A stretch of 64,000 nucleotides of DNA from Aliivibrio fischeri (GTDB lineage: Bacteria; Pseudomonadota; Gammaproteobacteria; Enterobacterales; Vibrionaceae), in contig CP160630.1 in assembly GCA_038993745.2 (NCBI GenBank), forward strand, positions 310,001 through 374,000, read 5' to 3'. A program made the position numbers and the translations under genes. Shown here piece by piece: positions 1 to 64,000 of the stretch; the first letter of the stretch is position 1, and each line of letters opens with the position of its first letter. The notes below the pieces were generated by a model. It was given only the letters and a program-made list of their open reading frames with translations, was not told the origin of the DNA and did no database searches.

Positions 1-1061
1 TGTCTCCCACACTGTAACTGAAAGCATTCTTGATTAAGTTATTTATAACAACGGTAATGAAGCTACTAGGAGCAAGACAAGGCTCTCCTTCAATAATTGA
101 AAGCTGTGCTCCCATCTCTTGTTTTGCGAATAAAGGCTGTAAGTGATTGAGCTGGGTTTTTAGAATCTCTTCAATTTTATAATGATGAAAATGATGCGCT
201 TCAATGTCTTGTTTACCTAAAAGTAAAAAGGTTTCTGTAAGCAGTGTCATCTCTTCACTTGCTTGATGTAAGCGATTAATCGCTTTTAAAGCAACGTTTG
301 GTTGATTTGGTACTTTTGCTAATAAATCAGCAGACCCTTGGATTACCATTATTGGTGTTCTCAATTCATGGGAAGCAAAGCGACTGAATTCTTTTTCTCG
401 GGTAAAGAATTGAGCGATGTGATGCTTACTCTTTAATAAAGAACGTTCAATTTCTTGAGTTTCTTGGTACTTAGTATCAATAGTAAAATCAGGGTGCTCA
501 GGAGACATTAAATCCACTTTATGCTGAATATGGCGAAGTGGGACCGAGATACTACGAACAAAGTAAATACCATATAAGATCATTAAAATGGTTGAAAAAG
601 TGCCTAAAAATAAAGTTAATGTGTGTAGATTGGCCTCATACTCATCTAAATAATCATCCGCATCGTCTTGAAAAAGAATATAAAGCAATCCTTCTCCAGA
701 GGGATGTGGTGTGACAATAAAGTGCTTATCTTCCGTACCTAAAAGTTGTTCATACAAGCCTGCTTTTTTATAGTTATTCAACCAAAGAGGATGTTCTCTT
801 TCGCTCCAGTAAGTTGAAAACTCATCTTCATTAGGCAACGGCGTATCATCGCCTAATTGAGCGTATTTCTTGATGTATTGGTTTGCTTCTGTATCTAGCC
901 AGTGATGCAAACTAATGATTTCTAATTGATCTTCTGCAATATAAATTACAGCCCAGAATAATCCGAACATCAAAAAAGTGAGGATGCCAAATGTCCAACG
1001 GATCTTTTTAAAAAAACTCGGTTGTTGGGAGCTTTTATTTAAGTCGGTAGCCTTTTCCATG
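1..1061 (-). CDS. sensor histidine kinase (3' end outside window)
   Basis: Membrane histidine kinase, the likely partner of the response regulator that precedes it on the same strand; the two reading frames overlap by 27 bases. The start is ATG at 1061. An N-terminal membrane segment (about residues 19-42) is followed by a roughly 125-residue extracytoplasmic region and a second membrane segment near residues 170-188. Then come a linker and the dimerisation/phosphoacceptor box FASHELRTP, whose His is the expected phosphorylation site. The reading ends inside the ATPase domain, at the N-box NNLIKNAFSYS, so the G boxes lie beyond the left edge. No frame break is seen in the visible 353 codons. 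The ligand cannot be told from sequence. Confidence 0.85.
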
Positions 1062-1700
1062 AATGGTCTCTAGTCTTGGAATATCAAAATCTTTATCAAT
1101 GGCGTTTCTAATCGTGTATAAATGACTTCTTAGAGCATCACTTGATGGCGATTCATCACCCCAAACATGTTCAATTACATCATTTTTACTGACGATATCT
1201 GGTGCTTTTTTCATTAATAACGCAATGATTTTTAATTGTATCGGCGCTAATTTAATGAGTTTTTGTTGGCGATATAACGTGCCAGCCTTTACATCCATTT
1301 CCATGTCTTCAAAGGTCAGTTTACCTATATCTGTTCTTCTGCCTCGTTTAGATAAAGCTAATAAGCGTACGTGAAGTTCTTCCATAGCAAACGGTTTAAC
1401 TAAATAGTCATCACCACCTACTTCAAAAGCATGAATCTTATCTTCTAATGTATCTTTAGCGGTTAAAAATAGAATAGGAGTACTACAAGCATAATCATTA
1501 CGCAGAGCCTCAACGGTACTGATACCGTCGAGTTTAGGCATCATGATATCCATAATAATAACGTCAAAGCTCTCTTCTTTTAATATCTCAATGGCGGCTG
1601 CACCGTGATAAGCACAGTCAATGTCAATTCCAACAAGCTCTAAATAATCAGCAATCGTTTCTGCTACATGATGATTATCTTCAACAATTAATACTTTCAT
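1035..1700 (-). CDS. OmpR/PhoB-family response regulator
   Basis: DNA-binding response regulator. The receiver domain carries the acidic pair in VLIVEDN, the phosphoacceptor Asp in VIIMDIMMPK, a conserved Thr in FLTAKD and the Lys of YLVKPF. The C-terminal winged helix runs over about the last 95 residues and ends HGKGYRLK. I prefer ATG 1700, which gives the classical MKVLIVEDN start; an in-frame GTG at 1712 preceded by AAGGA would add four residues. It is encoded ahead of its kinase and lies divergent from a DUF5666 lipoprotein, with 81 bases between the start codons. That lipoprotein is therefore a natural candidate target, but this is inference from position only. Confidence 0.88.
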   Translation of the reverse strand: MKVLIVEDNHHVAETIADYLELVGIDIDCAYHGAAAIEILKEESFDVIIMDIMMPKLDGISTVEALRNDYACSTPILFLTAKDTLEDKIHAFEVGGDDYLVKPFAMEELHVRLLALSKRGRRTDIGKLTFEDMEMDVKAGTLYRQQKLIKLAPIQLKIIALLMKKAPDIVSKNDVIEHVWGDESPSSDALRSHLYTIRNAIDKDFDIPRLETIHGKGYRLK

Positions 1701-1781
1701 CTTCTTCTTCACGAATCCTTCACACTCTATACGCTATTTTACCCTCATAAATTGCATTAAATATAATAATTAGGTTAAAAA

Positions 1782-2663
1782 ATGAAGAAAGTTGCTGTTT
1801 TATTATTAGGAAGTATGGTTTTAACGGGTTGTGGCTCTGATGAATCAAGTGATAGCCACGCATCAAGTACTTATATGGGAGAGATTGAGTCTGTTAATGC
1901 TCATGCTGATTCAATGACGGTTAATGCTATGGCGTTAAGTTTGTCTAATGCTCGAATTGAGTTGAATGGTCATTATGTTGATTCCACAGAACTTGAGCCA
2001 GGTATGCAAGTTGATGTTGAATATGATGATGGTATTGCATATGAAGTTGATATTGATCCTGAAATTGTAGGTATCGCGACTCTGGTTACTGAATCTGAAA
2101 TTACTGTCAATGGTCAAGTTTTTGAACATGCAAATATCGCTAAAGATCTAGTTGGTACTAATTCGAATCGAGTGATGTTATTTGGTTACATTGATCAAAC
2201 AGGTAAATGGGTGATTAATGCAATTCATAAAGCGAATTTCTTACCGGCAGAAGATTTATACGAAGGTAAAATTACTTCTATTGATAAAGCGAGTTCGCAT
2301 TTTAATATTGGAACAATGAAAGTTGATTATTCAAATGCTGGTATGGATCATGAAGATTTAGCTGAATTAAAAGTTAACGCTTGGGTTGAAGTTGAAGGGC
2401 AATTTAGCACTGATTTTAAAGCTTATGATGTCGATGTCGAAGATGATTTAGATTTAGCAAATGCAGAAGTAGAAGGTTACGTTACAGCATTAAATCATGA
2501 TAAAACATTAATGACGCTAAACGGAAAAACTGATGTTGTTATTACTGAAAACACTCGTTTTGAAGATGGCATTAAAGATGAATTGAAAGTTGGCTCTCGA
2601 GTTGATGTTGATTTGATAAATAATGCTGGTCAACTGCAAGCTTCAGAAATTGAATTTGATTAA
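1782..2663 (+). CDS. DUF5666-type lipoprotein
   Basis: Exported lipoprotein of 293 residues. The signal peptide ends in the lipobox LTGC, with Cys17 as the predicted lipidated residue. The rest is acidic and made of repeated small beta modules with the pattern 'G.I..I......v.......' (for example near residues 31, 162 and 230), the appearance of DUF5666 repeats. No catalytic residues are recognisable. It is transcribed away from the adjacent two-component system, which suggests an envelope stress or sensing role, but no function is established for the family. A strong terminator follows directly. Confidence 0.75.
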   Translation: MKKVAVLLLGSMVLTGCGSDESSDSHASSTYMGEIESVNAHADSMTVNAMALSLSNARIELNGHYVDSTELEPGMQVDVEYDDGIAYEVDIDPEIVGIATLVTESEITVNGQVFEHANIAKDLVGTNSNRVMLFGYIDQTGKWVINAIHKANFLPAEDLYEGKITSIDKASSHFNIGTMKVDYSNAGMDHEDLAELKVNAWVEVEGQFSTDFKAYDVDVEDDLDLANAEVEGYVTALNHDKTLMTLNGKTDVVITENTRFEDGIKDELKVGSRVDVDLINNAGQLQASEIEFD

Positions 2664-2682
2664 TTTGTGAAAATATAGAAAA

Positions 2683-2713
2683 CCACTGACTTTCATGAGT
2701 CAGTGGTTTTTTG
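2683..2713 (+). terminator. Rho-independent terminator
   Basis: A 9-bp stem (CCACTGACT pairing with AGTCAGTGG) with a 6-nt loop is followed by six T residues, starting 20 bases after the lipoprotein stop codon. Confidence 0.9.
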
Positions 2714-2806
2714 TTTTTATGGGTAATATAAAAAATAAGTCATCATTAATGGTTAATTAGCGTTACTATTTAGTTAGATATTGATGAGTATAAAGAAGGA
2801 AACACA

Positions 2807-3703
2807 ATGGCTGGGTTAAGTTTATTAACACTATTAGACGATATCGCTTCAGTTCTTGATGATGTGGCATTGATGTCCAAAGTTGCCGCAAAGAAAACAG
2901 CAGGTGTTTTAGGGGATGATTTAGCGCTTAATGCACAGCAAGTTTCGGGAGTTAGAGCTGAGCGTGAGATCCCTGTTGTATGGGGCGTAGCAAAAGGCTC
3001 GTTCAGAAATAAATGTATTTTAGTTCCTGCTGCGTTATTAATTAGCTCTATTGCTCCTTGGTTAATTACACCATTATTATTAATTGGCGGTTTATTTTTG
3101 TGCTTTGAAGGGGCAGAAAAAGTTCATGAGAAGTTTTTTGAACATCATGACGCGCAAAAGGAACATAAGAAAGAGAAAGAAACGAACCCAGAAGATATTG
3201 CCGATTATGAACAAAAGAAAATTAAAGGAGCGGTTCGTACTGACTTTATTCTTTCAGCTGAAATTATTGTGATTGCATTAGGTACAGTGCAAGGGCATCC
3301 ATTTTTAACACAAGTATTGGTCATGAGTTTAATTGCGGTATTAATGACGATTGGTGTTTATGGCTTAGTTGCAGGTATTGTCAAAATGGATGATCTTGGG
3401 TTTTACTTACAACGAAAAAGTGAAGGTAAAGGCGTTATTGGTTCTATTGGTAATGGGTTAGTAGCAATGGCACCTAAGCTTATGAAATTACTGACGGTTG
3501 TTGGTACCATTGCTATGTTTTTAGTCGGTGGTGGTATTGTGGTACATAGCCTTCCATTTGTTCATCATGCACTAGAAAGTGTGACGAATCTGCTTCCTTC
3601 TATTCCTTATGTGTCTGCAACATATCCAACGATTGGGAATGGATTTATTGGATTATTTAGTGGTTTTCTTTTGCTCTTTATTATGGCTATGTATCAAAAG
3701 TAA
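2807..3703 (+). CDS. yedI: DUF808 family inner-membrane protein (YedI-like)
   Basis: Integral membrane protein of 298 residues resembling E. coli YedI (DUF808). The N-terminus MAGLSLLTLLDDIASVLDDV and the following VAAKKTAGVLGDDLALN are the recognisable family signature. At least five hydrophobic segments follow, with a charged, Lys/Glu/His-rich cytoplasmic loop around residues 105-135. The start ATG is preceded by AAGGAAA at a good distance. The biochemical role of the family is not established. The gene stands alone between a terminator and a convergent lipoprotein gene. Confidence 0.85.
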   Translation: MAGLSLLTLLDDIASVLDDVALMSKVAAKKTAGVLGDDLALNAQQVSGVRAEREIPVVWGVAKGSFRNKCILVPAALLISSIAPWLITPLLLIGGLFLCFEGAEKVHEKFFEHHDAQKEHKKEKETNPEDIADYEQKKIKGAVRTDFILSAEIIVIALGTVQGHPFLTQVLVMSLIAVLMTIGVYGLVAGIVKMDDLGFYLQRKSEGKGVIGSIGNGLVAMAPKLMKLLTVVGTIAMFLVGGGIVVHSLPFVHHALESVTNLLPSIPYVSATYPTIGNGFIGLFSGFLLLFIMAMYQK

Positions 3704-3716
3704 AATCAAAATAATA

Positions 3717-4091
3717 CTATTGATTGTCTGTAAATTTAATAGCGATGGCTTCGGCGTTACCGCGTTCGAAGCCTGTATTACCTCCTCCTTTTAAGCCCCA
3801 AGTACCTTCTTTTGATGCTCTAACAATAATGGCATCAGCACCCAACTTTTCAGCTTCATCTTGTAGCTTTGCAACCATCCCTTCGTTACTTCTATCGTGA
3901 AAAATTGTTTGGCCAGTTTGGGTATTAATGATCCCGAGTTCAGTGTAGGTTCTCTCTGTTGGAGGACTATAAAAAACTTCTACAGGATGGGTATTCACGG
4001 CATTTTGATTGGTTACAGTTGTCGTCTTTGCACAACCAAAAAGGAATAGGCTTGAAATGATAACGAGAGATTTAATAAAAAATGATTTCAT
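3717..4091 (-). CDS. small lipoprotein, function unknown
   Basis: Predicted outer-membrane or periplasmic lipoprotein of 124 residues with a signal peptide and lipobox LFGC (lipidated Cys20). The mature part contains AEKLGADAIIVRAS, reminiscent of the 'LGAdaii' core seen in several small enterobacterial lipoproteins and YbjQ-like proteins, and a Gly-rich stretch KGGGNTGF. I do not recognise a specific family. It is convergent with the yedI-like gene (13 bases apart) and lies downstream of the alkylsulfatase gene on the same strand. Confidence 0.6.
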   Translation of the reverse strand: MKSFFIKSLVIISSLFLFGCAKTTTVTNQNAVNTHPVEVFYSPPTERTYTELGIINTQTGQTIFHDRSNEGMVAKLQDEAEKLGADAIIVRASKEGTWGLKGGGNTGFERGNAEAIAIKFTDNQ

Positions 4092-4175
4092 GATTTGCCT
4101 CTATTCATCTTAAAAAGAAAGTTAGCCGATGCTCGATCACCGGCTGTTTAAGTGATTTACGTTAATTTATGCTAA

Positions 4176-6227
4176 TTAGTGTTTATGTGTTGTTTCATAA
4201 AGCTTAGCATCGATTTCTTTTCCTTTTTTTGGACGAGGAACTATTTCAAATTTTTCATCAGCGTTAGTGAGTGAATCTGTTAGCTTTTTCAATACAGATT
4301 TATCACCTTCAATGATCGCTTGTCCATTTTCAAGTAATGATTTTAAAGTTGCTTTTTGTAGTAAAATACTTGAGATATCACCTTGGTTTATAATTAATGA
4401 TGCATCGGCTTTCATCTTTTTATCAGTTAAGATGTTATTTAAATTACCGTTAGACATTTCTACAAAATAGGTTTCTTTGCTATCAGGAATAACAAGGTTT
4501 AACGTAAATGGAGTGTGCTGCGCTTTTAAAGAATCAACACGAACCGCTAAATAATCTAATAAGTTTTCAATGGTCATGTTAGCAAGGACATCTGGTGATG
4601 CAGTTTTTGGAGCTCCAGGTAAAGTGCCGACACGTAATTCTTGCGCTCCAGTTAGGTAAATGTTTCTCCATCCTGCGCCTTCTGCTTGATAACCTAATTG
4701 TTCGTAAGTATCTGCAAGTAGTCTACGAGCATCTGTATTATCTGGTTCAGCTTGGATAACTTTGTTTAAGACTGTTGCAACAAAACGGTACTCACCTTTG
4801 GTAAAATCGGTGGTTGCTTTTTTAACAATCACATCGCTGCCTCCCATATATTCAACAAATTTCGCTGATTCAGGTTTTACTGGTAATGGGTTTAAATTTG
4901 CCGGGTTCATATCAAAATAGCCTAAATACATATTATATACAGCTCGTGCGTTATGAGAGTATGTGCCGTGATAACCATTGGTGTGCCATGTCTTTTGAAT
5001 GCTCTCAGGCATCACCGTATAGATTTCATCCCCCATATCTTGTAAAACAACACCGTTGTTAGCTAGACGTAGAGTTTGATTATGAGTAAAGCCATAAGCA
5101 TCACGCTGCATTTTTAAGTAATCAGAAATTTCATCTGTTCCCCAAACTGGTGCCGAGTGTGATGCAAAAAGTACATCAGTATCTGATCCCCAAGTAATCA
5201 GCATTTCATTAATTTTTTTGGACCATTTCAGTCCATCGCGCACTTTTGCTCCACGAAGCGTATAAAGGTTATGCATACCTTGATAGGTAAGTTCACCTGT
5301 CCATAATGCTTTTAGGCTTGGGATATAAGTGACCATTTCAGATGCGGCTTCTGTACCAGAGGCATCCATAAATTGCATTTCTAACCCATCAATGACTAGA
5401 GTTTCAATTTCTTCATTATGGTTTAACTCGTAATCAGGTAGCACATAGGTAATTGCCCCTTTCGATAACCCTTTAGCTAATGCCGCATCAACAATACCAT
5501 GTTCATGACGGTTTAATGTTGCACCATATTGATAAGCGGTTCTGCGAGACATGGCATTACCTGCTAATACGTTTTCATCAACAATTTCTTTTGTGATGAA
5601 TTTTGACCCGTATACTTTTACATCAGGAAATGCTTCTTTTATTGCTGCTGAACCACCAAAATGATCGGCATGAGAATGAGAGTAGATCATTGCAACAACA
5701 GGTAAATCACCACCTTCTGGCACATTTTCTTGAAAGAATTTTAGTGACTGACTTGCAGACTCTTTAGTTAACAATACATCGTAGGCGATCCAACCATTTT
5801 CACTACGTATAAAAGAAATTGATGCTAAATCGGTGCCACGAACTTGGTATATTTTTCCTGGAATGACCTCATATAAACCTTCTGCTGCTTGGTTTAAAAC
5901 AGCTTGTCGCCATAATGATGGGTTAACAGAATCAGGCGCATTATCTGCGTTAGCAACTGATGGATCTATAAAGTTAAAACTATTACGGATGATGTCGCCC
6001 GTTTGCTTGTCAAATGAAGCAATCAAGCCTTTGTTGTTATTTTCAAAAGCACGTGTATCTGAAAAATTTAGTGTTTTAGCGAATGCTTTATTTTTTTCTA
6101 TTGTTGTTTTTGTTGCTGGTTTACCGCCTTGATTTCCTATGTCGCTAAAATGTTCATGGTTATGTTCGGCTGCAATAGAACCTAAAGAGATAGAAGATAT
6201 TAATATCGCTAAAATTGTCTTTTTCAT
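4176..6227 (-). CDS. secreted alkylsulfatase, metallo-beta-lactamase fold
   Basis: Linear primary alkylsulfatase of the SdsA1/YjcS type (683 residues), expected to hydrolyse alkyl sulfate esters such as SDS to alcohol and sulfate in the periplasm. A signal peptide ends near residue 20 (SIAA). The zinc-binding motif HSHADH is at residues 184-189, inside MIYSHSHADHFGG; further metal-ligand candidates are the Glu of WTGELTYQG and the His of FASHSAPVWG. The helical dimerisation domain and the C-terminal SCP2-like domain (about residues 550-670) make up the rest, and the length matches the family. It is divergent from a LysR gene, the arrangement known for sdsA1 and its activator SdsB1 in Pseudomonas. 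Confidence 0.9.
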   Translation of the reverse strand: MKKTILAILISSISLGSIAAEHNHEHFSDIGNQGGKPATKTTIEKNKAFAKTLNFSDTRAFENNNKGLIASFDKQTGDIIRNSFNFIDPSVANADNAPDSVNPSLWRQAVLNQAAEGLYEVIPGKIYQVRGTDLASISFIRSENGWIAYDVLLTKESASQSLKFFQENVPEGGDLPVVAMIYSHSHADHFGGSAAIKEAFPDVKVYGSKFITKEIVDENVLAGNAMSRRTAYQYGATLNRHEHGIVDAALAKGLSKGAITYVLPDYELNHNEEIETLVIDGLEMQFMDASGTEAASEMVTYIPSLKALWTGELTYQGMHNLYTLRGAKVRDGLKWSKKINEMLITWGSDTDVLFASHSAPVWGTDEISDYLKMQRDAYGFTHNQTLRLANNGVVLQDMGDEIYTVMPESIQKTWHTNGYHGTYSHNARAVYNMYLGYFDMNPANLNPLPVKPESAKFVEYMGGSDVIVKKATTDFTKGEYRFVATVLNKVIQAEPDNTDARRLLADTYEQLGYQAEGAGWRNIYLTGAQELRVGTLPGAPKTASPDVLANMTIENLLDYLAVRVDSLKAQHTPFTLNLVIPDSKETYFVEMSNGNLNNILTDKKMKADASLIINQGDISSILLQKATLKSLLENGQAIIEGDKSVLKKLTDSLTNADEKFEIVPRPKKGKEIDAKLYETTHKH

Positions 6228-6423
6228 AAATTCACCAATTTAAATAAACTATAAATTATTTATCAATTACAAATTTTGTGAGGTCACTTTAGTAAGTTAA
6301 TCCTCAGTGTTGATAGGAATATTAAAGAAATTGATACATTTAAAAAGAGAGAACACGCTATACTGACTATTTATAATATAAATGTAATGATGTGCTATTT
6401 AAGTTCAATTAATGGAGTTGATG

Positions 6424-7328
6424 ATGTCAAAACAAAAAGATTTTGATATGAATCTATTACGGGTTTTTGTGTCCGTATGCCAAACAGGTTCATTTACTAA
6501 AGCATCAGAAGAGCTAGATTTAACTCAATCTTCTGTAAGTAATGCTATTCGTCGTTTAAAAAAGCGTTAGGGAACGAACTATTTACGAGGTCTGGGCGTG
6601 GTATCGAGATGACAGCTTTCGGAAAGCACTTTTTTGAAGCTGTGGAGCCATCAGTTATGTCTTTAGTTAATACCATTGGTCGAGACGATAGGTTTGAGCC
6701 TTTGACGTCGTCACGAAATTTTATTGTGTATGCTTTAGAGTCTGTATTACCCCGTTTGCAAATACGTTTAAGAGAGTTATTAAAGGGGAGTAATATTACA
6801 GTGACGTTAAAGGAGCTTCCTAGCAATGAAGAAGAAACATTTGATGCCTTGATGCGTGAAAAAGTGGATTTGGTGCTTGATGTAATGAAACCACATCAAT
6901 CTTCTCTAAAAAGTGTGATTGTTTCTGAGGATGCCGCTTGTTGTATCGTACGTATTGGGCACCCTAGAATATTTGGAGAAATTACTCATGAACAGTATTT
7001 TAATGAGGATCATGCATTTCTAAATATGCGACGAGTAAAACAAACCATTACAGAGTTTTTAGCTAAAGAGGTATTACCTAAAAGAACAATGGGGAGCGAA
7101 CATACGTCCATGCTTGGAATGATGGCTTGTGTTGCTCAATCTGATTTTGTTGGTGTTAACTCTGTTCGATTAGTTTCGCAATATAAAGAACAATTTAAAT
7201 TGCAAATGTTGCCATTACCTTTTTCAACACGTACAACCTCAATTCATATGATTTGGTCTATAAAGTCACAAAGTAATAGTGCAAATCAATGGCTGCGAGA
7301 ATTGATCATCGCAGCCGAAAGAGATTAA
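6424..7328 (+). pseudogene. LysR-family regulator, frameshifted
   Basis: Transcriptional regulator of about 301 residues in restored form. The N-terminal helix-turn-helix is clear (LLRVFVSVCQTGSFTKASEE, then LTQSSVSNAIRRLKK). The frame breaks in the A run at 6558-6563; one added A continues into ALGNELFTRSGRGIEMTAFG and the effector-binding domain in the frame that ends at 7328. ATG 6424 has GGAG six bases upstream; an ATG at 6421 is the alternative. It is divergent from the alkylsulfatase gene, so an SdsB1-like role as its activator is likely. The single-base lesion looks like a base-calling error. Confidence 0.85.
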
Positions 7329-7338
7329 TCGCTTTAAC

Positions 7339-8349
7339 TTAAGGAACCAACCAAGCGGTTGCTTTTGATTTAGATAGAAGCCAACTTAATAGTAATGCAC
7401 CAGAACCACTAAGAATAATCCAAACAGGAATAACCCATAAAGGATGGCCTGTATACCAACCATAATTTTTCATTGGCCATAAGAAGATAGGGTGGAGTAA
7501 GTAAATACCTAAACTGTATTTACTGATGAATCCAATGATAGTCTGAGATTTATCAGAGAGTGATTCTCCAAAGTATCTGCATACATAAAAAAGCATTGCA
7601 GCAGCGGCAACGGTATTAATGGTTTTGTAAGAAAGCCATCGCCCTACTGTATATTCGCCTAGCGCTACACTTTGGTTTATTACCATGAAAACGGTTGTGA
7701 TAAGAGCAAAGGCACCTAAGCTGATAGCAATAGTTAGATTCCTCTTGCTCAGGTTAATGCGTTGATAAAGTGTATAACCAAGCAGTAGATAACCACTATA
7801 TAACCAAATTTCCATACTCCAAATACCTTCGAATTTAATTAGATAGAAACAGGTTGTTAGCAACCAAATTCCGAGCAAAGAAAAAAGAACAGTATCATCT
7901 AATTTCTGCACTAAGACTCTTAGAAAAGGAATAATAAAATAGAGTGGTATAAAGTAATAAAAGAAACCTAAGTGGTAGTACGTATATTCAAAAGGTAAGT
8001 CTATAAGTACTGATTTAGCTGAGTTGAAGTCGTAACCTTGGGCTGTTAATCCTGAAAATAACGCATAGAAAACTGACCAAAAAAGAAAGGGTATTAATAC
8101 TTTCCCTAGACGCTTTTTTATATAATAAGATGGATTAAATTCTCGCTGGTCACTCAGCATTAAAGCCCCTGTTATCATGATAAAAACAGGAACAGCCCAA
8201 CGACTTAGTCCGTTTATGGTAACAGCGCTTGCCCATTGATCAAAAGGAATTACATTCAACTCATTACGATATGGGGCTAAGACATGAATGGCTACAACGG
8301 CAATTGCAGCTATGCACCTTAGTAAATCAAAAAAGAAGACTCTTCCCAT
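7339..8349 (-). CDS. acyltransferase 3 family membrane protein
   Basis: Integral membrane O-acyltransferase of the Acyl_transf_3 (OafA/WecH-like) family, 336 residues with about ten hydrophobic segments. The N-terminal signature FDLLRCIAAIAVVAIHVLAP holds the conserved Arg and the membrane-embedded His of the family. The segment SRWAVPVFIMITGALML is also typical. Such enzymes acetylate or otherwise acylate surface polysaccharides or other membrane-exposed acceptors; the substrate here is unknown. It is convergent with the LysR gene, 10 bases apart, and no glycan cluster surrounds it. Confidence 0.85.
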   Translation of the reverse strand: MGRVFFFDLLRCIAAIAVVAIHVLAPYRNELNVIPFDQWASAVTINGLSRWAVPVFIMITGALMLSDQREFNPSYYIKKRLGKVLIPFLFWSVFYALFSGLTAQGYDFNSAKSVLIDLPFEYTYYHLGFFYYFIPLYFIIPFLRVLVQKLDDTVLFSLLGIWLLTTCFYLIKFEGIWSMEIWLYSGYLLLGYTLYQRINLSKRNLTIAISLGAFALITTVFMVINQSVALGEYTVGRWLSYKTINTVAAAAMLFYVCRYFGESLSDKSQTIIGFISKYSLGIYLLHPIFLWPMKNYGWYTGHPLWVIPVWIILSGSGALLLSWLLSKSKATAWLVP

Positions 8350-8591
8350 AATATTCCATCCTAATTTAGTGAATTTTTAGTGTAGCAAATAGATAATCAG
8401 TTTTATGTATTAGCTCAAGTATTGTCTCTTTATAACGCAATCCTCTTTAACTGATGTCCTAGAATTGTAAGTTACATAAAAAATGTTAACACAAACGTAA
8501 ATTAACTAATGTAACTGGGATTGCTTAATAAACAACAATTTTATGATGTATTATTAACATTGGCTATTAAATAATTATTTAAGGAGTGAAT

Positions 8592-9551
8592 ATGAAAATT
8601 GTTGCAGGAGCACTGATTGCACTTTTTGCGTGTTCAATAAGCGCAGAAGAAGATTCTGATTATACTATTAGCCCATATATTGTTGGTGGTAGTGATGCTA
8701 ACGTTGCTGATTATGCGTTTATGGCATCCTTAATGTACGAGTATGATAATCAACCTGGTACTATTTACCCGTTTTGTGGTGGCTCTGTCTTGGATAGTAT
8801 GCATATTTTAACCGCAGCGCATTGTGTCTATGATGTTCCTAATTTTACTGTTGGTGATATGAAAGTGGTTATTGAAGCAAATGATGGCCAAGATATGTTG
8901 TCTGCCGACAAAGTTCCCGTTGAGAAAATTTATTATCCAAGTGATTATGATGATGATTCATTATTAAATGATGTTGCTGTTTTAAAACTGAGTCGCCCAT
9001 TAACTAATTATACGTCGGGACATGTTGCAGAATTAGGGGATTTAGCTGAACAAGGATACCGTACTGCTGATACAGATTTTACTATTGTCGGCTATGGGCG
9101 CTTAGGCTCTAATCAAGCAAATTCAAACGTAGATTTCTTATCAGCTACAGTGAAATATGTTGATCCAGCTGCGTGCGATATTTGGTCTAATTTTACGACT
9201 TCAAACAAACAAGTATGTACAACCGGAAGCTCACTTGGGAACGGACTAGTAACGGCTACTTGCCAAGGAGACTCGGGCGGACCATTGGTTTGGGACAATA
9301 ATGGAGTTAAAACTCAAATAGGTATCGTTAGTTTTGGTCCTGGTGTGTGCGGTGATGAAGCTTTAGTAGCACAGTCAGTGTTTACTGATGTAAGCCAATA
9401 TAAGTCATGGATACGACAAGCACAAAATGGAGAAATAGCTCCAACTATTACAGCAAGCAGCGGTGGTGGATCGGGTGGTTCAATCTCTTTTGCTAGCTTT
9501 GTTAGTCTCGTTGCATTTGGTTTGTACCGACGAAGAAAAACGAGCTTTTAA
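8592..9551 (+). CDS. trypsin-like serine protease with GlyGly-CTERM tail
   Basis: Secreted S1-family serine protease of 319 residues. The signal peptide ends near ISAEE. The mature domain opens at IVGGSDANV and carries the triad: His in LTAAHCV, Asp in LNDVAVLKL and Ser in CQGDSGGPLVW. Cys residues are placed for several disulfides. The C-terminus has a Gly-rich linker (SGGGSGGS), a hydrophobic segment and the basic end YRRRKTSF. This is the GlyGly-CTERM sorting signal known to be processed by rhombosortase in Vibrio. ATG 8592 is chosen because AAGGAG lies five bases upstream; a GTG at 8586 overlaps that site. A bidirectional terminator follows. Confidence 0.9.
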   Translation: MKIVAGALIALFACSISAEEDSDYTISPYIVGGSDANVADYAFMASLMYEYDNQPGTIYPFCGGSVLDSMHILTAAHCVYDVPNFTVGDMKVVIEANDGQDMLSADKVPVEKIYYPSDYDDDSLLNDVAVLKLSRPLTNYTSGHVAELGDLAEQGYRTADTDFTIVGYGRLGSNQANSNVDFLSATVKYVDPAACDIWSNFTTSNKQVCTTGSSLGNGLVTATCQGDSGGPLVWDNNGVKTQIGIVSFGPGVCGDEALVAQSVFTDVSQYKSWIRQAQNGEIAPTITASSGGGSGGSISFASFVSLVAFGLYRRRKTSF

Positions 9552-9566
9552 TGTTGGAATAAATAG

Positions 9567-9597
9567 AAAAGGCATAGTATTCGACTATGCCTTTTTA
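9567..9597. terminator. bidirectional Rho-independent terminator
   Basis: A perfect 12-bp stem (AAAAGGCATAGT with ACTATGCCTTTT) and a 5-nt loop, flanked by A and T runs. It serves the protease gene on the plus strand and, by position, the convergent desaturase gene. Confidence 0.88.
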
Positions 9598-9610
9598 GTA
9601 TTAAGAATGC

Positions 9611-10737
9611 TTATATGTATTGAAGAACAAGACGATTCCAAACTCTCTTTTGATGTTCAAATTGCATTTTTATTTGTTTATGTTGGACATTTAAAAGTGC
9701 TAATTCATATTTTTTCGATAACGTGTCTTTTTTATTCTCGATTAACTGCTTTTTTGAATCGTAGTATTCAGCCATCCTTTCAATTAATGCGTCATACTCA
9801 GCTTCTAAATGCTCTTTAATTGCATGGTAATTATGTAATGTAGCAATTTTACTTTCTGCTTTTTTACGTAACATGAGCGCTTTGGCTTTTCTATTTTTGC
9901 TTGTGGACTAACACGAAGTTTATGAGCTAGGCCTAGCAATGAGCAGGTTTTAATAAACCATTTTGTTGGATCATATTGCCACCAGTAAATTCCATTTCGG
10001 TAGTCATTTTCAAAAATGTGGTGGTAATTATGATAGCCTTCACCAAAAGTGAAAATAGCTAAAAATCCGTTATCTCGAGCTGTATTTTTTTCTGTATAAG
10101 GTTGAGATCCCCAGATGTGAGCTAATGAGTTAATAAAGAACGTTGTGTGATGACTTAATGTTAGACGAACAGCTCCTACCATTAATAGCATGCCTATGAT
10201 ATCGCCATAGATAACGCCTAATAATAGAGGTACGCTAATATTCATTATAAGCGCTAAGACAATATAGTGTTTGTGTTGCCACATGAGGATATTGTCTTTT
10301 TGTAAATCTCGACAGTTGCCATAATCGTCATAGGTAGCTGGTTTATAATGACGTAGCATCCAACCAATATGAGAGAACCAAAAACCACGCTTAGCTGAGT
10401 AGGGGTCTTTGTCATTATCATCAACATGACGATGATGAATACGATGATCAGATGACCAATGAAGTGCGCTATTTTGTAATGCAAAAGCCCCACCTAGAGC
10501 AAAAATGAAACGTAATGCTGGATGGGCGTTATATGCTTTGTGCGACCATAAACGGTGATAACCAGCAGTTATGGATAGGTTACAGAAGCTAAAAGTTAAA
10601 AGTAACCAGATCCAATGTTCACTGCCTAGTGGATTGTAATAAGCATAAATAGGGGTCGCAACAAATGCGAGTAGGAAGCTAGATGTAAAAATAAATACAT
10701 TTAGCCAAATAATTGATGGTTTGGTTCCTTGATTCAT
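9611..10737 (-). pseudogene. acyl-CoA/fatty-acid desaturase, frameshifted near C-terminus
   Basis: Membrane-bound delta-9-type fatty acid desaturase, about 375 residues when restored. The three His boxes of the diiron centre are present: HRLWSH, HRIHHRHVDD and, near residue 240, EGYHNYHH. Hydrophobic segments flank them. After KIEK the frame breaks in a T run at 9887-9890 (A run in the gene). One added base restores AKALMLRKKAESKIATL and a charged, helical tail that ends at 9611. The tail therefore belongs to this gene rather than being a separate 87-residue protein. The role is introduction of a double bond to keep membranes fluid in the cold, and the gene stands alone. Confidence 0.85.
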
Positions 10738-10869
10738 TTTGTAATATCCATTTAAGCGTACAGTTGTGCGCTAGAATAGTTTGAGATTAAATTATAGTCA
10801 AGAACAGACATTTAAGAATATGTAACAAATGCGATATAATTCAAGTCGAATTAAGTTTAGGGAAACAAC

Positions 10870-11106
10870 ATGAAAATCTCATTTTCTGAAGGGGATATTA
10901 TTGCTAATCAACGTGAGATAGTTATTCGATTAAGCAATAAATCAAGAACAACTCTACAAGCCGAAGTGGATGCAATTACTTTAATTGGTGGAGCAAATGT
11001 TATTAATGCTGTAGGCAGTGGTGCAAAATGGTCAGTTAAGCTAGATGATGAAGTGCAACTGCAACAATTGGCCGAAGAGATCGGTATTGCAGTTGAATAC
11101 TATTAA
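10870..11106 (+). CDS. small conserved Vibrionaceae protein (possibly DUF3389)
   Basis: A 78-residue soluble protein, preceded by a good ribosome site (GGGAAAC). It has a compact alpha/beta appearance with no signal peptide or membrane segment. The pattern VDAITLIGGANVINAVGSGA followed by WSVKLDDE resembles the small Vibrio family I recall as DUF3389, but I cannot confirm that number. Function unknown. It is convergent with the GGDEF gene, 9 bases apart. Confidence 0.6.
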   Translation: MKISFSEGDIIANQREIVIRLSNKSRTTLQAEVDAITLIGGANVINAVGSGAKWSVKLDDEVQLQQLAEEIGIAVEYY

Positions 11107-11115
11107 TTGACAATA

Positions 11116-12351
11116 TTAATCCTCAGGTGAAACAATTTGGTTTTTCCCTTGTTGTTTCGCTTGATACATATTCTTGTCCGCCGTTTGAATCAAGGATTCA
11201 ATATTACAATTACTAGTTTGACACTGGCTTATGCCAATACTGGCAGTTACGATGTGGTGATGATCAGAAAATTGATATACTTCTAATTCACATTTTTTTA
11301 AAATGGTTGTGGCAATAGCTTTTGCTTGTTTCAAACTATGATTTGAAAGAAAAACAATAAATTCTTCTCCCCCCCAGCGACCGACAATACCCGATTCGCC
11401 AACGGCTTTTTTACATAAATTAGCAAAACGGACGATCACTTCATCACCTGAAGCGTGCCCAAATTGATCATTAATCCATTTAAAATCATCAATATCGATG
11501 AGCAAGCAGATTTCAGAACAAGTGTCACTATCGATGATTTTTTGGTTAAGCTTTTCAGTTATCGCTCTGCGATTAAATAGACCTGTTAAGTCATCATGTG
11601 ATGCTTGATATTCTATTTGACGTTCAAGATGGTATTTTTCAGTCACATCAATAATTGAGGTCTGTATTGCCGGTAGGCCTCCCCAATCAATGACACTTTC
11701 AAATAGTTGAAAATAACGAGTTTGACCGTCAAAGCAGATGTTTTCAACAACATCATTGGTTGAGGTTAATTCTTTTGAGATCAGTTGTTGATATAGATTG
11801 CGAGCATTTTTTTGGTTGTACTCAGGTATAAGGCACATAAAACTATCTAATGCCATCACTTCTGCCACAGAGTTTGCTTTTATTAGAGCAACAAAAGCAG
11901 GATTTACCATTAGTGGTTTGAAATCTCTATGAACCAGAATGCCTTGTAATGAATGCCAAATAAGATCTTTGTATTTCTGCTCCTGCTCAAGGATTTGTTG
12001 GTTAGCCTGATCAATCGTTGACATATCAATTACTGTAATTTGTAGTGCAGGCGACCCTTGCCATTCAACAACATGATCGACAGTCAATACAGAAAAAATT
12101 CTGCCTTGAGTATCTTGGTTAACGTATGAACGGACTTTAGGTGTTTCTTTACCTTGCATAACATCATTATAAGCTTGTTGGGCTATTTGATGGTATTTTG
12201 GATCGATAATATCGAATAACGAACTAAGGTTCATCACCTCTTGAGCTGATTCGAAACCAAACAGTTGTGCGTATTTTTCATCAACAAATAGCGGAGTGAA
12301 ATCTCGATGAATAACGACGCCATACATTGAGTCTATATGGATTGGTTTCAT
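11116..12351 (-). CDS. diguanylate cyclase with two PAS domains
   Basis: Cytoplasmic protein of 411 residues without membrane segments. Two PAS-like sensor domains occupy about residues 1-125 and 130-240; they share 'G.(l/v)(v)HRDF.P' (residues 11-20 and 137-146), showing internal duplication. The GGDEF domain starts at DDLTGLFNRRA, and the active site reads GRWGGEEFIVFLS (GGEEF), which is compatible with c-di-GMP synthesis. No obvious RXXD inhibitory site directly precedes it. No EAL domain is present. The signal perceived by the PAS domains is unknown. Confidence 0.9.
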   Translation of the reverse strand: MKPIHIDSMYGVVIHRDFTPLFVDEKYAQLFGFESAQEVMNLSSLFDIIDPKYHQIAQQAYNDVMQGKETPKVRSYVNQDTQGRIFSVLTVDHVVEWQGSPALQITVIDMSTIDQANQQILEQEQKYKDLIWHSLQGILVHRDFKPLMVNPAFVALIKANSVAEVMALDSFMCLIPEYNQKNARNLYQQLISKELTSTNDVVENICFDGQTRYFQLFESVIDWGGLPAIQTSIIDVTEKYHLERQIEYQASHDDLTGLFNRRAITEKLNQKIIDSDTCSEICLLIDIDDFKWINDQFGHASGDEVIVRFANLCKKAVGESGIVGRWGGEEFIVFLSNHSLKQAKAIATTILKKCELEVYQFSDHHHIVTASIGISQCQTSNCNIESLIQTADKNMYQAKQQGKNQIVSPED

Positions 12352-12558
12352 GGAATACCTTAGAACGTGAATCAGTGACCTATATGGTATACCTTTATGA
12401 GAAATAAGGGAAATTTACGAGCTACATTAGTGAGATAGGTAATGATACTACTATCATTATGCAGTTTTTATGTGATCAAAAAGGAGTTTTAAGAGATTTT
12501 TTGAAACCTAGGCGCTAATAAGATCTCGGAAGTATTTTCATTTTCGACAGATACAAAA

Positions 12559-12585
12559 AAGGCATCATCTTTCGACAATGCCTTC
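12559..12585 (-). terminator. terminator of the tRNA transcript
   Basis: On the minus strand AAGGCAT pairs with ATGCCTT around a 12-nt loop and is followed by a T run, a few bases past the CCA end of tRNA-Asp. Confidence 0.8.
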
Positions 12586-12592
12586 GTTGTAG

Positions 12593-12669
12593 TGGCGGAG
12601 CGGACGGGACTCGAACCCGCGACCCCCGGCGTGACAGGCCGGTATTCTAACCAACTGAACTACCGCTCC
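12593..12669 (-). tRNA. tRNA-Asp (GTC)
   Basis: A 77-nt cloverleaf read on the minus strand. It has acceptor GGAGCGG pairing with CCGCTCC (read 5'-3' at the 3' end as CCGTCCGCTCC), D-arm AGTTCAGTTGG, anticodon loop CTGTCAC with anticodon GTC, T-arm GGGTTCGAGTCCC and an encoded CCA. It is nearly identical to E. coli tRNA-Asp and lies 39 bases downstream of tRNA-Ser, probably in one transcript. Confidence 0.97.
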
Positions 12670-12708
12670 AATTTTTTGAAACCCAGACTCTATCTGAATC
12701 TCGAAAAG

Positions 12709-12799
12709 TGGCGGAGGGATAGGGATTTGAACCCTAGAAGGGCTATTAACCCTTGCCGGTTTTCAAGACCGGTGCTTTCGACCACTCAGCCATCCCTCC
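12709..12799 (-). tRNA. tRNA-Ser (TGA)
   Basis: A 91-nt class II tRNA on the minus strand. The acceptor GGAGGGA pairs with the 3' TCCCTCC, the anticodon loop is CTTGAAA with anticodon TGA, the long variable arm is GCAAGGGTTAATAGCCCTTC, the T-arm is GGGTTCAAATCCC and CCA is encoded. It is the first gene of the Ser-Asp tRNA pair. Confidence 0.97.
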
Positions 12800-12881
12800 A
12801 ACGCGGTGAATAATAGTAATCTTTAGTTTTTAAGTAAAGTACTTTTTTGAAAAAAGAGTTTAAGCGTTTAAAAAATAAACG

Positions 12882-13379
12882 TTATTCTGCATTTTTCTCA
12901 ACATCGACTAAATAATCGCCTTCTAACCAGTTTCTACCAATAAGTAATTTATAGTCGAGCTTACTGCGATCACGTAAGTTAACAGCTACTTTCTTTTCTT
13001 CACCATTGAATCGTAAATGCATGCGTACTGCGTATCGACGTTCTACACCTTGTGCATTTCGGATTTTGCTTACTTTAATGATTCGTCCAGTATGTTCTTT
13101 TGCAACGTTGTCTTCGTTATAAGTTGTGAACTTAACAGTATCACCAAGATGATCACGCATATCATCACTTTCATCTTCTTGGTTTATTATTTGGATATTG
13201 GTTGCGTGAATTGACGTTGTTGCTGCACCTGTATCGATACGAGCTTCATAATCGGTATTAAGTTCATCAACGTGAATAGTTTCAATTTGTCCAACAATGG
13301 TTTTATTTGAACAGCTCTCATGAGCAAAAACAGAAGATGATAGTAACAATAGACTAATAGATAAAATGATTTTGTTCAT
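12882..13379 (-). CDS. periplasmic RimK-type zinc/aspartic protease-like protein
   Basis: A 165-residue exported protein of the 'ATP-dependent zinc protease' (PF05618) group, which has a retroviral-aspartic-protease-like fold. The signal peptide ends at SVFA. The motif ARIDTGAATTSIHA carries the Asp-Thr-Gly of the fold; KLLIGRNWLEGDYLVDV is the conserved C-terminal block. ATG 13379 is chosen because AAGG lies upstream and it starts the signal peptide directly; longer starts add residues before it. A lipoprotein paralogue lies at 21164-21805. Family members accompany glutamate-ligase (RimK-like) genes in other genomes; none is seen here. Confidence 0.8.
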   Translation of the reverse strand: MNKIILSISLLLLSSSVFAHESCSNKTIVGQIETIHVDELNTDYEARIDTGAATTSIHATNIQIINQEDESDDMRDHLGDTVKFTTYNEDNVAKEHTGRIIKVSKIRNAQGVERRYAVRMHLRFNGEEKKVAVNLRDRSKLDYKLLIGRNWLEGDYLVDVEKNAE

Positions 13380-13483
13380 AACAACCTTTATGTAAGTAAA
13401 AATAAAGTTCAATAAGGGTGAAGTGTAGACGCTTATTTTGGAAAGGAGTTCAGGTTTGTGTAAAAAGTTTGAACAACAAATAT

Positions 13484-13514
13484 AAAAAAGGCGATAACTA
13501 TCGCTATCGCCTTA
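13484..13514 (-). terminator. Rho-independent terminator of terC
   Basis: Read on the minus strand, AAGGCGATA pairs with TATCGCCTT around an 8-nt loop and is followed by a T run, 11 bases past the terC stop codon. Confidence 0.85.
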
Positions 13515-13524
13515 AAAGTTTCTT

Positions 13525-14481
13525 TTAATCTTGTATTTCTTGTTGCTGAGAACGGTTTTTATAGATAGAACCGATAATCGCTAAGGTAATGATTGCAACG
13601 ATAGTTAATAATGAGATAACCGTTGGAACTTCGTATTTTGTACCAACCAAGAACATTTTTATACCGATAAAGCTCAGTATGAATGCCAATGCAGGTTGTA
13701 GGTAGCAGAATTTATCAAGCATGCCTTGAAGAACAAAATACAATGAACGTAAACCCAATAGTGCAAACACATTTGCAGCAAAAACCAAGAAAGGTTCTTG
13801 TGTAATCGCAAAAATTGCAGGAATTGAGTCTAAAGCGAACATAATATCAGTAAACATAATTACAATAACCACTAGTAATAGAGGTGTTGCAATTGTTTTT
13901 CCGCTTACTTTAGCAAACAGTTGATTGCCATGGTATTTGTCATCAAATGGGATGTGCTTTTTAAAGAACATAACTAATTTTGATGATGCAAAATCACTGT
14001 TTTCTTCTGTATCTGCAAACCACAACTTCACACCAGTAATGATTAGGAATACAGCAAAAATGTATAGGATCCAGTGGTACTGAGCTAATAATTCAGCACC
14101 AACAAAAATCATTACTGCACGTAAAGCAAGGGCACCAATAATACCCCATAACAGAATACGTGGACGGCTTGATTCAGGGACAGCAAATTGACTAAAAATT
14201 AATGCGAAAACAAACAGGTTATCGACACTTAACATTTTTTCAAGCAAATAGCCGGTAAGGAAAGCAACACTAGCATCGGTGCGTGTATAACTACTTTCTG
14301 GAGCCATTAATGGCCAGTAAAGATAAATGACAGCACAAAAAACAAATGCAAGAGCAAACCAGAATAAAGACCAAACTAATGCTTTTTTAAGGCTTGGTGT
14401 ATCTTTTCTTGTTTGAAATAGATCAAGAGCGAACATAGCGAGAACAACGAAACCAAAAAGTTCCCAAGTTAACGGTGACAT
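13525..14481 (-). CDS. TerC/Alx family membrane protein
   Basis: Integral membrane protein of 318 residues, TerC family (Alx-like). It has about nine membrane segments with the family's acidic intramembrane motifs: FLTGYLLEKMLSVDNLFVFA near residue 88 and FTDIMFALDSIPAIFA near residue 210. Family members are linked to manganese export and pH or metal homeostasis. The long leader carries what looks like a yybP-ykoY Mn2+ riboswitch, supporting manganese-responsive control. AGGAAT lies just upstream of the ATG. Confidence 0.9.
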   Translation of the reverse strand: MSPLTWELFGFVVLAMFALDLFQTRKDTPSLKKALVWSLFWFALAFVFCAVIYLYWPLMAPESSYTRTDASVAFLTGYLLEKMLSVDNLFVFALIFSQFAVPESSRPRILLWGIIGALALRAVMIFVGAELLAQYHWILYIFAVFLIITGVKLWFADTEENSDFASSKLVMFFKKHIPFDDKYHGNQLFAKVSGKTIATPLLLVVIVIMFTDIMFALDSIPAIFAITQEPFLVFAANVFALLGLRSLYFVLQGMLDKFCYLQPALAFILSFIGIKMFLVGTKYEVPTVISLLTIVAIITLAIIGSIYKNRSQQQEIQD

Positions 14482-14567
14482 AAGTATTCCTTAAATAGAG
14501 GCGAAAGGAATAGGCATGAATAAAGAGCATAGACCTTCCACCACAAACAATAAAAATTAATGTTATG

Positions 14568-14698
14568 GTTTTGGTCTTGTCAAAGCGATTGGCAACCTTT
14601 GCCCACTTACAGATACCGGAAGCCAAAGCTTCGGGATGACGATATCTGAACAAGATTAAGTATTAAATCTTGTGACTACTCCCCAATGATCTGGATAG
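14568..14698 (-). ncRNA. yybP-ykoY (Mn2+) riboswitch in the terC leader
   Basis: Read on the minus strand, the leader contains the conserved opening GGGGAGTAGTC (at 14684-14694), a GC-rich hairpin arm (CCGAAGCTTTGGCTTCCGG), and the closing part GCAAAGGTTGCC...GACAAGACC ending near 14573. These elements and their order match the yybP-ykoY class found before alx/terC and mntP genes. It is followed by about 90 bases to the terC start, where the expression platform should lie. I assign it by motif recognition; a covariance-model search (RF00080) would decide. Confidence 0.75.
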
Positions 14699-14869
14699 TA
14701 ATCCCGATCCTTAAATAATTCAAACAAAAAATAGTCGTAGGAAATTTATTTATCGAGAAAATTGATAATAAGCTGAAAGTTAGGAGGAAATCACAAACTT
14801 TTTTTTATGTTTTTAACATTTATGTCGATAATAAAAAAGGTAACTAAATTTAATAGAATATGGTGTCGG

Positions 14870-16038
14870 ATGAATTGGATTCAAATAGCAGTCGTAGGAT
14901 TGTTAATTTTACTCGCAATTGTATGTATCAATTTTTTCTTTGCGAATCAAAAACAGAAGAAGATAGAAAAAAGAAAAGAGCTTGAAGAGAGTTCGTATCG
15001 TCGTGCGCTTGCAGAAGCTCGAGCAGCAGAAAGACAAGAGCGGGTATATAAAGCGCAAACCGGTCATATTTCAACTCAACTCTTTTTAGCTAAAGAAGCA
15101 GAAATGAGTAATTTTGAAGAAGCGCTACATTGGTATGAAATGGCAGCCAATTTAAACAACAGTATTGCTATTCGTTCTGTTATTCGTTTATGTGATAGTC
15201 GTCGTGATAACCCTGAGCTAAGAGAGAAATCAACATTTTGGGGGAAAGTGGTAGCGGCTGAAGAAGGTGGGCCTGAGGATAAATTAGCGCTTGGTATTGC
15301 GTTTTTACAAGGTAAAGGCGTTGAGGCCAATATTGAAAAAGGCATTGCGTTAATAACAGAAGCCGCAGAAGCGAATCATATTCCAGCGCAATTGTTTATT
15401 GCCGATTGGTATGTTGCAGAAGCAAACCCACAACCGAATGCAAAATTAGCCGCGGAATGGAATCTACGAGCAGCGATGCTTGATAATGTTGAAGCGCAGA
15501 TCCGTATCGGTAAGCAATATGCTGAAGGGAGAGGTGTTGCTGTGGATCCGAAGAAAGCAACATATTGGTTAGAAGTTGCAGCTGAATCTGGTGATGCTAA
15601 AGCACAATACTTCGCTGGTGAAATGGGGGCTGATACCAATGAAAAAGGTAATTCAATAGCCTATATCTGGTTATGGCTTGCTGCTAAAATGGCATTGAAG
15701 CCGCAGTTTCTCGACGAGATCATGTCGGGCATTTAGTCGGGGTTGATGCGGTAATTGGATTGCAAAGTATGGCAAAACCACTTTATGAAAAGATGAGTAA
15801 AGGTAAGCTTAAAAAGCACGCCATCATTAAATCTTTGGATAAGCTGTATCAACGAGAAAGTTATTTTCCTGATGAGAATGAATTTATGGTTGGAGAAGAG
15901 TCAAATACTTCAGCGACTGAAAATGAGATTACAGCAGACAATGCAGAAAATGTAGTTTCAGTAACAGAAACAAAAGAAGAAATAAAAGAGCCAATGAATT
16001 TTAGCCAAACTAAAATGGATAGTGGGACTAAGTTTTAA
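14870..16038 (+). pseudogene. Sel1-repeat (TPR-like) membrane-anchored protein, frameshifted
   Basis: About 389 residues when restored. An N-terminal membrane anchor (IQIAVVGLLILLAIVCINFF) is followed by a charged coiled region and then Sel1-like repeats ('A..lG..y..G.gv......A..w...Aa'), for example LALGIAFLQGKGVEANIEKG and IRIGKQYAEGRGVAVDPKKA. The frame breaks at the A run 15686-15689. One added base gives GIEAAVSRRDHVGHLVGVDA and a Glu/Thr-rich tail to 16038. Start 14870 is preferred because the membrane segment follows at once; an upstream ATG at 14807 is possible. Sel1 proteins usually act as adaptors for protein contacts. A terminator follows. Confidence 0.75.
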
Positions 16039-16051
16039 TTCTCCATGTGTA

Positions 16052-16080
16052 AAAGGAGCGCCAAGTGCGCTCCTTTTTTA
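16052..16080 (+). terminator. Rho-independent terminator
   Basis: A 9-bp stem, AAGGAGCGC with GCGCTCCTT, and a 5-nt loop followed by five T residues after the Sel1-repeat gene. Confidence 0.9.
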
Positions 16081-16098
16081 TATGTTTAATAAAGAGAG

Positions 16099-16991
16099 TT
16101 AATCATTCATTTCAAATAAAATAGGGCAATGATCACTCAGTTGATATTTTTTGACGTCGCTTTCCATAAATTGTTGCTGAGTCACTTGGAAAGAACGATT
16201 CGAGATATTTGTAATGCCGTGATCGATCAAACGAGTGAATGTTGTGTACTTAGGCCAGTCTCGTTTCCATTGTTTAACTGTGCAGCGTGCTTTTGTATCT
16301 TCAGTTAGTAATAATGGTGTATCAGAAGTATTGTTCTTTATATTCTTCCATAACCAGCTTCTCGGGTGCGCAAGAGTATGATTGAAATCCCCTAAAATTA
16401 GATACTTTTCATTATTGGCTTCACGAGAGTTAATCCATTCTATTACCTCATCGGTTTGTTGTTTTAACGTCGAACACGAATAGTTTTTCTTCTTTTGTCC
16501 TAAACATCCGGATTTTAGATGCACAGATAAAAGGTGCACAGGGCGTGATGGTTTGCCTATATTAGCCACAATATAGGTAGCGTAGCGTAACTTGCTGGTT
16601 TTTTCTTTGGTAATAATGAAAAATCATTAGGATCTATAACAGGAATTGACTGATGAACGGCGAAACCTGTGTACTGATTTATGTCAGTAAATTGAAGTTT
16701 CGAGTTCAAAGAACGATCAGAGAGAAAGATTTTATAATCATTTCCCACTATTTTTTGGATTGCTTCTTTTGAATCGACTTCTTGAAAAGCTAAAATTTTG
16801 CTATTTGATTGCGAAAAATAAAAATTTAGTTGTTCAAAATCTTGTTGACTTCGATCTGATGAGCGAAATTTTTCAGAAGGCGAAAGCGTTAACCATTCCA
16901 TATTCCATGTCGATAATGTGATCGCATAGCTTGAAAATGTACTAAAAGTAAGCATTAAAAAAATCAGTGTTCGAGTAATTCGTTGATTCAT
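16099..16991 (-). pseudogene. secreted endonuclease/exonuclease/phosphatase-family protein, frameshifted
   Basis: About 297 residues when restored. The signal peptide ends near SSYA. The mature protein shows the EEP fold motifs: STWNMEWL (Asn), AFQEVDS (catalytic Glu), the LLSVHLKSGC block, YLILGDFNH (Asp/Asn) and the terminal LSDHCPILFE (Asp-His). The frame breaks at the T run 16599-16604; one added base joins KKK to TSKLRYATYIVANIGKP. Start ATG 16991 is supported by GGAGG four bases upstream. It may be a nuclease or a phosphodiesterase/phosphatase; motifs alone do not tell. It is divergent from nrdD. Confidence 0.83.
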
Positions 16992-17131
16992 AAGTCCTCC
17001 AGAAATCGCAAGCAGTTTAATTAAAAATTTACCACTTAGCACACAAAAAAATGTTTCATTTTCATACATTGCAACGAAAGTGAGAACAATCTTAAAGCAG
17101 TGGTGAAAGTAGAATCACCCATAAAATTAGA

Positions 17132-17145
17132 TTGATCTAGATCAA
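17132..17145 (+). promoter_or_regulatory. FNR/CRP-type binding site upstream of nrdD
   Basis: TTGATCTAGATCAA is a perfect match to the FNR consensus TTGAT-N4-ATCAA and is fully palindromic. It lies about 87 bases before the nrdD start, which fits activation of anaerobic ribonucleotide reductase by FNR. It could also affect the divergent nuclease-like gene. Confidence 0.8.
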
Positions 17146-17173
17146 AGTATTTTGTTCTCAGATCGAGCCTAAT

Positions 17174-17189
17174 ACACCACATCTTGTGT
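17174..17189 (+). promoter_or_regulatory. possible NrdR box
   Basis: The 16-mer ACACCACATCTTGTGT is an imperfect palindrome matching 13 of 16 positions of the NrdR box as I recall it (acaCwAtATaTwgtgt), 42 bases before the nrdD start. NrdR boxes usually occur in pairs; I do not see a convincing second copy, so this is tentative. Confidence 0.4.
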
Positions 17190-17231
17190 TGCCTAGTTCA
17201 ACACCCCCACTATTTAGTATTTGGAGTCACT

Positions 17232-19351
17232 GTGAATATAACTGTAATCAAGCGAGATGGAAGTCGCGCAGCATATAAAAGTTCTCGTATAATTGACGCT
17301 GTAAAAGGTGCTTCAGAGCAGGTGACTCCTGAGATAGAGAGTTACGCTAAATTAGTTGCTCATGCTGTTGAGATTGCATTACAGGGACAACAAGAAGTGG
17401 GCATTCGCCAGATCCAAGAACTGGTTGAAAACGAATTAATGCAAGGACCACATAAAGTACTTGCTCGTGCTTATATTGAATATCGCCATGATAGAGATAT
17501 TGCTCGTGAAAAAATCAGCGTACTAAATAAGGAAATTAGTGGCCTGATTGAACAAAGCAATGCTGAGCTACTGAATGAAAACGCGAATAAAGACGGTAAA
17601 GTGATTCCAACTCAACGTGATTTATTAGCGGGTATTGTGGCTAAGCACTACGCAACTCGTCATATTTTACCTCGTGATATTGTACAAGCGCACGAACGTG
17701 GTGAAATTCATTACCACGATTTAGATTACGCACCATTTTTCCCAATGTTTAACTGTATGCTGATTGATTTAAAAGGCATGTTAACGGGTGGCTTTAAAAT
17801 GGGTAATGCGGAAATTGATACACCAAAATCAATTGCAACCGCAACTGCTGTAACGGCACAAATTATTGCACAAGTAGCAAGTCATATTTATGGCGGAACT
17901 ACGATCAACCGTATTGATGAAATTTTAGCGCCTTACGTAACTGTGAGTTATGAAAAAGCGTTAAAGCTTGCTGAAAAGTGGGGCATTCCTGATGCTGAAG
18001 CTTTTGCTCAAGCTCAAACAGAAAAAGAGTGTTATGACGCATTCCAATCGCTTGAATACGAAGTAAACACATTACATACAGCAAATGGACAAACACCATT
18101 TGTAACATTTGGCTTTGGTTTAGGTACGAGCTGGGAATCTAAACTGATCCAGCGCTCTATTTTAGAAAACCGTATTGCTGGCCTAGGTAAAAACCGTAAA
18201 ACAGCGGTATTCCCTAAATTAGTATTTGCGATTCGTGATGGACTAAACCATAAAAAGCAGATCCAAACTACGATATTAAACAATTAGCATTAGAATGTGC
18301 GTCAAAACGCATGTACCCAGATATCCTTAACTATGACAAAGTAGTTGAAGTGACGGGTTCATTTAAAACGCCAATGGGTTGTCGTAGCTTCCTAGATTTA
18401 TATGAAGAGAACGGTGAGCAAATTCACGATGGTCGTAATAACCTAGGTGTTGTTAGCTTAAACCTACCTCGCGTTGCGATTGAAGCAAAAGGTGATGTAG
18501 ATACATTCTATAAACTGCTTGATGAGCGTTTAGTGCTATGTCGTCGTGCGCTAGAATCACGTATTTCTCGTTTAGAAGGTGTTAAAGCTCGTGTTGCTCC
18601 AATCCTTTATATGGAAGGGGCGTGTGGTGTTCGTCTAAAACCAGATGATGACATCATTAATATCTTTAAAAATGGTCGAGCATCTGTATCGCTTGGTTAC
18701 ATTGGCGTGCATGAAACAATTGAAGCACTATTTGGTAGTGATGATCATCTATATGACAATGCAGAGCTTCAAGTTAAAGCATTAGAGATTATTCAGTACC
18801 TAAAAGATGCAGTTCAAGTATGGACAAAAGAAACTGGCTTTGGCTTTAGCTTGTATGGTACTCCAAGTGAAAACTTATGTTCTCGTTTCTGTAAGCTTGA
18901 TAACACACAATTTGGTGTGATTGATAAAGTGACAGATAAAGGCTACTACACAAACAGTTTCCACTTAGATGTACAGAAGAAAGTGAATCCTTACGATAAG
19001 ATTGACTTTGAAATGCCATACCCAGAAATCTCAAGTGGTGGCTTCATTTGTTATGGTGAATTCCCTAACATGCAACGTAACATTGAAGCATTAGAAAACG
19101 TATGGGATTACAGCTATACGCGTGTTCCTTATTACGGCACAAATACACCGATCGATGAGTGCTACGAATGTGGTTATAACGGTGAATTTGAATGTACAAG
19201 TAAAGGCTTCACTTGTCCTAAATGTGGCAATCATGATTCAACGAAAGTATCAGTAACACGTCGTGTGTGTGGTTATTTAGGTAGCCCTGATGCACGTCCA
19301 TTTAACTTCGGTAAACAAGAAGAAGTTCAACGTCGAGTGAAACATTTATAA
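17232..19351 (+). pseudogene. nrdD: anaerobic ribonucleoside-triphosphate reductase, frameshifted
   Basis: Glycyl-radical class III ribonucleotide reductase, which makes dNTPs without oxygen; about 706 residues when restored. The N-terminal ATP-cone (ITVIKRDGSRAAYKSSRIID) is followed by the large barrel domain, the zinc site CYECGYNG...CPKCG and the glycyl radical motif RRVCGYLGSPDARPFNFGKQ at the C-terminus. The frame breaks in the A run 18252-18256. One added A restores HKKADPNYDIKQLALECASK, and both halves are otherwise full length and well conserved. The start is GTG 17232 with GGAG five bases upstream. The FNR site ahead and nrdG behind (1-base overlap) show an anaerobically induced operon. 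Confidence 0.93.
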
Positions 19352-19821
19352 TGAACTATCACGTATATCATTCAATTGATGTGGTTAATGGACCGGGTAC
19401 GCGTTGTACCCTGTTCGTTTCAGGTTGTGAGCATAACTGTAAAGGTTGCTATAACAAATCCACACTTAATCCAAATTCAGGACATCTTTTTACTAAAGAG
19501 CTAGAAGATAAGATTATTGCTGATTTGAATGATACACGTATTCCACGTAGAGGATTGTCATTGTCTGGTGGTGATCCTCTTCATCCAATGAACTGTGAAT
19601 CTGTTCTTAAGTTAGTAAAACGTGTTAAATCTGAATGTGAAAATAAAGATATTTGGATGTGGACGGGCTACACCCTAAGTGAGCTAAATCCAACACAAAA
19701 AGAGATCGTAGATTTAATTGACACCTTGATTGACGGTCGTTTTGAACAAGACAAAGCGGATCCATCATTGGATTGGCGTGGTAGTAGCAATCAGATTATT
19801 TATACATTCAATGTATTGTAA
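19351..19821 (+). CDS. nrdG: anaerobic ribonucleotide reductase activase
   Basis: Radical-SAM activating enzyme (156 residues) that installs the glycyl radical on NrdD. The 4Fe-4S motif CEHNCKGCYN (CX3CX2C) is at residues 26-33, followed by the SAM-binding block LSLSGGDPLHP. The length is typical of NrdG. The ATG overlaps the nrdD stop codon (TAATG), indicating translational coupling. Confidence 0.96.
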   Translation: MNYHVYHSIDVVNGPGTRCTLFVSGCEHNCKGCYNKSTLNPNSGHLFTKELEDKIIADLNDTRIPRRGLSLSGGDPLHPMNCESVLKLVKRVKSECENKDIWMWTGYTLSELNPTQKEIVDLIDTLIDGRFEQDKADPSLDWRGSSNQIIYTFNVL

Positions 19822-19911
19822 GAAAATTGTAAAAATCTAAACAATAAAACGTGATATTTTCCTATCTGAATGGTAACTTAAATACATTACAGATCATAAG
19901 GATATGAAAAT

Positions 19912-21099
19912 ATGCTGCAAAACATAGCAACTCCTGCTAAAGATCCCATTCTTTCTCTTTCTATCGAATACCGAGCTGATGATCGTGATAATAAAGTCGA
20001 TCTCGGCATCGGTGTTTATCGTAACGATCAAGGTTTAACACCAATCATGAAAGCCGTAAGCGATTCGGCGAAATCTATTGCAGCAGAGCAAACCACAAAA
20101 GCTTATGTTGGTCTTGCTGGTTGTGAAGTTTTTAATCAAAGCATGGTTGATTTATTGTTACGTGATACCTCAGCTTATGAGCGTGTATCTGCGATTCAAA
20201 CTCCTGGAGCGAGTGGTGCTTTACGCATGCTTGCTGATTTAATTAAATCAACAGAGCCAGGTGCAACTGTTTGGATAAGTAACCCAAGTTATGTTAACCA
20301 TCAGCCTGTAATGGAAGCTGCTGGCCTTAACGTTCGTCATTACACATATTTCAATCCTCTGACAAAACAAGTGGATAGCGAAGCTATGCTTGCTGACTTA
20401 GCAAACGCTGGTCCTAAAGACATTATTTTACTGCACGGTTGTTGCCATAATCCGACTGGCGCAGATATTCGTCTTTCTGATTGGATAGCTATAACAGAGT
20501 TAGCATTAAAAAATGGCTTTATTCCTTTTGTCGATATTGCATACCAAGGATTTGGTGATGGATTAGAAGCTGATGCTGCTGGTTTACGGTTTATGGCAGA
20601 CCGTGTACCTCAAATGTTTATAGCAACATCATGCTCGAAAAATTTTGGTTTGTATCGTGAACGAACAGGTGCGGCGATGGTGATCGCTGGCAATATTGAG
20701 ATAGCAATGAATGCTAAAGCGAAACTGCTGCAAATGGCTCGTGCGACTTATACTATGCCGCCAGATCATGGTGCTGCGATTGTTGGTCGAATTTTAAATG
20801 ATGAGCAATTAACGTTATCGTGGCGCACTGAATTGGATGAGATGCAAAAACGCTTAGTTGGTTTACGAACTAACTTATGTGAAGCACTACGTAATGAAAC
20901 GCAATCAGAGACATTTGATTTTATTGAACAGCATAAAGGTATGTTCTCAGTAATTGGTTTTACGCCAGAGCAGATGGCATCTTTAAAATCAGAACATGGT
21001 ATTTACGCTGTGGGTGATGGTCGAATCAATATTGCAGGAATGCAAGAAAAGCACATTGAGTATATTGCTAAATCTGTTGCCTCTGTTGCAAATAAGTAA
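19912..21099 (+). CDS. aromatic/aspartate aminotransferase
   Basis: PLP-dependent class I aminotransferase of the AspC/TyrB type (395 residues, usual length). It converts aromatic amino acids or aspartate with 2-oxoglutarate. Recognisable are the N-terminal KVDLGIGVYRNDQG, HGCCHNPTGADI, FVDIAYQGFGDGL with the PLP-contacting Asp and Tyr, and SCSKNFGLYRERTG with the Schiff-base Lys. The sequence does not settle AspC versus TyrB specificity. AAGGATATGAAA precedes the start. It lies 90 bases after nrdG and may have its own promoter. Confidence 0.9.
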   Translation: MLQNIATPAKDPILSLSIEYRADDRDNKVDLGIGVYRNDQGLTPIMKAVSDSAKSIAAEQTTKAYVGLAGCEVFNQSMVDLLLRDTSAYERVSAIQTPGASGALRMLADLIKSTEPGATVWISNPSYVNHQPVMEAAGLNVRHYTYFNPLTKQVDSEAMLADLANAGPKDIILLHGCCHNPTGADIRLSDWIAITELALKNGFIPFVDIAYQGFGDGLEADAAGLRFMADRVPQMFIATSCSKNFGLYRERTGAAMVIAGNIEIAMNAKAKLLQMARATYTMPPDHGAAIVGRILNDEQLTLSWRTELDEMQKRLVGLRTNLCEALRNETQSETFDFIEQHKGMFSVIGFTPEQMASLKSEHGIYAVGDGRINIAGMQEKHIEYIAKSVASVANK

Positions 21100-21163
21100 C
21101 AGACAAAATAAAGATCTTAACTATACTAATGAAATATAACAGATAAACCGTAAAGGAAAACGA

Positions 21164-21805
21164 ATGAAGATAGCAAAAAAATGGTCAACGTTACTTTTAC
21201 CAATACTGCTTGCTGGTTGTATGTCAACAGCGACAACAACGCCAGAAACTGATGGCGCAACGAATCCATCAGTAGAAGAACCATCCACTAAGCCTGATGT
21301 AAAACCAGAGCAAAAACCACAAGTAGATCCAAAACCACCTGTAAAACCTGAAGCAAATGAATTAAAAACAGCGGATGGAAAACTGTTATTGGGTGAAGAA
21401 GAGTGGATTTACATTAAAGCCATCAATCATAGCGCTAAAGCTCGTATTGATACGGGAGCGACGACATCTTCTATTTCTGCTGTAGATATTGAAATGTTTG
21501 AGCGTGATGGTAAAAAGTGGGTTAAGTTTAAGTTGGCTCATAATGATAAAGAAACCAAAGAGTTTGAGTCACCTATATCACGTATTGTTACGATTCGACA
21601 ATCAAGTACAGAAAAACGTACCGATCGTCCTGTGATTGAAGCTTGGGTTCAAATTGGTGATTTGAAAACTAAAACTGAATTCACTCTGAATGATCGCACA
21701 CACATGACATTCCCTGTGTTACTTGGCCGTACTTTCTTCCGAGATGTTGCCGTTGTTGATGTAAGTAAGAAATATATTCAACCAAAAGTAAAAGCTGAAA
21801 AATAA
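21164..21805 (+). CDS. RimK-type zinc protease-like lipoprotein
   Basis: A 213-residue lipoprotein. The signal peptide has the lipobox LLAGC; a Pro/Lys/Glu-rich spacer (about residues 25-65) leads to a PF05618-type domain. The domain carries ARIDTGATTSSISAVDIEMF and the C-terminal block FPVLLGRTFFRDVAVVDVSK. It is a paralogue of the periplasmic protein at 12882-13379, with the same Asp-Thr-Gly core and the same 'LLGR.(f/w)' ending, but lipid-anchored. Catalytic activity is not proven for the family. A bidirectional terminator follows. Confidence 0.82.
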   Translation: MKIAKKWSTLLLPILLAGCMSTATTTPETDGATNPSVEEPSTKPDVKPEQKPQVDPKPPVKPEANELKTADGKLLLGEEEWIYIKAINHSAKARIDTGATTSSISAVDIEMFERDGKKWVKFKLAHNDKETKEFESPISRIVTIRQSSTEKRTDRPVIEAWVQIGDLKTKTEFTLNDRTHMTFPVLLGRTFFRDVAVVDVSKKYIQPKVKAEK

Positions 21806-21833
21806 CGCATTTTTTATTGTAGGTTTATGAATA

Positions 21834-21863
21834 AAAACGCCCAATATAGATTGGGCGTTTTTT
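21834..21863. terminator. bidirectional Rho-independent terminator
   Basis: AAAACGCCCAAT pairs with ATTGGGCGTTTT, with A and T runs on both sides. It lies between the convergent zinc-protease lipoprotein and lytic transglycosylase genes. Confidence 0.9.
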
Positions 21864-21881
21864 TGTTTAGTCACAGTGAAA

Positions 21882-23298
21882 TTAAAATAACTTATAATTT
21901 GAGGCGTTTCTCTGTTCTCTGTGTGTTTGCAGTTGAGCTATTTGTTTATAAATAACGTAATAGCGACTGATATTTGCAACATAGTGAACAGGCTCTTTAC
22001 TTACGTACTTCCTTGCCATTATCTCGACGTTATTAAACCAAATATTAGGGTTATAACCGTGTTTTACTGCCATTCTACGCATTTTTCGAACGTTAGCAGG
22101 GCCAGCATTATAAGCGGCTAAAGAAAAGTACATTTGGTTCTCTTCTGTTATCTCTGGTTTTAAAAAGTAACGTTTATGTACAAAATTCATATATTTAACA
22201 CCAGCATGGATGTTATTTTCTAGTTCTCTGAAGTTTTTGATATTGATATAAGGTTCTCTTGCCGTCTTCGGTAAAACTTGCATGATTCCAACAGCACCCA
22301 TATGTGAGACAAGACGGTTATTGAATTTGGACTCTTGATAAGCTTGAGCTGAAATCATTAACCAATCAAATTCATATTTATCCGCATATTGCTCAAAGAG
22401 CGTCGCTAAACTTTTAAATTGTTTTACTGTTTCAGGGTCTACTGCTTTTTTTAGCCACTTGGTGTTAGCAAGGTATTTTTTATAAATAACATTACCTAAA
22501 AAAGATCCTTGTCGAATGGTTCTAATGTATTTGTTTACTGCTGTTTTTAATTCTGGGCTGTTTTTTCTCATTGCCCAACCAATATTGGCGTTTTCTCTGA
22601 TCGGAAGAGTTTCATATATGGTGATATTCTTCATGACTTGAGACCAAAGACGTGATTTATGACTATCGATAACCGTAATTGGTAAAATATCTTGGTTGAG
22701 CATTTCCATTAATTCATAGTCTTGTAAGTTTTCTTCTAAGAATTGAACATTGATAGGGGAGATCCCTTGGAAGATAACTGCTTATTAATTCGCTGTAAGC
22801 TCTCAAAATAGCTTGAGCTTGGTCTAACCCATACTTCTTTACCCGATAAATCTTCTAGAGATTCTAAAGGAGGTGTAGATGGTGAGCTAACGAGCCACTC
22901 TTGGCTGTTACTGATCACAGGATCACTAAAATCGACATATTGCAGTCGTTGCGGGGTAATCGTTAGGTTGGCAACGGCAAGATCACCAAAGCCTCGTTCT
23001 AAAGCGGTAAATAAGTCATCCCGAGGGATAGGGATGACTTGAACATTAACGTGAATTTTATTTTTGCGTAAATGTAATTCGAAATGATGAAGAAATTCGG
23101 CAATGATCCCTTTCGGTTGCCCTTTTTCTATGTAGTAAAAGCCAAGATCAGCAGATACTAATACTCGTATCGTTCCTTTTTCTCTAGTGCTTTCAAATCG
23201 CCAACATAAGGTGTCTGAGTTAACGGTGAAAGCTCTATTGCAAAAGCGAGCTGAGGAAGCAGTAATAATACCCAGAAAACGCGACGTAAACGATCCAT
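21882..23298 (-). pseudogene. MltF-like lytic transglycosylase, two frameshifts
   Basis: Restored product of about 471 residues: signal peptide (RVFWVLLLLPQLAFA), a solute-binding-protein-3-like domain, and a C-terminal SLT domain. The SLT domain has the catalytic Glu in SAQAYQESKF, then GAVGIMQVLPKTA and YFSLAAYNAGPANV. It should cleave peptidoglycan glycan strands in the periplasm, MltF fashion. The frame breaks at 23177-23181 (T run, restoring EKKGTIRVLVSADLG) and near 22769 (restoring SSQGISPINVQFLEE). Start ATG 23298 has AGGACT upstream. It lies downstream of a close paralogue, evidently a tandem duplication. No lipobox is seen. Confidence 0.83.
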
Positions 23299-23388
23299 GT
23301 TATGAGTCCTTGTTTAACAGTGTATTAACAATTTATGTTGAAATTAGATGAAATTCAAGTCCTCTTCATTCTATGCTCTCGGTTTACA

Positions 23389-24821
23389 TTAGATATTATC
23401 AAAGTCGAATGTGGCTTTATTTAACGCATTACGTTGCTCTTTTTGTTCTTTTAACTGAACTATTTGTTTATAAATCACATAGTAACGACTTATGTTTGAT
23501 ACATAATGAACTGGTTCTTTACTGATATATTTCAACGCCATTAATTCCACATTATTGAACCAAACATTAGGGTCATAACCTTGTTCTTGCGCTTTTTTTC
23601 GAATGCGTCTTATTTTAGCAGGTCCTGCATTATAAGCGGCTAATGAGAAGTAGAGCTGATTATCTGCGGATATTTCTGGTTTATCAAAATATCGTTTATG
23701 CACAAAGCTTAAGTATTTAATACCTGCATGTATGTTGTTTTCTAAGGTATAAATATTGTCTATTTGAACATGCTTATCTTTTGCTGTGCTCGGTAAGACT
23801 TGCATGATTCCAACAGCACCTTTATGAGATACGGCTTTATTATCCAACCTAGATTCTTGATAAGCTAAGGCTGAAGTTAGCTGCCAATCTAAGTTATACA
23901 TACTAGAGTAGTGTTTAAATAAATCAGACAGCTCGTAAAGCTTATCGATATTATCGGTTTGTAGAATTTTCGCTAACCACTTTTCGTCATTAAGGTATTT
24001 CTTATAAATTAAATTGCCTAGAAATGACCCTTTTTTTATTTTAGTAATGTATTGATTTACGACATTAGTTAGCTGAGGGCTATTTTTTCGTACTGCCCAT
24101 GCGATATTAATATCTTGTTTTAATGGGAATTCTTCATGATATTGAATGTTAGGAATGATCTTTTTCCATAGTATTGCTCGATAGTTTTCTATTACGGTTG
24201 CTGGCAATAACTTATTTTCAACCATCTCAAGAACTTCATTATCACCTAATGATTCTTCTAAAAAATGAACATCCATAGGAGCCATATTATTTGACGTTAG
24301 TTGTTCATTAATGTTTTGAAGTGTCTCAAAGTAACTGGAGCTGCCTTTTACCCATATTTCTTTACCTGAAAGATCGGCTAGCTCAGTGATAGGGGCGTGT
24401 CCTTTAGCTGTGATTAACCACTCTTCACTGTCTTTTATTGTGGGAGTACTAAAGTCGATATGGCGTAATCGAGCTTTGGTGATCGCTAAGTGGCCAACGG
24501 CAATGTCTCCAAACCCTGCTTTTAATGACCATATTAAATCATCATCAGAGACGGGAATAATTCGAATATGAGTGTGATCATTTTTTTTCGCTAAATGACG
24601 CTCAAAGTGTGAGAGAAATTCTGAAATTATTCCGATGGGTTTACCATTACTTACTTGATAAAAACCTACTTCCATTGAAACCAGAACACGAATTACCCCT
24701 TTTTTTGATATCTCATTGTAATCACCCTTATAGGATTTGTTACTTAGAGGGGCTAGCTCAAGTGCTTCAGCGTTTATAGGTAAAATAAGTAGAGTAAAAA
24801 TAACTTATGGAATAGATTCAT
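23389..24821 (-). pseudogene. MltF-like lytic transglycosylase paralogue, frameshift in signal peptide
   Basis: Same architecture as the preceding entry, about 477 residues when restored. The binding-protein-like domain runs from about residue 45 to 280, with SGKEIWVKGSSSYFETLQ. The SLT domain has Glu in SALAYQESRL, GAVGIMQVLPSTA and YFSLAAYNAGPAKI. The frame breaks at the A run 24796-24800 within the signal sequence. One added base yields a proper signal peptide starting MNLFHKLFFTLLILP and ending near NAEA. Only the downstream part, from an internal ATG at 24675, is open in the raw sequence. It is 90 bases upstream of its paralogue, probably in one operon. Confidence 0.83.
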
Positions 24822-25025
24822 AGTTTGTCATCCATGATACAACATGATTACAACTTATGTTTCCATACTGTTAAAGACAAGGCGTTATTTTACTGTTTTT
24901 CTGTCGTTTTATTTTTGAGACGACAACGATGAACTAAGCTACAATTAAGTGTTTAATTTATGATTATTTAAGTTTTTTTTTGAGGGGAATAGTAATAGTG
25001 AAAATGTTTAGTATTCACTAGGTGA

Positions 25026-25058
25026 ATATAAGTCAGCAGTTTTTTTGCTGACTTATAT
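25026..25058. repeat. 13-bp perfect inverted repeat
   Basis: ATATAAGTCAGCA and its exact complement flank a 7-nt loop of G and T residues, between the outer-membrane protein gene and the mltF-like pair. No T run follows on either strand, so it is not a standard terminator. It may end the upstream transcript by another route or stabilise an RNA end. Confidence 0.6.
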
Positions 25059-25085
25059 AGATGGTTATGTTCGTTAAAGAGGGAG

Positions 25086-25625
25086 TTAGAATGTGAAACG
25101 AGCAGTCATCATCATTTGTCCGCCATATACGCCATTAAATTTGGCTTCTGCACCCACAGATAATTGTTCTGTTGAGTGGAATCGGAAATGAACACTACCA
25201 ATATTCTTGCTGTCATTACTATCAAACAATTGACCGTATTGTGCACCTACTTCAATTTGTTGCATTAACCACACACGGAAACCGATATTAATCTCGGTAA
25301 GCATTTCATCGCCAAATTTATCACTTCCTTTGTCTTTCACGTTGTGTAGTAATAATTGACCATAAATATCAGAAAATTCGTTAACTGGACCGTTAAAACC
25401 AATACCACCGCTAATATCCCAATCACCAGAAAATTTAGTGTCTGCTTTTGCTATCAAGTGAGAGTTTTCAGTGAACTGTTGGTTAACTTGAACCCCATAA
25501 GTACCAGGACTGGTTCCAATTCGTGCTTCAAAAAAGCTGTAAGGAAAGTTATTTGCCATTGCTGTCGAAGAAGATAGCGCTGTTGCTAATAAGAACGCTT
25601 TTTTGATGAATTTTGTTGATGCCAT
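25086..25625 (-). CDS. outer-membrane beta-barrel protein, function unknown
   Basis: A 179-residue exported protein. The signal peptide ends at SSTAMA. The mature chain is built of alternating hydrophobic/polar strands and ends in Phe (MMMTARFTF), the signature recognised by the BAM machinery, so a small outer-membrane barrel of about eight strands is likely. Phrases such as FFEARIGTSPGTYGVQVNQQ recall Vibrio 'OmpA-like/YfaZ' barrels, but I do not recognise a specific family. It lies downstream of the OB-fold gene, with a terminator between them. Confidence 0.7.
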   Translation of the reverse strand: MASTKFIKKAFLLATALSSSTAMANNFPYSFFEARIGTSPGTYGVQVNQQFTENSHLIAKADTKFSGDWDISGGIGFNGPVNEFSDIYGQLLLHNVKDKGSDKFGDEMLTEINIGFRVWLMQQIEVGAQYGQLFDSNDSKNIGSVHFRFHSTEQLSVGAEAKFNGVYGGQMMMTARFTF

Positions 25626-25660
25626 AACCTTATAACCTGATATTTATGAATTTTATCTAT

Positions 25661-25684
25661 AAAAAAAGCCTGCAAAAAGCAGGC
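25661..25684 (-). terminator. Rho-independent terminator
   Basis: On the minus strand GCCTGC-TTTTT-GCAGGC is followed by seven T residues, closing the OB-fold protein gene ahead of the outer-membrane protein gene. Confidence 0.88.
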
Positions 25685-25708
25685 CAGTTTATAAGGAGAG
25701 GGTATGTT

Positions 25709-26089
25709 TTATAGTATCTGAATTCGCTCTACTTCAATTTCTGGAGTGCTACCACCTTCATATTCACCAAAAATACGAACCTTGGTTGTTTCATTGATTG
25801 CAGTTGGTTGTGAAATATCATCATCTAACTCGATTTGAATTTCTTTTGTACCATCAGTAAATACATATTTGTCTTTTCGAATGTGGCGAATGATTCTTCC
25901 ATCAATAATAGCGTCTTGTTCTGCAAACATACTTGTATCAGTTAATAGTTCCGCAACCGATGTGGTTTCAACCGGTCCTGTATAGTTAAAAGTTCGAGAG
26001 TCGTGATCTTTATTATGTCCTCCATCTGCAAGTGCGATCGTTGGAGATAGGATTAGAGCGGCTGTGATTGCGATAATTGTCTTTTTCAT
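25709..26089 (-). CDS. YgiW/YdeI-family OB-fold periplasmic protein
   Basis: A 126-residue periplasmic protein of the bacterial OB-fold (BOF) family. The signal peptide ends at IALA. The mature part matches the family layout: a stretch like FNYTGPVETTSVAELL, then DAIIDGRIIRHIRKDKYVF, DGTKEIQIELDDD and the closing VRIFGEYEGG...IEVERI. Relatives in E. coli (YgiW, YdeI) are stress-tolerance proteins; ligands are not established. AAGGAAG precedes the ATG. A 7-bp tandem repeat lies 26 bases upstream of the start, within the expected promoter or leader. Confidence 0.87.
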   Translation of the reverse strand: MKKTIIAITAALILSPTIALADGGHNKDHDSRTFNYTGPVETTSVAELLTDTSMFAEQDAIIDGRIIRHIRKDKYVFTDGTKEIQIELDDDISQPTAINETTKVRIFGEYEGGSTPEIEVERIQIL

Positions 26090-26114
26090 AATGGCTTCCT
26101 TTTGTAAATAATTT

Positions 26115-26195
26115 CTAGTACCTAGTACCTAGTACCTAGTACCTAGTACCTAGTACCTAGTACCTAGTACCTAGTACCTAGTACCTAGTACCTAG
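26115..26195. repeat. 7-bp tandem repeat (CTAGTAC), about 11.6 copies
   Basis: The heptamer CTAGTAC is repeated without interruption for 81 bases, between the start of the YgiW-type gene (minus strand) and cobQ (plus strand). Copies are identical. It does not encode anything evident and is not a CRISPR. A unit of seven is not a multiple of the helical turn, so a change in copy number would alter promoter spacing, a basis for variable expression. Confidence 0.95.
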
Positions 26196-26349
26196 AACTT
26201 GTCTCGTTTAGTTGTCTCTATTAAAGCAAATACAGTTTGAATCTAGCGTGAGGGAGATGTTCATATTCCATTCATTTTTAAACAAGAAGCGATAATCGAT
26301 TGATGTTATTATTCTTGTTCTTAAAAATTTTATGAATTTAGATGGAATT

Positions 26350-27835
26350 ATGCGTAAATATTCTCCCTTGATGGTTCAAGGAACCACATCAGATGCTGGA
26401 AAGACAGTTCTTGTGGCAGGCTTATGCCGATTGCTTGCCAATAAAGGGATCCAAGTTGCCCTTTTAAACCACAGAATATGGCGTTAAATAGCGCAGTGAC
26501 AGAAGATGGTGGAGAGATTGGCCGAGCTCAAGCTCTTCAAGCTGATGCTGCAAGGGTTAAATCGCATGTTCATATGAATCCAATCTTACTCAAACCAAAT
26601 ACAGATATTGGCGCTCAAGTTATTGTCCAAGGAAAGGCGATTGAAACCATGGATGCATGGGGCTTCCACGATTATAAAAAGTTGGCAATGCCATATGTAT
26701 TAGAATCATTTTCTTATTTATCTAATAACTATGAATGCGTAGTTATTGAAGGGGCAGGGAGCCCTGCTGAGATAAATTTACGTGAAAATGATATAGCGAA
26801 TATGGGGTTTGCGGAGGCGGCAGACGTTCCTGTCATTATTGTTGCTGATATTGATCGTGGTGGGGTATTTGCCCATCTTTATGGCACATTGGCTTTATTG
26901 TCTGAATCAGAGCAAGCTCGAGTAAAAGGTTTCGTTATTAACCGTTTTCGTGGGATATTTCACTTCTTGTTCCTGGGCTTGAATGGCTAGAAGAAAAAAC
27001 GGGTAAGCCTGTATTGGGGGTCATTCCTTATTTGCATGGTTTAAATTTAGAAGCTGAAGATGCGATAAAAAGTGAGCAATTGGATAAAGGTAAATTTATC
27101 GTAAAAGTGCCAGTGGTAACTCGTATTAGTAACCATACGGATTTTGATCCATTGCGTTTGCATCCAGAGATTGATTTGCAATTTATCGGGAAAGGCGATT
27201 CTTTATCTGGCGCTGATTTTATTATTTTACCAGGAAGCAAATCGGTCCAGGTGGATTTAGAATACATAAAATCCCAAGGTTGGGATAAAGATATTGAGCG
27301 CCATTTACGATATGGCGGAAAAGTAATGGGAATTTGTGGCGGTTATCAAATGCTTGGTGAGCATCTTGCCGACCCTCTTGGTATTGAAGGTGTCCCGTGT
27401 CGTGTTAAAGGATTGGGGTATTTATCAATTTCAACAGAATTACAAAAACAGAAGCAACTGACGTTAGTGGAAGGCACACTAGCACTGCCTAATCAAAATG
27501 CGGTCAAAGTAAAAGGGTATGAGATACATGCTGGTGTAAGCACTAAGTTAGGAAAAGAGCACATACCAATCAGTATTCATACAAAAGATGCGATGAGATA
27601 TGATGGTACTATTAACGATGAAAATTCTATTTTTGGTACGTACTTACATGGCGTTTTTGATGAACCAGAAGCATTTGAAGTGATTTTAACGTGGGCTGGA
27701 TTAGAAAAATGCCAAGCAATTAATATGCACGATATCCAAGAAGAGGCCATTGAGCGCATTGCAAAATCAATGGAAGAAAGTTTAGATTTATCATTAATTT
27801 GGCCTGATGTTTTTGAAAAGAATAAAGCTTATTAA
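26350..27835 (+). pseudogene. cobQ: cobyric acid synthase, two frameshifts
   Basis: Adenosylcobyric acid synthase (CobQ/CbiP, about 495 residues restored), which amidates four carboxylates of the corrin ring using glutamine and ATP. The N-terminal nucleotide site is [20 protein letters not shown]. The middle region has [20 protein letters not shown] and [19 protein letters not shown]. The C-terminal glutaminase domain has [13 protein letters not shown] with the nucleophilic Cys and [11 protein letters not shown] with the His. Frame breaks lie at 26462-26465 (T run, restoring [12 protein letters not shown]) and 26952-26954 (G run, restoring [14 protein letters not shown]). No other cobalamin gene is in the window, so it probably serves salvage or completion of the ring. 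modA follows 11 bases later. Confidence 0.92.
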
Positions 27836-27846
27836 AGGGAACACTA

Positions 27847-28584
27847 ATGTTACGAATAACGCTGTTTTTAACTTTAATGATGAGTGCATTTTTTGCTTCT
27901 GCAAATGTGACGGTTTATGCCGCATCATCATTAACAAATGTAATGGATGATATTGTTTATGCTTATCAACGCCAAACTGGAAATAAAATTCGTGTAAGTT
28001 ATGCTGGTTCATCTTCTCTTGCTCGTCAGATAGCTAACGGAGCACCTGCTGATATTTATTTATCTGCTAACACTAAGTGGATGGATTATTTACTAAATCA
28101 AGATCAAATAGAGCCGAACACAAATCGAGATTTATTAAAAAATAGTTTAGTACTCGTTGCTTCAAAAAGTACACCAAAAGTGGATTCGTGGCAGTGGTTT
28201 ATACAGCAAAAAGATTTACGTTTATCTATGGCTGATCCTAGACACGTACCGGCAGGTATTTATGGTAAACAGAGTCTAGAGAACCAAAAACGTTGGGAGT
28301 CTGTCAGTCATCGAATTGCATCAGGAAATAATGTCCGTTCTGCACTGTTGTTTGTAGAACGTGATGAAGCACCATTAGGTATTGTATATAAAACCGATGC
28401 GCTTTCTTCAAAAGGTGTGACGATTGTTGAGGAATTTCCTAATGAAACACACGATCCGATTATTTATCCTGTAGCTATCGTTAAAGATAAATCATCACAA
28501 GAGGTGCTCGATTTTTATCATTACTTACTATCTAAAAAGGCAACAGATCAATTTATGAAATACGGATTTACCCCTTTCAAATGA
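27847..28584 (+). CDS. modA: molybdate ABC transporter, periplasmic binding protein
   Basis: A 245-residue molybdate/tungstate-binding protein. The signal peptide ends at FFASA. The mature chain has the family's oxyanion-binding parts: VYAASSLTNVMDDI near the N-terminus, YAGSSSLARQIANGAPADIY, ADPRHVPAGIYGKQ and LGIVYKTDA. AAAGGGAAC precedes the start. It overlaps modB by four bases and follows cobQ closely, so read-through from cobQ is likely. Molybdate uptake supports Mo-cofactor enzymes such as TorA encoded at 34 kb. Confidence 0.95.
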   Translation: MLRITLFLTLMMSAFFASANVTVYAASSLTNVMDDIVYAYQRQTGNKIRVSYAGSSSLARQIANGAPADIYLSANTKWMDYLLNQDQIEPNTNRDLLKNSLVLVASKSTPKVDSWQWFIQQKDLRLSMADPRHVPAGIYGKQSLENQKRWESVSHRIASGNNVRSALLFVERDEAPLGIVYKTDALSSKGVTIVEEFPNETHDPIIYPVAIVKDKSSQEVLDFYHYLLSKKATDQFMKYGFTPFK

Positions 28585-29270
28585 TACTGACAGATTACGA
28601 AATAGAAGCGTTACTGCTGAGTTTAAAAATTGCTGGGATTGCGGTGAGCTTTTCATTGCCCATCGGGATCTTGCTTGCTTGGTTATTAGCGCGTTGTGAC
28701 TTCAAAGGAAAGTCTATACTAGATGGTATCATTCATTTACCTTTGGTATTACCACCTGTCGTTATTGGATATTTATTGCTTATTTCAATGGGGCGACAAG
28801 GTATTATTGGTAAATGGCTCTATGAATGGTTTGGGTTAACCTTTAGCTTTAACTGGAAAGGTGCCGCTTTAGCCTCCGCGATTGTCGCTTTGCCGTTGAT
28901 GGTTCGTGCGATTCGTTTAGCGTTAGAATCTGTTGATCAAAAACTGGAACAGGCGGCAAGAACACTTGGTGCTTCACGTTTTAAAGTCTTTTCTACTATC
29001 ACGCTTCCCTTGATGCTGCCAGGTATTCTTACTGGAGCCGTTTTAGCTTTCGCACGCAGTTTGGGAGAGTTTGGGGCAACAATCAGTTTTGTATCTAATA
29101 TTGAGGGTGAAACACGAACTTTACCCCTTGCTATGTTTAGCTATATTGAAATTCCTGGAGCAGAAATGGAAGCTGCACGTTTGTGTGTTATTTCAATCAT
29201 TGTCGCCTTAATTTCATTGCTATTATCTGAATTTTTAGCTCGTGCAAGCAAAAAGAAGTTGATGGGTTAA
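28581..29270 (+). CDS. modB: molybdate ABC transporter permease
   Basis: A 229-residue inner-membrane permease with about five membrane segments. The EAA loop that contacts ModC reads ARTLGASRFKVFSTITLP. The end of the loop region SLGEFGATISFVSN is characteristic of ModB. The start ATGA overlaps the modA stop codon, and modC begins three bases after its stop, so the three subunits are translationally linked. Confidence 0.95.
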   Translation: MILTDYEIEALLLSLKIAGIAVSFSLPIGILLAWLLARCDFKGKSILDGIIHLPLVLPPVVIGYLLLISMGRQGIIGKWLYEWFGLTFSFNWKGAALASAIVALPLMVRAIRLALESVDQKLEQAARTLGASRFKVFSTITLPLMLPGILTGAVLAFARSLGEFGATISFVSNIEGETRTLPLAMFSYIEIPGAEMEAARLCVISIIVALISLLLSEFLARASKKKLMG

Positions 29271-29273
29271 GTC

Positions 29274-30368
29274 ATGTTAGTGATTGATATAAAAAAACAA
29301 CTTGGTGATTTGTTATTAGACGTTAAGTTATCACTTCCTTCTTCTGGTATCAGTGCGATCTTTGGACGTTCTGGTGCAGGGAAATCCTCACTTGCCAATG
29401 TAATTAGCGGATTAACTTCTCCTGAAGAGGGCCGTATTACATTAAATAATCGTGTTTTATTTGATTCAGAATCAAAAGTATCGATGCCGCCAGAAAAGCG
29501 TAATATCGGTTACGTTTTTCAAGATGCTCGTTTATTTCCTCATTATAAAGTGGAAGGTAACTTGTTGTATGGGTGTGGTGGAAAAAGAACACCGCATTTT
29601 AACGATGTAGTGAAGTTATTAGATATTGAGTCCTTATTGACTCGTTATCCACATTCTTTATCTGGTGGTGAAAAGCAACGAGTTGCCATCGGACGAGCCA
29701 TCTTATCTGAACCAGCGCTGTTAATCATGGATGAGCCATTGGCGTCTTTAGATCTGCCAAGAAAACATGAGGTCATGCCTTATTTGGAGCGCCTTGCAAA
29801 AGAGATTAAAATTCCAATCCTTTATGTTTCACACAGCTTAGATGAAATTTTACGATTAGCCGATAATATGGTGCTGTTAAATCAAGGTAGCGTCAGTTTA
29901 TCAGGAGATATTACCTCTGTTTGGGGCTCTCCGTTAATGAGACCGTGGTTAAACGCTTCGGAGCATTCTGCATTATTGGAAGGTACGATTTCTGAATTAC
30001 ACTCAGATCATCCTATGACAAAAGTGACACTCAATAATAGTCAACAAGGTATTTGGGTAAAGTCTCCTTGTGATTGTGTTGAAGAAGGAAAAAAAATTCG
30101 TTTACGTATCCGCGCTAATGATGTATCACTCATTAAACAGCAGCCTCAACATAGCTCAATTCGTAATATTTTACCGGTTGTTATTGAAGATCTTAGTGAG
30201 GATAAAGAGAATGATGTTGTTGCGGTAAAATTAAATTTATCTGGCCATGTTTTATGGGCCAATATTACCCTTTGGGCTCGTGATGAGTTGCAGTTAGGTA
30301 TAGGACAATCTTGGTTCGCTCAAATTAAAGGGGTCAGTGTGACACAGTCTGATCTATGTTCAAAATAA
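29274..30368 (+). CDS. modC: molybdate ABC transporter ATP-binding protein
   Basis: A 364-residue ATPase driving molybdate import. It has Walker A GRSGAGKSSLANV, signature LSGGEKQRVAIGRA, Walker B LLIMDEPLASLD and the switch His in YVSHSLDEIL. A C-terminal TOBE/Mop-type domain (about residues 285-355) may bind molybdate and regulate activity, as in E. coli ModC. It ends the modABC set; yjjG follows after 10 bases. Confidence 0.95.
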   Translation: MLVIDIKKQLGDLLLDVKLSLPSSGISAIFGRSGAGKSSLANVISGLTSPEEGRITLNNRVLFDSESKVSMPPEKRNIGYVFQDARLFPHYKVEGNLLYGCGGKRTPHFNDVVKLLDIESLLTRYPHSLSGGEKQRVAIGRAILSEPALLIMDEPLASLDLPRKHEVMPYLERLAKEIKIPILYVSHSLDEILRLADNMVLLNQGSVSLSGDITSVWGSPLMRPWLNASEHSALLEGTISELHSDHPMTKVTLNNSQQGIWVKSPCDCVEEGKKIRLRIRANDVSLIKQQPQHSSIRNILPVVIEDLSEDKENDVVAVKLNLSGHVLWANITLWARDELQLGIGQSWFAQIKGVSVTQSDLCSK

Positions 30369-30378
30369 GGAAAACATA

Positions 30379-31059
30379 ATGAAGTACCAATGGATCTTAT
30401 TTGATGCAGATGAAACCTTGTTTCACTTTGACGCTTTTGCAGGCTTGCAACGAATGTTTGCTGGCTATGGTGTTGAATTTGGTAAAGAAGAGTTTATTGA
30501 ATACCAATTAGTGAATAAACCTTTGTGGATCGATTATCAAAATAATGAAATAACGGCTCAGCAATTACAAGAAACACGTTTTGAAGAGTGGGCAAAAAAG
30601 GTAGGCGTGACGCCAAAAGCCATGAATAGTGCTTTTATGATGGCAATGGCTGAGATTTGTACACCATTGGATGGTGCAAGAGAATTACTTGATTCATTGT
30701 TAGCAAGTAATGTGAAGATGGGGATCATTACTAATGGCTTCACTGAATTACAAAAAATTCGTTTAGAGAAAACTGAATTTAGCCATTATTTTGAGCTTAT
30801 CGTTATTTCAGAGCAAGTAGGAATAGCAAAACCAGATAAGCGCATTTTTGAACATACCTTTTCTATGATAGGTAATGTTGATTTGTCTACTGTACTGATG
30901 GTAGGGGATAACCCGGACTCTGATGTATTAGGAGGCATGAATGCAGGTATAGATACATGTTGGCTTAATGTTGATGGTAAAGCCTGTCCTGAGGGCGTTG
31001 AGCCAACTTATGAAGTGGCTTCCTTATCGGAATTGAAAACGATACTTAAGTCGCTATAA
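30379..31059 (+). CDS. yjjG: HAD-family pyrimidine nucleotidase YjjG
   Basis: A 226-residue HAD hydrolase of the YjjG type, a 5'-nucleotidase active on dUMP, dTMP and non-canonical pyrimidine nucleotides. Motif I is LFDADETLFHFD (nucleophile Asp, acid/base Asp), motif II IITNGFTELQ, motif III Lys in GIAKPDKRIFE and motif IV MVGDNPDSDVLGG. GGAAAAC precedes the start, and the gene probably shares the modABC transcript. It ends at a strong bidirectional terminator. Confidence 0.92.
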   Translation: MKYQWILFDADETLFHFDAFAGLQRMFAGYGVEFGKEEFIEYQLVNKPLWIDYQNNEITAQQLQETRFEEWAKKVGVTPKAMNSAFMMAMAEICTPLDGARELLDSLLASNVKMGIITNGFTELQKIRLEKTEFSHYFELIVISEQVGIAKPDKRIFEHTFSMIGNVDLSTVLMVGDNPDSDVLGGMNAGIDTCWLNVDGKACPEGVEPTYEVASLSELKTILKSL

Positions 31060-31070
31060 GAAAAAAATAA

Positions 31071-31105
31071 AAAAGCCCTTAGGATCTTTGTCCTAAGGGC
31101 TTTTT
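31071..31105. terminator. bidirectional Rho-independent terminator
   Basis: A perfect 14-bp stem (AAAAGCCCTTAGGA with TCCTAAGGGCTTTT) with a 6-nt loop and flanking A and T runs, between yjjG and the convergent DUF2986 gene. Confidence 0.93.
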
Positions 31106-31139
31106 ATGCAGTAAAACGAATTGGTAGCAATGGTGTTTC

Positions 31140-31316
31140 TTATTCTTCAGAAGTTGCTGAATCCGTCACATTGTCAGACGCTTGTTCTGCTTCAAGTTCC
31201 ATTTTTTCTCTATCTGCTTTCGAGATATATTTTGGCTTGTTTGCGCGACTTTGCTTAGTTTGATTTTTACGGTGTTTCTTTAAAATCGCGTCTTTAACTT
31301 TCTTTTTACGACTCAT
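31140..31316 (-). CDS. DUF2986-type small basic protein
   Basis: A 58-residue protein, too short for many gene finders. It starts MSRKKKVKDAILKKHRKNQT, continues with KPKYISKADREKME and ends in an acidic, Ser/Thr-rich tail. The KPKYISKADR block is the hallmark I recall for DUF2986 proteins of Vibrionales. The ATG sits four bases after the stop codon of the DUF2058 gene, so the two are cotranscribed. The basic N-terminus suggests nucleic-acid or ribosome contact, but nothing is known. Confidence 0.75.
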   Translation of the reverse strand: MSRKKKVKDAILKKHRKNQTKQSRANKPKYISKADREKMELEAEQASDNVTDSATSEE

Positions 31317-31320
31317 TGAA

Positions 31321-31839
31321 TTACCACATTAAATCATCAGGAATAACAAACTCTGCGTATGGGTCATCTTCGTCTTTTTCTTCTTCAGAAATAACGTTGT
31401 TTAACACTACGATAGACTCATCACGAAGTGTGATTTTGTCAGCAACACCAGCAGGAACGACTTCGTAATCATCATTAAAGTTCACGATAGCAAGACGACC
31501 TGCAACGAGTTGATCTTGCATTGCTTTATCAACGTAAATTTTCTTCACTAACGTACCATCAGTAAAGTTATAACCGATATCACCATGTGCACGATCAATT
31601 TTGTTTACGCTAATTAGTTGCTTAATCTGAGCAGCTAATTCTTTTTGCTCTTTTTCGAGTTTCTGCTGCAGGCTTAATTCTTTGTCTCTTTCTGCTTGAG
31701 CGAGTTTATTTGCTTCAACCGCTGCTTTTGCTTCGCGATTTTGAACTCTTGATTTTTTCGATGCTTTTTTTGCTTTCGCTGCTTTCTTTTGGTTCACTAA
31801 CCCAGCTTTTAGCATTTGCTCTTGTAAGCTCAGTGCCAT
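31321..31839 (-). CDS. yaiL: DUF2058 family protein (YaiL-like)
   Basis: A 172-residue soluble protein resembling E. coli YaiL. The N-terminal half is Lys/Ala/Gln-rich and helical: it starts LSLQEQMLKAGLVNQKKA and runs as a probable coiled coil to about residue 75. The C-terminal part has IDRAHGDIGYNFTDGTLVKK and ends in the acidic DDPYAEFVIPDDLMW. All are family features. The biochemical role is unknown. It is followed directly by the DUF2986 gene. Confidence 0.87.
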   Translation of the reverse strand: MALSLQEQMLKAGLVNQKKAAKAKKASKKSRVQNREAKAAVEANKLAQAERDKELSLQQKLEKEQKELAAQIKQLISVNKIDRAHGDIGYNFTDGTLVKKIYVDKAMQDQLVAGRLAIVNFNDDYEVVPAGVADKITLRDESIVVLNNVISEEEKDEDDPYAEFVIPDDLMW

Positions 31840-31922
31840 ATGTTGTTCCTAATTAATATTTGCAGAATTAAAATGATTATCCCATGAGTTGTATGGGATT
31901 TAAAGATATAGAGAGAAGTAAG

Positions 31923-32231
31923 ATGAAAAGCCCTTGCCGTGCAGCGTGTAAAAATGAAGGTGGTATCTGCAGTGGATGCAAACGAACCATGAAAGAAATT
32001 CTAGAATGGCGCGATTTAGGAGAAGATGGCAGAGAGAAAGTTATGGGGGTTTTGAGTGGTGAAATTACAACTCATTTATGCCCTGAGTGTGGTGGTTCTG
32101 CTCAATGTGATATCGCTATGGGTAAAGCCACATGTTGGTGTTTTGAGCTTGAACCTCGCTCAGTAAATCTTACATCTGACACATCAACATGCCTTTGTCG
32201 ACATTGCTTAGTAAAAAAGCCTGTACCCTAG
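31923..32231 (+). CDS. DUF1289 plus cysteine-rich CWC domain protein
   Basis: A 102-residue cysteine-rich protein with two small metal-binding-type modules. The first is DUF1289 (SPCRAACKNEGGICSGCKRT, then ILEWRDLGEDGREKVM). The second is a CWC module with CPECGGSAQCD, CWCFEL and CLCRHCLVKKP. I choose ATG 31923, which begins directly at the DUF1289 motif and has a purine-rich GAGAGAAG upstream; an ATG at 31884 would add 13 residues. Both modules probably bind zinc or iron. Function unknown. Confidence 0.8.
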   Translation: MKSPCRAACKNEGGICSGCKRTMKEILEWRDLGEDGREKVMGVLSGEITTHLCPECGGSAQCDIAMGKATCWCFELEPRSVNLTSDTSTCLCRHCLVKKPVP

Positions 32232-32562
32232 TTTTTATGTGCTACTCTGTGTGGATTAACTTATAATGATTGATCTAAGTCAATTTTTAAGGGCTTTTTA
32301 TCCGGCTACTCTTTAGGGGTAATTAACATTATTAACAATTACTACATAAAATTAATTTGTCACATCTATTAATATTTTTATATTTAATTTTTCAATTAAA
32401 TACATCTCTGGATGAGCTCAAAAAAGTAGTGGATAAAAGGACTTATCTTCAAAATTTAATTGAAGCACTATTTGTGAGGGATTAAAATTTACGGCAAATA
32501 GGTTCGACAAGTTGTTAACATTTTCTATATTTAACAGTAGAAAAATAACTAGGAATATAATT
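32232..32562 (+). promoter_or_regulatory. intergenic leader of torECA with an FNR-like site
   Basis: This gap of 331 bases is very AT-rich. At 32270-32283 lies TTGATCTAAGTCAA, which matches the FNR consensus TTGAT-N4-ATCAA at all but one position and would suit anaerobic induction of TMAO reductase. It is about 280 bases before torE, so a long leader or a second promoter is implied. A further imperfect inverted repeat, CTTCAAAATTTAATTGAAG, lies at 32449-32467. I find no convincing TorR boxes. Confidence 0.5.
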
Positions 32563-32739
32563 ATGAGCAATGTAGTAAAGCAAAGCGATGAAAATAAACG
32601 CTCTTCTGAATGGAAAGCATTTTTCTTCATCACAGTTGTTCTTTTCCCAATTTTAAGTGTGGGTGTGGTTGGTGCTTACGGTTTCTCTGTATGGTTCATG
32701 CAGATGCTGTTTTTTGGAATGCCTGGTCACGGCGGTTAA
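32563..32739 (+). CDS. torE: TorE/NapE-like small membrane protein
   Basis: A 58-residue protein with one membrane segment (AFFFITVVLFPILSVGVVGA) followed by the conserved YGFSVWFMQMLFFGMPGH end typical of TorE/NapE proteins. The start is ATG 32563 with AGGAA upstream; longer frames begin within the leader. It is the first gene of torECA. Small TorE proteins are associated with periplasmic TMAO/nitrate reductases, but their function is unsettled. Confidence 0.9.
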   Translation: MSNVVKQSDENKRSSEWKAFFFITVVLFPILSVGVVGAYGFSVWFMQMLFFGMPGHGG

Positions 32740-32796
32740 TTCTTGAATAAAGAATGCTGTTACTAACGATTTAGAATTATTAGAAGAGATACAATT

Positions 32797-33974
32797 ATGA
32801 TGTCATTTATTAAAAAAGCTTGGGCTGTTTTTGCACGTCCGAGTGTTCATATCAGCTTGGTGTTTTAACCCTTGGTGGTTTCGTTGCCGGGGTGATTTTC
32901 TGGGGTGGTTTTAACACTGCTTTAGAAGCAACAAATACAGAAGAATTCTGTGTAAGCTGTCACGCAGACAACATTGCACCAGAATACGCTGGTACTATTC
33001 ACGATAAAAACCGTTCAGGTGTACGTGCGACATGTCCAGACTGTCACGTTCCACATGATTGGACTTCAAAAATTGCTCGTAAAATGCAAGCAAGTAAAGA
33101 AGTATTTGCACACGTATTCGGCTTTATTGATACTCCAGAGAAATTTGAAGAGCGTCGTATCATCTTAGCCCAACACGAGTGGGATCGCTTTAGCGCAAAC
33201 AAATCTCTTGAATGTCGTAACTGTCACGACTACGACGGCATGGATTTCTCTAAAATGCAGCCTACGGCTCGTATTCAAATGCAAGGTGCAAAAGAACGAG
33301 ATCAAAGCTGTGTTGACTGTCACAAAGGTATCGCACACAAACTTCCAGCAAACATGGATAGCTCTGGTGGCATGATCAGCGAGTTAACTCAACTTGCAGG
33401 CAATACTAAGTATGAAGATGGTCAAACTTACGTTTCTGTTCGTCACTTACCAATGTATGAAGATGAAAAACTAACTGTTGAAGCGGGTCTATTAAATCCT
33501 GCATCTCAAGTTACTGTAATTGAAGAGAAAGGCGATGCAATGAAAGTTGCTATCGACGGTTGGCGTAAAGTTAAAGGCTTCGGTCGTGTTATCCAAGAAG
33601 ATTTTGGTATGAACATCGCTGTAGGTTCTTTACTTAAGAGCGTATCTCAAAACGACAAATTTGTTCAGAAATTTGAAACTAAAGAAGATGAATTAACAGG
33701 TCTACCTTGGCAGCGTGTTACTGTGAATCTATGGATGAAGAAAGAAGACTTCATGCCTGATTACACAACGGTTTGGCAGAAAGCTGAAGAATCATACAAA
33801 ACTAACTGTTCTGTATGTCATACACAGCCTGCAGAAGCACACTTCGATTCAAATACATGGCCTGGTATGTTTGACGGTATGATGGCATTCGTTAACTTCG
33901 ATACAGACAGCAAGTCACTTGTATTGAAATACCTACAAAAACACTCTTCAGATTTTTCTGACGAAAAACACTAA
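32797..33974 (+). pseudogene. torC: pentaheme c-type cytochrome TorC, frameshifted
   Basis: Membrane-anchored multiheme cytochrome that passes electrons from menaquinol to TorA; about 392 residues restored. An N-terminal anchor ([17 protein letters not shown]) is followed by five CXXCH sites: CVSCH, CPDCH, CRNCH, CVDCH and, in the C-terminal domain, CSVCH. The frame breaks at GG 32859-32860; one added G restores [12 protein letters not shown], joining the start at 32797 to the rest. An alternative ATG is at 32800. It lies between torE and torA. Confidence 0.93.
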
Positions 33975-33997
33975 GAATTAATTGGAGTAGATAGAAT

Positions 33998-36460
33998 ATG
34001 TCTATTAGCAGAAGAAGTTTTCTAAAAGGTGTTGCAACAACAAGTGCAGTATCTTTAGTAGGTCCAAGCCTACTAATGTCTTCAAAAGCAAATGCAGCTG
34101 AAACTACAGGTACATGGCGTACGTCTGGTTCACACTGGGGTGCATTCCGTGCACACATTTACGGTGGTAAAGTTCAAGAGCTTAAAGCAATTGAATTAGA
34201 TAAATACCCAACAGATATGTTGAATGGTATCAAAGGTATTATCTACAGCCCAAGCCGTGTACGTTACCCAATGGTTCGTCTTGATTGGTTGAAAAAGCAT
34301 AAGTACTCAGCTGAGACTCGTGGTAACAACCGTTTTATTCGTGTAACTTGGGATGAAGCATTAGATCTTTTCTACCGTGAATTAGAGCGCGTTCAAAAAG
34401 ACTACGGTCCATGGGCTCTACACGCAGGTCAAACTGGTTGGAACCAAACAGGTTCTTTCCACAACTGTACAGCTCAAATGCAACGTGCGGTTGGTATGCA
34501 CGGTAACTTCATTAAGAAAGTAGGTGACTACTCGACGGGTGCTGGTCAAACGATCATGCCATACGTACTGGGTTCTACAGAAGTTTACGCACAAGGTACA
34601 TCTTGGTCTGAGATCCTAAAACACTCAGACAACATTATTTTATGGGCAACGGATCCAGTTAAAAACTTACAAGTAGGTTGGAACTGTGAAACTCATGAAT
34701 CTTACGCATACCTTGAGCAACTTAAAGAAAAAGTAGCGAAAGGTGAGATCAACGTACTTTCTGTTGACCCTGTTAAGAACAAAACACAGCGTTACCTACA
34801 GAATGACCACATGTACATTAACCCACAATCTGATGTGGCGTTCATGCTGGCTGTAGCTTACACGCTATACACAGAAGACATGTACGATAAGAAGTTCATC
34901 GAAACTTACTGTTTAGGTTTTGATGAGTTCATGCAATACGTACTGGGTGAGACTAAAGATAAAGTAGTTAAAACTCCTGAGTGGGCTTCTGAAATCTGTG
35001 GCGTATCACCAGAGCAAATTCGTGAGTTCGCGAAAATGATGTCTACTGGTCGTACACAGATCCTATTCGGCTGGTGTATTCAACGTCAACAACACGGTGA
35101 ACAACCATACTGGATGGGTACAGTTTTATCAGCAATGACTGGTCAAATCGGTCTAGCTGGTGGTGGTGTTTCTTACAGTCATCACTACTCAAGTGTTGGT
35201 GTTCCATCAACAGGATTCTCTGGTCCTGGTGGTTTCCCACGTAACGTGGACCAAGGTCATGAGCCTAAGTGGAATAACAATGACTACAACGGTTACAGCA
35301 GTACAATTCCTGTTGCTCGTTGGATCGACTGTCTATTAGAACCAGGTAAAGAGATCCGTTACAACGGTTCTAAAGTTGTACTGCCTGATTTCAAAATGAT
35401 GGTTATCTCTGGTAACAACCCTTGGCATCACCACCAAGATCGTAACCGTATGAAGAAAGCGTTCCAAAAACTTCAAACGGTTGTGACAATTGATTTCACT
35501 TGGACTGCAACATGTCGTTTTTCAGACATCGTGCTACCAGCGTGTACGCAATGGGAACGTAATGATATTGACCAATACGGTTCATACTCTGCACGTGGTC
35601 TAATTGCAATGCATAAACTGGTTGATCCTCTGTATCAATCAAAATCAGACTTCGAGATCATGACTGAGCTAACACGTCGTTTTGGCCGTCATAAAGAATA
35701 CACTCGTGGTATGGATGAAATGGAGTGGATCCGTTCACTTTATGCAGAATGTCGCACAGCGAACGAAGGCAAGTTTGAAATGCCTGAGTTTGATGAGTTC
35801 TGGGAAAAAGGTGTTCTAGACTTCGGTGAAGGTAAGCCATGGGTACGTCATGCTGCGTTCCGTGAAGACCCAGAAGTTAACGCATTAGGTACACCATCAG
35901 GCTTCATCGAAATTTCAAGTCGTAAGATTGAACGTTTCGGTTATGAGCACTGTCAAGGTCACCCAATGTGGTTCGAAAAATCAGAACGTTCACATGGTGG
36001 TCCTGGTTCTAAGAAACACCCATTCTGGATGCAATCTTGTCACCCTGACAAGCGTCTGCACTCACAAATGTGTGATTCAGAAGAGTTCCGTGCAACTTAC
36101 ACAGTTCAAGGTCGTGAGCCGGTATACTTAAACCCACAAGATGCTAAAGAAAAAGGCATCAAAGATGGTGATTTAGTACGCGTATTTAATGATCGTGGTC
36201 AACTACTAGCTGGTGCTGTTCTAACTGATAGCTACCCACGTGGTGTTATCCGTATTGAAGAAGGCGCATGGTACGGTCCATTGAACGAAAAAGTAGGTGC
36301 TATTTGTACTTACGGTGATCCAAACACATTAACGCAAGATATCCCATCATCTGAGCTAGCTCAGGCGACATCTGCAAACACATGTTTGGTTGATTATGAG
36401 AAGTTCACAGGTAAAGTTCCACCAGTAACGTCATTCGGTGGCCCAATTATTATCGAATAA
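33998..36460 (+). CDS. torA: trimethylamine-N-oxide reductase, molybdoenzyme
   Basis: Periplasmic TMAO reductase of 820 residues, the terminal enzyme of TMAO respiration. A Tat signal ([19 protein letters not shown]) ends at KANA and implies export after cofactor insertion. The bis-MGD domain includes [17 protein letters not shown], where the Ser ligates Mo in the DMSO reductase family. It also has [16 protein letters not shown], with [14 protein letters not shown] further on, and the C-terminal cofactor-capping domain ([20 protein letters not shown]). Codon use is strongly biased, as in highly expressed genes. A terminator follows; torD and torSTR are not in the window. Confidence 0.97.
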
Positions 36461-36480
36461 TCATAATAATAAATAATATT

Positions 36481-36509
36481 AAAAAGCACCTAATTTAGGT
36501 GCTTTTTTA
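36481..36509 (+). terminator. Rho-independent terminator of torECA
   Basis: GCACCTAA pairs with TTAGGTGC, extended by A and T runs, 20 bases after the torA stop codon. Confidence 0.9.
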
Positions 36510-36633
36510 TATATATAATTCATGATTTATAATATATATATTCAAGTTAAATTGATAACTAAATAACATATTCACAGAACTTATCTAATGCCGTTTTTTT
36601 TCTAAACTCGTGTTATTTCTCTATGAGAAATCA

Positions 36634-36660
36634 TAAACTTGTATTATTCTCTCGCCGAAA
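36634..36660 (+). promoter_or_regulatory. possible sigma-28 (FliA) promoter
   Basis: TAAA, 16 bases, then GCCGAAA resembles the flagellar sigma-28 promoter TAAA-N15-GCCGATAA, with spacing one base longer. It lies 37 bases before the start of the chemoreceptor gene, a class of gene usually under this factor. Confidence 0.45.
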
Positions 36661-36696
36661 TTTCACATTGCGTGAAATGTGCAGGATATAGCAAGA

Positions 36697-38681
36697 ATGT
36701 CACACAAATTATTAACTAATCTAAAAACAAAATATCAAATATTAGTCCTGTATTAGCAACCATTATAGTAATGGTGGTAGCGATTTATCTGGTTAACTCT
36801 AAATTAGAGTCAACAAACAGAAATGTTCAGATTTCTGATCATCGTAGCCTCCAATTGAGCAATGTTTCAATTGCAGAATCACGTCTTCTTTTCTTACGAT
36901 TAAGCGTATCTTCAGGCTTCACTAATTATGAAGTCTTAAAATCAATTGATTTTGATGGAATTACCGCTGAACTTAGCGCCAATTTTAAAAGTATGGTAGA
37001 AGAACAGCGTAAACTACAAGAAATGAAAGCTGCGGTTAAAACACCTGAACAACTTCAAACTGAAGTTAACGTATTGATTTCTCAGCTTAACAGTTATAAA
37101 AAATATGCTGAAAACATTTCTAAATCTAATGATGCGAAAATAGAGGAATGGGGTAATTCACTGTATTTAACAACGCCTATTCAACAAGCAAGTGAATTAA
37201 TATTTACAGCCTCTCAAAGTGAAGAATCAAAGCAGTATTGGAGCAAGGTAGTTCCTGAGGTTTATAGTCGAGCTGCAAAAATTGAAATTCAAATGACGTC
37301 TTTATTTAATGATGATTTATACACATCAGTAAGTAAGACACCAAGAATTGAACTTGTTGAAAAGGATTTTGACGCATTAGCTAAATTAATTGCACCACTA
37401 GAAAATAAAAAAGCAAAAGAGATTCTGGTTTCAGCATTTAAGGTTCAATCAGAATTAAATATGTCTTTATGGAATGCAACGGCTGATATTAATAAAAATA
37501 AGAAAGCATTGACCGAACTTGGTAGTCTTATTTACCAAGAATTAAATGATGAGAAAAATCGTTTAACTGAAATGAATGGAAAAATTTCAGATCATAATAT
37601 GCAATTAATAGCAGAAAGTCAGAATCTATTATTAATGGCAATTACGATTACGGTTATTATTTCTTTGATTATCGGAATATTTATTGCTCAAATAGTAACA
37701 AGACCGATTTTAATTCTACAGAAACAAATGTCTGATATATCAGAAGGTCGCTTAGATTCATTAAATGAACAATCAAGCGATAATGAGATTGGTGAGTTAT
37801 GTAAAAATACAGATGGCACTGTCATTCGTTTGCAAGAAATGATTAGTAACTTACGAAATGTCGGAGAGGAAGTTTCTTCTTCATCAACAGAACTTGCAGC
37901 AATCATGGTGCAAAGTGAAGCTAATGCCTCTGATCAAAAATCGCAGGTTGATCTGATCGCAACAGCAATTACGCAATTGGCAGCATCAGCAAATCAAGTT
38001 GATGAGTCAGCTAACCAAGCTGATGCAAAAGCAAAAGAAGTGCTGAACATGAGCCGTGATGGTGCGCGTTCTGCTTCTGAAGGCGTAAAATTAAGTCAAG
38101 ACTTAGCATCTCAAATGGATGCAACCTCTGGTGAGGTAATGATACTTAAAGATCAAACTGACCGTATTAGCGAAGTTATTACTGTTATTGATTCAATCTC
38201 TGAGCAAACGAACTTACTTGCGTTGAATGCGGCGATAGAGGCGGCACGAGCAGGAGAAAGTGGTCGTGGATTCGCAGTGGTTGCAGATGAAGTTCGTGTA
38301 TTAGCGGCAAAGACACAACAATCAACTCAGAACATTCAAAATATCATTAATGAGCTACAACAGAAATCATTGAATGTTGTTGAATCGGTAAATCAATCAA
38401 TAGATATGATCCATCAAACGGCTCAAATGAGCATTGATACAAACAATCAATTGCTTAATATTTCAGAGTCAATTGAACTCATTTCTGTAACGAATTCTGA
38501 GATGGCAACAGCGGCGAATGAACAAAACCGTGCAATTGAATCGATTAGTGAAAATGTAAATATGATCACTGAAACCATCAGTCAAAACGTTGAAGGGATC
38601 AAAGAGTCAACTCAAGCAAGCCAACACTTGTCAGAGTTATCAGAGAATCAAAGAGAACAACTATTGTTCTTCAAATTATAA
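36697..38681 (+). pseudogene. methyl-accepting chemotaxis protein, frameshift in first membrane segment
   Basis: Chemoreceptor of about 661 residues restored. The first membrane segment is interrupted by the break near CC 36747-36748; one added base gives [20 protein letters not shown]. The periplasmic domain (about residues 40-285) is long and all-helical, of the HBM/four-helix-bundle type. A second membrane segment ([20 protein letters not shown]), HAMP linker and signalling domain follow, with the hairpin tip [20 protein letters not shown] and [20 protein letters not shown]. It lies 190 bases behind torA's terminator, which suggests a link to TMAO respiration. It resembles the receptor at 41038 in its signalling half. 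The last residues are EQLLFFKL. Confidence 0.9.
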
Positions 38682-38689
38682 CCAAAACC

Positions 38690-38715
38690 GAGCAGGCAGC
38701 TAAGGTTGTCTGCTC
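38690..38715 (+). repeat. hairpin between chemoreceptor and micro-ORF
   Basis: GAGCAG and CTGCTC enclose a partly paired loop (CA/TTG), nine bases after the chemoreceptor stop codon. There is no T run, so it is at best a partial terminator or attenuator before the small gene that follows. Confidence 0.4.
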
Positions 38716-38749
38716 CTCATCTTATTGATTAACATTCTTTGGAATTATT

Positions 38750-38866
38750 ATGCATAATATAAACAACGATTATATTACGACTGTTAGCAAAGAATCATTG
38801 CTGGCTTTAGGACTTACAGACGAAGAAATCGAATATATATTAACTATATTTGAACTTGAACTGTAA
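38750..38866 (+). CDS. 38-residue micro-ORF downstream of chemoreceptor
   Basis: Possible small protein of 38 residues, acidic, without signal peptide. It contains LALGLTDEEIEYILTIFELE. TTTGGAATT upstream of the ATG is a moderate ribosome site. Its core 'GLTdEE...(y/f)......F' matches the 48-residue ORF that follows the second chemoreceptor (43007-43153), including a shared 'KE' just before. Two such ORFs in the same relative position make coding more credible than for a lone short frame. Function unknown; a contact with the receptor array is only a guess. Confidence 0.5.
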   Translation: MHNINNDYITTVSKESLLALGLTDEEIEYILTIFELEL

Positions 38867-39081
38867 TAATTAGCGTTAAATTTGATGGGGTAAGGCTACC
38901 TAAAAAAGTAAAATAACCACTCTCTATTGTTGATGTAATTCATATATTTAATACTAATAATCAGTAAGACTTTTCACTTTCATTTGTTCTTGTTGATTGT
39001 ATTCTTAATAGTAGTATTCTATGTAAATTACAGAATTATCTGATTTTAGTTAATGCAGCAGTCAACACTAGGAAGTGAATG

Positions 39082-40818
39082 ATGAACCCACTATTTTTCT
39101 TATGTGGACAAGAAAGTATCCCGGTACAAACCGATTTAATCTATGAATTCCAAAATGATCAAATATCGATGCATTTTTCAGGTATTCATAATCTTCCAAT
39201 TAATGATCATTACCTTATTCTGCAATTTCCAACCCAATTAGAGCATGACGCAAAAATTTTGGGGGATGGTTTTCAAATGCTTGCTCAGACAGGCGGAAAA
39301 GTTGACTCACCACAAGAGATCGGCCGCTGTCCTGATAATAGTCCTAGTTATCGAATTTATTCAGAGCACGCAAAAAAAAGATTTTATAATTATTTAGTGA
39401 TTGAACAATCAGACGGATTTACTCTCTTTGGTTTTACTTCTTGTTATCGATTTGCAGGTTATTTCGAGATACATGAATATCAAGGTTCAATGAATGTAAT
39501 GGCATTTCTTGATGGTGAGTTTACTCATCCACAAGATTGGGCTAGTAATCGAATGGAGTCATTAACGGTTATTAAGGCTGAGTCTTTAGCTGAGTTATAT
39601 GAGCTTTATGCAGCCAAAGTACAACAGCAGCACCCAATTCGACCAGGCGTAAAACAAGACGCTCCAATTGGTTGGTGCTCATGGTATGCCTACTATGCAG
39701 ACGTTACAGAGAAAAACGTTTTAGATAATGTTGAGGTCATGTGCCAAAAAGACTCTGAATTTGAGTGGGTGCTTCTTGACGACGGATATCAAGCTTTCAT
39801 GGGAGACTGGTTAACACCTTCAGATAAATTCCCTAATGGTATAAAAGCACTATTACAAAATATAAAAGCAAAAGGAAAGAAACCGGCTATTTGGATAGCT
39901 CCATTTATTGCACAACCTGAATCAGATATTTTTAAAAATCACCCAGATTGGTTTGTTCATCACGAGAATGGTGAATTATTAAAAGCAGAAGATATTACTT
40001 ATGGTGGCTGGCGTTGTACGCCTTGGTATATCCTTGATACTTCAAAACAAGAAGTTCAAATCCATTTAACAGAAGTTATCCACACCATGAGGGAAGAGTG
40101 GGGAGTAGAGCTGTTTAAACTGGATGCTAATTATTGGGGTACGCTTAAAGGCAAGCGAACACAATCTGGGATCACGGGTATTGAGGCTTATCGATTAGGT
40201 ATGCAAGCTATTACCAATGGGGCTGGTGATGCGTTAATTCTTGGCTGTAATGCGCCAATGTGGCCATCATTGGGTTTAGTTGACGCAATGCGAGTATCTG
40301 ATGATGTTGAACGTAATCCTCAACGTTTTGAACAGATAGCAAAAGAGACATTTTACCGTAGCTGGCAGCACCGTAAATTATGGCAAATTGATCCTGATTG
40401 CGTCACGTTGATCTCATTGTCTAATCAAGGGACTGAACGAAAATATTATGAATTTCATCGAAATGTGATTTTAGCTTCTGGTGGACTTGCATTGTCGGGT
40501 GATCCGTTACCAGATTTGAATAAGTTCGCAAAGAAAACATGGAAGAATATTTTGTCTCGTCTTCGTTTAACTCAAGAGGCGGCTCAGTTTACTTCATTGA
40601 GTAATAAACATTGCACATTAACACTCAATCATCAGCATGAACTGCATTGTTTATTTAATTATGACGATGAAGCAATGGAGCACACCCTTGTTGCTGATCA
40701 GCCATCTATTTGGCGAGATTTCTGGACGGGGGAGCAGCTAAATGAAGAACCAACACAGATGTTAATTTTAACTTTAGATAGCGGATTGAACAGTAAAGCT
40801 ATTTTAGTTTCAAATTAA
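39082..40818 (+). CDS. GH36-type alpha-galactosidase
   Basis: Cytoplasmic glycoside hydrolase of 578 residues without signal peptide. The barrel motifs are GWCSWYAYYADVT, FEWVLLDDGYQAFMGDW and KPAIWIAPFIAQPESDIF. The catalytic nucleophile is in ELFKLDANYWG and the acid/base Asp in AMRVSDDVERN, the D/D pair of GH36/clan GH-D. It should release alpha-linked galactose from melibiose- or raffinose-like sugars. ATG 39082 has AGGAAG six bases upstream; 39079 adds one Met. No sugar transporter or galactose gene is adjacent; it lies between two chemoreceptor genes and has its own terminator. Confidence 0.87.
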   Translation: MNPLFFLCGQESIPVQTDLIYEFQNDQISMHFSGIHNLPINDHYLILQFPTQLEHDAKILGDGFQMLAQTGGKVDSPQEIGRCPDNSPSYRIYSEHAKKRFYNYLVIEQSDGFTLFGFTSCYRFAGYFEIHEYQGSMNVMAFLDGEFTHPQDWASNRMESLTVIKAESLAELYELYAAKVQQQHPIRPGVKQDAPIGWCSWYAYYADVTEKNVLDNVEVMCQKDSEFEWVLLDDGYQAFMGDWLTPSDKFPNGIKALLQNIKAKGKKPAIWIAPFIAQPESDIFKNHPDWFVHHENGELLKAEDITYGGWRCTPWYILDTSKQEVQIHLTEVIHTMREEWGVELFKLDANYWGTLKGKRTQSGITGIEAYRLGMQAITNGAGDALILGCNAPMWPSLGLVDAMRVSDDVERNPQRFEQIAKETFYRSWQHRKLWQIDPDCVTLISLSNQGTERKYYEFHRNVILASGGLALSGDPLPDLNKFAKKTWKNILSRLRLTQEAAQFTSLSNKHCTLTLNHQHELHCLFNYDDEAMEHTLVADQPSIWRDFWTGEQLNEEPTQMLILTLDSGLNSKAILVSN

Positions 40819-40844
40819 AATCTCAGTTAAAAATCAGAAATAAG

Positions 40845-40881
40845 GCAGGTGTAATGTTTAAATTTACACTTGTCTTTTTTT
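40845..40881 (+). terminator. Rho-independent terminator
   Basis: CAGGTGTAA pairs with TTACACTTG (with G-T pairs) and is followed by a run of T residues, after the alpha-galactosidase gene. Confidence 0.8.
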
Positions 40882-41037
40882 ATGCCTAAAAACTTCTAAA
40901 ATATACAAGAATAACTAGATTTAACTATTTGATTTAAATTAATTAACTACTTTTTTCTTCGTTTTTGTTCATTTGAAGACGACTATTGGTATCCATATAA
41001 TCCGATTCCCATTTTAAATCATAAATAGAGTTATTAT

Positions 41038-43017
41038 ATGAATGCTATCAATCGTTTCTTACTGAATATCCCTCTACGATATCAAATACTCTTTCCTCCG
41101 CTTTTCGCTATTATGGTTATGATTATCTCTATGTTGATCATTTCATCTGCGATGAACCAATCGGTTAAGAACTCGGAAGTATTAAATGTTCGCTTGCAAG
41201 AAATGACGCATTTATCTAGTAGTGAAACAAAAATTTTGCAGATATTTAGTGAAATTAATCGTTCTCTATCAAATCCCGAAGCCTTAGAAAATGTAGATGA
41301 TTATGTTTTTGAACAAATTGAATTGATTAATTATGATTTCAATTATATTGAAGAAGAGCACAACAAGATAAAAGGTCAAAAGCATACAACACAGCAATTG
41401 ATCATAGATTTAAACAAAGTTTCTGTTTTATTAGAAAACATGAAAGACATTATTGAATCGAATCAAACCATTTCAAAAAAGATGCAAACGGAATGGGCTA
41501 AGTTACCTTATTTAAGTGACTCGATAGAGCTTTTAAGTAAAGAAGTTCAGGATAATGAGGAACACCATTGGATCGAAATGGAAGAGGCACTGTACTCTTC
41601 ATCTGAGATATTACAAATAAAGTTAAATTCGCTATATAACTTTAATATAGATAAGGAAGATTTTGAGATTATTGATGCTGAATTTATAAAAATAAACCAA
41701 GTAATTGATGATATTCATGAAAGTGATGCAAAAAGAAAAATACAACTAAATATTAGTAATTTACAATCAATTTATCATCAATTTTCTGAGTTAATTACTA
41801 ATCTAAATAACAATAAATCGGATCTATTCAAAATTGAAAATAGCATTAATTACTTGATAAAAAATCAAAGTTCAAGAATTAATGAAATTAGTAGTACTTT
41901 ATCAAAAGATAGTATTGAGCTTGTTTTTTCTAGCAAGCAAATGATTATTATTTCTATGATTTGCTTTACGTTATTAACCATGCTGATCACATGGATTACG
42001 ATTCGAACGATTGTGATGCCTATAAGGATTTTGAAGGATCAGATAGAGTTTCTTTCCGAAGGAAAACTGAATGAGTTGAATAACTTAATTGGCAGCAATG
42101 AAGTCGCCGAACTTTGTCAAAATACAGATAAAACGGCACATCATTTACATCAGATAGTGAATGCTCTACGTGATATCGCCTCAGAGGTGTCTACGTCCTC
42201 ATTAAGCCTTAATGTGTTAATGAATACGAATGAAAAAAATATATTAGAAGAGAAATCTCAGATTGAATTAATCGCAGCGGCTGTTACTGAATTATCGGCA
42301 GCAGCAACTCAAGTTGATCACGTTGCTATGAATGCAGATGAAAGAGCAAAAGAGGCATTGAACTTGAGCCGTTCTGGATCAGATACGGCTTCAGTAAGCA
42401 GTCAGTTAAGCCAAGAACTGGTGAAACAAATGGGATTAACGGCTAAAGAAGTTGAGTCATTAAAGGTTCAATCAGAGCAAATTAGTGAGGTTATTACGGT
42501 CATAGACTCAATATCAGACCAAACTAATTTATTAGCATTAAATGCAGCGATCGAAGCGGCAAGAGCAGGTGAGAGTGGGCGAGGCTTTGCTGTTGTTGCT
42601 GATGAAGTTAGGATGCTTGCTGCAAAAACGCAACAATCAACATTAACCATTCAAGAGGTCATCGATCGTTTGCAAAGTACATCTAATGATGTGGTTGAAT
42701 CTGTTTCGAAATCAATCAAGATAATTAATGAAACTCAAGAAATGACAGAGAAAACAAATTCACAATTACTTGATATATCGAAAGAAATAGAAGAAATAAC
42801 TTGTTCAAATACAGAAGTTGCGACCGCTGCAAATGAGCAAAATCAGGCCATTTTATCTATAAGTGAAAGCATTAATTTAATGACGGAGAATATTAATAAA
42901 AATATTGATGAAATGAATAAAATCAGCTCTAACGCCGATAAATTATCCGAGCTATCGACATCACAAGTAGAGCAACTTAAATTCTTCACTTTAATAGATA
43001 AAGATCATGAAAAGTAA
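41038..43017 (+). CDS. methyl-accepting chemotaxis protein
   Basis: Intact chemoreceptor of 659 residues. Membrane segment 1 is about residues 15-38 ([20 protein letters not shown]) and a long helical periplasmic domain follows (about 40-300). Segment 2 is [20 protein letters not shown], followed by HAMP and the signalling domain with [20 protein letters not shown] and [20 protein letters not shown]. The cytoplasmic half is very close to that of the receptor at 36697, while the sensor parts diverge, so different ligands are likely. The C-terminus ([15 protein letters not shown]) overlaps the next small ORF by 11 bases. Confidence 0.95.
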
Positions 43018-43153
43018 TACAAAAAAAACAGGCTATCCTCAGAAAGAAGCGTCTATTTCTAATGGTTTAACTGCGGAAGAGAGGGATTTCCTTTATAAAG
43101 TGTTTTGTTTTCCATTTAATCAAACGTCAAAAAAAGAAGATACAGAGAAGTAA
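43007..43153 (+). CDS. 48-residue micro-ORF overlapping chemoreceptor end
   Basis: Small hydrophilic ORF whose ATG lies inside the last codons of the chemoreceptor gene (11-base overlap), consistent with translational coupling. It contains [20 protein letters not shown] and a Lys/Glu-rich end. The core 'GLTxEE...(f/y)......F' and preceding 'KE' match the 38-residue ORF behind the other receptor. No known family is recognised. A hairpin that may act as terminator follows within 15 bases, so the small ORF would be the last gene of the receptor transcript. Confidence 0.55.
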
Positions 43154-43163
43154 ATAAACTAAA

Positions 43164-43200
43164 TGCCATAGCAGCAAAGGTATGCTGCTATGGTGTGCAT
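43164..43200. terminator. hairpin between convergent genes
   Basis: A perfect 10-bp stem, CCATAGCAGC with GCTGCTATGG, around an 8-nt loop, between the micro-ORF and the convergent ToxR-like gene. T runs are short, so termination is probable rather than certain. Confidence 0.55.
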
Positions 43201-43201
43201 T

Positions 43202-44329
43202 TTAATAAAACTCTTTAACAATAAATGAAATATCTTGTTGTTCACTATAAGTAAGGCTGAAGCCTTTATCTATAATATAAAAGTGCAGGTAGTTATACTT
43301 ATTGTCATTTTTAAATGTTTTTGGGAACATTTTTAGTTTCGTTTGATCTTCAATATGCCCATGTTGAATTAAGCTACTTTGCTCATCTTCATTAATAACA
43401 TTTGAAATTAACGTATCTTTATCAAATTGTGCTTTAAAATCACTAAAATAAGTATATTTACCGTTATATCCAGATTCTGAGATGTTAATTGACATATCTA
43501 AGTCATAGCTTTTATCTTCTTGAAGATTAAAGTAGAAATTATACGTCGCAAATGCAATGTAATCTTTATCATCATTTGATGTAAATTGAACATTAGTATG
43601 AAGGTTAAAATTACCATCCTGATCGTTGTCTTTTTGAATGATAGGATGATTATCTTGTTCTAAACCACTAGTAAGGTTTTGATTTATGAGAGTCTCAATA
43701 TTATCTTCATTTGTTTCAAGAAAAATAATTTTATTCGTAACATCATTACATTTATGTTCGATAAATAAACACTGAGATAAAGATAATTTATCTTCGCCAA
43801 GATGCAAAAAGTATAAGTAATTAGGTTGAATATTTAACTTTGTTATATCAATAGCTTTAGAAGTGGATAACATATATATGTTATCTGATACTTTATTAAG
43901 GTTTTGCGTTATTGAGCTAGGTGCAACTTGTTTGAAAATAGGGAATATGAAAAAAAGAGAAACAAGAATGAGCACAGAGAAGAAGAGAAAATAGAACTTT
44001 TTAATTGGTTTTGAGAGTAGGCGATCTCCTGATTTATAACCTTTATTTTTTATAGTATCGATGATTGAGATGTTATGGGTTAAGAATTTTTTCCTTAATA
44101 AGGATATTGTCTGGGTTACGACACTATTTGCAACTGAACCATCTTCCCAACATTGTGTATATATTTCATCTTTTGTATAAATTTTATTCGGATTACTATA
44201 AAGAAGAAACAATAAATTAGCCTCATTAAGGCTTATTTTTATTTCTTCTTTAGTACGATTGATTACAACAGTTAAACTGCTGTAATCAATTGTGAGATTT
44301 TGGGTTTTAACTATCTCTTTTTTATTCAT
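43202..44329 (-). CDS. ToxR/CadC-like transmembrane transcriptional regulator
   Basis: A 375-residue protein with an N-terminal OmpR-type winged helix (about residues 10-105; NEANLLFLLYSNPNKIYTKD, then NSVVTQTISLLRKKF and IDTIKNKGYK). One membrane segment follows (FYFLFFSVLILVSLFFIFPI, about 112-131), and then a roughly 240-residue periplasmic domain of unknown fold. This is the one-component layout of ToxR/CadC: a periplasmic signal is passed to DNA without phosphorylation. There is no receiver domain. It sits directly downstream of sapF on the same strand, 9 bases after the sap operon's last gene. Confidence 0.85.
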   Translation of the reverse strand: MNKKEIVKTQNLTIDYSSLTVVINRTKEEIKISLNEANLLFLLYSNPNKIYTKDEIYTQCWEDGSVANSVVTQTISLLRKKFLTHNISIIDTIKNKGYKSGDRLLSKPIKKFYFLFFSVLILVSLFFIFPIFKQVAPSSITQNLNKVSDNIYMLSTSKAIDITKLNIQPNYLYFLHLGEDKLSLSQCLFIEHKCNDVTNKIIFLETNEDNIETLINQNLTSGLEQDNHPIIQKDNDQDGNFNLHTNVQFTSNDDKDYIAFATYNFYFNLQEDKSYDLDMSINISESGYNGKYTYFSDFKAQFDKDTLISNVINEDEQSSLIQHGHIEDQTKLKMFPKTFKNDNKYNYLHFYIIDKGFSLTYSEQQDISFIVKEFY

Positions 44330-44338
44330 TATTATCCT

Positions 44339-45163
44339 TTAGCATTCGATTTTTGGCGTTGCAGCACTAATGCGCTGTTTTCTATCGTGAGTCGGAGCAT
44401 CAAAATGGCTTTCTAAAAGACGCTGTGTGATTGAATGTTGAGGGTTAGCAAAGATCTCTTGTGTCGGACCTTTTTCAACAACTTCCCCTTCATGCATCAC
44501 CATTACTTTATCGGTAATGTGTTTCACTACACCAATGTGTTGTGATACATAAATAAATGAAATGGCCATTTCTTGTTGCAGTTCCAAAAATAAATTAATG
44601 ATTTGAGAACGCATCGCCATATCTAAACCGTTTAACGCTTCATCAGCAACGATAATTGATGGTTGAAGAATTAATGCACGAGCCAAACAAACACGCTGTT
44701 TTTGGCCTGTTGCAAGCATTTGCGGGTAAAAATACGCATGCTCAGGTAATAAGCCAACGCGAAGCAAGGTGTCTTTTACTCGTTGTTGACGTGCTTCTGG
44801 TGGCATGCTGGTATTACGTTTTAATGGGCCTTCTAAAATACGTCCAATTTGAATTCTAGGATTTAATGAGGAATTTGGATCCTGAAAAATCATTCGAATC
44901 AATTTACAGCGAGTTTGGAAGTCTTTGTAATCTAATACTTCACCATTAACTTTTATGATCCCAGATGTTGGTTCAACAACACCTGCTAACATACGAGCAA
45001 GTGTGGATTTACCTGAGCCATTCGCTCCAATAAAACCAAGAGTCTGCCCCGCTTCTAAAGAAAAACTAACGGGTTTAACTGCTTCACGTACTTGTTTACG
45101 AAATAATCCAGTACGAAATACATAGTCTTTTTTAAGATCAGTAACTTCAAGAAGCGCAGTCAT
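44339..45163 (-). CDS. sapF: Sap peptide ABC transporter ATP-binding protein
   Basis: ATPase subunit (274 residues) of the SapABCDF importer, linked in enteric bacteria to antimicrobial-peptide resistance and to putrescine or potassium traffic. Walker A is [13 protein letters not shown], followed by [10 protein letters not shown], the signature-region variant [14 protein letters not shown] and Walker [16 protein letters not shown] 45163 is preferred: GGAG stands seven bases upstream and the product then begins [11 protein letters not shown], as in other SapF proteins. A longer frame starts at 45178. It overlaps sapD. Confidence 0.92.
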
Positions 45164-46160
45164 TCTTCTTCTCCTCAAAATTTAATGGGAAATGGCAGCT
45201 AAATTTGTGATCTTTCACTTTTTGTCTCTCTGGTACTTGCACACATTTACGTTGTGCATATGGACAACGAGGTCCAAGACGACAGCCAATGGGTAAATGT
45301 TGTAGAGGCGGAATTGTACCAGGTAGTGATTCTAACTTAGCTTTGTGTGGGATCCCATCTTTACTAAAATCAGGCATAGCACGAAGCAGGGCATTGGTAT
45401 AGGGGTGCTTTGGTGCTTCAAGGATATCTTTACGACAAGCTGATTCTACAGATTGACCACAATACATTACCGTGATTCGGTCTACCCATTGAGTAAGGGT
45501 GATTAAGTCGTGGCTGATTAATAAAATTGTCGTGTTATTAACCTGATTCATTCGACTTAGTAGACGGAATATTTGTGACTGTGTCACAGCATCCAATTCA
45601 TCGGTTGGTTCATCTGCAATTAAGATACGTGGTTTGTTGGCAATCGCCATTGCGATCATCACTTTTTGACATTCACCATCCGTTAATTCATATGGATAGC
45701 ATTTCATTATGTGTTTATGATCTTTAATACCAACCTTGTGGAGTAGGGCTATTGCACCTTTCGTTCGCCAATTCCATCTTTGCCACCAGCTACCAGTAAA
45801 GTATTTGGAAGGAATCGCTTCTTTTAGTTGGTTACCCACTTGTTCTGATGGGTCAAGGCAGGTTGATGGCTCTTGGAAGATCATTGCCATTTCACGTCCG
45901 ATAACTCGGCGTCGCTCTTTAGGAGATAGGGCTAATAAATCAATGTTACCTAGACGCATACGGTCTGCACTGATTTTCCAGTTATCTTTGGTGATACCTA
46001 AAATGGCTTTAGCAACAAGAGATTTCCCTGAGCCAGATTCTCCCACTAAACCACGAATCTCACCTTCATTTAAGGTTAAGCTCATGCGGTCAACGGCTTT
46101 TACCATGCCTTGAGGTGTTTCTAACTCAATGGTTAAATGGCGAATATCTAATAATGGCAT
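45147..46160 (-). CDS. sapD: Sap peptide ABC transporter ATP-binding protein
   Basis: A 337-residue ATPase of the oligopeptide type. It has Walker [15 protein letters not shown]-loop [11 protein letters not shown], signature-region [17 protein letters not shown] and Walker [13 protein letters not shown]. The C-terminal oligo_HPY-type region has [14 protein letters not shown] and HKFSCHF, with Cys residues positioned as in iron-sulfur-type Opp/Dpp ATPases. Its start overlaps the sapC stop codon by one base. Confidence 0.94.
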
Positions 46161-47047
46161 TATTCTGTCCCCGCATTTAACGCACGTTGAATACCGTCAC
46201 CAACTAAGTTGATGATGATGACTGTAAAGGTAATTACAATTCCAGGTAAGGTCACTGTCCATGGTGCTGTATAAATTAACTCAACAGAATCTCCTAACAT
46301 GGCTCCCCACTCGGGACTAGGAGCCTGTGCTCCTAAACCTAGAAAACCTAACGCAGTGATATCTAAAATGGCAATAGAGATAGCAAGCGTCATTTCTGCA
46401 ACCATAACGACAAGAATATTAGGTAATATGGAATTCCATAAAAGATAGAAGTTGTTTGCTCCATCTAGTCGTGCAGCAAGAATATAATCCTTTTCAACTT
46501 CATTATGAACCGCTGTATAAACAGCTCGAACAAAGCGTGGGATAAGCGCGAGCCAAATAGCTAATAAAATATTAAATTCACCAAATCCTAAAAATGCAAC
46601 GAAAATGATCGCAAGCAATAAAGATGGAATAGATAAAATGGTATCGAGTAGGTGGTTTAATGTACTGGACAGTAATCCCTTTGTCATACCTGCAAAAATA
46701 CCAATTACGCAGCCAACAAACCCTGATAGCAGGGCAACGATAACCGCATAACCGAAAGTTAATTGTGAACCCATAAGTAATCGTGACAAGATATCTCTAC
46801 CTAGGTCATCAGTACCTAAGAAAAAGATAACGTCCCCCTCAGAGCTCCATGATGGCGGCATCAGTAAATAATCTGACTGCCATTGTGGATCATATGGACT
46901 TAACCATGGCGAGGTGACAGTGATAATTACAATCAGTAATAAGCACCAAAAACCGAACATCGCGAGTGAATTCGCTCGATAACTCAACCAGAAACGTTCC
47001 ATTTGAGTAGGGATATGTTCTTCTTGATAAACATTATTTGAGAGCAT
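46160..47047 (-). CDS. sapC: Sap peptide ABC transporter permease
   Basis: A 295-residue inner-membrane permease of the DppC/OppC type. An N-terminal segment and the motif [19 protein letters not shown] are followed by five further membrane segments. The EAA loop reads [20 protein letters not shown]. Its start overlaps the end of sapB by 14 bases and its stop overlaps sapD, showing one tightly coupled operon. Confidence 0.94.
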
Positions 47048-47996
47048 AGAACTCTTTCCTTACTAACGGGTTAACTGCTGCACCCAGTAAATCAGATAAA
47101 ATGTTGGCTAATAAAATGAATGACGCAACAGTAATAACGCCAGCCTGAATGGCGACAAAATCTTGATTAATGATGGCATCAAGTAGCCAGCGCCCAACAC
47201 CAGGCCAATTAAAAATGGATTCAGTTAAGATCGCTGCGGTAAATAAGCCAGATAATTGAACACCTAATTTTGGAATAATTGGAGGTAAGGCATTACGGAT
47301 TATGTGCTTGACCATGATTTCAAATTTAGATAGGCCTTTAGTATGAGCGACTTTGATGTAGTTTTGTGTAATAACCGTTGCGACGGACGAGCGCATTAAA
47401 CGAACAACTTCTGTCATCGGCGCAATGGAAAGTACTAATGTGGGTAAGATTAAATGCTGAATGATGTTCTCAAGCATTTCTGCCCGATAAGGTGATTTTG
47501 AGGCAAGCACATCAATAAAGGCAAATCCTGTTTTAGCATCGAATTCATACAATAAGCTGTAACGACCTGAAACTGGAGTTACGCCTAGTTGTAAACTGAA
47601 AAACATTAATACTAATAAAGCAATCCAGAATAAAGGCATGGAATAACCAACTAATGCGATTGATGAGATTAGTGTATCTAAAGGTTTACCTCTACGCATC
47701 CCAGCAATGGTACCAATCGGCGTACCTATAATCAGTGCAATAAAGAAAGCAAAGAAGCAAAGTTCGATAGTCGCAGGGAAGACTCGAAGTATTTCATCAA
47801 GCATCTTTACGCCATATTGATTAATACCTAAATTACCGTTTAATAGTTGGCCAAGATAAGTAAACCAACCAGATAAAAAGGGTGTTTTCGCCCAAGTTGA
47901 TGCTTCATCTAGACGTAAAATATTAAAACCAATCAGAGTTAAAATGAGTAAGGTAATAATAAATAAATTAAAGCGTCTAATGGTATAAATCCACAT
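47034..47996 (-). CDS. sapB: Sap peptide ABC transporter permease
   Basis: A 320-residue permease of the DppB/OppB type, with an N-terminal membrane anchor, six membrane segments in all and an EAA loop AHTKGLSKFEIMVKHIIRNA. It pairs with SapC to form the channel. It overlaps sapA by one base. Confidence 0.94.
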   Translation of the reverse strand: MWIYTIRRFNLFIITLLILTLIGFNILRLDEASTWAKTPFLSGWFTYLGQLLNGNLGINQYGVKMLDEILRVFPATIELCFFAFFIALIIGTPIGTIAGMRRGKPLDTLISSIALVGYSMPLFWIALLVLMFFSLQLGVTPVSGRYSLLYEFDAKTGFAFIDVLASKSPYRAEMLENIIQHLILPTLVLSIAPMTEVVRLMRSSVATVITQNYIKVAHTKGLSKFEIMVKHIIRNALPPIIPKLGVQLSGLFTAAILTESIFNWPGVGRWLLDAIINQDFVAIQAGVITVASFILLANILSDLLGAAVNPLVRKEFYALK

Positions 47997-49621
47997 TAGT
48001 TCAACTCCTTAACTCTAACAACGTTATGGAAAGAGTAAGTATTAAAAGGGCTTAATGTGAAGCCTGTTAAAGAAGATTGATTGGCTTGATATTTAACGCC
48101 GTGAGCCAGAGGGATAACGGGTAACTCTTCACTGAGTACATTTTGGATTTGGCGATAAATATTAATACGATATCTTGGTTGATTTGTTTCTTTAGCTAAA
48201 TCTAATAACAGATCAAACTCCTCGTTACACCAGTTTGCAACACCAAAACCCGCTTGTTTAGCATCACACGAAAGTAACGGTCTGAGTAATGAATCAGGAT
48301 CTGAACTGTTTGCATTCCAGCCAGTAAGCACCAAATCGATATCAGCATCTTTTAGTTCATTCGGATTTAAAATATCTGAGGTGATCAGTTTTAAATCTAT
48401 GCCTAATTTTGCAAAGTCACTTTGGATAATCTCTGCAGATTTTTTCGGACTTGGATTGTATGAGTTATTATCCAGCGGGACCCACATGGTGAGTTCTAAC
48501 CCATCTTTAACGCCGGCTTCTCGTAACAAGCCTTTAGCGTAATTGAGATCATAGCGAATGTGTGAGCTGTCATTACCATAAGCCCATGATGCGGGAGGTA
48601 AAATGGATTTTGCTTCAATTCCTGAATTGTAATAAACCGAATTAATTAGGCTAGAACGGTCGATAGCAAAACTGAGCGCCTTTCGAACTCGTTGATCTTG
48701 TAATATCGGTTCTCGCATATTAATTGCGATATAAGCGACATTCATTGCTGTTTGTGAGTATAAAGTCAATGCATCATTATCAATAATGATTGGTAGTTGG
48801 CTTGATATTGGATTGGCAACAACATCGCATTCTTGGCGCAGTAATTTTGCTAAAGAGCCTGTCCCTCTGCTAGAGATATCAAAGACAACTTGAGACATGT
48901 TTGCAGGACCTTGCCAATATTGTTCATGACGCTTCAAGCGAACTAATTCACTTCTTTGGAATTGAGCTAACTTAAATGGACCAGTACCTACTGGCTTAAC
49001 ATCAATTAATGTTTTTTCGTCTATTACTGCTAATTGTTGTGCGTACTCTTCTGAATGAATAACCGCATAGCTTGCAGCGAGAACTGATAAGAAAGTGTTA
49101 TCTGGTGTTGATAAAGTAAATCGCACTTGATGAGGGGTGATTGCTTCAACAGATGTAACCATTTGAGAAAAGTTTATGCTGTTAAACCAAGGGTAGTCTC
49201 CTGAATTAACGTTATGAAATGCGTTATTTTTATCTAAGATTCGATTAAAACTGAATGCCACATCATTAGCTGTTAAAGCTCGGGATGGGGTAAACCATTC
49301 GGTTGTATGAAATTGAACATTTTCTTTTAAATCAAATGTATAAACTGTCCCTGTATCATCAACCTGCCAAGAAGTCGCGAGGTTAGCTGAAGGTTTTTGC
49401 GTAACAGGATCTATGATAAGCAAACGGTCATAAACTTGAGCGCTTATGGCCTCAAGAATGCTGTTGCCGTCAGAAATCTGTGGGTTGAAAAAATCCACAT
49501 TTCCAGATTCACAATAAATGAATCCTGTGTCATGAATCGTTTGTTTGATCCCCGCATCATAACAAGCTGTTAGATTAAATAATCCAGTAGCAGCTATGAG
49601 TAGGCGCGCAATAATCTTCAT
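47996..49621 (-). CDS. sapA: Sap peptide ABC transporter substrate-binding protein
   Basis: A 541-residue solute-binding protein of the oligopeptide-binding (SBP_bac_5) family and first gene of sapABCDF. The signal sequence has the lipobox FNLTAC, so it may be lipid-anchored. Family blocks include TYTFDLKENVQFHTTEWFTP, VGTGPFKLAQFQRSE and VRKALSFAIDRSSLI. Substrates ascribed to the family include cationic peptides and heme; which applies here is unknown. pspF lies upstream in the same direction, 77 bases away. Confidence 0.93.
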   Translation of the reverse strand: MKIIARLLIAATGLFNLTACYDAGIKQTIHDTGFIYCESGNVDFFNPQISDGNSILEAISAQVYDRLLIIDPVTQKPSANLATSWQVDDTGTVYTFDLKENVQFHTTEWFTPSRALTANDVAFSFNRILDKNNAFHNVNSGDYPWFNSINFSQMVTSVEAITPHQVRFTLSTPDNTFLSVLAASYAVIHSEEYAQQLAVIDEKTLIDVKPVGTGPFKLAQFQRSELVRLKRHEQYWQGPANMSQVVFDISSRGTGSLAKLLRQECDVVANPISSQLPIIIDNDALTLYSQTAMNVAYIAINMREPILQDQRVRKALSFAIDRSSLINSVYYNSGIEAKSILPPASWAYGNDSSHIRYDLNYAKGLLREAGVKDGLELTMWVPLDNNSYNPSPKKSAEIIQSDFAKLGIDLKLITSDILNPNELKDADIDLVLTGWNANSSDPDSLLRPLLSCDAKQAGFGVANWCNEEFDLLLDLAKETNQPRYRINIYRQIQNVLSEELPVIPLAHGVKYQANQSSLTGFTLSPFNTYSFHNVVRVKELN

Positions 49622-49698
49622 AATGACCGTAGTTTTATCGATTTAAATTAATGAACCTGCCATTTTATACCCAAGTGACTGGTTCTGCACTCAAATAT

Positions 49699-50718
49699 CT
49701 AAGAATATCCCTTGATTGTGGTCAAGAGTTGATGTTTTTTTAATAATCCACGAAATTGATGGTAAGTAATGCCTAATTCTTCAGCAGCTTTTCGTTGGTG
49801 GTACTGTGTTTCAGTTAATGCTTGTTGCAGTAATTCTTTTTCTTGTTCTAATTGAAATTGCTTTAGATTCAAAGGTAAAGATGGTTTGTTATCTTGCGTT
49901 ATCGTCTTGTTGATTATAGTTGAAGAATTTTTTGTTGGCGCGTTTTCCCAAGGTGCAATAAATGGGTTTATTTGAATTGATTCTATCTGAGCTTCTTCAT
50001 GGTTATGCTTAAATACTGCTCTTTCTATGCAATTACGAAGTTCGCGAACATTACCTGGCCAGTCATAATCTAAAATTTGATGTTTAGCTTGGTGCGAGAA
50101 ACCTGCGAAATAAGTAAGGTTCATTTCTTGACACATTTTGATTGCAAAATGTTCTGCAAGTAATAAAACATCGTTTTCACGGTATCGTAGGGGTGGTAGA
50201 TGAATGACATCAAAAGAGAGTCTATCTAATAGATCTGCTCGAAATTTTTTATCATTAACCATCTCTTGAGGGTTTTGATTAGTAGCACAAATTAGACGAA
50301 CATTGGCTTTTAATGTTTGTGACCCACCAACTCGTTCATATTCACCATACTCAATCACTCTAAGTAGCTTTTCTTGTACAGTAAGAGGAGCAGTTGTGAG
50401 TTCATCTAAAAATAAAGAGCCGCCATCGGCACGTTCAAATCGACCTTGATGACGTTGCTTTGCACCCGTAAAAGATCCTGCATCGTGGCCGAAAAGTTCC
50501 GAATCGAGAGTTCCGGAGTTTAGAGCTGCACAATTTAAGCTAATCAATGGCTCATTCCAGCGTCTAGATAAAAAATGCAAACGCTGAGCAATTAACTCTT
50601 TACCTGTTCCTCTTTCACCAAGGATTAGTATCGGTCTATCAATTGTCGCTAATTGTGAAGCATGGTCTAACGCAGATAAGAATGCATCAGACTCCCCAAC
50701 TAAACTGTCTTTTCTCAT
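49699..50718 (-). CDS. pspF: phage shock protein operon activator
   Basis: Sigma-54-dependent enhancer-binding protein of 339 residues without a receiver or sensor domain, the PspF layout. The AAA+ domain has Walker A GERGTGKELIAQRLH, the sigma-54 contact loop as GSFTGAK (Ser in place of the usual Ala of GAFTGA) and Walker B GGSLFLDELTT, with the Arg-finger region RADLLDRL. A Fis-type helix-turn-helix ends the protein (QRKAAEELGITYHQFRGLLK). It is divergent from pspA and is expected to be held inactive by PspA. Confidence 0.94.
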   Translation of the reverse strand: MRKDSLVGESDAFLSALDHASQLATIDRPILILGERGTGKELIAQRLHFLSRRWNEPLISLNCAALNSGTLDSELFGHDAGSFTGAKQRHQGRFERADGGSLFLDELTTAPLTVQEKLLRVIEYGEYERVGGSQTLKANVRLICATNQNPQEMVNDKKFRADLLDRLSFDVIHLPPLRYRENDVLLLAEHFAIKMCQEMNLTYFAGFSHQAKHQILDYDWPGNVRELRNCIERAVFKHNHEEAQIESIQINPFIAPWENAPTKNSSTIINKTITQDNKPSLPLNLKQFQLEQEKELLQQALTETQYHQRKAAEELGITYHQFRGLLKKHQLLTTIKGYS

Positions 50719-50831
50719 CAGATCTCCATTCTTATGGTTATTTTGACCAAAAAGTAGTGGTTTTAATCATGACTTATTTTTGTTGTGTGGTCAATTTTAA
50801 ATAAGTTATTGATTTTTATGGAGTGAAAAAG

Positions 50832-50848
50832 TGGCATGCATTGTGTAA
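50832..50848 (+). promoter_or_regulatory. sigma-54 promoter of pspA
   Basis: TGGCATGCATTGTGT has the -24 GG and, ten bases on, GT in place of the -12 GC. This is the same deviation I recall for the E. coli pspA promoter. It lies about 45 bases before the pspA start. Upstream, TTGACC (50743-50748) and GGTCAA (50789-50794) form an inverted pair that may mark PspF enhancer sites. Confidence 0.75.
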
Positions 50849-50893
50849 TAGCTATATTAAAAGCAAAATCGTTTATTTAGTGAGGATTCAATT

Positions 50894-51559
50894 ATGGGTA
50901 TTTTTTCACGTTTTGCAGATATCGTTAATTCTAATGTAACTTCTTTATTGGATAAGGCTGAAAATCCAGAAAAAATGATCCGTTTGATCATTCAAGAGAT
51001 GGAAGATACGTTAGTTGAGGTACGCACTGCATCAGCAAAAGCGTTGGCAGATAAAAAAGAGTTAACTCGCAAAATTAGCTCTATTGAAGCACAAGTTGCT
51101 GATTGGCAAGATAAAGCAAGTTTGGCATTACTTAAACAAAGAGAAGATCTTGCGCGTTCAGCATTAATTGAAAAACAAAAAGTTCAGGATATTCTTTCTA
51201 GCTTAAAAACCGAATTTATTTTGGTTGAAGAGAGTATTGAGAAGCTGAGCGCAGAATTAATTGAGTTAGAAACTAAACTGACAGAAACAAGAGCAAGACA
51301 ACAAGCATTAGTCATTCGCCAACAAACTGCACAGCATAGGAATGACATAAAATCACATACACATTCGGGTAAGACAGAACGTGCTATGGCTAAATTTGAG
51401 CAATATGAACGCCGAATTGATGAGTTAGATGCTAAAGCAGACAGTTACTCTATTGGAAAAGCAAATTCATTAGAACAAGAGTTTGCTGAACTGCAAGCGC
51501 AAGATGAAATTGATAAAGAAATTGAGCGTCTAAAAGAACAAATGAAGAAAGACGCATAG
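50894..51559 (+). CDS. pspA: phage shock protein A
   Basis: A 221-residue ESCRT-III-like coiled-coil protein that binds stressed inner membrane and represses PspF. The N-terminal amphipathic helix is GIFSRFADIVNSNVTSLLDK, and NPEKMIRLIIQEMEDTLVEV is the next conserved block. Long helices rich in Lys, Glu and Gln run to the end. The length is that of E. coli PspA. AGTGAGGATTC precedes the start; the gene is first in pspABC. Confidence 0.97.
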   Translation: MGIFSRFADIVNSNVTSLLDKAENPEKMIRLIIQEMEDTLVEVRTASAKALADKKELTRKISSIEAQVADWQDKASLALLKQREDLARSALIEKQKVQDILSSLKTEFILVEESIEKLSAELIELETKLTETRARQQALVIRQQTAQHRNDIKSHTHSGKTERAMAKFEQYERRIDELDAKADSYSIGKANSLEQEFAELQAQDEIDKEIERLKEQMKKDA

Positions 51560-51622
51560 TCTTCTACCTGAGCAACAATTATCTGAATGGGTAGAGAGTT
51601 AATAATTATTTAGGAGAAAACA

Positions 51623-51847
51623 ATGAGTAGCTTTTTTGCTTTCCCATTGGCTGTATTTTTTATTTTTGTTGCACCTTTATGGTTGTTTTTGCATTACCGA
51701 AATAAAGGCAAAGCAGGCCAAGGTTTGTCATACGAAGATGGTCAGTTATTGAAATCAATGACAGAACGTGCAGATAAAATGCAAAAACGCATTGAAACGT
51801 TAGAGAAAATCCTAGATTCGGAGTCCCCAAGTTGGAGGGAGCGCTAA
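51623..51847 (+). CDS. pspB: phage shock protein B
   Basis: A 74-residue inner-membrane protein with one membrane segment (AVFFIFVAPLWLFLHYRN), then a cytoplasmic helix with MTERADKMQKRIETLEKILD, probably a coiled coil. With PspC it senses membrane stress and draws PspA away from PspF. AGGAGAAA precedes the ATG. The stop codon overlaps the pspC start by one base. Confidence 0.95.
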   Translation: MSSFFAFPLAVFFIFVAPLWLFLHYRNKGKAGQGLSYEDGQLLKSMTERADKMQKRIETLEKILDSESPSWRER

Positions 51848-52233
51848 TGTCACGAGAGTTATATAGAGATACTCGAAACGGAAAAATTGGAGGAGTATGC
51901 GCCGGTATTGCTCAATACTTTGGAGTAGAACCTTGGATTGTACGCATATTAGTGGTTTCCGCTGCGCTTTTTAGTGCGGGCTTTTTAGTTATGCTAGCGT
52001 ATTTCGCTGGGATGCTATTTTTGGATAAAGCACCTATCGAAATGTATTACCGAGCAGAAGAAAGTCGTGAGCATACAGTAAAAAGTAAGCCATGGCAGGC
52101 AGGGCAATCTGCATCAGAGGTAATTAAGCGTGTTGATCGTGATATGGCAAGAATGGAAGAGAAAATTCGCCGTATGGAAGGCTATGTAACCTCTTCTGAA
52201 TATAAAGTACGTAAAGAGTTTCGTAACTTATAA
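51847..52233 (+). CDS. pspC: phage shock protein C
   Basis: A 128-residue membrane protein: PspC domain RDTRNGKIGGVCAGIAQYFG, membrane helices over residues about 30-65, and a C-terminal helix with SEVIKRVDRDMARMEEKIRR. ATG 51847 is chosen because GGAGGGAG is well placed and it begins the usual SRELYRD; a frame from 51832 is longer. It works with PspB as the stress sensor. No pspD, E or G follows. Confidence 0.94.
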   Translation: MSRELYRDTRNGKIGGVCAGIAQYFGVEPWIVRILVVSAALFSAGFLVMLAYFAGMLFLDKAPIEMYYRAEESREHTVKSKPWQAGQSASEVIKRVDRDMARMEEKIRRMEGYVTSSEYKVRKEFRNL

Positions 52234-52265
52234 CCTTATTTATAACAAAGTAATACCTTGTTCAT

Positions 52266-52295
52266 GGAGTGTTCAGATTAGGTTCTGTACACTCC
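52266..52295. repeat. 12-bp inverted repeat between pspC and ycjX
   Basis: GGAGTGTTCAGA and TCTGTACACTCC pair with one mismatch around a 6-nt loop. No T run follows. It may be a weak terminator after pspABC or an RNA or protein site ahead of ycjX. Confidence 0.55.
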
Positions 52296-52328
52296 ACTTT
52301 GTATGAATGAATAAAGTGAGAACAATAA

Positions 52329-53726
52329 ATGAGTAAATTAGCTAAAGAAATGAACAGATGGGTTAGTCGTAGTATGGATCGCCATGTAAAATTGGCTGTC
52401 ACAGGACTTTCTCGTGCAGGTAAGACTGCATTTATCACCTCTTTAGTTAATCAATGCTTGCATGCCTCTACAAGTGACAAGCTACCCTTGTTATCTGCGA
52501 GTCGTGAAGGGCGAATGATTGGAGCCAAACGAGTTCCGCAATCTAACCTATCTATTCCAAGTTTTACTTATGATGACGGAATGGATTCACTGTTATCTGA
52601 TCCACCAACTTGGCCAGAACCAACAAGAGACGTTAGTGAACTACGTTTAGCCATTAAATTTAAACCTAAGTCTGGGGTGCTTAAGCATTTTCAGGATAGC
52701 GCAACTCTGTTTGTGGATATTGTTGACTATCCCGGTGAGTGGTTATTAGATCTGCCTTTGTTGGATATGGATTATTTGGCATGGTCAAAGCAACAGCAAG
52801 CTAATTTAACAGGACATAGAAAAGTACTTTCAGAGGCGTGGTTGCAAGAAGCGAAACAGTTAGATCCTCTGGCACCTGTTGATGAAAAACAATTGGCACG
52901 TATTGCTGATGCATTTACTGATTATTTGCACACTTGTAAAAATGAAAAGGGACTGCATTGGGTACAACCTGGTCGCTTTGTGTTACCTGGAGAGCTTGCT
53001 GGTGCGCCAGTTTTGCAATTTTTTCCGTTTATGTTTTTACATAAACACACAGAAGAAGAGTTAGCAAAAGCAAAGAAAGGGTCAAATATTACTGTGCTCA
53101 AGCAACGTTATAAGCATTACCAACAGAATGTGGTTAAAACATTCTATAACGACCACTTTCGCCATTTTGATCGTCAGATTGTTTTAGTTGACTGTTTGCA
53201 GCCATTAAATGCAGGGGAAAATTCATTTAATGATATGCGACAAGCAATAGATCAATTAATGCACAGCTTTCAATATGGCAAGAGCTCATTACTTAAGCGT
53301 TTATTTTCGCCAAAAATAGACAAGGTATTATTTGCCGCAACAAAAGCGGATCATGTTACTCCAGAACAGCACCCTAATATGGTGTCGTTGCTTCAACAAA
53401 TGATTTATCAAACATGGCAAGAAACCGCTTATGAAGGAATTAAGATGGAGTGCATGAGCATTGCTTCTATTCAGGCAACGACTGCGGGAATGATTGATGA
53501 AGATGGTGAGATCTTTGCGGCAATTTCTGGAATAAATACAGCTCAACAACCAATGATGATGTTTCCTGGAGAAGTACCAAAACGTATACCAAGTAAAGCG
53601 TACTGGGAAACAGAACCATTTAATTTTATGAGTTTTCAGCCATTAAAAAATGAGAATGATAGACCGTTACAGCATATTCGAATGGATAAAGCGATACAGT
53701 TCTTATTGGGAGATAAATTGATATGA
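52329..53726 (+). CDS. ycjX: YcjX-family GTPase-like protein
   Basis: A 465-residue P-loop protein of the YcjX/DUF463 family, which clusters with psp genes in many Proteobacteria. The P-loop reads AVTGLSRAGKTAFITSLVNQ; a switch-like Asp region is LFVDIVDYPGEWLLDL and a G4-like motif is AATKADHV. Membrane stress function is inferred from the conserved linkage and regulation with psp. It overlaps ycjF by four bases. Confidence 0.93.
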   Translation: MSKLAKEMNRWVSRSMDRHVKLAVTGLSRAGKTAFITSLVNQCLHASTSDKLPLLSASREGRMIGAKRVPQSNLSIPSFTYDDGMDSLLSDPPTWPEPTRDVSELRLAIKFKPKSGVLKHFQDSATLFVDIVDYPGEWLLDLPLLDMDYLAWSKQQQANLTGHRKVLSEAWLQEAKQLDPLAPVDEKQLARIADAFTDYLHTCKNEKGLHWVQPGRFVLPGELAGAPVLQFFPFMFLHKHTEEELAKAKKGSNITVLKQRYKHYQQNVVKTFYNDHFRHFDRQIVLVDCLQPLNAGENSFNDMRQAIDQLMHSFQYGKSSLLKRLFSPKIDKVLFAATKADHVTPEQHPNMVSLLQQMIYQTWQETAYEGIKMECMSIASIQATTAGMIDEDGEIFAAISGINTAQQPMMMFPGEVPKRIPSKAYWETEPFNFMSFQPLKNENDRPLQHIRMDKAIQFLLGDKLI

Positions 53727-54747
53727 GTGAATTAAAAAAACAGCGTGTTTTTCAATCGCAGGAACTAAAACAACAAGATGTAATTGAATCGCTGAACACT
53801 CAAAAATTGTTTAATGATAATGTGACATTTATTCCTCAGAAGACTGAGGATGAAGAGGAGCTAGATAGCTCTGATATAGAAATGTCATTGATAAAAAAGA
53901 GAACGCATTGGAGCATTAAAACTCTGATTATTGGTTTTTTAGGTTTAACGCTTTGGCAGAGTATTGATCATGTCATTACTGCAATTCAATCGGCAGATTT
54001 TCTTTCATTAGGGTGGGCTGGATTAATCAGTTTTGCAGCATTACTGGGTGTGACGGCTATTGGTCGAGAGTTATTGACACTTCGTAAGTTAAAAGATCGT
54101 GCAGAGCTTCAAGAGCAAGTTACTGAACTGATTGATGGTAATGGCATAGGGCAAGCAAAGGTGTTTTGTGAAGGTTTAGCTAGAAAAAACTTGAAACTTA
54201 ACCCTATTGAATATACTCGCTGGCAAAATAGTATTGAACCACATCATAGCAATGCTGAAGTATTTGAAATGTATGACAGCATGGTCATCTCTGTTCAAGA
54301 TAAACGAGCAAAAGCGTTAATAAGTAAGCATGCTGGTGAATCTGCTCTAATGGTTGCATTAAGCCCTTTAGCCGTGGTCGATATGTTATTAGTTGCATGG
54401 CGTAATATCCGATTAATAGAGCAAGTATCCGAAGTTTACGGGGTTGAATTAGGCTATTGGGGCCGCTTGCGTCTGTTTAAAATGGTTTTACAAAATATGG
54501 CTTTTGCTGGAGCAACAGAAATAGCAACGGATGTTGGTGTTGATATGCTTTCTACTGGTTTAGCAGGAAAATTATCAACTCGTGCAGCTCAAGGTTTAGG
54601 CATTGGTTTAATTACGGCTCGTTTTGGTTTGAAAACCATGAACTTAATGCGTCCATTGCCTTGGATGAATGATGAAGCCCTAAATTATCTGATATGCGTA
54701 AAACGATAGTTACTCAGCTGGCATCAAAGTTAGGTACTCAAAATTAA
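53723..54747 (+). pseudogene. ycjF: YcjF/TIGR01620 membrane protein, frameshift near C-terminus
   Basis: DUF697-type inner-membrane protein of about 341 residues restored. The N-terminal third is hydrophilic, followed by two membrane helices (ITAIQSADFLSLGWAGLISF region), then the DUF697 part with LSPLAVVDMLLVAWRNIRLI and ATEIATDVGVDML. The frame breaks at CCC 54678-54680; one added C gives DEAPKLSDMRKTIVTQLASK and the stop at 54747. Its start overlaps ycjX. It is the partner gene of ycjX in psp-linked loci. Confidence 0.88.
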
Positions 54748-54810
54748 AACTAATTAGCATCTTCATAAAAAATCATACTATTTACAAATCAATTAATGAT
54801 AGTATGACGC

Positions 54811-54895
54811 CATTAGTCGGGGAGCCAATAGGCTGAGATCGCAATAGCGAACCCGTTGAACCTGATTCAGTTAGTACTGACGTAGGGAACTAATG
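54811..54895 (+). ncRNA. TPP riboswitch (THI element)
   Basis: The conserved TPP aptamer is clear: closing stem CATTAGT/ACTAATG, GGGGAGCC, GGCTGAGA, GAACCTGATTCAGTTAGTACTG split in two arms, and CGTAGGGAAC. About 110 bases separate it from thiD. That stretch has a further hairpin (TGAGAT...ATCTCA, near 54934-54970) followed by TTT, a candidate expression platform. It should shut off the thiamine operon when TPP is plentiful. Confidence 0.96.
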
Positions 54896-55007
54896 GTCCT
54901 TTTGACACGATCTTTTTAGATCCGTTTCTTTTGGTGAGATCTTACGCTTATACGTAGGAGTAATCTCATTTGACTGTTTTTCCTAGACGTCAGTTAGGGA
55001 AATTAAC

Positions 55008-55886
55008 ATGTCTACATTCACAGCGATAACTTCTTCTAAATCATCCATTCTAAATAATTTAGCAGCAACTCCTATAGTATTAACCATTGCTGGATCTGAT
55101 AGTGGTGGTGGTGCCGGTATTCAAGCTGATATTAAAGCTATTTCAGCTACAGGGGGATATGCCTGCTCTGTTCTTACGGCATTAACGGCTCAAAATACTC
55201 AAGGGGTAACAGGAATTTATCCAGTTAGTGGTGAATTTGTTGAACAACAGATTGATGCCGTTTTTTCTGATTTAAATGTGATTGCCGTTAAAATTGGAAT
55301 GTTGAGTGACTCTGATATTATTCACTCTGTAGCTAAAAAAATTAAACAATATGCTCCTCAATTTCTAGTGGTTGACCCTGTTATGGTAGCAACTAGTGGA
55401 GATTTACTTCTTCAAGCATCTGCAATTGATAGCCTTAAGTCTGAACTACTTCCTCTTGCCGATGTAATCACTCCAAACCTCCCTGAAGCCGCAGCATTAA
55501 TTAATGCTCAAGTGCCAAAAAATGAAGTCGAAATGACAGCAATGATCAATCAACTTCGTCAATTAGGTGCTAAGTCGGTTTTATTGAAAGGCGGGCATCT
55601 AGAAGATGATACCAATAGTACCGATTTACTTATTCTTTCTGATACCGTTGAGCGTTTATCAACGGCACGTATTGAAACTCGCAATACTCACGGAACTGGA
55701 TGTACTTTATCTTCTGCGATTGCTTCGTATTTAGCTCAAGGTCATGAATTACAAACCGCTGTGACATTAGGTAAGCATTACATTACTCAGGCAATTATTC
55801 ATGCGGATGACTTGAATATTGGTCAGGGACATGGGCCAGTTAATCATTTTTTTGCGTTGAATGTAAAAGAGTTGCGTGATGAATAA
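55008..55886 (+). CDS. thiD: hydroxymethylpyrimidine (phosphate) kinase
   Basis: A 292-residue HMP/HMP-P kinase that makes HMP-PP for thiamine synthesis. It has VLTIAGSDSGGGAGIQADIK, VKIGMLSD, VVDPVMVATSGD, ITPNLPEAAAL and the catalytic RNTHGTGCTLSSAIASYLAQ with anion hole and Asp-equivalent region. A 20-residue N-terminal extension precedes the domain. It is the first gene behind the TPP riboswitch; its stop overlaps the next ATG by eight bases. Confidence 0.95.
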   Translation: MSTFTAITSSKSSILNNLAATPIVLTIAGSDSGGGAGIQADIKAISATGGYACSVLTALTAQNTQGVTGIYPVSGEFVEQQIDAVFSDLNVIAVKIGMLSDSDIIHSVAKKIKQYAPQFLVVDPVMVATSGDLLLQASAIDSLKSELLPLADVITPNLPEAAALINAQVPKNEVEMTAMINQLRQLGAKSVLLKGGHLEDDTNSTDLLILSDTVERLSTARIETRNTHGTGCTLSSAIASYLAQGHELQTAVTLGKHYITQAIIHADDLNIGQGHGPVNHFFALNVKELRDE

Positions 55887-56624
55887 CGGCATTGGAGTAA
55901 TCATTTCTAATGGTACTTTACGGTATACAGATAGCCATAGTCCTATTATTTCCGGATTGAAGATGACGATACCTAAAGGGAAGTGGACTGCAATTCTTGA
56001 AGAAGTGGCTGCGGTAAAACGTCTATTCTTCGTTATTTAGCGGGATTACTGAAAAATAAAGTCGTATGGTCAGGTGATATCCACATTGATGGGGCAGAAG
56101 GCATAGAAGGAAATATTGCTTATATGGCACAGCAAGACTTATTGATGCCATGGCTAAATGTTATTGATAATGTTTGTTTTGCTAGCAAGTTTTCAGAGGA
56201 TAGGACAGAAGATAAGAATCGAGCATTTGAGTTGTTAGAGCTTGTTGGTTTAAAAGGCCAAGAAAGAAGTATGCCGTCACAGTTATCTGGCGGAATGCGT
56301 CAGCGGGTGGCGTTAGCTAGGACACTCATGCAAGATAAGCCGTTGGTACTGATGGATGAACCGTTCTCTGCGCTAGATGCGGTTAATCGTTATCGACTAC
56401 AAGATCTTGCTGCTCAGGTTTTAGTAGGTAAGACGGTTTTATTGATTACTCATGATCCACAAGAAGCATTAAGATTGAGTGATAGGATTTATATAATGAA
56501 AGGCCAGCCCGCTTCTTCCATTTCTTTAACGGTCCCAAATACGCCGATACCTAGAAAAATCAGTGCAGAGCTGGCGGTTCTTCAGCAACAAATAATTGAT
56601 ACTTTAGAGGTCGATTATGTCTAA
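55879..56624 (+). pseudogene. thiZ: thiamine-precursor ABC transporter ATPase (ThiZ-like), frameshifted
   Basis: ATPase subunit of the pyrimidine-precursor importer, about 248 residues restored. The frame breaks at the G of 55999. One added G restores the Walker A ILGRSGCGKTSILRYLAGLL, which is lost in the raw reading. Then come the Q-loop MAQQDLLMPWLNV, signature LSGGMRQRVALARTL, Walker B PLVLMDEPFSALD and the switch His of LITHDPQEAL. It overlaps thiD at its start and the permease gene at its end. The nitrate/taurine-type family fits a ThiXYZ system. Confidence 0.88.
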
Positions 56625-57434
56625 ATCTCTTCCTATAAAGCAACCTTCACCAACGCCAAATCAGGTAAAAGAAAAACCGTTACAAAAAAGCATCAGCGCT
56701 ATGATAAGGAATGTAATTAGTGCGATTGTTATTTTGGGATTATGGCAATTCATTGTGATGGCTTTTGCTTTACCTAGTTTCATTTTACCTAGTCCATTTA
56801 GTGTATTTTCTCAATTAATAGAAAGATACGACGTGTTGCTTGAGCATTCATGGATAACGGCTCAAGAGATCTTACTTGGTCTTGGTTTAGGGCTATCCAT
56901 GGGACTATTGTTTGCCTTACAAATGTTGCTATTTGACCCACTCAGACGTTGGCTATTACCTATATTAATAGCCAGTCAAGCAATCCCTGTGTTTGCTATT
57001 GCACCTATTTTGATGCTTTGGCTAGGTTACGGTATTGCGTCAAAAGTGGTGATGGCTGCCTTAATTATTTTTTTTCCAGTTACTACCTGCTGTTATGACG
57101 GCTTACGTAATACCCCGACAGGTTATCTTGATTTAGCTCATACCATGGGAGCTTCTAAGTGGGCAATCCTTAAATACGTTCGTCTTCCTGCGGCTTTACC
57201 TACATTGGCTTCAGGTATTCGTGTCGCTGTTGTTGTTGCACCGATTGGAGCAGTCGTTGGGGAATGGGTCGGTTCAAGCAAGGGGTTAGGCTATTTAATG
57301 TTGCAAGCAAATGCCCGAATGATGATAGATGAAATGTTTGCTGCGTTATTCATTCTCGCGGGTTATCTGTCAGCTTGTATTTTTTAGCAGATGTATTAAT
57401 TAAAAAACTCATACCGTGGCAACACGATAAATAA
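56617..57434 (+). pseudogene. thiX: thiamine-precursor ABC transporter permease (ThiX-like), frameshift at C-terminus
   Basis: Inner-membrane permease of about 272 residues restored, with six membrane segments. The EAA loop is AHTMGASKWAILKYVRLP and the block VVGEWVGSSKGLGYLM is typical of SsuC/TauC/ThiX permeases. The frame breaks at TT 57363-57364; one added T gives LSVSLYFLADVLIKKLIPWQ and the stop at 57434. It overlaps thiZ by eight bases and is followed by thiY after 27 bases. Confidence 0.87.
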
Positions 57435-57461
57435 TGTATAAGTAAAAGGACTCAATGAAAA

Positions 57462-58408
57462 ATGAAGAAGGTATTAATTAAAGGCGCTATGGCTCTGCTC
57501 CTTTCTAGTTATTCCATGATAGTAAGTGCAGAAGATAAAACCATAACATTAATGTTGGATTGGTTTGTAAACCCAAATCACGGGCCAGTAGTGGTGGCAC
57601 AACAAAAGGGGTATTTTAAAGAAGAAGGCTTGAATATTACGATTCAAGAACCAGCGGATCCAAGTATGCCTGCTAAATTGGTTGCTGCAAATAATATCGA
57701 TCTGGCGATTTCGTATCAAACCAGTTTAACCATTGACGTTGCTGCTGGTTTACCGTTGATTCGCTCAGCTACCTTGATTGCAACCCCTCTGAATACCTTG
57801 ATGGTACTTGATAATGGAAAAATTAATTCACTGGCTGATTTGAAAGGTAAGAAAATTGGTATTGCGATTGCTGGCAATGAAGAAGCCACAATTGGAACCA
57901 TGTTAAAAACAGAAAATGTGAATTTTTCGGACGTTAATATTATCAATGTTGGTTGGGCTCTCTCTTCGTCATTAGCATCAGGTAAAGTCGATGCAATTTG
58001 GGGGGATTACGTAATTTCGAAACTAACCAACTGGCGTTGGAAGGGTATAAAGCGAAATCGTTCTTCCCAGAAGAGCACGGTGTCCCATCGTATGATGAGC
58101 TTGTTTTTGTTGCAAATGCTAAAACTTACGATGCAGATGCATTAAAGAAGTTTAACCACGCTATCGAAAAAGCAACGCAATTTATTGTGAATCACCCTGA
58201 AGAATCATGGAAGACCTTTATTTCTTATGCGCCGGATACATTAAATAATGAATTAAATAAACGCGCATGGAATGACACACTAACTCGTTTTGCATTACGT
58301 CCATCTGCGGTAGATTTGCAGCGTTATGACCGATTTTCTGACTTCATGTATCGACATCAAATGATAAAAACACAACCAAAAGCCCAAAATTTTGTTCCTG
58401 TTCTATAA
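57462..58408 (+). pseudogene. thiY: HMP-precursor binding protein (ThiY-like), frameshifted
   Basis: Periplasmic substrate-binding protein of the NMT1/THI5-like family, about 315 residues restored; it should bind formylaminopyrimidine or a related HMP precursor. The signal peptide ends at IVSAEDK. The mature part starts TLMLDWFVNPNHGPVVVAQQ, a family hallmark. The frame breaks in the G run 58000-58005; one added G restores AIWGGLRNFETNQLALEGYK and the rest to 58408. With thiX and thiZ it completes one ABC importer. Confidence 0.9.
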
Positions 58409-58426
58409 AATTTCTATGGAGGAAAT

Positions 58427-59088
58427 ATGAACCATCAAGACTTGATTCAAGCGTGTCAAAGCGAATGGAATGAATACACGGAACATAATTTTGTTCAGCA
58501 ATTAGCACTTGGTGAATTAGCACATTCATCATTTTTGCATTATTTAAAACAAGATTTTTATTTTTGAAGCAATACACCAGAGCATATGCACTTGCGATTT
58601 ATAAGGCGAGGACGTTAGCGGAAATGCGAATGGCTTTACCTAGTGTTCAAGCATTATTAGATTCTGAAATTGCACATCATGTCGCTTATTGTGGCGAATG
58701 GGGGATCTCAGAGTCAGAGATGGAGGAAGAACCAGAAGCTTTTGGTACCGTTGCATATACACGTTTTGTCCTTGATACAGGAATGTCAGGAGATGTGATT
58801 GATCTCTATGCAGCACTGGCACCGTGTTCTATTGGTTATGCTGTTATTGGTGCGCAATTATTAGCGAGTGAATCTACCGTATTAGAGGGTAACCCTTATG
58901 CGAATTGGATAAAAATGTATGGTGGAGAAGAGTTTCAAAAAGGTGTCGAAAAAAGTGTTAAACAATTAGATATCCTACTGAATGATATTGAGTTAGAAAG
59001 CCAGCGTGGACAGCGTTTATGTCATATTTTTAAAACGGCAACTCGTATGGAAGTGGCATTTTGGCAGCAAGGGTTGGATGACGCATAA
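58427..59088 (+). pseudogene. tenA: aminopyrimidine aminohydrolase / thiaminase II (TenA-like), frameshifted
   Basis: TenA-family enzyme of about 220 residues restored. It deaminates aminomethyl-pyrimidine from degraded thiamine to HMP, so it fits next to a precursor importer. The start has GGAGG upstream. The frame breaks at the T run 58555-58559; one added T restores LKQDFLFLKQYTRAYALAIY. The conserved Cys block LAPCSIGYAVIG and the late MEVAFWQQGLD with its Glu are present. All helical, cytoplasmic. Confidence 0.9.
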
Positions 59089-59120
59089 AGCGTGTATTAA
59101 TAAGAATAGGAAAGAGAATA

Positions 59121-59924
59121 ATGACAATCATGAACATACAATACATTGTAGAATGCTTAGCTTTATTGCGTGAGAAAAAACCGCTAGTTGTTAATATTAC
59201 TAATTACGTTGTGATGAATAATACAGCGAATGCTTTGTTAGCATTAGGTGCATCACCTATCATGGCACATAGTCAGCAAGAAATGGCAGAGATGATGAGT
59301 TTCTCTGGTGCGTTAGTTATTAACATTGGAACACTAGATAGTGTATGGACACCACGAATGCACTTTGCTGTTGAGCAGGCTAATTTAAATAATAAAGTCG
59401 TGGTTCTTGATCCTGTCGGTTGTGGTGCTAGCCAGTTACGAACACAAGTTGCTCGTCAAATAGCTGAAGCTGCAAACAAGTTAATTATTCGTGCTAATGC
59501 GTCTGAAGTTATCGCCCTCGCTGGTGAAAATGCACAAAGTAAAGGGGTCGATGCACTAGATAGTAGTGATTCTGCTGTGGGGGCGGCGTGTTACGTTGCA
59601 CAAAAGTATCAATGTAGTGTGGTAATTTCTGGTGAAACAGACTACATCGTAACTCAAGATGCACAATACAAATTGAATAATGGTCATGCAATGATGCCGT
59701 TTGTTACAGGTATGGGTTGTACGCATACTGCGTTAACTGGTGCCTTTGCTGCAATCGGTGATGAGTCTGGTGTTGTTGCAACTGCCGTTTTAGGGGTTGC
59801 GGGAGAGATTGCTGCAGAGCAATCAGCAGGTCCGGGGAGTTTGCAAATGAATCTATTAGATACGCTGTATCAGTTAGATGAAGAAACACTCACTCGTCGT
59901 TTGAAATTAACGGTTAATGCTTAG
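59121..59924 (+). CDS. thiM: hydroxyethylthiazole kinase
   Basis: A 267-residue kinase that phosphorylates hydroxyethylthiazole for thiamine salvage. Motifs are [45 protein letters not shown] and [16 protein letters not shown] with the catalytic Cys region. GGAAAGAG precedes the ATG. The following thiE start lies 10 bases after its stop. Confidence 0.95.
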
Positions 59925-59934
59925 GTTTTATAGT

Positions 59935-60573
59935 ATGAATAATCCTTATACATTGTATTTAGTGACAGATGAAAAACAAGATATTGATACATTGTGCCAT
60001 GTTGTTGCTGAGGCGGTAAAAGGCGGTGTCACCATGGTGCAAGTTCGTGAGAAACATGGCGATGTACGTGCTTTTATTCAACGTTCTTTAGCGATAAAAG
60101 AAATACTAAAAGATAGTGGTGTACCACTAATCATAAACGATCGTGTTGATGTGGCATTGGCAGTTCAAGCGGATGGCGTTCATTTAGGTCAATCTGATAT
60201 GCCAGCACAAATAGCCCGTCAATTGATAGGCCATGATATGATTCTAGGACTATCTGTCGAAAATGAAACACAATTGTGTAACGCCCAAGAACTACCTGTT
60301 GATTATCTTGGTATTAGCGCGATATTTTCGACACCAACTAAGACTAATATAATTAAAGAGTGGGGAATTCAGGGGTTGGCTTTTGCGGTAAAAGAGAGTC
60401 AATTACCACTTGTTGCCATTGGTGGGATTAATGACTCAAATATTCGAGAGGTTGTTGATACCGGCGTTGATGGGATCGCTTTGGTTTCTGCAATTTGTCA
60501 TGCTTCTTCTCCAAAACAAGCGAGCCAAGCATTGTTGGGTTTAATGAATGATGACGTAGAATTGAAAAAGTAA
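59935..60573 (+). CDS. thiE: thiamine-phosphate synthase
   Basis: A 212-residue TIM-barrel enzyme that joins HMP-PP and thiazole phosphate to thiamine phosphate. Motifs are TLYLVTDEK, GGVTMVQVREKHGDVR, LIINDRVDVALAVQADGVHL, YLGISAIFSTPTKTN and PLVAIGGINDSNI. I prefer ATG 59935, which begins close to the first strand; a frame from 59917 overlapping thiM adds six residues. It is the last gene of the riboswitch operon, and a terminator follows. Confidence 0.94.
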   Translation: MNNPYTLYLVTDEKQDIDTLCHVVAEAVKGGVTMVQVREKHGDVRAFIQRSLAIKEILKDSGVPLIINDRVDVALAVQADGVHLGQSDMPAQIARQLIGHDMILGLSVENETQLCNAQELPVDYLGISAIFSTPTKTNIIKEWGIQGLAFAVKESQLPLVAIGGINDSNIREVVDTGVDGIALVSAICHASSPKQASQALLGLMNDDVELKK

Positions 60574-60578
60574 TTCAA

Positions 60579-61390
60579 TTATATAGAATCAGAGCACTTT
60601 TTTGGGTGCTCTTTTTTTTGCTCTTCTTTCATATTATACATGCGTTTATCGGAACAAATTAGCGCGTTTTCTAAATCATCTTTAGTTGATGTTTTTATGC
60701 CATAAGCAAAAGAAATTTGTTCATTACAGAGTTGTTCATGTATGTGTTTAATAAACGCGCTTGAACGACCTTTATGAGTCGTTACGATAAATTCATCTCC
60801 TCCGACACGAAAAGCCATTTCTTGTTTAAGACATGCATTTCTAAGAGCTTGAGAAAAACGAATGATCATCAAATCACCAACTTGATGTCCTTTTAAGTCA
60901 TTCACTTTTTTAAATCATTTAAATCAAAATAAATAAGGTCAAATTCCGTTAACTTTATTTCAGAAAGTTTCCTTCTATTATATAGATTTGTGAGTTCATC
61001 TTTCATGGTTTGTTTTGCTAACATTTGCATCATTTGAGTAATGCCAACGGCAATGAGTAAAAACGCAATAAACAAGGAACCATCATCTAACAGGGTATCT
61101 ATAACTTCAAAATGATCGGCATAAAATTCAATCTGAGGAAACTCTGTTAATAAATCATAAGCTTTATTAAATAAAAGAAGACAAGCACCAGCATGAAGAA
61201 ATGGATATTTTTTGAAGGCGTTAATAGTGGTTAAAAAAATATAAGTAAGCAAAATAAGAGTTAAGCCTTCAAAACCAAGATCTGATGAGGACTCAAACCC
61301 AATATCGTTATAAAAAAACACACAGACAAAAAGAAAAATGAAGAGAATCGTAACAACGATGAAGGGCATTTTCTTATTTGTCATGATCAT
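60579..61390 (-). pseudogene. membrane-bound GGDEF protein (diguanylate cyclase), frameshifted
   Basis: About 270 residues restored. The N-terminal part has about five membrane segments (for example FIVVTILFIFLFVCVFFYND and LFIAFLLIAVGITQMM). The GGDEF domain starts at KDELTNLYNRRKL, breaks at the T run 60906-60911 and continues after one added base as DLNDLKKVNDLKGHQVGD. The active site is FRVGGDEFIV, so c-di-GMP synthesis is plausible. The ATG at 61390 or 61384 has no strong ribosome site. It is convergent with thiE. Confidence 0.85.
60591..60619 (+). terminator. Rho-independent terminator of the thiamine operon
   Basis: AGAGCAC pairs with GTGCTCT around an 8-nt loop and is followed by eight T residues. 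It overlaps the 3' end of the convergent GGDEF gene. Confidence 0.9.
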
Positions 61391-61492
61391 TAACCATTGT
61401 TTATGGGGTGCTGTTAAGTATAACAACTTAGTTTACGATAAAAAACAAGGTGCGAAGGCGATTTTATCGTTGATTTGTTGTGAAATATAAAG

Positions 61493-61528
61493 AAAAAGCT
61501 GCGATTAGAAATAAACAGCAGCTTTTTG
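61493..61528 (-). terminator. Rho-independent terminator
   Basis: On the minus strand AAAAAGCTGC pairs with GCAGCTTTTT around a 15-nt loop, with a T-rich end, after the DsbD-like gene. Confidence 0.8.
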
Positions 61529-61577
61529 AGTGGGTATTCACTTTTTAATGTAACGATTTGAGTTTTGCTATTCCGTA

Positions 61578-62917
61578 TTATTGATTCGAGCTGCCTTTTG
61601 CGTAATTAAGTGCATGAATGACTTCATCGCCATCTAATAAAACTGGAAGAGTTAGACCTTGTGGAGTATTAGGCCCATACACAACGGTCAGAGGAACGCC
61701 ATATCGTTGGTGTTTTTTTAAATACTCCGTTATTTTATGGCTTGGATGAGTCCAGTCTCCCTGCATGGTAATTACGTTTTCTTGCTGTAATGCAGGGTAG
61801 ACAGGGTTTTGTAATATCACGCCGATTTTATTGGTTTTACAAGTAATACACCAATCAGCGCTGACATTAACAAAGACGGTTTTTCCTTGTTTCACATAGT
61901 CATCAATAGTACGTTCATCTAATGATTCCCAGTGTAAGTTATCTTCCGTTGGAGTAACCCAATATTTGGTGGTCATGCTGCCAACAATAAGTATTGAACT
62001 GCTTAAAAAAATAATGACAGCAATAATTGTGATTACCGTATTTTTTCCATGTATATGAGCAATTTTATAGAGTAAATAAATACTAAAAAGTAACGCAATA
62101 ATTACGGTTAATAAGACTCCAATGAATGGTGAAAGTAAGCTCAATAACCACAATGTTGAACTCAGCATCATTAAACCAAAGACGATTTTGACTTTGTTCA
62201 TCCATGGGCCTGATTTTGGCATATATGAAATTAAGTGAGGAAAAACAGCAAAGAATAACCAAGGCAAGGCCATGCCCAATCCTAAGAAAGTAAAAATTAA
62301 TAGCATTTCTAATGTGCTAGCACCTAAAGCAAAAGCGATAGCTGTTCCTAAAAATGGGCACTACATGGTGTAGCTAATAGTGTCGCAAACATCCCTTGTA
62401 TAAAATTTCCGAGTGTTGAATTGTCGCCTTTTTGGGCAATAAACGTTGAAAATCGATGCGAAAGTTGTATTTCGAATAATCCTAAAAGGTTAGCTGTAAA
62501 CAGGCCCATTGTGATAGCCATAAAGCCTATAAATAGTGGGTTTTGATATTGGATGCCCCAACCAATCATTCCACCTGTAATTCTTAAAATAAGTACGCTA
62601 AAAGCGAGTAACCAAAATGAAACCAATATTCCTGAGGCAGAAGCTAAAAATTGTAAACGTATAGATTGGCTATTCGTAGAGGATAGAGCGAGCATATTGC
62701 TCAATTTCATACCTAAAACCGGCAGTACACAAGGCATAATATTAAGGATTAAGCCTCCCAATAATGCGATACCAATAATGTTAAATATATTATTTGATTG
62801 TATTTCATCAGTAGGTTGGGCTATCGCAGAAACTGAAAAAAGCGATAGAAAAAAAAGAGTCATTAAAATGATAAATTGACATCGATTGAACGATTTTACT
62901 TTTTGAATGATAAACAT
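61578..62917 (-). pseudogene. short DsbD-like thiol:disulfide transporter, frameshifted
   Basis: About 446 residues restored. The leader is hydrophobic; the DsbD membrane domain has LNIMPCVLPVLGMKLSNM and LATPCSAPFLGTAIAFALG, whose two Cys carry electrons across the membrane. A C-terminal thioredoxin-like domain has the active site VSADWCITCKTNK (CXXC). The frame breaks at GGG 62356-62358 (CCC in the gene), and one added base restores CSAPFLGT. The N-terminal DsbD alpha domain is missing, so the product resembles the short DsbD/ScsB-like proteins of copper- or oxidative-stress loci. A small membrane protein gene lies just upstream. Confidence 0.87.
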
Positions 62918-62968
62918 GGTTTTACTCCGAAAATAATTATATGAAAGATATAAGTTATTGCGGAATTC

Positions 62969-63343
62969 TTACTCGTGGAAAATACAAAATGCTAAATGTC
63001 GCCGCACCCTATAAGAAGTGTGAGGTTCTGTGAAGAGGTTGATTTTATCTACTTGTTTTTGAATTGCTGAAATAATTGCAAGCACCAAGAGAAACATAAC
63101 AAGAGCTACATCAAAATATGAAGTATGAGCTTTAATAAGATGCTCACTACTTGTGCATTTTTCACTGATATTACTTTGATTGTGTGTGGCTTGTTCGTTG
63201 AGCTCTGTACTTGTTGGGGCTGCAGGGCATGGATATGATCTAGCTAGGTTTTGAGATAAGCAAACGCATAGAACGGTAGCTACTAATAAAAGCATCCAAG
63301 AAGCAATGGTTTTTTGTTGATATTGTAAGAGTGTGAATCTCAA
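62969..63343 (-). CDS. small membrane protein, function unknown
   Basis: A 124-residue protein with an N-terminal hydrophobic segment (IASWMLLLVATVLCVCLSQN), an extracytoplasmic region holding several Cys residues (YPCPAAPTS, EKCTSSEHL) and a second membrane segment (YFDVALVMFLLVLAIISAI). The C-terminal tail is RRHLAFCIFHE. I recognise no family. It lies 51 bases upstream of the DsbD-like gene on the same strand, so a joint role in thiol or metal handling is suggested by position and Cys content only. Confidence 0.6.
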   Translation of the reverse strand: MRFTLLQYQQKTIASWMLLLVATVLCVCLSQNLARSYPCPAAPTSTELNEQATHNQSNISEKCTSSEHLIKAHTSYFDVALVMFLLVLAIISAIQKQVDKINLFTEPHTSYRVRRHLAFCIFHE

Positions 63344-63564
63344 AAAGTCTAACTCAATAACGTAAATTCTTTTGGTATTTTATGTTTAAAACTTAAAAGG
63401 TCAATTGTTCCTCGTAACAAATATAAACCTATTGTGAAATAACTACGTTTAATATTAGTTCCGTGAATTGTTGGCATGAAAATTGATAATAAAATGAAAT
63501 AATAATTATGTATCTACTGCAACTTATAGCAAAGATGTAGATGGAACTACCTGAGAGAAAAGTT

Positions 63565-64000
63565 ATGAATTTATCAATCAAATCAAGATTATATTTGCTT
63601 GCAATATTACCAATAGTTTTAACCTCTTTGTTAATCATGTTAATGACATACAAGGAAACGAATGCGCTTAACCAAGCACAAATGGATATGACGCGCACAC
63701 AAATGATGGAGATGAAACGCGTAGAATTGAAATCGTATTTAGATATCGTTTCATCAGAATTAGAACACCTTGAAAAACAAGGGAAATCCATAGATGAAGT
63801 GCTCGAAACACTAAAACCGATTCAATTTGCTGATACAGGTTATTTATTTGGTTTCCAATCCAATGGTGTACGAATTTTACAAGGTAATACCAATGATATT
63901 GGTAACAATATGTGGAATTCGAAAGACAAAAGAGGCAACTATTTGATCCAAGATATCATTACTGCCGCTAAAAATAAGTCTGGATATTCAACATATTACT
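63565..64000 (+). CDS. methyl-accepting chemotaxis protein, Cache sensor (3' end outside window)
   Basis: First 145 residues of a chemoreceptor. A membrane segment (YLLAILPIVLTSLLIMLMTY) is followed by a helix and the start of a single-Cache-type periplasmic domain: IQFADTGYLFGFQSNGVRIL, then NMWNSKDKRGNYLIQDII. This pattern is typical of sCache_2 receptors for small carboxylates and related ligands. The ATG has AGAGAAAAG upstream. The signalling domain lies beyond the right edge. Confidence 0.85.
   Translation, partial: MNLSIKSRLYLLAILPIVLTSLLIMLMTYKETNALNQAQMDMTRTQMMEMKRVELKSYLDIVSSELEHLEKQGKSIDEVLETLKPIQFADTGYLFGFQSNGVRILQGNTNDIGNNMWNSKDKRGNYLIQDIITAAKNKSGYSTYY

Follow-up and report, generated by a model that had tools for sequence, protein, structure and literature searches.

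A small microprotein family encoded next to chemoreceptor genes in the genus Aliivibrio

The analyzed window, a stretch of 64,000 nucleotides from Aliivibrio fischeri, contains two chemoreceptor genes on the forward strand, each followed by a short open reading frame, here termed micro-ORF A and micro-ORF B. The features of the two loci are as follows:

36771–38681, forward strand: chemoreceptor MCP1, open reading frame as listed, with MCPsignal (1e-41) and HAMP matches
38690–38715, forward strand: hairpin between MCP1 and ORF A, its stem resembling a terminator, its T run weak
38750–38866, forward strand: micro-ORF A, 38 aa, ATG start, behind receptor MCP1, core LTDEEIEYILTIF
41038–43017, forward strand: chemoreceptor MCP2, with an MCPsignal match (3.2e-44)
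43007–43153, forward strand: micro-ORF B, 48 aa, ATG start, behind receptor MCP2
43163–43196, forward strand: terminator-like hairpin shortly 3' of ORF B, from the terminator scan

Both micro-ORFs were present with the coordinates and lengths given in a preliminary description of this DNA, as was the 11-nt overlap of ORF B with the MCP2 receptor frame, whereas ORF A starts 68 nt past the stop of the MCP1 frame. An ATG at 36697 matches the start of the MCP1 orthologues, but it lies out of frame with the listed ORF, indicating a frame break in this assembly. The two receptors share 38% identity over nearly their full length. The RNA between MCP1 and ORF A (38682–38749) yielded a predicted fold of −21.6 kcal/mol with a z-score of −4.2, equalled by none of 200 shuffles, and the hairpin within it was not among the matches of the terminator scan; its presence renders co-expression of MCP1 and ORF A uncertain. 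For the segment 3' of ORF B (43154–43205) the corresponding values were −22.2 kcal/mol and −4.5, and MCP2 and ORF B look like a single transcription unit.

The similarity between the two micro-ORFs exceeds chance. The gap-free alignment of their cores, as originally proposed with KESLLALGLTDEEIEYILTIF for ORF A, was correct and scored 21.6 bits; A and B were reciprocal best matches among the 490 window ORFs of 25–70 aa, and their score was reached by none of 5000 shuffles of B and by one of 6000 random ORF pairs. Profiles trained without the copies of the respective receptor type gave 33.6 bits for ORF A, where the top unrelated 21-mer out of 41,299 reached 10.1, and 25.8 bits for ORF B, where the top unrelated score was 13.5.

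Together with homologues at syntenic positions in other species, A and B are members of a real, small and fast-evolving microprotein family that was found only in the genus Aliivibrio. We identified 22 copies of 34–67 residues in 8 of 14 genus genomes, plus one candidate, and each of the 22 adjoins a chemoreceptor gene, one of these being a receptor stub. An HMM search of 329 Vibrionaceae genomes returned 12 copies on the strand of their receptors, 11 behind an MCP gene and one behind the stub of an MCP gene that remained after a rearrangement. The search across the Vibrionaceae suggested in the preliminary description thus yielded homologues in seven genomes, all of one genus, and the range is that genus and not the family Vibrionaceae. 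The extended model gave 17 hits at E≤0.01, of which 16 adjoined an MCP gene on the same strand, the stub counted. Scanning around receptor genes finds members missed by homology search: this is how the MCP5 members, the MCP6 candidate and four of the six MCP4 copies initially came to light, and their adjacency to receptors is hence non-independent evidence. One scan of the PF00015 loci of the own genome covered 37 of 39 loci (38 of 39 over the cut-off; two without the frame-finding motif), and the later receptor-locus scan took in all 39.

The family core reads L-[ST]-x-E-E-x-x-[FY]-[IL]-x-x-[VIL]-[FL], flanked by variable ends. A looser form, L-[ST]-x-[EDK]-E-x-x-[FY]-[ILV]-x-x-[VILT]-[FLV], is present in 20 of 20 distinct members, which is a description only, since the pattern was read from the same members. 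AlphaFold2 predicts ORF A, with fair confidence, as a helical hairpin with helices at residues 14–19 and 24–33 (mean pLDDT 81.9; 93 for residues 21–30), and for ORF B it yielded, at low confidence, one helix at residues 23–33 (mean pLDDT 66.5). Amphipathicity of the core helix was not significant, with 10–43% of shuffles as high for the seven cores analyzed.

As judged from substitution patterns, the micro-ORFs are under selection at the protein level. A synonymous excess (p<0.05) was observed for 5 of 9 pairs in one test (from 25 available pairs), while in another it was seen for 12 of the 15 pairs of MCP4 members and for all three MCP5 pairs (counted without the G001 member), whereby the pairs overlap and are not independent, and distant pairs are saturated. 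Examples are ORF A between the window and genome G001 (p=0.0014), the MCP2 type between G001 and G013 (p=1.1e-5), MCP4 between G001 and G000 (p=0.0002) and MCP5 between G000 and G006 (p printed as 0.0000). No significant excess was found for ORF A between the window and G002 (p=0.21) or between G001 and G007 (p=0.10), for ORF B between the window and G006 (p=0.60), for the MCP2 type between G013 and G004 (p=0.056), and for the remaining three MCP4 pairs. The check for purifying selection suggested at the outset thus gave a synonymous excess in most of the divergent pairs examined. Although short ORFs are frequent behind the MCP genes of the own genome, the orthologues, the selection and the held-out profile scores already contradict a chance origin of A and B in A+T-rich spacers, which is hardly credible.

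The position of the micro-ORF relative to the receptor varies within the family: it lies downstream at MCP1, MCP2 and MCP3, and upstream on the same strand at MCP4 and MCP5. The notion of a shared position behind the receptor consequently holds for A and B but not family-wide. A leader peptide or attenuator was rejected, as the fixed upstream position it calls for is not seen. At MCP4 a member is located directly upstream of all six receptors found, one copy overlapping a possible receptor start, and at MCP5 members precede four receptors, three of them with gaps of 76–80 nt; the fourth gap measures about 110 nt, and the receptor there shows 54% identity with the first one across 457 residues. 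Phage-like genes were observed behind MCP5. In the receptor trees, from which the MCP2 receptor of G006 was left out because of an internal stop in its frame and one of which was built without four very long rows, MCP1–4 form one clade. The sensor region of MCP5 is unlike that of MCP1–4, so that a single common receptor site is not obvious.

A changing order at constant adjacency favours a trans-acting protein product. This bears on the idea that the ORFs are translated spacers, in which translation of a 3'UTR or 5' leader, and not the peptide, would regulate stability or translation of the receptor mRNA. Such coupling would fit ORF B, which overlaps its own receptor, and the MCP4 copy that overlaps a possible receptor start; the conserved residues, the synonymous excess and the occurrence of both upstream and downstream positions speak against it, rendering it improbable.

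MCP1 orthologues are present in 12 and MCP2 orthologues in 6 of the 14 genus genomes, the own one counted in each case. Seven of the 12 MCP1 orthologues have an open receptor frame but neither the ORF nor a relic of it behind them, indicating that the ORF is dispensable at MCP1. Loss of the ORF beside an intact receptor had been named as evidence against a family; these loci agree with it in part, yet they are clean absences and no decayed ORFs were seen. In G004, MCP2 is broken by a rearrangement with a repeat at the junction. The core of the G004 member closes with Val, where the other MCP1–3 members seen in genomes have Phe; Val also closes the core of P0002, whose receptor was not seen, and Leu that of four of six MCP4 members, and the G004 residue would be weak evidence of a tie to the broken receptor. 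The family shows that a genus-specific microprotein can duplicate with its receptor and can also be lost. The patchy presence behind MCP1, the rapid divergence and the differing order would also suit a micro-gene that is selfish or mobile, or a regulator with an unrelated task, which accompanies receptor duplications without acting on the receptor. We consider this unlikely, as the significant genome-wide copies adjoin chemoreceptors (12 of 12, one a stub, and 16 of 17 at E≤0.01) and as inspection by eye revealed no mobile elements except the G004 junction repeat and the phage-like genes mentioned above.

The tie to chemoreceptors put forward in the preliminary description is corroborated by the syntenic homologues and the synonymous excess, and it extends to more receptor types than were noticed there. 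The roles proposed in that description, as adaptor, stability factor or tether, would be guesses. The most likely mechanism suggested by these sequence data is that the microprotein serves as a partner to the receptor or to its array, accessory because MCP1 persists without the ORF in several species. Each microprotein would be made together with its own receptor, as the overlaps at B and one MCP4 copy and the close spacing elsewhere suggest, may form one or two short helices centred on L-[ST]-x-E-E-x-x-[FY]-[IL], and would bind the cytoplasmic part of that receptor or, at that receptor, a core component of the array. Such binding could tune signalling, adaptation or stability, and the variable ends might provide receptor specificity. 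We assign a probability of about 0.42 to this reading, an Aliivibrio family of chemoreceptor-paired microproteins that are made with the receptor and bind it or a core array component to tune signalling. Only tentatively do we entertain a more specific version, in which dedicated helical microprotein subunits of 34–67 aa were born in Aliivibrio, came to lie before or after the receptor gene at five or more receptor types and adjust how each of these receptors signals within the array, perhaps holding CheY-P in a FliM-like manner.

A. fischeri and bacteria like it possess dozens of chemoreceptors that feed shared signalling, and a receptor-paired microprotein would, if true, be a simple route to an own gain, adaptation or lifetime for one receptor, as well as the first example in bacterial chemotaxis of receptor-specific microprotein control. 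Since this light-organ bacterium serves as a genetic model for colonisation of the squid, it lends itself directly to deletion and chemotaxis assays. For V. fischeri, one study gives 43 predicted chemoreceptors (PMC3948606).

The family is undescribed in the protein-family libraries and literature searched. ORFs A and B stayed under every curated cut-off in Pfam-A and NCBIfam, and the best E-values of the other members were 0.0055 in Pfam (S_100, 2 of 17 members) and 0.025 in NCBIfam. For the 12 MCP1–3-type members, neither PHROGs (best E-value 0.069, one member) nor PADLOC (0.0068, one member) gave a convincing match.

The CheY-binding peptides at the FliM N-terminus and the CheZ C-terminus resemble the family in the short, acidic beginning of the helix, L-[ST]-x-[ED]-E-I, whereas the likeness does not extend to the other conserved half, [FY]-[IL]-x-x-[VIL]-[FL]. 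The FliM N-terminal motif binds CheY, and the microproteins might mimic it, or less likely the CheZ C-terminus, and thereby trap CheY-P, or compete for it, in the vicinity of certain receptors. With the whole-family profile (15 cores), the own-genome FliM motif LSQDEIDALL was indeed the best FliM window, and only 7 of 224 control proteins contained a 10-residue window scoring as high. At 13 positions, however, 83 of 224 controls equalled the motif, although the FliM end is too short for fair scoring with longer windows; with the MCP1–3 profile the best FliM windows lay elsewhere, near or below the control median. FliM moreover has Ala at the family's [FY] position and no closing F, and CheZ was negative with both profiles. 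For FliM the resemblance is suggestive with the whole-family profile at 10 positions, and we regard such mimicry as a live, though less probable, alternative.

A further conceivable analogy is the C-terminal pentapeptide of chemoreceptors, a short receptor-linked peptide that recruits the adaptation enzymes CheR and CheB as a tether, with Trp and Phe spaced x-W-x-x-F. In contrast to this tether the micro-ORF is a separate ORF; none of the listed cores contains Trp, and visual inspection of the 20 typed members showed no x-W-x-x-F. MgrB, as described in PMC8404706, has 47 aa and inhibits the sensor kinase PhoQ; it is a membrane protein and contacts PhoQ through its TM region. Unlike MgrB, the micro-ORFs show by eye no obvious membrane segment, and the likeness would be one of role: their products are of similar size, and MgrB, in modulating a membrane sensor, offers a working analogy for the proposed function.

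Both micro-ORFs of the preliminary description were recovered in the sequence, each adjoining a chemoreceptor gene (MCP1 and MCP2, respectively) with a Pfam MCPsignal domain, the two receptors sharing 38% identity across nearly their full length:

36771-38681, MCP1 frame
38690-38715, stable hairpin between MCP1 and ORF A
38750-38866, ORF A, 38 residues, starting 68 nt past the stop of the MCP1 frame
41038-43017, MCP2
43007-43153, ORF B, 48 residues, starting 11 nt before the end of MCP2
43163-43196, terminator-like hairpin after ORF B

Among the 490 window ORFs of 25-70 residues, ORF A and ORF B were reciprocal best matches, bearing out their proposed kinship, with a score matched by none of 5000 shuffles and by one of 6000 random ORF pairs. 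Held-out profiles yielded 33.6 bits for ORF A and 25.8 bits for ORF B, compared with 10.1 and 13.5 bits for the respective best unrelated sequence among 41,299 stop-free 21-mers of the window. A chance origin of the ORF A/B family is excluded.

The closest match of MCP1 among named genomes was found in A. fischeri emors.2.1 (95%), with other matches in A. sifiae and Aliivibrio sp. EL58. In this assembly a short indel close to its first membrane segment breaks the amino-terminal frame (36697-36800), the ATG matching the orthologue start lying out of frame; relatives have intact copies. Frame breaks also divide three other genes, nrdD, cobQ and one resembling dsbD (17184-19351, 26478-27835 and 61578-62917), suggesting an indel-prone assembly or recent decay, which is relevant to the MCP1 break.

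The search proposed across Vibrionaceae, done by HMM over 329 genomes, did return 12 copies in seven genomes, all of them from one genus, Aliivibrio, and the HMM applied to 394 genomes drawn from the order found no copies besides the window's own two. Eleven of the 12 lie behind an MCP and one behind a receptor remnant. Among the 14 Aliivibrio genomes compared (G000-G013), ORF A homologues are present in G002 and G006 (95% identical) and, diverged, in G001 (47%) and G007 (44%), all behind the orthologous receptor. ORF B homologues occur in G002 (98%) and G006 (94%), with a 52-residue relative at the MCP2 loci of G013 and G001 and a 39-residue one at MCP3, a third receptor of G001. The copy behind the remnant, in G004, is preceded by only about the last 30 codons of MCP2, the front part lying about 310 kb off; as a 567-base stretch, 99.8% identical, is found near both MCP2 ends, a rearrangement probably split this receptor. 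The MCP2 of G006 has one internal stop, and its micro-ORF is open.

Loci keeping the receptor and lacking the ORF had been named as evidence against the proposal, and they do exist at MCP1: orthologues (77-100% identical) are found in 12 of the 14 genomes, five with the micro-ORF and seven without, whereas it is kept at all six MCP2 orthologues and at the single MCP3. The best profile scores at the seven loci, over a span of 60 nt upstream and 700 nt downstream of the MCP1 end, were -8.2 to -0.2 bits, compared with 48.6-63.0 in members. The spacers of G009, G010 and G011 are shorter by a segment holding the ORF and can otherwise be recognised.

Profile scanning of the window's genome covered all 39 PF00015 matches, 38 of them over cut-off, and gave one further strong frame at these loci (26.5 bits; next best 13.0). 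The micro-ORFs of this genome at two further receptors are:

MCP5 micro-ORF, 54 residues, 76 nt upstream of MCP5 on the same strand
MCP6 candidate, 33 residues, ISREEFNFLQKIF, about 320 nt behind the sixth receptor, MCP6

The MCP5 micro-ORF occupies the same place in G002 (gap 80 nt) and G006 (79 nt), and in G001 a diverged member is separated by about 110 nt from the receptor downstream of it, which shares 54% identity with MCP5 across 457 residues. A genome-wide search with an HMM that included three MCP5 members gave matches directly upstream of a further receptor, MCP4, in two genomes, G013 (E 0.002) and G003 (E 0.09); all six MCP4 receptors found (G000, G001, G002, G003, G006, G013; 12,068 small frames scanned) have a member in this position. 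A possible receptor ATG overlaps the micro-ORF end in G013; at the other five loci the first possible receptor start lies 14-47 nt and the first ATG 38-71 nt past it. The family thus totals 22 copies (MCP1 5, MCP2 6, MCP3 1, MCP4 6, MCP5 4) in eight of the 14 genomes, the MCP5 count being that of loci met in the scans rather than in a dedicated orthologue search.

Membership was graded by ranking 13-residue profiles over 11,015 distinct small frames, together with orthology between the G000 and G006 copies. With the profile trained on MCP1-3 members alone, ranks 11-16, next below the training set, were taken by all four MCP5 copies and by two from MCP4; of the other MCP4 copies, those of G006 and G002 ranked 19 and 20, below two unrelated frames, that of G001 ranked 30 and that of G000 fell outside the top 30. 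Trained on MCP4 and MCP5, the profile recovered MCP1-3 copies at ranks 12-16, 18, 24 and 26-28, unrelated frames being interspersed. Judged by sequence profile, membership is well supported for the MCP5 copies and the MCP4 copies of G003 and G013; that of the remaining MCP4 copies is supported by orthology and position, the G000 copy being tied in by 34 of 56 residues shared with its G006 orthologue. The ORF behind MCP6 is a candidate only, its score falling within background (14.6, compared with 16.2 for the best unrelated frame); in the protein collection, an identical protein is recorded from 16 contigs. The MCP6 receptor frame is split in the window's genome, and a 71-residue ORF with a Shine-Dalgarno-like site follows it immediately, ahead of the candidate (locus L187, 3443-3664, reverse orientation). 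MCP5 of this genome (locus L159, 7390-9045, reverse orientation; also L145) ends close to the signalling tip, and the genes it runs into resemble phage tail genes by eye; the receptor is apparently disrupted by a prophage or a rearrangement.

The suggested check for purifying selection was upheld in part for the MCP1-3 types, where nine pairs were tested of 25 computed. Synonymous excess (p<0.05) was obtained for five, namely ORF A window-G001 and window-G007, ORF B window-G002, and MCP2 type G001-G004 and G001-G013 (dS 0.87, dN 0.14, p 1.1e-5), and no significant excess for four (ORF A window-G002 and G001-G007, ORF B window-G006, MCP2 type G013-G004). The excess was significant in 12 of 15 MCP4 pairs, the exceptions being G013-G000, G003-G000 and G006-G002, and in all three MCP5 pairs. 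Finite dN/dS values of appreciably diverged pairs ranged from about 0.1 to 0.7, the pairs sharing sequences and many being saturated at synonymous sites, so that the exact strength is not derivable. At the level of codon substitutions, these data show selection acting on the microprotein sequence.

Two receptor trees, one omitting the longest outgroup rows and both subject to the tool's long-branch warning, united MCP1, MCP2 and MCP3 (support 98/95 and 97/95) with MCP4 as sister (97/93 and 99/96). On the simplest reading, the MCP1-4 ancestor already carried the microprotein and gene order changed later. As G009 MCP1, without the micro-ORF, groups with those of the window, G006 and G002, which have it (99/99), the simplest reading also includes at least two losses behind MCP1. 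MCP5 has the MCP signalling domain in common, and its sensor matches Cache only below threshold, so that the family extends past a single receptor clade. A gene encoding a Trans_reg_C (CadC/ToxR-like) domain lies convergent to MCP2 (43202-44329, minus strand), and opposite-strand frames with ends similar by eye stand beside MCP3 and MCP4 (loci L044, L055-L060); this gene is a possible second companion of the MCP1-4 clade.

Regarding expression, the receptor overlap and the hairpin following ORF B suggest that MCP2 and ORF B form one transcription unit. The hairpin preceding ORF A is missing from the terminator-scan list, and the equivalent place in G001 holds a stable but different hairpin; expression of ORF A could depend on read-through or be separate. 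Its start codon is overlapped by the closest promoter-like match, such matches being fewer in this region than in shuffles. By eye, Shine-Dalgarno-like letters precede ORF A and the MCP2-type members of G001, G013 and G004, and no clear ones were seen for ORF B and the MCP3 member. Upstream of MCP1 (about 36640) lies TAAA-N16-GCCGAAAT, which we take to be a sigma-28-like site, present also in G002 and G006 and, looser, in G004 and G005, hinting at flagellar-regulon control of MCP1.

Because adjacency is kept, order is not, and residues are under selection, a trans-acting protein is the most likely product. Its simplest function would be as a partner either of its receptor or of the array there, and as MCP1 survives without it, the microprotein is an accessory part. 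The G004 member, whose MCP2 is broken, has Val in place of the Phe that ends the core; this substitution fits relaxed constraint, as a single case at a position where MCP4 members also vary. With A. fischeri as a genetic model, the function is directly testable.

AlphaFold2 predicted helices at residues 14-19 and 24-33 of ORF A (12 sequences; mean pLDDT 81.9, residues 21-30 mean 93) and one helix, 23-33, in ORF B (nine sequences; mean 66.5); fold comparison against one PDB chain gave no match. ORF A and ORF B stayed under the Pfam and NCBIfam cut-offs, the best E-values among 17 members being 0.0055 and 0.025, respectively; PHROGs and PADLOC scans covered the 12 MCP1-3 type members only. Thus, as anticipated, no known family fits within the tools' reach. 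All seven organism-named clusters of 26 found in the protein collection are Aliivibrio; none of the libraries and papers searched describes the family, which is confined to this genus.

Likeness to receptor tails was tried and not upheld on comparison, and likeness to CheZ was negative with both the MCP1-3 and the whole-family profile. A FliM-like interaction of the microproteins with CheY is a possibility. The FliM amino-terminal CheY-binding peptide showed no likeness by the MCP1-3 profile; with the whole-family profile it was the best FliM window, its score being reached by seven of 224 controls over 10 positions and by 83 of 224 over 13.
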